The translations under genes were made by a program, and so were the position numbers. A stretch of 32,337 nucleotides of DNA, taken from contig CAIZMV010000205.1 in NCBI GenBank assembly GCA_903934195.1, positions 1 to 32,337 of the forward strand, given 5' to 3'. The stretch's first letter is position 1, and every line of letters starts with the position of its first letter. Below the pieces are notes generated by a model. The model worked only from the letters and a program-made list of their open reading frames with translations, searched no databases and had not been told where the DNA came from. Of the stretch, positions 1 through 32,337 are shown piece after piece. This DNA comes from an uncultured Acidimicrobiaceae bacterium (lineage in GTDB: Bacteria > Actinomycetota > Acidimicrobiia > Acidimicrobiales > Ilumatobacteraceae).

Positions 1-2408
<2,408 letters not shown>

Positions 2409-2476
2409 GGCTCTATTCTCCCTGAAAAAGGTTCCGAATCCCCTCTCCGTGGCATACACGGTAGGTTTTATGGGTC

Positions 2477-4570
2477 ATGAGCGAGCCACAGAACATGCCC
2501 GGCACAGTGCTGTCAGGGAGATACCAACTCGATCAACTTCGGGTGGAATCTGCCGGCTCGTCCTCAGGTGCCCTGCAGTACGACGCAACGGACCTCTCGT
2601 CGCTTGAAGCAATCTCAGTGCGCATCGTGGCGCTCAGCCAGTTGATTGACCCTGCGCTCGGGTCAACTACCCCTGATGACGCCCTTGCAGCCTTTGAGCA
2701 GCAATTCGATATCGCTTCCAGTCTTCGCCACCCCTGCATCGAGTCGGTACTTGACCATGGCGAAGTAACCCTCGAGGGCGAGCGGTACGTCTTTGTAGTC
2801 GGCGAGCGTCTTGCCGGTGGATCCCTTCGTGAGTTTCTTGACCGCGGTCGACGTCTCACCCCGTCTCAGGCCCTCATTGTCGGCATTGATATTTGCCGTG
2901 CCCTCGATGCGGCTGCAAAGCAGGGCATCAGCCACAGCGACCTTCGCCCATCTCGGTTGGTCTTTGGTCTTGACCGCCGCGTGCGCCTTGTCGGTTTCGG
3001 AGCACCACTTCGTCCGCTTGATGCGCTTGGTCTTGAACAGGCCACATACAGCGCTCCGGAATTAGCAGAGGGTGGAGCACGCAGTGCATCGTCTGATGTG
3101 TATTCACTCGCACTGATACTTGTCGAGTCGATGACTGGTGATGTTCCGTTTGCCGGAGAAACAGTCGCTGCAGCATTTGCAAATCGTTCTGGCAAGTTGT
3201 TGCCGGTGAATGCAGATTTTGGTGCGTTGGCACAAGTGCTTGAACATGCTGGTCGACCAACTGCATCAGAAAGATTCTCTCCGCGTGAATTCGGACAAGC
3301 ACTTGTTCAGTCTGCTGAAAACTTGCCACGGCCAACTCCGATTGATGTTGTCGGTACCGGATTGTTCGATGCTGAAGTTGCAGTAACTGATCCATCGCAA
3401 CCAGTTGTTCGCCCTGACATTTCAATGATGCCGCCAATTGAAAATGTTGCACCGAACGAACCGATTCTTATTCGCACAACACCAAAGTTCGGTGGCAGTG
3501 AAGTTATTGATCCGCCAACTGCATTGATTGTTACTGACGGTTCTGTCGGAACTCCGCTCACCATTGGAGGCGATGACACAGGCCCTATTGCTATGGATGC
3601 GGATTCATTGCGTGTTCTTGCTGCTGAAGACCCGACGTCTCAAGTGGTTCGACCAAAGAAGCGTTGGGGCCGCCGTATTGCAATTGGCGTTGTAGTTATT
3701 GCCCTTATTGCTGGTGCTGGCGTTGGCGCGTACTTCACTGTTCTTAACCCTAAAAACCCTGTGCCTGCGCTTGTGGGCTTAACGGAAGCTGAAGCACGTA
3801 ACCAGGTGTCTCCATTCGGATGGGGAATCACAATTGTGAAAGAGCGCAGCGACAGCGTGCAAGCCGGTCAAATCATTCGCACGGATCCGGTGCTTGGTGT
3901 CAACCTTGCAAAGCGCGACGGAATAACCATGGTCGTTTCTGAAGGGCCAACACTTTCTGTTCTGATTGAACTTGCAGGTCTCACTGCTGATGATGCCAAA
4001 GCAAAATTGGCCGAACTTGGTCTTGAAGCTGCTCCAATTGATACGGCGGATGAAGCAGTCGCAATTGGCACAGTTGTTTCTTGGACTGTTCCTGATCAGC
4101 CAACTTTGAAGGTTGGTGATTCAGTTGTTAAGGGAACCACTGTTGCAATCAATGTTTCTTCAGGGCCAGCTCTTCGCGATGTTCCGAGTGTTCTCGGAAT
4201 GACTCTTGAAGTTGCAACAGCAAAACTGACTGAACTTGGTCTGGTCGTTGTTGAAGCACCAGCTATGGGAAGCCCCGATGTTCCTGCTGGGCAAATTTCG
4301 GTACAGGTACCTGTGGCCGAAGAGAAGTTGGCAAAGGGCGGCACTGTCACAATCACGGTGTCGAAGGGTCAAACCACCACGTTGATTCCCTCGATTTACG
4401 GCAAAGACCTCGCAACTGTGAAGGAACGCCTGTTGAAGTACGGAATGGTTATTGGCAAGGTCACCGGCAACACAAAGCGTGGGCTGAAGAGCGCTCTCAT
4501 TGACGGCAAAGTCGTCAAGAATTATGCGCGAGTGATCGTCGGTAAGACCGTCGACCTCGTCTTCCCCTAA
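2477..4570 (+). CDS. Membrane protein with Ser/Thr kinase-like fold (probable pseudokinase) and about four C-terminal PASTA repeats
   Basis: Kinase-like N-lobe/C-lobe (HSDLRPSRLVF, YSAPELAEGGARSASSDVYSLALILVESMTGDVPF), TM helix IAIGVVVIALIAGAGVGAYFTVL, then PASTA repeats (NPVPALVGLTEAEARNQV..., LAGLTADDAKAKLAELGL..., VPSVLGMTLEVATAKLTELGL..., IPSIYGKDLATVKERLLKYGM...). Confidence 0.9.
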   Translation: MSEPQNMPGTVLSGRYQLDQLRVESAGSSSGALQYDATDLSSLEAISVRIVALSQLIDPALGSTTPDDALAAFEQQFDIASSLRHPCIESVLDHGEVTLEGERYVFVVGERLAGGSLREFLDRGRRLTPSQALIVGIDICRALDAAAKQGISHSDLRPSRLVFGLDRRVRLVGFGAPLRPLDALGLEQATYSAPELAEGGARSASSDVYSLALILVESMTGDVPFAGETVAAAFANRSGKLLPVNADFGALAQVLEHAGRPTASERFSPREFGQALVQSAENLPRPTPIDVVGTGLFDAEVAVTDPSQPVVRPDISMMPPIENVAPNEPILIRTTPKFGGSEVIDPPTALIVTDGSVGTPLTIGGDDTGPIAMDADSLRVLAAEDPTSQVVRPKKRWGRRIAIGVVVIALIAGAGVGAYFTVLNPKNPVPALVGLTEAEARNQVSPFGWGITIVKERSDSVQAGQIIRTDPVLGVNLAKRDGITMVVSEGPTLSVLIELAGLTADDAKAKLAELGLEAAPIDTADEAVAIGTVVSWTVPDQPTLKVGDSVVKGTTVAINVSSGPALRDVPSVLGMTLEVATAKLTELGLVVVEAPAMGSPDVPAGQISVQVPVAEEKLAKGGTVTITVSKGQTTTLIPSIYGKDLATVKERLLKYGMVIGKVTGNTKRGLKSALIDGKVVKNYARVIVGKTVDLVFP

Positions 4571-4616
4571 TCTCGGTTCTGTCGGCGCTGTGCCGATTCT
4601 CAACGAGGGGGTTTCC

Positions 4617-5507
4617 ATGGGAGCACTAGACGGACGCGTAGCGATAATTACCGGAGCAGGACGTGGCATTGGCCGTGAACATGCACTTCTTTTTGCAGCC
4701 GAAGGCGCAAAGGTTGTTGTGAATGACTTGGGCGGCGCAAACGATGGCTCGGGTGAAGACGCAGCACCTGCACAACAGGTCGTAAACGAAATCAAAGCCA
4801 TGGGCGGCGAGGCTGTTGCAAACTTCGACAACGTTGCAGATTGGGAAGGTGCACAGCGCATGATTAATGCTGCTGTTGAGACGTTCGGAGATCTCGACAT
4901 CTTGGTAAACAATGCGGGCATCTTGCGCGACCGTGTTTTGGTCAATATGACTGAGAGCGAATGGGATGCAGTCATCACAGTTCACCTCAAGGGTCACTTC
5001 GCACCGTCACGCTGGGCCGCTGCGTATTGGCGTGAACAATTCAAAGCTGGCGTAACAAAACAGCGCCACATTGTTCATACTTCTTCTACATCTGGATTGT
5101 TCTCAAACCCAGGACAGTCGAACTACGGCGCAGCTAAGACCGGAATTGCTACGTTCTCACAAATTCTTGCGAAAGAACTCAGTCGGTACAACGTAAAGAG
5201 CAACTCCATTGCTCCTGGTGCACGTACCCGCTTGACTCTTGCAACACCAGGTCTTGGCGATCGAATTGGTGCGCCAACCGATGCAGCAAAGTTTGACGAA
5301 TGGGATCCAGCGAACATTTCGCCGTTGGTGTGCTACTTATCATCAGAAGCGTGTGAATTCACTGGTGAAACGTTTTATGTTGCCGCTGGTGAAGTGACTC
5401 GCATCAAATCATGGGAACGAGCAGAGACCGTGAACCAAAATGATCGTTGGGAAGTGTCCAAACTCACAGAAGCGCTAAACGCAATGGCCGCTGAGGTGAA
5501 GAAGTAA
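4617..5507 (+). CDS. Short-chain dehydrogenase/reductase (MFE-2 / hydroxyacyl-CoA dehydrogenase-like)
   Basis: Rossmann GAGRGIGREHAL, NNAGILRD, catalytic SNYGAAK; start moved to MGALDGRVAIITGAG after cgagggg RBS-like sequence. Confidence 0.9.
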   Translation: MGALDGRVAIITGAGRGIGREHALLFAAEGAKVVVNDLGGANDGSGEDAAPAQQVVNEIKAMGGEAVANFDNVADWEGAQRMINAAVETFGDLDILVNNAGILRDRVLVNMTESEWDAVITVHLKGHFAPSRWAAAYWREQFKAGVTKQRHIVHTSSTSGLFSNPGQSNYGAAKTGIATFSQILAKELSRYNVKSNSIAPGARTRLTLATPGLGDRIGAPTDAAKFDEWDPANISPLVCYLSSEACEFTGETFYVAAGEVTRIKSWERAETVNQNDRWEVSKLTEALNAMAAEVKK

Positions 5508-5530
5508 ACAACTAAACTGGAATTCCTCCC

Positions 5531-7045
5531 ATGAATTCCCGCAACGACAAGAACGAAGAGCTAGCCCCACACGGGAAAGCAACAATCACCTTTGAACAAG
5601 GTGGTGTGGACGAAGTATCTGTTGTCCCATGGACCCAGATGATTCCGCGACGTCTCGCGAAAAAAGTAGGGCTGACAAAAAAGTGGGCAACGCTCTTTGT
5701 AGTACTTGCTGGTCTGTTTACAACTAGTGCCACCATCACAATCTTGGTGGTGTCATTAGAGACCATTGCAACTGACTTGAACTCATCGGTCAGTGTCTTG
5801 AACTGGTCAATTACAGGGCCAATGTTGGCGTTCGGTGTTGTAGGTCCTGCGTACGGAAAAATCGGAGATTTATACGGACACAAAAAGGTCTATGTCTTTG
5901 GACTGTTATTCGCCGGAATCTTTGCGGGCTTAACTGCCTTTGCATGGAATGCCACGTCGATGGTGGTGTTTCGATTGCTGTCTGCAACTGCCGGGTCTGC
6001 AACTGGCCCAGCTGCCATGGCCTACGTGAACAGATTATTTGAGCCGAATGAACGGGTTCGTCCGCTTGGGTTATGGAGTTTTGTTACTGCGGGTGCGCCA
6101 GTCTTAGGTGTAGTCATCGGTGGCCCCGTTATCTCTGCAATTGGGTGGCGGATGATTTTTGTGGTGCAGGCACCACTATTGCTTGGCGCTGCATTGCTTG
6201 CGTGGAATCTGTTGCCACAAACTACGCGATCGAAAAATGTGAAGTTTGATGTAAAGGGTTCTGTCACCCTTGGCTTTGGTGCCACATTATTTCTGCTCAC
6301 AATAAATCGCGGACATAGTTGGGGTTGGACGTCCCCAGCAATTCTCATTTTTGCTGTTGCTTCGTTGACGTCTTTGTGGTTGTTCATTCGCACTGAACGA
6401 GTTGCAGAAGCGCCGTTGATGCCACTTCATTGGTTACGCACGCCAAACATAATTCTGCCAATTGCGATTCAATCGCTAATTAATTTTGCCTACATGGGTG
6501 GATTCATCGTGGTGCCACAAATGCTTGAAAGAGGTTTGGGCTACTCCGCATCTCACGTGGGGTGGTTGATTATTGCTCGACCATTGACATTTTCTATCAC
6601 TGCTCCTCTTGCCAGTTTTTTCACCATGCGAGCAGGGGAGCGAAAGTCTGGAGTTATCGGTGCATGTGCGGTCATTGCGTCCATGTTGATTTTGTCCAGC
6701 CTTGCTAACGGGTCTTCAGATTTGCTCGTTGTACTCGGACTCGGGCTGTCCGGAATTGGTTTCGGTATTGCAGCACCAGCACTCACTGCACTTGTCGCTA
6801 ATGCTGTTGACGATGAAACAATTGGTGTAGCAGGAGCTATGCAACAGTTGTTGTCGCAAATGGGTGCAGTCCTTGGTTCCACAGTCATGATTTCAGTACA
6901 CGAAATGACTGTGGGGTCTACGACAGTGGTCCGCAGTTATGGCATTGCTTTGTTGTTTGGTGCCGGCACTGCAACCGTTGCTGCATTGCTTGCGACTCGT
7001 CTGACGCCTACCGACAGGTCGGCCGATGCCTTGGCTAACTCCTAA
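5531..7045 (+). CDS. MFS transporter, multidrug (DHA2-like)
   Basis: 504 aa, many hydrophobic helices; GPAYGKIGDLYGHKKVYVFGLL and GPAAMAYVNRLFEPNERVRPLGLW MFS motifs. Confidence 0.88.
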   Translation: MNSRNDKNEELAPHGKATITFEQGGVDEVSVVPWTQMIPRRLAKKVGLTKKWATLFVVLAGLFTTSATITILVVSLETIATDLNSSVSVLNWSITGPMLAFGVVGPAYGKIGDLYGHKKVYVFGLLFAGIFAGLTAFAWNATSMVVFRLLSATAGSATGPAAMAYVNRLFEPNERVRPLGLWSFVTAGAPVLGVVIGGPVISAIGWRMIFVVQAPLLLGAALLAWNLLPQTTRSKNVKFDVKGSVTLGFGATLFLLTINRGHSWGWTSPAILIFAVASLTSLWLFIRTERVAEAPLMPLHWLRTPNIILPIAIQSLINFAYMGGFIVVPQMLERGLGYSASHVGWLIIARPLTFSITAPLASFFTMRAGERKSGVIGACAVIASMLILSSLANGSSDLLVVLGLGLSGIGFGIAAPALTALVANAVDDETIGVAGAMQQLLSQMGAVLGSTVMISVHEMTVGSTTVVRSYGIALLFGAGTATVAALLATRLTPTDRSADALANS

Positions 7046-7449
7046 GCAGTAATTGCTTTAATCTCTGCTGCTACTGCGTCGGTTTTGTCAGTTTGTGGCA
7101 ACGATGTTTGCATCACCATTAATCGGGTGATGTCACCTTCAACCTTGATGCGCCCCGCCATGAAGGCCTGCATGCTTGCTGTGGGGTCTTGCTCAACAAA
7201 AAGCTTTCGCGCAGTTTCGTAATCAGTTGTCACTGTGAGATCGGATTCCTCGATAGATCCCAGTTCCATCTCGAGGCTGCCGTTCGACGTATCGATATAG
7301 GCCGAGATAGAGCCATCGCCAAAAGGAACCTTGGTGGTGATCACGTTGATGCGCACAACGACATCGATGGCGGGCACGTCCCCGGAGTACCTGTGACGGA
7401 TGTCGCGAGCGGCTTCAATCCATGATTCTGAGAGAAATTGATGGCTCAT
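7042..7449 (-). CDS. SCP2 sterol-binding-like domain protein
   Basis: 135 aa; pattern GSIEESDLTVTTDYETARKLFVEQDPTASMQAFMAGRIKVEGDITRLM is typical of SCP2 domains. Confidence 0.8.
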   Translation of the reverse strand: MSHQFLSESWIEAARDIRHRYSGDVPAIDVVVRINVITTKVPFGDGSISAYIDTSNGSLEMELGSIEESDLTVTTDYETARKLFVEQDPTASMQAFMAGRIKVEGDITRLMVMQTSLPQTDKTDAVAAEIKAITA

Positions 7450-7530
7450 TTTGGGTCCTATCGGGAAAGAATCTTTACGGTTTGTTCAATCCATGTCACA
7501 AACCACGACGCTAGCGATAAGAATTGACAA

Positions 7531-9105
7531 ATGTCCAGAATTTTGGTGTCAGAAGAATTAGCCGAAAGCGGACTCAGCAAATTACGCGCCGCTGGGCACG
7601 AAGTCGACGTACAGGTGGGGCTCACCCCTGAACAGCTTCAGGTGGCCATAAAGGGCGCCCACGCCCTCATCGTGCGCTCAGCCACACAAGTGGACGATGC
7701 GCTACTTGCGGCCGCTGACGACCTCGTTGTGGTCGGACGCGCCGGTGTAGGTCTTGACAACGTAGACGTTGAATCCGCCACCCGCCGAGGTGTCATGGTG
7801 TCAAACGCTCCCGAGTCAAACATCGTGTCTGCAGCAGAACACACTATGGCCATGTTGTTGGCAGTTGCTCGCAACGTGCCGCAGGCTCACGCAGCTTTGG
7901 TGCAGGGTCGCTGGGAACGCAGCAAGTGGGAAGGCGTCGAGTTATTCGACAAGACTCTCGGAGTTGTTGGTCTTGGCCGCATTGGCAAATTGGTGGCGCA
8001 ACGTGCTGCAGCTTTCGGAATGAAAGTAATTGCATTCGACCCATACGTCTCTGAAGAACGTGCACGCGCAATGAACATTGATTTGGCCGAACTAAATGAC
8101 CTTGTCAAGCGTTCTGATTTCATCACTGTGCACTTGCCGAAGAACAAAGACACTGTCAACTTGTTTGATGCAAAAATGCTCGCGACTGCCAAACCATCGT
8201 TGCGCATTATCAACGTTGCTCGCGGTGGAATCATTAACGAAGCAGATCTTGCAGAAGCAGTGAAGAATGGCGTCATTGCGGGTGCGGCCCTTGACGTATT
8301 CGACAAAGAGCCAACTACCGAATCACCGTTGTTTCAAGTTCCTGGCATTGTGGTCACCCCACACCTTGGTGCAAGCACTACTGAGGCACAAGACCGCGCG
8401 GGCGATCACATTGCCGACCAGATTCTTCTTGCTCTTGCTGGTGATTTCGTACCGTACGCCGTCAACATTTCAGCTGCTGATGCGAATGAGACTTTGAAAC
8501 CGTATTTGCCGCTTGCAGAGCGCCTTGGTCGTCTTTTCTCTTCAGCTGCTGGTAAAGATATTTCTGAATTGGAAATCATTGCGACCGGAGAAATTGCTGG
8601 CTACGACACACGAATCCTGACTCTGAGCGCTTTGAAAGGTTTCTTCTCGGCCCGCCACGATGATGCAGTGACGTACGTAAATGCCCCACAAATCGCTGCA
8701 GCTCAGAACATAACGATTAAAGAAAACAAAGTATCGAACTCAGGTTCAAACAGTGACTATGTCAACCTGATCACATTGCGTGCAGGAACACACAGCATTG
8801 CCGCAACCCTTGTTGGTCCTCGCCGTCAAGCACGTTTAGTCATGGTTGATGACCACATGACAGACGTACCACCGTCTGATCACATGCTTGTTGTTCGCAA
8901 CGATGACCGCCCAGGAGTTATTGGACTGGTTGGAACTCTTCTGGGTGCGCATAACGTGAACATTGCAGACATGGATGTGGGCCGTGCGCTCACACCCGGA
9001 ACCGCATTGATGGTGATTGCAACGACTGCAGAGGCATCTGATGCCGTCATTGAAGAACTCCGTGCCAAGCCCGGAATTATCGAAGTAACTGCTCTACACA
9101 GCTAA
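7531..9105 (+). CDS. serA: D-3-phosphoglycerate dehydrogenase, long form with C-terminal ACT domain
   Basis: [40 protein letters not shown]-binding [16 protein letters not shown], catalytic [17 protein letters not shown]-like [20 protein letters not shown]. Confidence 0.97.
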
Positions 9106-9110
9106 GGCGA

Positions 9111-9920
9111 TTACCGAGCTGAACGAAGTGCGTCGCGGGTATCGCGAGCAACACGCGCAGCAGCTGGCATTGGGTCAACCGAATCTGCATACAAGATGGC
9201 GCGTGATGAATTCACAATAAGGCCAGTGCCGTGTGAGTTCGCACCGTTCTTCACTACCTCTTCAGGGCTTCCGCCTTGCGCACCGACACCAGGAACAAGC
9301 AATGGCATGTCGCCGACGATGGCGCGTACTTCAGCAAGCTCTGCTGGGTAGGTAGCGCCGACAACAAGAGCAACTTCACCTTTGTGTGACCATTCGTCGG
9401 CTGCTCGGCGTGCAACATGTTGATACAGCGGAGTGCCATCGATGAGTTGCGACTGAAATTCACCGCTGCCTGCGTTGGAAGTGCGACACAAGACAATTGC
9501 TGCACCCTTTGGATGAACGAGGTACGGCTCGATTGTGTCGCCACCCATGTATGGGTTCACAGTGACAGCATGTGCGCCGTAACGGTCGAAAGCTTCGCGT
9601 GCGTACATGGTTGCTGTGTCGCCAATGTCGCCACGCTTCGCATCAAGAATGATGGGGATGGTGGGGTAATTGCTACGAATGTATTCACAGATTCGTTCTA
9701 GTTGAGCTTCAGCACGAGCAGCAGCAAAATAGGCGATCTGTGGTTTGAAGGCACATGCATATTGCGCAGTTGCGTCGATGATGTCGATACAGAAGTATTC
9801 GATGCCATCAGCGTCGGGCGAGTAGTGATGAGTCAGACGATGCGGGTCGGGATCTAAACCGACGCACAGCAATGAGTCAGCTTCTTTCCAGCGTGCTGTG
9901 AGAAGCGAAGTGAAAGACAA
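9111..9920 (-). CDS. pyrF: Orotidine 5'-phosphate decarboxylase (type 2)
   Basis: [42 protein letters not shown]. Confidence 0.95.
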
Positions 9921-9922
9921 AG

Positions 9923-10114
9923 TCAGCCTTCGATGGAGATCGCGGCAGTGGGGCAGAGGTCAGCAGCTTGTGTGACCTTCTCGCGCAATTCTTCACCTGG
10001 AGATTCGATCAATACGTAGAGATAGCCGTCTGAGCGGACTTCAAATACTTCGGGGCAGACTTGTGTGCAGGCACCTGTCGATGCACAAATGTCATAGTCA
10101 ACGACGACTTTCAT
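9923..10114 (-). CDS. Small single-cluster ferredoxin
   Basis: 63 aa; [30 protein letters not shown]...[13 protein letters not shown]; aaaggag RBS. Confidence 0.92.
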
Positions 10115-10159
10115 ATTGGGCTCCTTTGTTCTGTACCGAACTTAGTCGGAACAGAGTGC

Positions 10160-12025
<1,866 letters not shown>

Positions 12026-12096
12026 CTACCCCCAAAGGGGCCATGTAATGGTTGCTCAACCCGACGGGGAGCTAGGAAGTCTGAGAAAAGACTGAG

Positions 12097-12249
12097 TTAG
12101 GAGCCGAGATCAGCACTGACGGAGTCGTCATTGATGATCTCGTTCAGCTGTTTGCTGAACTCCGGTTCGGCTGGCACGAGCAGTGACTGCCAGTCGTATG
12201 AAAATCCTTTACGTCCATGCGTTTGCATGCCGTTTGGTTGTGCGTCCAT
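12097..12249 (-). CDS. Unannotated small protein, 50 aa: MDAQPNGMQTHGRKGFSYDWQSLLVPAEPEFSKQLNEIINDDSVSADLGS
   Basis: Complete ORF on minus strand with strong SD GGGAGGAG upstream of ATG; below the 60-aa cut-off of the supplied track. Confidence 0.55.
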   Translation of the reverse strand: MDAQPNGMQTHGRKGFSYDWQSLLVPAEPEFSKQLNEIINDDSVSADLGS

Positions 12250-12522
12250 GAGAACTCCTCCCGTGAGGGTTGGGGGTTCGCCCGTGGCGGGTGGCGCACG
12301 CCGTTGTCTATGACCCGGTTCGTACGACTTTGCTCGGTGCTATCCGTTAGTTGTTGGTCCTTTCTGTACGAGTATTTCTCGCATCAGGAATGGAAAAACT
12401 AACGCATCTGGACCTTTCTCACACCATTATTGACAAAAAAATAAAGAATCTCTGAGGGTAAATGGGCAGTACTGGCGAGTAACCGTCTTAATAGGGCATA
12501 TCGCGAGTACTGTGACCGCAAC

Positions 12523-13713
12523 ATGTCGACATCCCCCACGACCCAACCCCGTATCTCAACCCCCACAGGCTTTGCCGCACTCGGCGTGCCAGACAATGTG
12601 GATCAGGGTTTAGCGGCAGCCGGTTTCTCCGCTCCCTTTGCCATCCAAACCGAAGCCATCCCCGTAGCAATGCGCGGGCTTGATGTGTGCGGCCGAGCCA
12701 GAACAGGTTCAGGCAAGACACTTGCTTTTGGTGTTCCGATGTTGGCTCGCGCCGACAAATTCGCGCGTGTGCGTGCGCCACGTGGTCTTGTATTGGTTCC
12801 TACTCGCGAGCTCGCATTGCAAGTAGCAGAAGTGTTGCAACCGATTGGTAAAGAGTGCGACCGTGTGATCTTGCCTGTCTATGGCGGCGCATCACGTGAT
12901 GATCAAATTGATGCTCTTGAAAAAGGCGTTGACATGATTGTCGCAACGCCATTGCGTTTGATCGACCTTATGAAGGCCGGTGAACTTGTTCTTGACGATA
13001 TTCAAGTTGTCACGCTTGATGAAGCTGACCGTATGGCAGACGATGGGTTTACGCCACAAGTTGAATGGATCCTGCGCCACGTAACGGGCGATCACCAGAC
13101 AATGTTGTTTTCCGCAACACTTGACGGCCAAGTAGGCAATCTTGTGAAGCGTTACATGAAGTCGCCTGAAGAAGTGTCTATTGATTCACCAACAGACACT
13201 GTTGGCACAATGCACCATTTGTTCCTCGGTGTTCACAAACTCGACAAAGACAAGGTTGTTGCTGCCATTGCAACCTCCGCCGGAAAAACTGTGGTGTTCT
13301 GCGACACAAAGCGTTTATGCGACCGCGTGACTGAGCATCTGCAAGACCTTGGTATCAATGCCCTTGCAATACACGGTGATCTCACCCAAGCAGCACGTGA
13401 AAAAGCAATTGTTCGATTCACCAATAATGAATTGCTCGTGTTGGTTGCAACAGATGTTGCTGCACGCGGAATCGACATTGATGATGTCGCAGTGGTTATT
13501 CACTACGTACCACCAATTGATTCAAAGACGTACTTGCATCGCTCTGGTCGTACTGCGCGTGCCGGACGTGACGGCTGGGCTGTCACTCTTGCTGAATACA
13601 ACCAGCACACAACGTGCCGCATTATTCAGCGTGCATTGCGTTTAGAAACGAACCCACCAATCGAGATCTTCTCGAACGATGAGCGTCTCAAAACTCTCGA
13701 TTCTTTTCTGTAG
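12523..13713 (+). CDS. DEAD-box RNA helicase
   Basis: Motif I ARTGSGKT, PTRELALQ, DEAD (TLDEADRMADDGF), SAT, HRSGRTARAGRDG. Confidence 0.96.
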   Translation: MSTSPTTQPRISTPTGFAALGVPDNVDQGLAAAGFSAPFAIQTEAIPVAMRGLDVCGRARTGSGKTLAFGVPMLARADKFARVRAPRGLVLVPTRELALQVAEVLQPIGKECDRVILPVYGGASRDDQIDALEKGVDMIVATPLRLIDLMKAGELVLDDIQVVTLDEADRMADDGFTPQVEWILRHVTGDHQTMLFSATLDGQVGNLVKRYMKSPEEVSIDSPTDTVGTMHHLFLGVHKLDKDKVVAAIATSAGKTVVFCDTKRLCDRVTEHLQDLGINALAIHGDLTQAAREKAIVRFTNNELLVLVATDVAARGIDIDDVAVVIHYVPPIDSKTYLHRSGRTARAGRDGWAVTLAEYNQHTTCRIIQRALRLETNPPIEIFSNDERLKTLDSFL

Positions 13714-13789
13714 TCCTTCCATATCGCCGTAGTTGCGGTGCACATCTCAATTAGTTCTGGTTATCGAGACCATTAGGGAATGGAGATGT

Positions 13790-14044
13790 ATGGTGGTGAA
13801 CGAACGCGACAGACTCAAATTGGCGCATCGATTACAAGGTCTAATGGGCGAGGAGGCGACAATTCTTATGGAACATCTTCCATATGGCGGCATCGCCGGC
13901 ATCGTTTCTAAGGATGATCTCGTGCTCTTTAAGGCCGAGATACGCGCTGAGATATACAAAGCGTTGAATTCGCAGACCTTGAAGATCATCACGGTAATGA
14001 CAGCCCTCAATGGGTTGATGTTTGCCGGACTCAAATGGGGCTAA
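13790..14044 (+). CDS. Small hypothetical protein with C-terminal hydrophobic segment
   Basis: MVVNERDRLKLAHRLQGLMGEEATILMEHLPYGGIAG...LKIITVMTALNGLMFAGLKWG; ggag upstream of start. Confidence 0.65.
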   Translation: MVVNERDRLKLAHRLQGLMGEEATILMEHLPYGGIAGIVSKDDLVLFKAEIRAEIYKALNSQTLKIITVMTALNGLMFAGLKWG

Positions 14045-14059
14045 ACCCCCACGTAACGT

Positions 14060-14647
14060 TTACTTGTTCAGCCAGGCTGGGCGATTTTTCTCGTACGACG
14101 TGATGTCATCTGCATGGGTCATGGTGATACCAATGTCGTCGAGACCATTTAAGAAGCGGTGTTGTGTTGGTGCATCCATTGGGAAGCTCTCTTTGAAACC
14201 AGCTGATGGAACTTCAACTGTAAGACGTTCCATATCAACTGTGATTTCCGTAGTGGAATCAGCTTCGATCAGTTCCCACAGTTTCTCTACTGCTGCCTGA
14301 GGCAAGATGACTGGTGCAAGACCATTCTTTGTGCAGTTGTTGCGGAAGATGTCAGAGAAGCTCGGCGCAATCACTGCATCAAACCCGTATTGCTGAATTG
14401 CCCACACTGCATGTTCACGTGAAGAGCCAACACCAAAGCTTGGGCCAGCAACAAGAATTGTTGCACCAGAATACTTTTCATCGTTCAATACGAAACTGCG
14501 ATCATCGCGCCAGGTTGAGAACAACCCTGCTTCAAATCCGGTGCGCTCGACGCGCTTCAACCACTCTGCAGGAATGATTTGGTCGGTATCAACATCGCTG
14601 CGCTTTAAGGGCACTGCACGACCTGTGACGATATGTACTGATTTCAT
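14060..14647 (-). CDS. leuD: 3-isopropylmalate dehydratase small subunit
   Basis: [44 protein letters not shown]. Confidence 0.96.
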
Positions 14648-16047
14648 TTCAAATCTCCTGGGCTTGCGAAGTGTCCGGCAACAGCGGTTGCTGCAGCAAC
14701 GGCGGGCGAGACAAGGTGTGTGCGGCCACCGCGACCTTGACGTCCCTCAAAGTTTCTGTTGCTTGTGCTGGCGGCGCGCTCGCCTGGTGCCAACTTGTCA
14801 GGGTTCATCGCGAGACACATACTGCATCCTGGTTCACGAAAGTCAACACCAGCTGCGATCAGAATTTTGTCGAGACCTTCGGCGATTGCTTGGTTTCGCA
14901 CGGCATGACTGCCGGGAACAACCATTGCGCGCTTCACGGTGACAGTGCGACCTTTGAATACTGCAGCTGCTGCGCGAATGTCTTCGATACGGCCATTGGT
15001 GCATGAACCAATGAACACAGTGTCAACAGGAACATCACGCATATTCATACCGGCAGTAAGCCCCATGTATTCAAGTGCGCGGCTAATTGTGTTTGCACTT
15101 GTTTCATCAGGTGCATCTGCTGGCGACGGAATGATTCCGTTGATGGGAAGTACTTGAGCGGGGTTTGTTCCCCAACTGACATGTGGAGACAACGTTGCTG
15201 CGTCGATGACGACTTCAACATCAAACTGTGCGCCGTCGTCTGTGCGAAGGTCCTTCCATGCTGCGACTGCTGCATCCCAATCGGCACCCTTCGGTGCATG
15301 TTCACGACCTTTGAGGTACTCAAATGTCGTTTCGTCTGGTGCAATAAGGCCAGCCTTTGCGCCTGCTTCGATACTCATGTTGCAGACCGTCATGCGGCCT
15401 TCCATTGAGAGGGCACGAATAGCGGAACCGCGGTATTCAATGACGTGGCCGATGCCGCCACCAGTTCCGATCTTGCCGATGATGGCAAGGATGATGTCTT
15501 TAGCGGTAACGCCTTCTGGTGCATCGCCTTCCACAGTGATGGACATCCACTTTGGACGTGACTGAGGAAGAGTCTGTGTTGCAAGAACGTGTTCCACTTC
15601 GCTGGTGCCGATTCCGAATGCAAGTGCACCGAAAGCGCCGTGAGTAGCAGTGTGGCTATCTCCACAAACAATCGTCATGCCAGGAAGAGTGCGGCCTTGT
15701 TCAGGTCCGATGACATGAACGATTCCCTGATTCGGGTCTCCCATTGGAAACAGTGTGAATCCGTATTCCGCTGCGTTGTCGCGAAGTACTTGCACTTGCT
15801 TTGCTGAGATTGGATCTGCAATTGGCAAATGGATATCAGCTGTCGGAACGTTGTGGTCTTCAGTTGCAACAGTGAGGTCAGGACGGCGCAGTGGGCGACC
15901 TGTCAGGCGTAAGCCGTCAAATGCCTGAGGGCTTGTTACTTCATGAACAAGGTGAAGGTCGATGTAGAGCAGGTCTGCATCTCCTGCAGCGCTGTGAACA
16001 ACATGTTGGTCCCATACTTTTTGCGCAAGGGTCATTGGATTCGACAT
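14644..16047 (-). CDS. leuC: 3-isopropylmalate dehydratase large subunit
   Basis: [70 protein letters not shown]; overlaps leuD start. Confidence 0.97.
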
Positions 16048-16063
16048 AGGGGTTCCTTTCGGA

Positions 16064-16080
16064 ATCTCAATATATGGGAT
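16064..16080. promoter_or_regulatory. Imperfect palindrome between leuC and the IclR gene, candidate operator
   Basis: ATCTCA-ATATA-TGGGAT (5 of 6 arm positions complementary) in the 47-bp divergent intergenic region. Confidence 0.45.
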
Positions 16081-16094
16081 ACACTTCCCAACTA

Positions 16095-16745
16095 ATGGAC
16101 AGCGTATCAGGAGTCGGAGTTCTCGACAAGGCCTTTGTGGTGATGAATGCGCTTGTCACGCGCCCACTGAGTTTGGCTGAAGTAATTGATGCGACAGATA
16201 TTCCACGAGCAACATGTCATCGTCTTTTGTCTGCCCTCGAACATCATGGTGCTGTGCGTCGCAATAACGACGGTTTGTATTGTCTCGGCCCAACCCTTCT
16301 TGGTCTCGGTAGGGGTGCTGCAGTTCAGTTTCCATTCTTGGAGAGAGCACGTGAAGTTGCAACGGAACTACGTGATCGCACAGGTGAAAGCGTTCAGGTT
16401 TTTATTGCAGAAACAGACGGGCGACGATGTGTGGTGTCGCTCGAGTCTCCAAATGGTTTGCGTTGGATTGTGCCAGAAGGTGCATTGTTTCCCTTGACAC
16501 GTGGATCAGCCGGTCGTGTGCTCACAGGCTCACGCCTTAGTGCGGCCGGCTGGATTGAATCAGTCGAAGAACGCGTGAAAGGTGTTGCGTCGGTGAGTGC
16601 TCCGATAATTGATATCGATGGCACAGTGATTGCTGCAGTGTCCATATCAGGGCCGCTTGAACGCATGAGCACAAGTCCTGGGGCAAAATTTGGCGCCATT
16701 GTTGTTCGGGGTGCAAAAACTTTGTCAGATTTTTTGGCTTCGTAA
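16095..16745 (+). CDS. IclR-family transcriptional regulator (LtbR/NdgR-like), divergent from leuCD
   Basis: [56 protein letters not shown] wHTH; ligand domain ...GSAGRVLTG. Start at 16095 preferred: TACACT lies 9 nt upstream and the ORF-track ATG at 16074 falls inside the palindrome. Confidence 0.9.
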
Positions 16746-16753
16746 TTGCCAAG

Positions 16754-16773
16754 GTGTGGAGACGGATCCACAC
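16754..16773. repeat. Inverted repeat / hairpin after the IclR gene
   Basis: GTGTGGA-gacgga-TCCACAC, perfect 7-bp arms, no T-tract. Confidence 0.6.
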
Positions 16774-16782
16774 ATTGCAATT

Positions 16783-17283
16783 ATGGATACAGAACTACCA
16801 GAACCAATTCACGGCCTTCCTGACATCACAGATGTAGCGGTGGGCGTGGAAGAGAAATTGCACACCATGATCGATTCATTTGAATTACCTGGTGCTCGTT
16901 TGTATGGCGTGAACTGTGCATCACGACCAACATCTGAACCAAACATGTGCTTATTGGCACAGCATCCAGATGTCTATGAACTTCTCGATGCGCCGTCGAG
17001 TGCCCTAGCCCGAATGTTTGATGCAGCAGCGGTGGTGACAACAGGTTGGGCTGCACCCTTGCGACCTGATGGCACTATCGAGGGTGCGCCTAGCGAACAT
17101 GCACTGCGAAGGCGTGTACGTCTGGTTGTAGTGGTTGCAGATAACGGAGTGGCCAGTGCCTTGCGGTTTGCTGATGAGCCAGATGAGGTGGTGACAGACC
17201 CGGGTTCGGCAACGGGCTCACTTGCAGAAGCGATTACTCGTTTCTGGTTTGATCCACCCATTACGTTGGCAGCAAACTCATAG
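16783..17283 (+). CDS. Conserved-type hypothetical protein
   Basis: MDTELPEPIHGLPDITDVAVGVEEKLHTMIDSFELPG...; start assigned after leuR stop. Confidence 0.65.
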   Translation: MDTELPEPIHGLPDITDVAVGVEEKLHTMIDSFELPGARLYGVNCASRPTSEPNMCLLAQHPDVYELLDAPSSALARMFDAAAVVTTGWAAPLRPDGTIEGAPSEHALRRRVRLVVVVADNGVASALRFADEPDEVVTDPGSATGSLAEAITRFWFDPPITLAANS

Positions 17284-17341
17284 AGAACGTGCGCCGTTTC
17301 ACAAGGGCGCAATTACGTAAAGTGCCTCCTAACCTTGATGC

Positions 17342-18316
17342 GTGACCGAGTACAGCACAGCATGGGCCGAACGAATCAGGACATTGGCGGCCGAAAAGGA
17401 CGCAGTCATTCTGGCGCACAACTATCAAGTTCCAGAGATTCAAGATGTTGCTCACCACGTTGGTGACTCGCTAGCTCTCTCGCGTATCGCTGCAACAGTT
17501 CCACAGTCGACCATCATTTTCTGTGGCGTTCATTTCATGGCAGAGACCGCAAAGATTTTGTCGTACGACAAGACAATTCTTATTCCAGATGAACGAGCTG
17601 GTTGTTCATTGGCTGACACCATCACCGCAGATCAATTGCGTGAGTGGAAGGCACAACACCCTGGCGCAGTTGTCGTTAGTTATGTCAACACCACAGCTGC
17701 AGTAAAAGCAGAGACTGATATTTGCTGTACCAGTTCAAACGCCGTGGAAGTTGTTGCATCGATTCCAGCAGATACGCCCATCTTGTTTTGCCCTGATCAA
17801 TTTCTTGGAGCACACGTACAACGCCAAACAAAGCGAACCAACATGCACATATGGATGGGTGAGTGCCACGTTCACGCTGGCATCAATGGTCAAGATTTGA
17901 AGTCAATGGTTGAAGCTGAACCAGATGCAGAACTTTTTGTGCACCCAGAATGCGGATGTGCAACGAGCGCTCTGTACTTGGCAAGCGAAGGTGTGGTGCC
18001 AGCAGAACGCACACACATTCTTTCCACGGGCGCAATGTTGGATGCAGCTCGCACAACAAAAGCACGAAAAGTTCTTGTCGCTACAGAGACCGGAATGCTT
18101 CACCAATTGCGCAAAGTGAATGTGACGACAGAATTCCAAGCAGTCAATCGGGCAGCTGTGTGCAAATACATGAAGATGATTACGCCTGAAAAACTAGAGC
18201 ATTCCTTAATGCATGGAAATGACGTAGTTGATATTCCACGTGACATTGCAGACAAAGCACGCCTGTCGGTTGAACGCATGATTGCAATTGGCACACCTTC
18301 TCGTGTCGGCGAATAA
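17342..18316 (+). CDS. nadA: Quinolinate synthase A
   Basis: [60 protein letters not shown] start. Confidence 0.97.
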
Positions 18317-19940
18317 TCACGTTCCCAGTCAACTGGCAGCTCCCGAACCAACATGGTCGGTTGAGACCGATGTTGTAGTTCTTGGCTCTGGTGCTGCCGG
18401 ATTATCAGCGGCACTTGCAATGCGTCCGGTACGCGATGTTCTACTGATAACTAAAGACACTCTTGACGCTGGCAGTACAAACTGGGCACAAGGTGGTTTG
18501 GCAGCGGTACTTGACCCGAACGACTCCATTGAAAACCATGTGCAAGACACATTGGATGCTGGTGCTGGCCTATGCGATGAACAGGCTGTGCGTACTTTGG
18601 CGACTGAAGCACCGACTGCAATTCGTTACCTCATGGAACTAGGTGCGTCATTTGACCCTGGTCTACACGAAGGTGTTGCACTGACCCGCGAGGGTGGGCA
18701 TTCACACCGTCGCATCGTTCATGCAGGTGGCGACCAGTCGGGTGCAGAAGTGCAACGCACCCTTGATGAATCAGTGCGTATGGCCGGCGTGCACGTAGTT
18801 GAACGAGCATTTGGTCTTGATCTTGTAATTGGCCGCACCTCTGAAGGAACTCGTGCAGTCACCGGAGTAAAAGTCGCAATGCTCGACAGCAGTGGTGGCG
18901 TGCAAAGTGTCGGCATTGTCAATGCTCGTGCAGTCATTGTTGCCACCGGTGGTTATGGGCAGGTGTACGCATCAACTTCAAACCCATCTGCAGTAACGGG
19001 TGACGGAATTGCACTTGCTTTACGCGCTGGTTTAGAAGCAAGCGATCTTGAGTTCATTCAGTTTCACCCCACAGTTCTGTGGCGTGGAAGTGAAGCAACC
19101 GGTCAGCAAGCCTTAATCAGTGAAGCTGTACGTGGAGAAGGCGGCATTCTTCTTGATGCAGCCGGACAGCGAGTGATGAAGGGCGTGCACCCTCAAGAAG
19201 ATTTAGCGCCACGTGACATTGTCGCGGCTGCAATTAGTGAACGCATGGCACAAGCCCCTGCAGGTGTTGATGACCATGTGTATCTGGATGCTCGACATAT
19301 CGAGAAATTCGAAGAGCGATTTCCTTCAATCACGGCCTCATGCCTCGATGCTGGCATCGACCCCCGAACTGAACTGATTCCTGTAGCCCCTGCTGCCCAT
19401 TACGTGTGTGGTGGAGTGAAAGCAACATTGAATGGCACTACTGCACTGCAAGGCTTGTATGTAGTTGGTGAAGCTGCCTGCACAGGTGTGCACGGAGCAA
19501 ACAGACTTGCATCAAACAGTCTTACTGAGGGTGTTGTTGCCGGTACCCGGGTTGGTCGAGCACTCAGTTGGTCGTTGCCACCAGTTGCAACACCCGACGA
19601 TGCCGAGACTCAGGGCGCACTGATTGATTCGTATCACCGCACAGCATTGCGATCAGCAATGTCGAAGTATGTAGGTGTGCTGCGAACTCCAGAGGGACTT
19701 AACTCTGCTTCACGAATCTTGAATACCTTGTCATCAAACATGTCAGCAACAGTCGTTCCAACTCGGAAAGCTTTTGAAGCAACGAACATGCTCACTATTG
19801 CAATGGCAGTAGTAGAAGCGGCAAAGACGCGTACTGAAAGTCGTGGATGCCATAGGCGCATAGATTTTGATGCTCCGAGCGATTCATGGAATCATCACTT
19901 GTCGTGCCACATTGTTGATGGTCAGATTGAGGTGAAGTAA
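18303..19940 (+). CDS. nadB: L-aspartate oxidase
   Basis: [20 protein letters not shown]-binding, [47 protein letters not shown]; overlaps nadA 3' end; exact start uncertain (18282 or 18303). Confidence 0.95.
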
Positions 19941-20860
19941 TGGACATGTATTCACTGACAACAGAAACTGGTGCATTACTGGTTGCTGGTGGTTTGAACC
20001 CGATGTACATCGAAGATGTCATTGAGAACACAATCTTGGAAGATCTCGATGGTGGTATTGATGTCACGTCGGTAGCCACTGTTCCGTTTGAACAGCGCAG
20101 TATTGCCACATTCGGAACAAGGGCTGATGGCTGTGTTTCTGGTTTGGTCATCGCAGCCGCTGTAGTTGAAATGGTGTGTGGCCCGCATGCGAGTTCTATT
20201 GATTATCTCCATAACGATGGTGAACGAGTGCACGCCGGCGAAGTTCTGATGAAAGTGGTGGCACCAACCCAGTTGTTGTTGACAGCCGAGCGCACAGCAC
20301 TGAATCTGCTGTGCCATTTGTCGGGTATTGCTACGGCTACTGCTTCTTGGGTAGATGCAGTTGCAGGCACTGGCGCAATCATTCGCGACACACGCAAGAC
20401 AACGCCTGGCCTACGTGCGCTTGAGAAATATGCAGTGCGTTGCGGAGGCGGGCAAAACCATCGAATGAGCCTTAGTGATGCTGCTCTCGTGAAAGATAAC
20501 CACATTGTTGCCGCGGGTGGAGTTGCTGAAGCTTTTGCCAAGGTGCGCGCACTTGCAGATTCCTTGCCAATAGAAATTGAAGTGGACACTCTTGAACAAC
20601 TGCAAGTCGCACTAGATGCAGGCGCCAATGTTGTGTTGCTTGACAATATGCCACCTGCCGTTATGAAAGAGGCCGTGGCCATTTCGCAACGGCACACCGC
20701 AAGTACTGGCCACGCCGTGCTGTTGGAAGCTAGTGGTGGTCTAACTCTTGGCACTGCTCGAGCAGTTGCAGAAACGGGTGTTCATTTCATCAGTGTTGGC
20801 GGACTGACTCATTCATCGCCAATTCTTGATGTTGGTCTAGACCTTCAAACGATTGTTTAG
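19940..20860 (+). CDS. nadC: Nicotinate-nucleotide pyrophosphorylase (carboxylating)
   Basis: EDLDGGIDVTS, RTALNLLCHLSGIATATA, DTRKTTPGLRALEKYAVRCGGGQNHRMSLSDAALVKDNH; ATG overlaps nadB stop (taATG). Confidence 0.97.
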   Translation: MDMYSLTTETGALLVAGGLNPMYIEDVIENTILEDLDGGIDVTSVATVPFEQRSIATFGTRADGCVSGLVIAAAVVEMVCGPHASSIDYLHNDGERVHAGEVLMKVVAPTQLLLTAERTALNLLCHLSGIATATASWVDAVAGTGAIIRDTRKTTPGLRALEKYAVRCGGGQNHRMSLSDAALVKDNHIVAAGGVAEAFAKVRALADSLPIEIEVDTLEQLQVALDAGANVVLLDNMPPAVMKEAVAISQRHTASTGHAVLLEASGGLTLGTARAVAETGVHFISVGGLTHSSPILDVGLDLQTIV

Positions 20861-22236
20861 TCGCGCGCCGCAAGCCACTTGGCTTCAGCTTCTCCCATGG
20901 GGGTAGATGCTGCGGCATTGGTCATTGGCCACAGTTCTTCAGAAATACGTCGGTAATTGCCACTGGAACGCAGTTGACCAAGGAGTGCGTATAGACCCAA
21001 GTTAATGCGTTGGATAAACACGAAGGACTTCGGCACCGTTGCGTATTGAGCAATTGCTGACGTTCGATCAAATGTATGGCGCACGATTGAAGTTGCATAT
21101 GCACCAGACCACTCCATAACGCGTGATTCACGTACTGGCTCATAGAAGTGCGAGAAGTACTCTCCACATTCCTCTGTAGTGAAAGGTGCATCAAGTTGCA
21201 ACATGCCTGCATCTTCAATCACGCGTCGGTACACATCCATGTCGTCGTCGATAACGGCTGCCTTCACCATTGACTGAAACATCAACATTTCATCCTGAGT
21301 GAAGTGCTTGATGAGACCAAAGTCAAGGAACGTAACTCTGCCGTCTCCGTGAAAGATGTAATTGCCCGGGTGTGGGTCGCCATTGAACGCGCGGAATCTA
21401 TACAAGCTACGAAAGACAAATCTAAAGATTGCTTCACCTGCCATATCGCGTTGTTCTTGCGACCATTCACATACCTCAGCAAAGGTATGACCGGTTACCA
21501 ATTCCGTAATCAGAATGTTCTTGGTGGAATATTCGTGCAGAACTTCGGGGACATGAATGAACGGATGGTTTCTATAAAAGTCCGCGAACATCTGCTGGTT
21601 TGCAGCTTCGTTTTTATAGTCCAGTTCTTCTCGAAGGCGGTCTTTGATTTCAGCCACCATGTCTTCAGGGTTTAGTGACTTGAATCCGAATGCAAGCATC
21701 GCGCCCAACAGATCTGCCGTGCGTAAGTCAGAATCAATTGCTTCTCCGACACCGGGGTATTGCACCTTTACGGCCACAGCTTTTTCAGTGCCATCCTTGA
21801 GGCGGATAATTGCACGGTGTACTTGACCAATAGATGCCGAAGCGATTGGTTCATCATCAAACTCAACAAAGATGTCCTTTATTGAGCGACCCAGTTCACG
21901 TTCGATTTCAATGTGAACTAATTCCACAGCCATTGGGGGAGCGTTCGATTGCAATTGCGATAAGGCGATGCGCATTGGTTCTGGTAGTCCGTCGTCAAGG
22001 TAACTAGCCATTTGGCCCACCTTCATCAGTGCGCCCTTCATGTTGCCTAGTTCATCTGCTACCTGTTGTGCAGATTTCAATTCTCGTGAACGTGACAATT
22101 GTTCTTTGCGCTCTGCACCAGCAAACACTTTTCGCGCTGAGGTTCCGGCATGGCCAAGGCCTACGCGAGCACCGAGACGAAGTAGCCGACTGTTACGTCG
22201 CCAACGCGAGCGAAGTTGAATTGCTTTTGAGCTCAT
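20857..22236 (-). CDS. ABC1/ADCK/UbiB-family atypical kinase
   Basis: GALMKVGQMASYLDDGLP (KxGQ), EELDYKNEAANQQMF, GDPHPGNYIFHGDGRVTFLDFGLIKHF. Confidence 0.93.
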   Translation of the reverse strand: MSSKAIQLRSRWRRNSRLLRLGARVGLGHAGTSARKVFAGAERKEQLSRSRELKSAQQVADELGNMKGALMKVGQMASYLDDGLPEPMRIALSQLQSNAPPMAVELVHIEIERELGRSIKDIFVEFDDEPIASASIGQVHRAIIRLKDGTEKAVAVKVQYPGVGEAIDSDLRTADLLGAMLAFGFKSLNPEDMVAEIKDRLREELDYKNEAANQQMFADFYRNHPFIHVPEVLHEYSTKNILITELVTGHTFAEVCEWSQEQRDMAGEAIFRFVFRSLYRFRAFNGDPHPGNYIFHGDGRVTFLDFGLIKHFTQDEMLMFQSMVKAAVIDDDMDVYRRVIEDAGMLQLDAPFTTEECGEYFSHFYEPVRESRVMEWSGAYATSIVRHTFDRTSAIAQYATVPKSFVFIQRINLGLYALLGQLRSSGNYRRISEELWPMTNAAASTPMGEAEAKWLAARD

Positions 22237-23084
22237 ATTTCTCCCAGAATTCCTGATTTGTTGAGCGCATCATGGTGAACTGCAAGGCACGCATTGACAA
22301 GCAACGGTACAAATTCAGAAGACCGTGCATAGACGGCATCGTGGTTTCCAGAGATCTCAAAAACATGGGTGTCTGGAATCAGGCGCGCAAGTGTTTGTTG
22401 ACGTCGTGGGGAAACAACTTGATCTTCAGTAGTGATGACAACTGAAGTGGGTACATCTATTTCTGAAAGCCATTTGCGAGAATCAAAATGACCAAGTGCT
22501 GAACCGGCTTCAAGAATGCTGCGCCAGTCGTGGCTAGCAATCTGTTGAGCAGCCCACGGTTCCCATGTCATGGTCTTGCGAGACAAATACATGCGTTCGC
22601 TGATTGCTTGTTGAATTGAAGGGGGAGTGATGCGAGCAAGGCCGCCAATTCCGGTGAGCAAGGAGAACATGAATCGTTCTTGGGGCGACGTAACCCAGTG
22701 GCCCGCAGTAGCTGCAAGAACCAAACCACGTACGCGATGCTCGTGACGTTTCCACATGAGTTGGGCAATGGTGCCACCCATTGAGTAACCGACAGGAATG
22801 AATGTTGCAATTCCTAATTGATCCATCAGTGATGCAACATCGTCTGCGCAATCAGAGAGACGAAATGACTGTGAAGACCTGATGCCTCTGCCATGTCCTC
22901 GATGGTCAAGAGCAATGACGCGAAAGTGTTTGCCCAGTTCTTCGTAACACATGTAGAAATTCAGATCAGCAGTAGCTGTCCAGCCGTGTAGCAACACAAC
23001 AGTTGGTGCTCCGACTGGACCAACTATCTCTCGATAGAACGTGGTGCCTCGACCGGGAAGTGACAACGAGTTGCCGGGGGGCAA
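22233..23084 (-). CDS. Alpha/beta hydrolase
   Basis: VVLLHGWTATADLN, DHRGHGRG, nucleophile elbow GYSMGGTIAQ, C-terminal GNHDAVYAR; TTG start likely. Confidence 0.87.
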   Translation of the reverse strand: MPPGNSLSLPGRGTTFYREIVGPVGAPTVVLLHGWTATADLNFYMCYEELGKHFRVIALDHRGHGRGIRSSQSFRLSDCADDVASLMDQLGIATFIPVGYSMGGTIAQLMWKRHEHRVRGLVLAATAGHWVTSPQERFMFSLLTGIGGLARITPPSIQQAISERMYLSRKTMTWEPWAAQQIASHDWRSILEAGSALGHFDSRKWLSEIDVPTSVVITTEDQVVSPRRQQTLARLIPDTHVFEISGNHDAVYARSSEFVPLLVNACLAVHHDALNKSGILGEI

Positions 23085-23104
23085 AGATGGAATGGAATGA
23101 TCGC

Positions 23105-23584
23105 TCAGTTGGCAACCTTCATGACGGTGACAGAAATTTTCGCGCCGTTCTCGAGAGTGATGCTGACAAGGTCACCTTCTTTGTGGCCCAACAATGCAGA
23201 TCCAATAGGCGAGACAGGACTCATCACTTCTATGCCCTGCTCGGTGCGCTTTTCTTCAACGTGTCCAATGAGGTAGGTCTCGGCATCATCTTCGTCGTCG
23301 CCATCAAACAAAATGGTGACGCGTGAAAGGACACCGATTTCGCCAGCAGGGGGAGTAGTGGCAAGTTCAGATTCCGCGAGAATTGAAATCAGAAGGTTCT
23401 TGCGGTCATTGAACATGCCGTACTCGTCCTTGGCGGCGTGATAGTCGCCATTTTCCTTGAGGTCACCCATTTCACGGGCTCGGCCAATTTTGTCAGCCAC
23501 TTCTGGCAGGACTTCATGTTCGAGATGGGTGATTTCGGCCTCGAGCCGGGCATACGTCGCTTTAGATAGTTGGTGCTTTGCCAT
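23105..23584 (-). CDS. greA: Transcription elongation factor GreA
   Basis: [61 protein letters not shown]...ALLGHKEGD. Confidence 0.95.
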
Positions 23585-23588
23585 GAGG

Positions 23589-23609
23589 AGAAGGCTACCT
23601 GTGCCTTCT
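23589..23609. promoter_or_regulatory. Inverted repeat in 39-bp divergent greA/leuB spacer
   Basis: AGAAGGC-tacctgt-GCCTTCT, perfect 7-bp arms, overlapping both candidate -10 hexamers. Confidence 0.5.
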
Positions 23610-23623
23610 ACGATGGTCTCCTT

Positions 23624-24619
23624 ATGGCACATCGCATCGCACTCATTGGCGGAGACGGAATTGGTCCCGAAGTCACGGCTGAGGCCGTGAAGGTGGTGCG
23701 CGCCACAGGGGTGGCAATTGACACAACAGATTTCGACTTGGGCGGCATGCGCTACCTACGCGACGGTGAAATTCTGTCTGACGAGGTCCTGAACCAACTA
23801 CGAAATTTTGATGCCATTTTGTTGGGGGCTGTTGGTACGCCAGATGTTCCTCCCGGCATCATTGAGCGCGGGCTGCTTTTGAAGATGCGATTCGACCTCG
23901 ATCTCTATGTCAACCAACGTCCGTTTGTTGGCACTGCACCAGGCCATGTGACTCCTCATGACTTTGTTGTCATTCGTGAAAACACTGAAGGGCCGTATGT
24001 CGGTGAAGGCGGCGTTTTGCGTCGTGGCACACCACACGAAATCGCAACGCAGGGAAGTGTGAATACACGTCATGGTGTTGAACGGTGCATTCGGTATGCG
24101 TTTGAACTTGCTGCCAAGCGCGAACGTAAGCACGTCACGCTGGTACACAAAACAAATGTGCTCACATTTGCGGGTGATTTGTGGCAGCGCGCATTCAACG
24201 AAGTCGCAGCGCAGTTTCCTCAAGTTGGAACTGCCTACAACCATGTTGATGCTGCGTGTATCTACTTCGTTGAAGATCCGCATCGTTACGACGTCATTGT
24301 GACCGACAACTTGTTTGGTGACATCCTCACAGACCTCGGTGGGGCTGTCAGTGGCGGTATTGGTCTTGCATCATCAGCCAACCTGAACCCGTCACGTACT
24401 GGCCCCTCAATGTTCGAACCGTCCCATGGATCAGCGCCAGACATCGTGGGTACGGGCAAAGCAAACCCCACAGCAGCAATCCTGTCTGCGGCGCTCATGC
24501 TTGATTTCCTGAATGAATCAGCTGCTGCTGATCGCATTCGTGCAGCATGTGACACCGCGCCTACAGGCTCAACCGTCGACATTGGAAATGCCATCGCAGC
24601 AATCGTTGCAGGCAAGTAA
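23624..24619 (+). CDS. leuB: 3-isopropylmalate dehydrogenase
   Basis: [78 protein letters not shown]; start moved from ORF-track 23570. Confidence 0.95.
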
Positions 24620-24646
24620 TCTTTCACCACATCACTTAGGAGCAAT

Positions 24647-25564
24647 ATGCCTACTCTCGTACCAACACCAAAAATCTGGATGAACGGAACACTTGTCGAT
24701 TGGGACAAGGCTCAAGTGCATGTTCTGACACACACTCTTCATTACGGCACTGGCGTGTTCGAAGGAATTCGTGCGTATGAAACCTCTGAAGGTCCTGCTG
24801 TATTCCGTCTTACTGAACACATCAATCGTTTGTTCAAGAGCGCAAAAATTCTTGGAATGGAAATTCCGTACACACCTGAGCAATTGATTGCTGCTACTAA
24901 AGAAGTAGTTCGTTCAACAGGTCTACCGTCTTGCTACGTACGACCACTTGCGTATTACGGATACGGCGAAATGGGCCTTAACCCACTTCCGTGTGTTGTT
25001 GACGTTGCAATTGCATGCTGGCCATGGGGCGCATACTTGGGTGAAGATGCCTTAACAAAAGGCGTGCGCATGAAGATCTCTTCATGGACGCGTCTTGACC
25101 ACAACACCATGCCACCTGCAGCAAAAACAGTTGGTAACTACGTGAACTCATCACTCGCCAAAGTAGAAGCCCTTAAGGCCGGATACGACGAAGCAATCAT
25201 GTTGAACCAGCAAGGTTTTGTTAGTGAGTGCACCGGAGAAAACATTTTCGTTGTGCGTAATGGCGTCATCCTGACTCCGCCGCTTTCTGCAGGAGCACTT
25301 GAAGGCATCACGCAGAACTGCGTGGCTCAGATTGCAGCCGAGCTTGGATATGAAATGCGGGTGGAGAACATTGTCCGCTCAGACCTCTACATCGCTGAAG
25401 AGATTTTCTGCTGTGGAACAGCTGCTGAAGTCAGTGCCATTAACTCAGTCGACGACCGCGACGTGCCGTGCCCAGGGCCAATCACCACTGCAATTGCCGG
25501 GCGCTATGCCAAGGCAGTCCGCGGCCAGGTGCCTCACTACAAGCACTGGTGCGAACTGGCCTAA
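24647..25564 (+). CDS. ilvE: Branched-chain amino acid aminotransferase
   Basis: HTLHYGTGVFEGIRAYET, KTVGNYVNSSLAKVEALKAGYDEAIMLNQQGFVSECTGENIFVV; taggag RBS. Confidence 0.96.
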   Translation: MPTLVPTPKIWMNGTLVDWDKAQVHVLTHTLHYGTGVFEGIRAYETSEGPAVFRLTEHINRLFKSAKILGMEIPYTPEQLIAATKEVVRSTGLPSCYVRPLAYYGYGEMGLNPLPCVVDVAIACWPWGAYLGEDALTKGVRMKISSWTRLDHNTMPPAAKTVGNYVNSSLAKVEALKAGYDEAIMLNQQGFVSECTGENIFVVRNGVILTPPLSAGALEGITQNCVAQIAAELGYEMRVENIVRSDLYIAEEIFCCGTAAEVSAINSVDDRDVPCPGPITTAIAGRYAKAVRGQVPHYKHWCELA

Positions 25565-25595
25565 ATCGGACCCATCAATAAGTTGGGCCAGGGGG

Positions 25596-25625
25596 TTGAC
25601 GAATGGCCTGGGAAGGCGCAAGACT
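25596..25625 (+). promoter_or_regulatory. Candidate promoter for cimA leader (TTGACG, 18 bp, AAGACT)
   Basis: TTGACG at 25596-25601 and AAGACT at 25620-25625, the latter ending 6 nt before the leader peptide ATG. Confidence 0.5.
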
Positions 25626-25631
25626 GTACCC

Positions 25632-25697
25632 ATGTCAATCGCCAGCACTTCTCGCCGCCTCGCCGGCACAGCTGTCGCGATCATCATTATTCGTTAG
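25632..25697 (+). CDS. cimA leader peptide MSIASTSRRLAGTAVAIIIIR (four consecutive Ile codons)
   Basis: ATG...GTC GCG ATC ATC ATT ATT CGT TAG; followed by hairpin and terminator before cimA. Confidence 0.85.
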   Translation: MSIASTSRRLAGTAVAIIIIR

Positions 25698-25721
25698 CGC
25701 ACGCCGGTCTCCGACGTGCGC
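25697..25721 (+). promoter_or_regulatory. Hairpin abutting cimA leader peptide stop codon
   Basis: GCGCACG-c-CGG-tct-CCG-a-CGTGCGC. Confidence 0.75.
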
Positions 25722-25726
25722 GTTCC

Positions 25727-25749
25727 AGCCGCCTTTAGGGCGGCTTTTT
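25727..25749 (+). terminator. Intrinsic terminator / attenuator upstream of cimA
   Basis: AGCCGCC-tttag-GGCGGCTTTTT, perfect 7-bp stem plus T-run. Confidence 0.88.
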
Positions 25750-25795
25750 CATTCCCAAGATTTTGAACCAGACGACCCCAAAGAAGAACACTCAC

Positions 25796-27382
25796 ATGAA
25801 CACACAACACACAAAAGAATTAGTCGAAGCATTTGACACCACCTTGCGTGACGGAATGCAAGTAGAAGGCGTATCCGCAACTGTCGAGGACAAGCTTCGT
25901 ATTGCTGAACAACTTGATTACCTCGGCGTGCAATTCATTGAAGGCGGCTGGCCAGGAGCCAACCCGAAAGACATCGAGTTCTTTGCACGTGCAGCCACGG
26001 AATTGAAGTTGAAGCATTCAACATTGGTTGCATTCGGTTCAACGCGTCGTCCGAAGGGCAAAGTTGATGATGACGCAACATTGCGCAACTTGTTGGACGC
26101 CAATACGTCTGCAGTGTGCATTGTTGCAAAGTCATGGGATTATCACGTCACAGAGGCATTGCAGACAACTCTTGATGAAGGCGAGCTAATGGTTGCTGAT
26201 TCAGTTGAGTTCTTGACTGGTAATGGCCGTCAAGTCATGGTTGATCTTGAGCATTTCTTCGACGGTTATAAGAACAATCCCGAATTCGCGATGCGAGTTG
26301 TTGGGGCTGCAGTGATGAAGGGCGCAACCCACTTAGTGATGTGCGATACAAATGGTGGCTCATTGCCTCATGAGATTGCTGAAATCGTTACAAAAGTCAA
26401 AGCGTTTGTCGGTAACGACGCGACGTTGGGTATTCATTGTCATGACGACACCGGGTGTGCAGTTGCTAACTCAATGGCAGCTGTAATGGCTGGTGTTCGC
26501 CACGTACAAGGCACCTTGAATGGGTTGGGGGAGCGCACTGGTAACACCAACCTCACCACAGTCATTCCAAACCTTGAATTGAAGATGGGCTTTCGTTGTT
26601 TGCCAGAAGGCAATCTTGATCGTTTAACCGCTGTCAGCAATCATGTGGCTGAAGTACTGAACCGTCCTCTGAATCCTCAAGCTCCGTACGTTGGTTCATC
26701 TGCATTCGCACATAAAGCTGGCTTGCACGTGTCAGCAATCAAGCGTGCGAAAGATGCATACGAGCACATTGACCCAGTCGTTGTAGGAAATGGAACTCGT
26801 TTTGTAGTCAGCGAAATGGCTGGTCGAGCCACTATTGAAGTGAAGGCTGAAGAGCTTGGTTTGAAGATGGACGGGGCCGCCATTGGTTCAGTCATCGAAG
26901 ACCTGAAGCGTTTAGAGCACGAGGGCTACCACTTCGAAGCGGCGGATGCATCACTTGAACTACTGATGCGTCGCGCAAGCGGATGGAATCATGATGCCTT
27001 TCACGTGGAAACAATGCGTGTCATCACGGATGAAGCAGAAGATGGCGAATTCACAACCGAAGCAACGGTCAAGGTGCGCGTCGGAGAGAAGAGCTTTGTC
27101 CACACGGCCGCTGGTAATGGTCCGGTGAACGCGATTGACGCCGCATTGCGCGCGTCATTGTTACCTCACTACCCAGAACTGGCCAAGGTGCACCTCGTTG
27201 ACTACAAGGTGCGAATCTTGGATGGCGCAACCGCCACAGGCGCAATAACTCGAGTACTCCTTGACGCCACAAATGGCGACAGGTCATGGACCACCATCGG
27301 AGTCTCGGCAAACATCATCGAAGCCTCCTGGAATGCCCTTGAAGAGTCATTGATCTATGGACTACTCCACGCTTCGGCGTAG
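25796..27382 (+). CDS. cimA: (R)-citramalate synthase, pyruvate route to isoleucine
   Basis: FDTTLRDGMQVEGVSATVEDKLRIAEQLDYLGVQFIEGGWPGANPKDIEFF (CimA-type EGGWPGANPKD), HCHDDTGCAVANSMAAVMAGVRHVQGTLNGLGERTGN; start taken at MNTQHTKELVEAFDTTLRD (25796). Confidence 0.9.
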   Translation: MNTQHTKELVEAFDTTLRDGMQVEGVSATVEDKLRIAEQLDYLGVQFIEGGWPGANPKDIEFFARAATELKLKHSTLVAFGSTRRPKGKVDDDATLRNLLDANTSAVCIVAKSWDYHVTEALQTTLDEGELMVADSVEFLTGNGRQVMVDLEHFFDGYKNNPEFAMRVVGAAVMKGATHLVMCDTNGGSLPHEIAEIVTKVKAFVGNDATLGIHCHDDTGCAVANSMAAVMAGVRHVQGTLNGLGERTGNTNLTTVIPNLELKMGFRCLPEGNLDRLTAVSNHVAEVLNRPLNPQAPYVGSSAFAHKAGLHVSAIKRAKDAYEHIDPVVVGNGTRFVVSEMAGRATIEVKAEELGLKMDGAAIGSVIEDLKRLEHEGYHFEAADASLELLMRRASGWNHDAFHVETMRVITDEAEDGEFTTEATVKVRVGEKSFVHTAAGNGPVNAIDAALRASLLPHYPELAKVHLVDYKVRILDGATATGAITRVLLDATNGDRSWTTIGVSANIIEASWNALEESLIYGLLHASA

Positions 27383-27393
27383 AGTTTTAGTGC

Positions 27394-27924
27394 ATGTCAG
27401 CTCCCCGCTTTTCTCCAGTTCCTCCGGTTGAACCGGTTCGCTATTACGAATCTCCTGATTCGGTTCCTGAATCGTGGTCGCTTGGTCGTCCTGGTGAAAT
27501 CCAGGGACGTCAACCAGAAGGTGAGCGTCTCGGGTATCAGGGTCCTGACCAGGGATACATCATTGGTTTGGCCAAGCGTGCGCGTGCTCGAGTTCGTTTA
27601 GCCGCAGGCGAAGACATGGACGATGTTCTACGTGGATGTTCTCTGATTGCGTTGCGACGTGCGTCATTGTTTGGCCGTGCTCCAGTGGTGCATGACTTGA
27701 ATGTTGCATTAGGCATGTGGGGCTATCTGTCTGATTCACCGCCAGCAGACTTGGTTTCTGTGCGTCGTGAATTGTTTGTTGGTGTCGGTAACGCTGCACA
27801 TCATTACAAAGAGGGCCGCGCGATTGCTGACATGGCTCCGAATGAAACCTTGAGGATGTCGCCGTCAGAAGTGGTGACTCAATTTTCAACACAGTGGCGT
27901 TCACTCACAGGTTTTTCCGCATGA
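27394..27924 (+). CDS. Conserved-type hypothetical protein, translationally coupled to acyl-CoA dehydrogenase
   Basis: 176 aa ORF, ATGA overlap with the following gene. Confidence 0.75.
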   Translation: MSAPRFSPVPPVEPVRYYESPDSVPESWSLGRPGEIQGRQPEGERLGYQGPDQGYIIGLAKRARARVRLAAGEDMDDVLRGCSLIALRRASLFGRAPVVHDLNVALGMWGYLSDSPPADLVSVRRELFVGVGNAAHHYKEGRAIADMAPNETLRMSPSEVVTQFSTQWRSLTGFSA

Positions 27925-29705
27925 CCATTTACTCAGCCCCACTTTCAGACATCGAGTTTTCACTCAACTCTTTTGTCGATCTTCCTTCCATCATGAAGTA
28001 CGACCATTTCGGCGAGGCTGACCACAGTATGGTCTCAGACTTGCTTGCTGAAGCCGGACGTTTCATGTCTGACATCTTTGCTCCGCTGAATAAACCCGGA
28101 GACAACGAAGGCGCTAAGAGAAATTCTGACGGAACAGTCTCAACACCACAAGGTTTCATTGAGGCATATCACGCTTATGTTGATGCCGGATGGGGAGCTG
28201 TTTCTTTTGATACTGGTTTTGGTGGCGGAGGGTTTCCCTTTGTTGTCGGTATTGCGATTCAAGAGATGATGAACTCGGCAAATATGGCGCTCAGCATGGC
28301 GCCTTTGCTGACGCAGGGTGCAATTGATGCAATCCGTCATCATGGTGACGAGATTCAGAAGATGACCTACCTGCCAAAGATGATTACGGGCGAGTGGACT
28401 GGCACCATGAATCTCACAGAGCCTGATGCAGGAAGTGACGTCGGTTCAGTTCGCACGAAAGCTGTGCCGCAGGCAGATGGCACGTATCGCATTTACGGCA
28501 CCAAGATTTACATCACCTTTGGTGAACACGACATGGCAGACAACATCATTCACTTGGTGTTGGCGCGCACGCCAGATGCCCCGGCCGGAACAAAAGGAAT
28601 CTCGTGTTTCATTGTTCCGAAATTCCTTGTGGGTACAGACGGTTCCCTTGGCGTAAAGAACGATGTGTCCTGTGTATCGATCGAGCACAAACTAGGTATT
28701 AAGGCGAGCCCCACTTGTGTGTTGTCATTTGGTGATAACGACGGTGCCATTGGGTATCTCATCGGTGAAGAAAACCATGGAATGCAATACATGTTCACCA
28801 TGATGAATCAGGCACGTCTTTCTGTGGGCCTTGAAGGGCTAGCGCTTGCAGAGCGTGCGTATCAACAATCGCTTGAGTACTCAGTTCTTCGTCATCAAGG
28901 CCGTGCACCGGGTGCACCGGCTGGCGAAGCATCGTCCATTATTGAGCACCCAGACGTGAAGCGAATGCTTGTCACAATGAAATCAACGATTGAAGCTCTT
29001 CGTCGTTTGTTGTATTGGAATGCCGCGTGTATCGATATTGCTGCACATCACCCTGATGAAGCAGAACGTGAAAAGGCATCTGACTTGGCAGCACTGTTAA
29101 CGCCATTGTCAAAGGGTTGGGGCACTGACATGGGAGTTGCTCTCACGGGTATCGCAATTCAAATTCATGGTGGAATGGGATTCATTGAAGAGACTGGTGT
29201 GGCTCAGCATTATCGCGATGCTCGCATCACCACCATTTATGAAGGAACTAACGGCATTCAAGCAATGGACTTAGTTGGCCGCAAAATGGGACTCAAAGGC
29301 GGTGCAGTTCTCAGCGGCTTGCTTGATGAGATCGATGCGTTAGATGCCAAACTCGTCAAACATCCAGAACTTGAGTCTCTCGCAGGTGCATTGCAATCAG
29401 CGTTGCAGTCAGTACGTGGAACAACAGAATGGTTGCAACGGAACGGTACGAACCAAGTAGCTGTGTTGTCTGGCGCTACGCCGTACCTCACTCAACTGTC
29501 AACCCTGGTTGGCGGCTATGTCATGGCGCGATCAGCGCACTTGGCTGTTCATTCAGAAATGTCTGCAGATGACATTGCGGCAAAAGTTGCCACGGCACGA
29601 TTCTTTTGCGAACAACTACTTCCTGTTGTTCATGGTTTGAGTTCATCAATTACCGGTGACGGTGATTTGCTAATGAGTTTTACTCACGACACCTTGTCGC
29701 GTTAA
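27921..29705 (+). CDS. Acyl-CoA dehydrogenase (FadE-like, long type)
   Basis: MTGEWTGTMNLTEPDAGSDVGSVRTKA-type motif, IHGGMGFIEETGVAQHYRDARITTIYEGTNGIQAMDLVGRK. Confidence 0.95.
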   Translation: MTIYSAPLSDIEFSLNSFVDLPSIMKYDHFGEADHSMVSDLLAEAGRFMSDIFAPLNKPGDNEGAKRNSDGTVSTPQGFIEAYHAYVDAGWGAVSFDTGFGGGGFPFVVGIAIQEMMNSANMALSMAPLLTQGAIDAIRHHGDEIQKMTYLPKMITGEWTGTMNLTEPDAGSDVGSVRTKAVPQADGTYRIYGTKIYITFGEHDMADNIIHLVLARTPDAPAGTKGISCFIVPKFLVGTDGSLGVKNDVSCVSIEHKLGIKASPTCVLSFGDNDGAIGYLIGEENHGMQYMFTMMNQARLSVGLEGLALAERAYQQSLEYSVLRHQGRAPGAPAGEASSIIEHPDVKRMLVTMKSTIEALRRLLYWNAACIDIAAHHPDEAEREKASDLAALLTPLSKGWGTDMGVALTGIAIQIHGGMGFIEETGVAQHYRDARITTIYEGTNGIQAMDLVGRKMGLKGGAVLSGLLDEIDALDAKLVKHPELESLAGALQSALQSVRGTTEWLQRNGTNQVAVLSGATPYLTQLSTLVGGYVMARSAHLAVHSEMSADDIAAKVATARFFCEQLLPVVHGLSSSITGDGDLLMSFTHDTLSR

Positions 29706-30085
29706 AGATCAATTGCGTGGGCGCGAAGCCCTTCGACATCACAAAACTCTGTAGCCGCCATATGTGTTGAATGCAGTTTCACTTGAGGTGCTTTGCCTTC
29801 TTCGAACGCTTCCTGCCAACGCGGTGCACATAGGCACCACTGATCGCCGGCCTTGAGGCCCGCAAAGCCGTATTGAGGCATTGGGGTGGACAGGTCGTTG
29901 CCCGCAGCCTTAGAGAACTCAAGGAATTCATCAGTCATGATGGCGCATACGGCGTGTATCCCAACATCGTCACCGCCGACTTCGCAGCAACCGGTGCGAT
30001 AAAACCCTGTTACAGGTGATGTGCAGCATGTGCGTAAGCGCTCTCCGAGCACATTGAGTTGTTCTGTCTCTGTGAAGCCATCCAT
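29702..30085 (-). CDS. DUF2237-family protein
   Basis: TGFYRTGCCEVGGDDVGIHAVCAIMTDEFLEFSKAAGNDLSTPMPQYGFAGLKAGDQWCLCAPRWQEAFEEGKAPQV. Confidence 0.88.
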   Translation of the reverse strand: MDGFTETEQLNVLGERLRTCCTSPVTGFYRTGCCEVGGDDVGIHAVCAIMTDEFLEFSKAAGNDLSTPMPQYGFAGLKAGDQWCLCAPRWQEAFEEGKAPQVKLHSTHMAATEFCDVEGLRAHAIDL

Positions 30086-30142
30086 CTATTCAAACTACCG
30101 TTGACTGCTGTTTAATCGCTGTGCCACTAACCTTGCAGAGTC

Positions 30143-31549
30143 ATGTCTGATTCTCCTCGCTATCGCTTTGCTCCATCACCGACTGGTTTTTTCCACGTTG
30201 GGGGAGCCCGCACCGCTCTCTACAACTGGGCACTTGCATTACGTATGGGCGGCACGTTTGTTTTACGTATTGAAGACACTGACGAATCTCGCAATAGTCC
30301 TGAATGGACACAAGGAATCATTGACGCTCTGTCGTGGCTAGGAATTGATTCACAGTCGCCCCGATTTGAAGGGCCGTACTTTCAGTCACAGAATGCAGAA
30401 CTGCACATCGCTGCTGCCATGAAACTACATGCAGCAGGCAAGGCCTATTGGTGCGACTTAACTGCCGACCAGATTCAAGAGCGCGCCAAGGCCTCAGGCA
30501 AGCAGGGTTACGACGGCTACTCGCGTGACCGCGGACTTGCTGGTGGCCCCGGACACGTATTGCGGTTTCGTGTACCAGAAGGCGCGACTGTCGTGTCGGA
30601 TCTTGTTCGTGGTGAAGTGGAATTTGCTAACGACACCATTGAAGATTTCGTGTTGTTGCGCAGTAACGGAAGCCCGATGTTTTTGCTGGCCAATGTGGTT
30701 GATGACATTGAAATGCGCATCACACATGTAGTTCGTGCAGAAGAGCACTTACCTAATACACCGAAGCAACAAATGTTGTGGGAAGCATTGGGCGCAACCC
30801 CACCAATTTGGGCTCATGTTCCTGTTCTTGTAAACGAGCAGCGTAAGAAGTTGTCTAAGCGCCGCGACAAAGTAGCTCTCGAGCAGTATCGCGAAGAGGG
30901 AATTCTTCCTGATGCAATGATCAACTACCTCATGACGCTCGGTTGGGCTCCGGCTGGTGATACTGAAATAGTTCCGTGGTCTTCAATGGTGGAAGAGTTC
31001 CGTCTGGAAGACGTCAACCACTCACCAGCGTTCTTTGACATCAAGAAGTTGGCCTCGTTCAATGGTGATTACATACGCGCATTGTCGTTAAATGAATTCA
31101 TCCAGGCATCGTCTCTCGTGCTTGCATCTACTGAAGCATGGCCGGCGAGTCGGTTTAATGCAGATGTGTTTGCGCAAGCAGCACCTCTTGTTCAAACTCG
31201 AGTGGTCACTTTGTCAGAAATACCTGCAATGGTTGATTTCCTGTTCCTAGAGAATCCTGCAATTGATGACGATGCGTGGAACAAAACCATGGCTTCAGAT
31301 TTTGCTCGCGAAGTACTTACAGACTTCGCTGCAGCAGTCACTACAGCCGATTGGAACCATGACAGTTTGAAGGGCATCCTTGAAACATGGACAGAAGCAC
31401 ACGGCTTGAAGTTAGGCAAGACGCAAGCGCCGATTCGCGTTGCAATTACCGGCCGAACAGTTGGGCCTCCGTTATTTGAGAGTCTTGAAATTCTTGGCCG
31501 CGAGGAAACTATTCGTCGCCTTACTGCCGGCATTGCACGGCTGGGATAA
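30143..31549 (+). CDS. gltX: Glutamyl-tRNA synthetase (possibly non-discriminating)
   Basis: [25 protein letters not shown] (HIGH-like), [31 protein letters not shown]. Confidence 0.97.
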
Positions 31550-31557
31550 TTCCTGAC

Positions 31558-32175
31558 ATGCGCGCTTTTGTGCGTTCTGCATTAGTTCTTGCCTTTGGAG
31601 CCTGTATAGCTCTCGTCTTGTATGTGGGCATGGCGGCGGTATCGGTTATGTGGGCCGGTTCACACGACGACACAACCAGCGTGGATGCGATTGTGGTTAT
31701 GGGCGCTGCGCAATACGACGGTGTGCCGTCACCACTGCTTGCATCACGATTGCAGCACGCACTTAATCTGTGGAAGCAAAAGCAGGCCCCACTGATTGCA
31801 GTGACCGGAGGGAAACGACCGGGAGATCGTTTTACCGAAGGTGATACGTCGCGACGCTGGCTGACAGACAGGGGAGTGCCAGGAGCTGACATCGTTGTTG
31901 AATCATCTGGTCGCTCCACATGGGAATCCATTGAGAACGTAGCCCCGCTATTGAACGAAGTAGACGTTGATTCTGTGGTTGTAGTTAGTAGCTCATGGCA
32001 TGTGCAGCGCGCCGCGCTGTCGTTGGAAGAGTTGGGGTTCCGTGCCCATAGTTCGGCTTCGCCAGATGGAGTCCTTTCAGCCTCGTCTGAAAAATCGAAA
32101 CTGATTCGCGAAATTGCTGGTGTTTCCCTTGGCCGAATCATTGGTTTTGGCACTTTGTTCGAGATCACGGGCTAG
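31558..32175 (+). CDS. YdcF/SanA-like DUF218 protein with N-terminal TM helix
   Basis: AIVVMGAAQYDGVPSPLLASRLQHALNLW, VTGGKRPGDRFTEGDTSRRWL, ESSGRSTWESIENV. Confidence 0.9.
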   Translation: MRAFVRSALVLAFGACIALVLYVGMAAVSVMWAGSHDDTTSVDAIVVMGAAQYDGVPSPLLASRLQHALNLWKQKQAPLIAVTGGKRPGDRFTEGDTSRRWLTDRGVPGADIVVESSGRSTWESIENVAPLLNEVDVDSVVVVSSSWHVQRAALSLEELGFRAHSSASPDGVLSASSEKSKLIREIAGVSLGRIIGFGTLFEITG

Positions 32176-32223
32176 GTCCACGGTGGTGGTCATGGCGAGT
32201 CACCGCTAAACTGGTGCACGCAC

Positions 32224-32298
32224 TGGGGAATGGTGTAATTGGCAACACAGCAGTTTCTGGAACTGTTATTCAGGGTTCGAGTCCTTGTTCCCCAACCA
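32224..32298 (+). tRNA. tRNA-Gln (anticodon CUG), CCA encoded
   Basis: Acceptor TGGGGAA/TTCCCCA, D-arm GTGT...ACAC, anticodon arm GCAGT-TTCTGGA-ACTGT, T-arm CAGGG-TTCGAGT-CCTTG, then A-CCA. Confidence 0.93.
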
Positions 32299-32337
32299 AA
32301 TGGACGTTGATATCAACTCCCTTGAAACGGTTTCTTA

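Follow-up and report, generated by a model that had tools for sequence, protein, structure and literature searches.

The gene for citramalate synthase (cimA), the enzyme that opens one of the routes to isoleucine, is preceded in an uncultured bacterium of the Acidimicrobiaceae by a short open reading frame ending in isoleucine codons, a hairpin and an intrinsic terminator. From sequence evidence, these parts most probably make up a ribosome-mediated attenuator that renders cimA expression responsive to isoleucyl-tRNA, and we place the probability of this reading at about 0.86. Here, we describe the element in a stretch of 32,337 nucleotides (the window), taken from contig CAIZMV010000205.1, which is part of a 1.68 Mb draft genome; its components are outlined in table 1.

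Table 1. Components of the ilvE–cimA region in the window.
Feature	Position	Strand	Basis
ilvE, branched-chain aminotransferase, gene upstream of the element	24647..25564	+	NCBIfam NF005146, 422.5 bits (cut-off 279); TIGR01122, 403.9 bits (cut-off 245.6)
Predicted promoter: TTGACG (25596-25601), 18-nt spacer, AAGACT (25620-25625)	25596..25625	+	read from sequence
Leader peptide ORF, 21 codons, MSIASTSRRLAGTAVAIIIIR*	25632..25697	+	sequence; frame and Ile codons conserved, body diverges
Control codons ATC ATC ATT ATT (four Ile)	25680..25691	+	codon -2 is Ile in 57/58 leaders; chance expectation in window 0
Stem 1 hairpin: 7 bp, C/A mismatch, 3 bp	25697..25721	+	folding; 9/10 modelled pairs change on both sides (57 sequences)
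Intrinsic terminator: 8-bp stem (25727-25745) and T tract to 25749	25727..25749	+	folding; conserved in relatives
cimA, citramalate synthase, proposed regulated gene	25796..27382 (ATG 25796)	+	TIGR00977

The leader ATG (25632) stands 6 nt past the AAGACT of the predicted promoter, which is absent from the list produced by a generic sigma-70 scan. The four isoleucine codons are followed by CGT (Arg) and the TAG stop (25695-25697). The G of this stop codon (25697) is the first paired base of stem 1, which thus begins 5 nt after the last isoleucine codon, and a gap of 5 nt separates stem 1 from the terminator in the window. The initial annotation had placed the 21-codon frame, its four isoleucine codons near the stop and the adjoining hairpin exactly where they are found. 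It was also right about the place and the T tract of the terminator, but the stem, given there as a perfect 7 bp, has 8 bp. Directly 3′ of cimA lies an ORF of 176 amino acids (27394-27924) that matched no NCBIfam family; a similar stretch follows cimA in several relatives.

The element between ilvE and cimA is not a product of chance. Together the two hairpins reach -31.3 kcal/mol, against -18.6 +/- 2.6 in 200 shuffles (z -4.92). The window contains a single case of four isoleucine codons followed by one further codon and a TRR triplet, and 0/100 shuffles contain any. When 31 related genomes were searched for the pattern ATHx4-NNN-TAG, each held at most one match, situated just upstream of cimA in those where cimA was located, and a reversed-pattern control gave zero matches in the same 31 relatives.

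The arrangement is conserved well beyond the window. The cimA protein is present in 57/61 relatives, and leader, hairpin and terminator are found together in nearly every genome of the genus that has the region on a contig, as well as upstream of cimA in three further genera of the same family and in a second family. The body of the leader varies freely; what stays constant is the isoleucine run near its end (three or four codons in nearly all cimA leaders of these relatives), one more codon, TAG, and a stem that starts from the G of this stop codon. A covariance model (R1) searched against 299 genomes of the order Acidimicrobiales detects the element in 182 of them at E <= 0.1, and the best 30 of its loci all lie directly before cimA, leuB-cimA or leuB-ilvE-cimA. 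The element stands between ilvE and cimA in the window's genus, at the head of a leuB operon in many other families, and likewise before leuB in a representative of another order of the class (L105). Judged from these differing positions, the element may have been carried to the isoleucine-specific gene.

Outside the family, the leaders also read ISI, ITI, IIVI, VVVII or IIIV, and in five of them (L063, L067 and L073-L075) isoleucine is interleaved with serine or threonine (ISIP, ITIP, IITIS). The terminator varies as well. Its 5′ arm reads CCGTCC in most of the loci L063, L067 and L071-L081, with a U-G wobble in mid-stem that is kept across many families outside that of the window. The T tract is poor in some families, for example at L060, L066 and L070; these loci and L076, all of family f60, combine a poor T tract with a very stable terminator hairpin, and termination in this family may need other factors.

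Both hairpins show compensatory changes. In an alignment of 57 distinct sequences, 12 of the 17 pairs change on both sides, and the number of covarying cells is 91 against 26 +/- 6 when shuffled, a value reached by 0/500 shuffles; sliding the structure by 1-3 columns as a control leaves 2-10 cells. This alignment was fitted to the covariance model, and relatedness among its sequences is only partly controlled, so the result from an earlier MAFFT alignment, made without structure, matters too: it yields 8 pairs and 12 cells, again with 0/500 shuffles reaching as many. A start codon lies 3-10 nt (mode 6) past the predicted -10 in 58/62 loci and is in frame with the isoleucine run in 58/58; since this places an in-frame start at the predicted transcription start site, the leader mRNA is probably leaderless. 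Isoleucine occupies codon -2 in 57/58 leaders, codon -4 in 52 and codon -3 in 49, counts that include many close relatives and do not amount to 58 independent events. The proposal that an isoleucine-codon leader and terminator precede cimA is thus borne out across the Acidimicrobiales, and the comparison of ilvE-cimA spacers that the initial annotation had asked for gives both the conserved codons and the compensatory changes in the stems.

The gene downstream is CimA and not LeuA, a conclusion that rests on protein evidence independent of the leader. Its product scores 676.6 bits against the TIGR00977 citramalate synthase model (cut-off 450), every LeuA model scores below its own cut-off, and the closest named carriers of the protein are MAGs of the Acidimicrobiales and Ilumatobacteraceae. 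The same identity had been proposed from the cis-regulation of the gene; the cis-regulation agrees with this identity but is not needed for it. As most relatives also have a threonine ammonia-lyase-like gene (for those in the genus, mostly with a score slightly below the curated cut-off), CimA as the sole route to isoleucine is unsupported, and cimA may represent one of two routes to 2-oxobutyrate. Three contigs titled 'Bifidobacterium breve' MAG (L184, L191 and L222) carry a cimA close to that of Acidimicrobiales or other actinobacteria, 83% identical to the window cimA in the case of L184, and these records look mislabelled.

We propose the following sequence of events. A leaderless transcript would start at the leader ATG. 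When isoleucine is plentiful, the ribosome would pass the four isoleucine codons, reach the stop codon and occlude the entire 5′ arm of stem 1, after which the terminator would end transcription before cimA. When isoleucyl-tRNA is short, the ribosome would stall on the isoleucine codons, just clear of stem 1, which would be free to fold, and RNA polymerase would read through into cimA. Translation of the leader, stalling, the direction of control and the defeat of the terminator by stem 1 are all steps that we infer. Folding energies agree with a switch of this kind. With the ribosome footprint taken as 12 nt past the start of the A site, stem 1 has a mean energy over 50 sequences of -18.2 kcal/mol when the A site is at codon -5 or -4, -14.4 at codon -3, -7.3 at codon -2 and -1.1 at the stop codon, so that in this model the position of the ribosome turns stem 1 on (stalled at isoleucine) or off (at the stop). 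The terminator (-16.1 kcal/mol, mean of 50 sequences) is unaffected by ribosome position. In folds computed without translation, stem 1 and terminator form together, and stem 1 alone should therefore not prevent termination.

How the ribosome is coupled to termination is left unexplained by sequence alone, as there is no sign of an antiterminator that works by base pairing. In duplex and partition-function folds of 51 sequences, the 5′ arm of the terminator pairs with RNA downstream of the stalled ribosome no more strongly than shuffled sequences do (mean z +0.2). An antiterminator drawn from RNA upstream of the ribosome was set aside on leader length: where a leader is as short as 10-12 codons, a ribosome at the isoleucine codons would have hardly any unoccupied RNA on its 5′ side. 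Since stem 1 and the terminator share no bases, a steric readout is judged likeliest: stem 1 would take up the slack RNA and jam the stalled ribosome against the polymerase, leaving the terminator hairpin without room to form. Stem 1 keeps a constant distance of 5 nt to the control codons, and 0-6 nt separate it from the terminator. That attenuation proceeds in this way, through the geometry of stem 1 and without competition between base pairs, and by the same mechanism at ilvB and cimA leaders across Actinomycetota, is offered tentatively, at well below even odds.

Stem 1 might instead act mainly as a polymerase pause hairpin that synchronizes ribosome and polymerase, with regulation by timing and not by exclusion of the terminator. 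Such a role would agree with what is established for pause hairpins in the trp and his leaders, since stem 1 lies just upstream of the terminator and a ribosome arriving at the stop codon would release it. Pausing accounts for synchronization but by itself yields no difference in termination, and a pause hairpin would not need to sit at a constant 5 nt from the control codons; we regard pausing as unlikely to be the main function.

A classical attenuator with 1:2, 2:3 and 3:4 pairings, in which a stall at the last isoleucine codons lets the 3′ arm of stem 1 capture the 5′ arm of the terminator and termination is prevented, is less likely still. The initial annotation had assigned the element to this trp/his layout, and folding for mutually exclusive pairings finds none above shuffles in 51 sequences, but rather two hairpins without overlap. 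A short alternative pairing does appear in truncated folds (GUG(C)GC with GC-CGC in the genus, GUGCGC with GUCCAC elsewhere), and an overlap of three nucleotides is reported to be sufficient in the C. glutamicum ilvBNC attenuator (PMC11857589). Duplex energies do not rise above those of shuffles, however, and stem 1 stays folded with a ribosome stalled anywhere from codon -5 to codon -3. At L055, L057, L058, L059 and L062, moreover, changes in one arm of stem 1 are matched by changes in its other arm, the terminator arm remaining GCCGCC, so the alternative pairing has not been preserved.

Control of cimA by a ligand- or protein-binding RNA, such as a riboswitch or T-box, could be imagined because the 5′ leader holds two hairpins that are structured and conserved, and is very improbable. 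No Rfam family, T-box included, matches at the gathering threshold, and a relaxed threshold returned chance-level matches far below gathering scores; the loops vary freely while the stems covary, and among the unpaired sequence it is the isoleucine codon run that is conserved. A terminator that serves simply to end the ilvE transcript, with the short ORF there by accident, is scarcely credible, despite the location of the element directly 3′ of ilvE in the window's genus: a predicted promoter precedes the terminator, the isoleucine codons and their frame are conserved, and in other families the element stands at the head of the leuB operon, which led us to reject this reading.

An attenuator that senses isoleucine at cimA has counterparts elsewhere in the branched-chain pathway. 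Where the covariance model matches a genome of the order a second time, the locus is mostly an ilvB leader (TLVVLT, LVVIT, LLVAIT). Within the window's family, 16 of the 20 ilvB upstream regions match, 14 of those 16 from the genus itself, although a search of the window's own draft genome for an ilvB match found none. The ilvB leaders of the family (L135-L151, mostly from the genus) contain three to five valine codons and mostly end in LVVVVL or VVVVV, with the spacing of stem 1 and terminator seen in the cimA element; weak matches elsewhere in the phylum are often ilvB leaders of identical layout. Because the genus carries a paralogous element with a valine run at ilvB, the codon sensed appears to follow the pathway, as expected of one type of device whose sensing codons are fitted to it, valine or leucine at ilvB and isoleucine at cimA. 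Nor is the element at cimA an isolated device, as the same layout with valine or leucine codons precedes ilvB both in the genus and elsewhere in the phylum.

Beyond the class, leaders before cimA take several forms. The cimA leaders of Streptosporangiales (Nonomuraea, Planotetraspora, Acrocarpospora, Sphaerisporangium and Actinomadura) read M..LLIISRRAG* or a near variant; their stop codon lies inside the hairpin, yet stem 1 starts 5 nt after the last isoleucine codon. Eight cimA loci of this order (L188, L195, L196, L199, L203, L210, L218 and L228) have a conserved leader and a long hairpin adjoining the terminator. Branched-chain amino acid codons, 5 nt, stem 1, a short spacer and a terminator make up the layout seen at cimA, at ilvB and at the Streptosporangiales cimA loci. 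Three MAGs from outside the class have cimA leaders ending in IIA, IIN or IIL with the Acidimicrobiales layout. A crude detector applied to 58 further cimA upstream regions outside the class flagged three, two of which (f94 and f97) resemble an isoleucine leader; two leaders of f85 (TIIGSRRAGPQ and MIIGSRRAGPQ) fell just under its threshold. With so few cases among the 58, an isoleucine leader is not universal before cimA.

The nearest known systems are the actinobacterial ilvB leaders (Seliverstov et al. 2005, PMC1262725; Mtb ilvB1, PMC13236596; S. lividans ilvL, PMC8079986), which likewise comprise a short, usually leaderless ORF rich in branched-chain amino acid codons, hairpins and a terminator. 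They differ from the element described here in its target, which is cimA or a leuB-ilvE-cimA operon, and in its control codons, which are all or nearly all isoleucine. No cimA leader was found in the available parts of the same three sources, and a literature search for a cimA or citramalate synthase attenuator, or for an Acidimicrobi- leader peptide, found no description among the papers it covered, most subscription papers lying outside it. The C. glutamicum ilvBNC attenuator and the ilvB-II motif (PMC11857589, PMC10272879) are similar in having a leader peptide (leaderless in C. glutamicum), tandem hairpins and a terminator. There, however, a GCC trinucleotide is common to antiterminator and terminator, and most of the first hairpin lies within the leader; in the present element no base belongs to both hairpins, and stem 1 starts at the point where the leader stops. 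With the enterobacterial trp, his and ilv attenuators the element has in common control codons for the end product, ribosome position as the signal and a terminator before the first gene; those systems rely on a mutually exclusive antiterminator, and none was found here. The best explanation of the sequence evidence is that the element belongs to the known actinobacterial ilvB leader type, its layout unchanged, and that what is new is the target gene, cimA, and the amino acid sensed, isoleucine.

PMC1262725 described the mode of regulation of actinobacterial branched-chain leaders as unclear in 2005; it also cites the S. coelicolor ilvB leader, in which replacement of the candidate control codons had no effect, a result that counts against an attenuator. 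In the published model for Mtb ilvB1 (PMC13236596), too, a ribosome at the stop codon masks the antiterminator. The layout found here makes it testable how actinobacterial branched-chain leaders work without an overlapping antiterminator. For the Acidimicrobiales, a large order represented mostly by MAGs, it provides a well-supported, isoleucine-specific control element for the citramalate route. The valine-reading copy at ilvB pairs with the isoleucine element at cimA, so that the amino acid sensed can be read from the genome and used as a check on pathway assignments.
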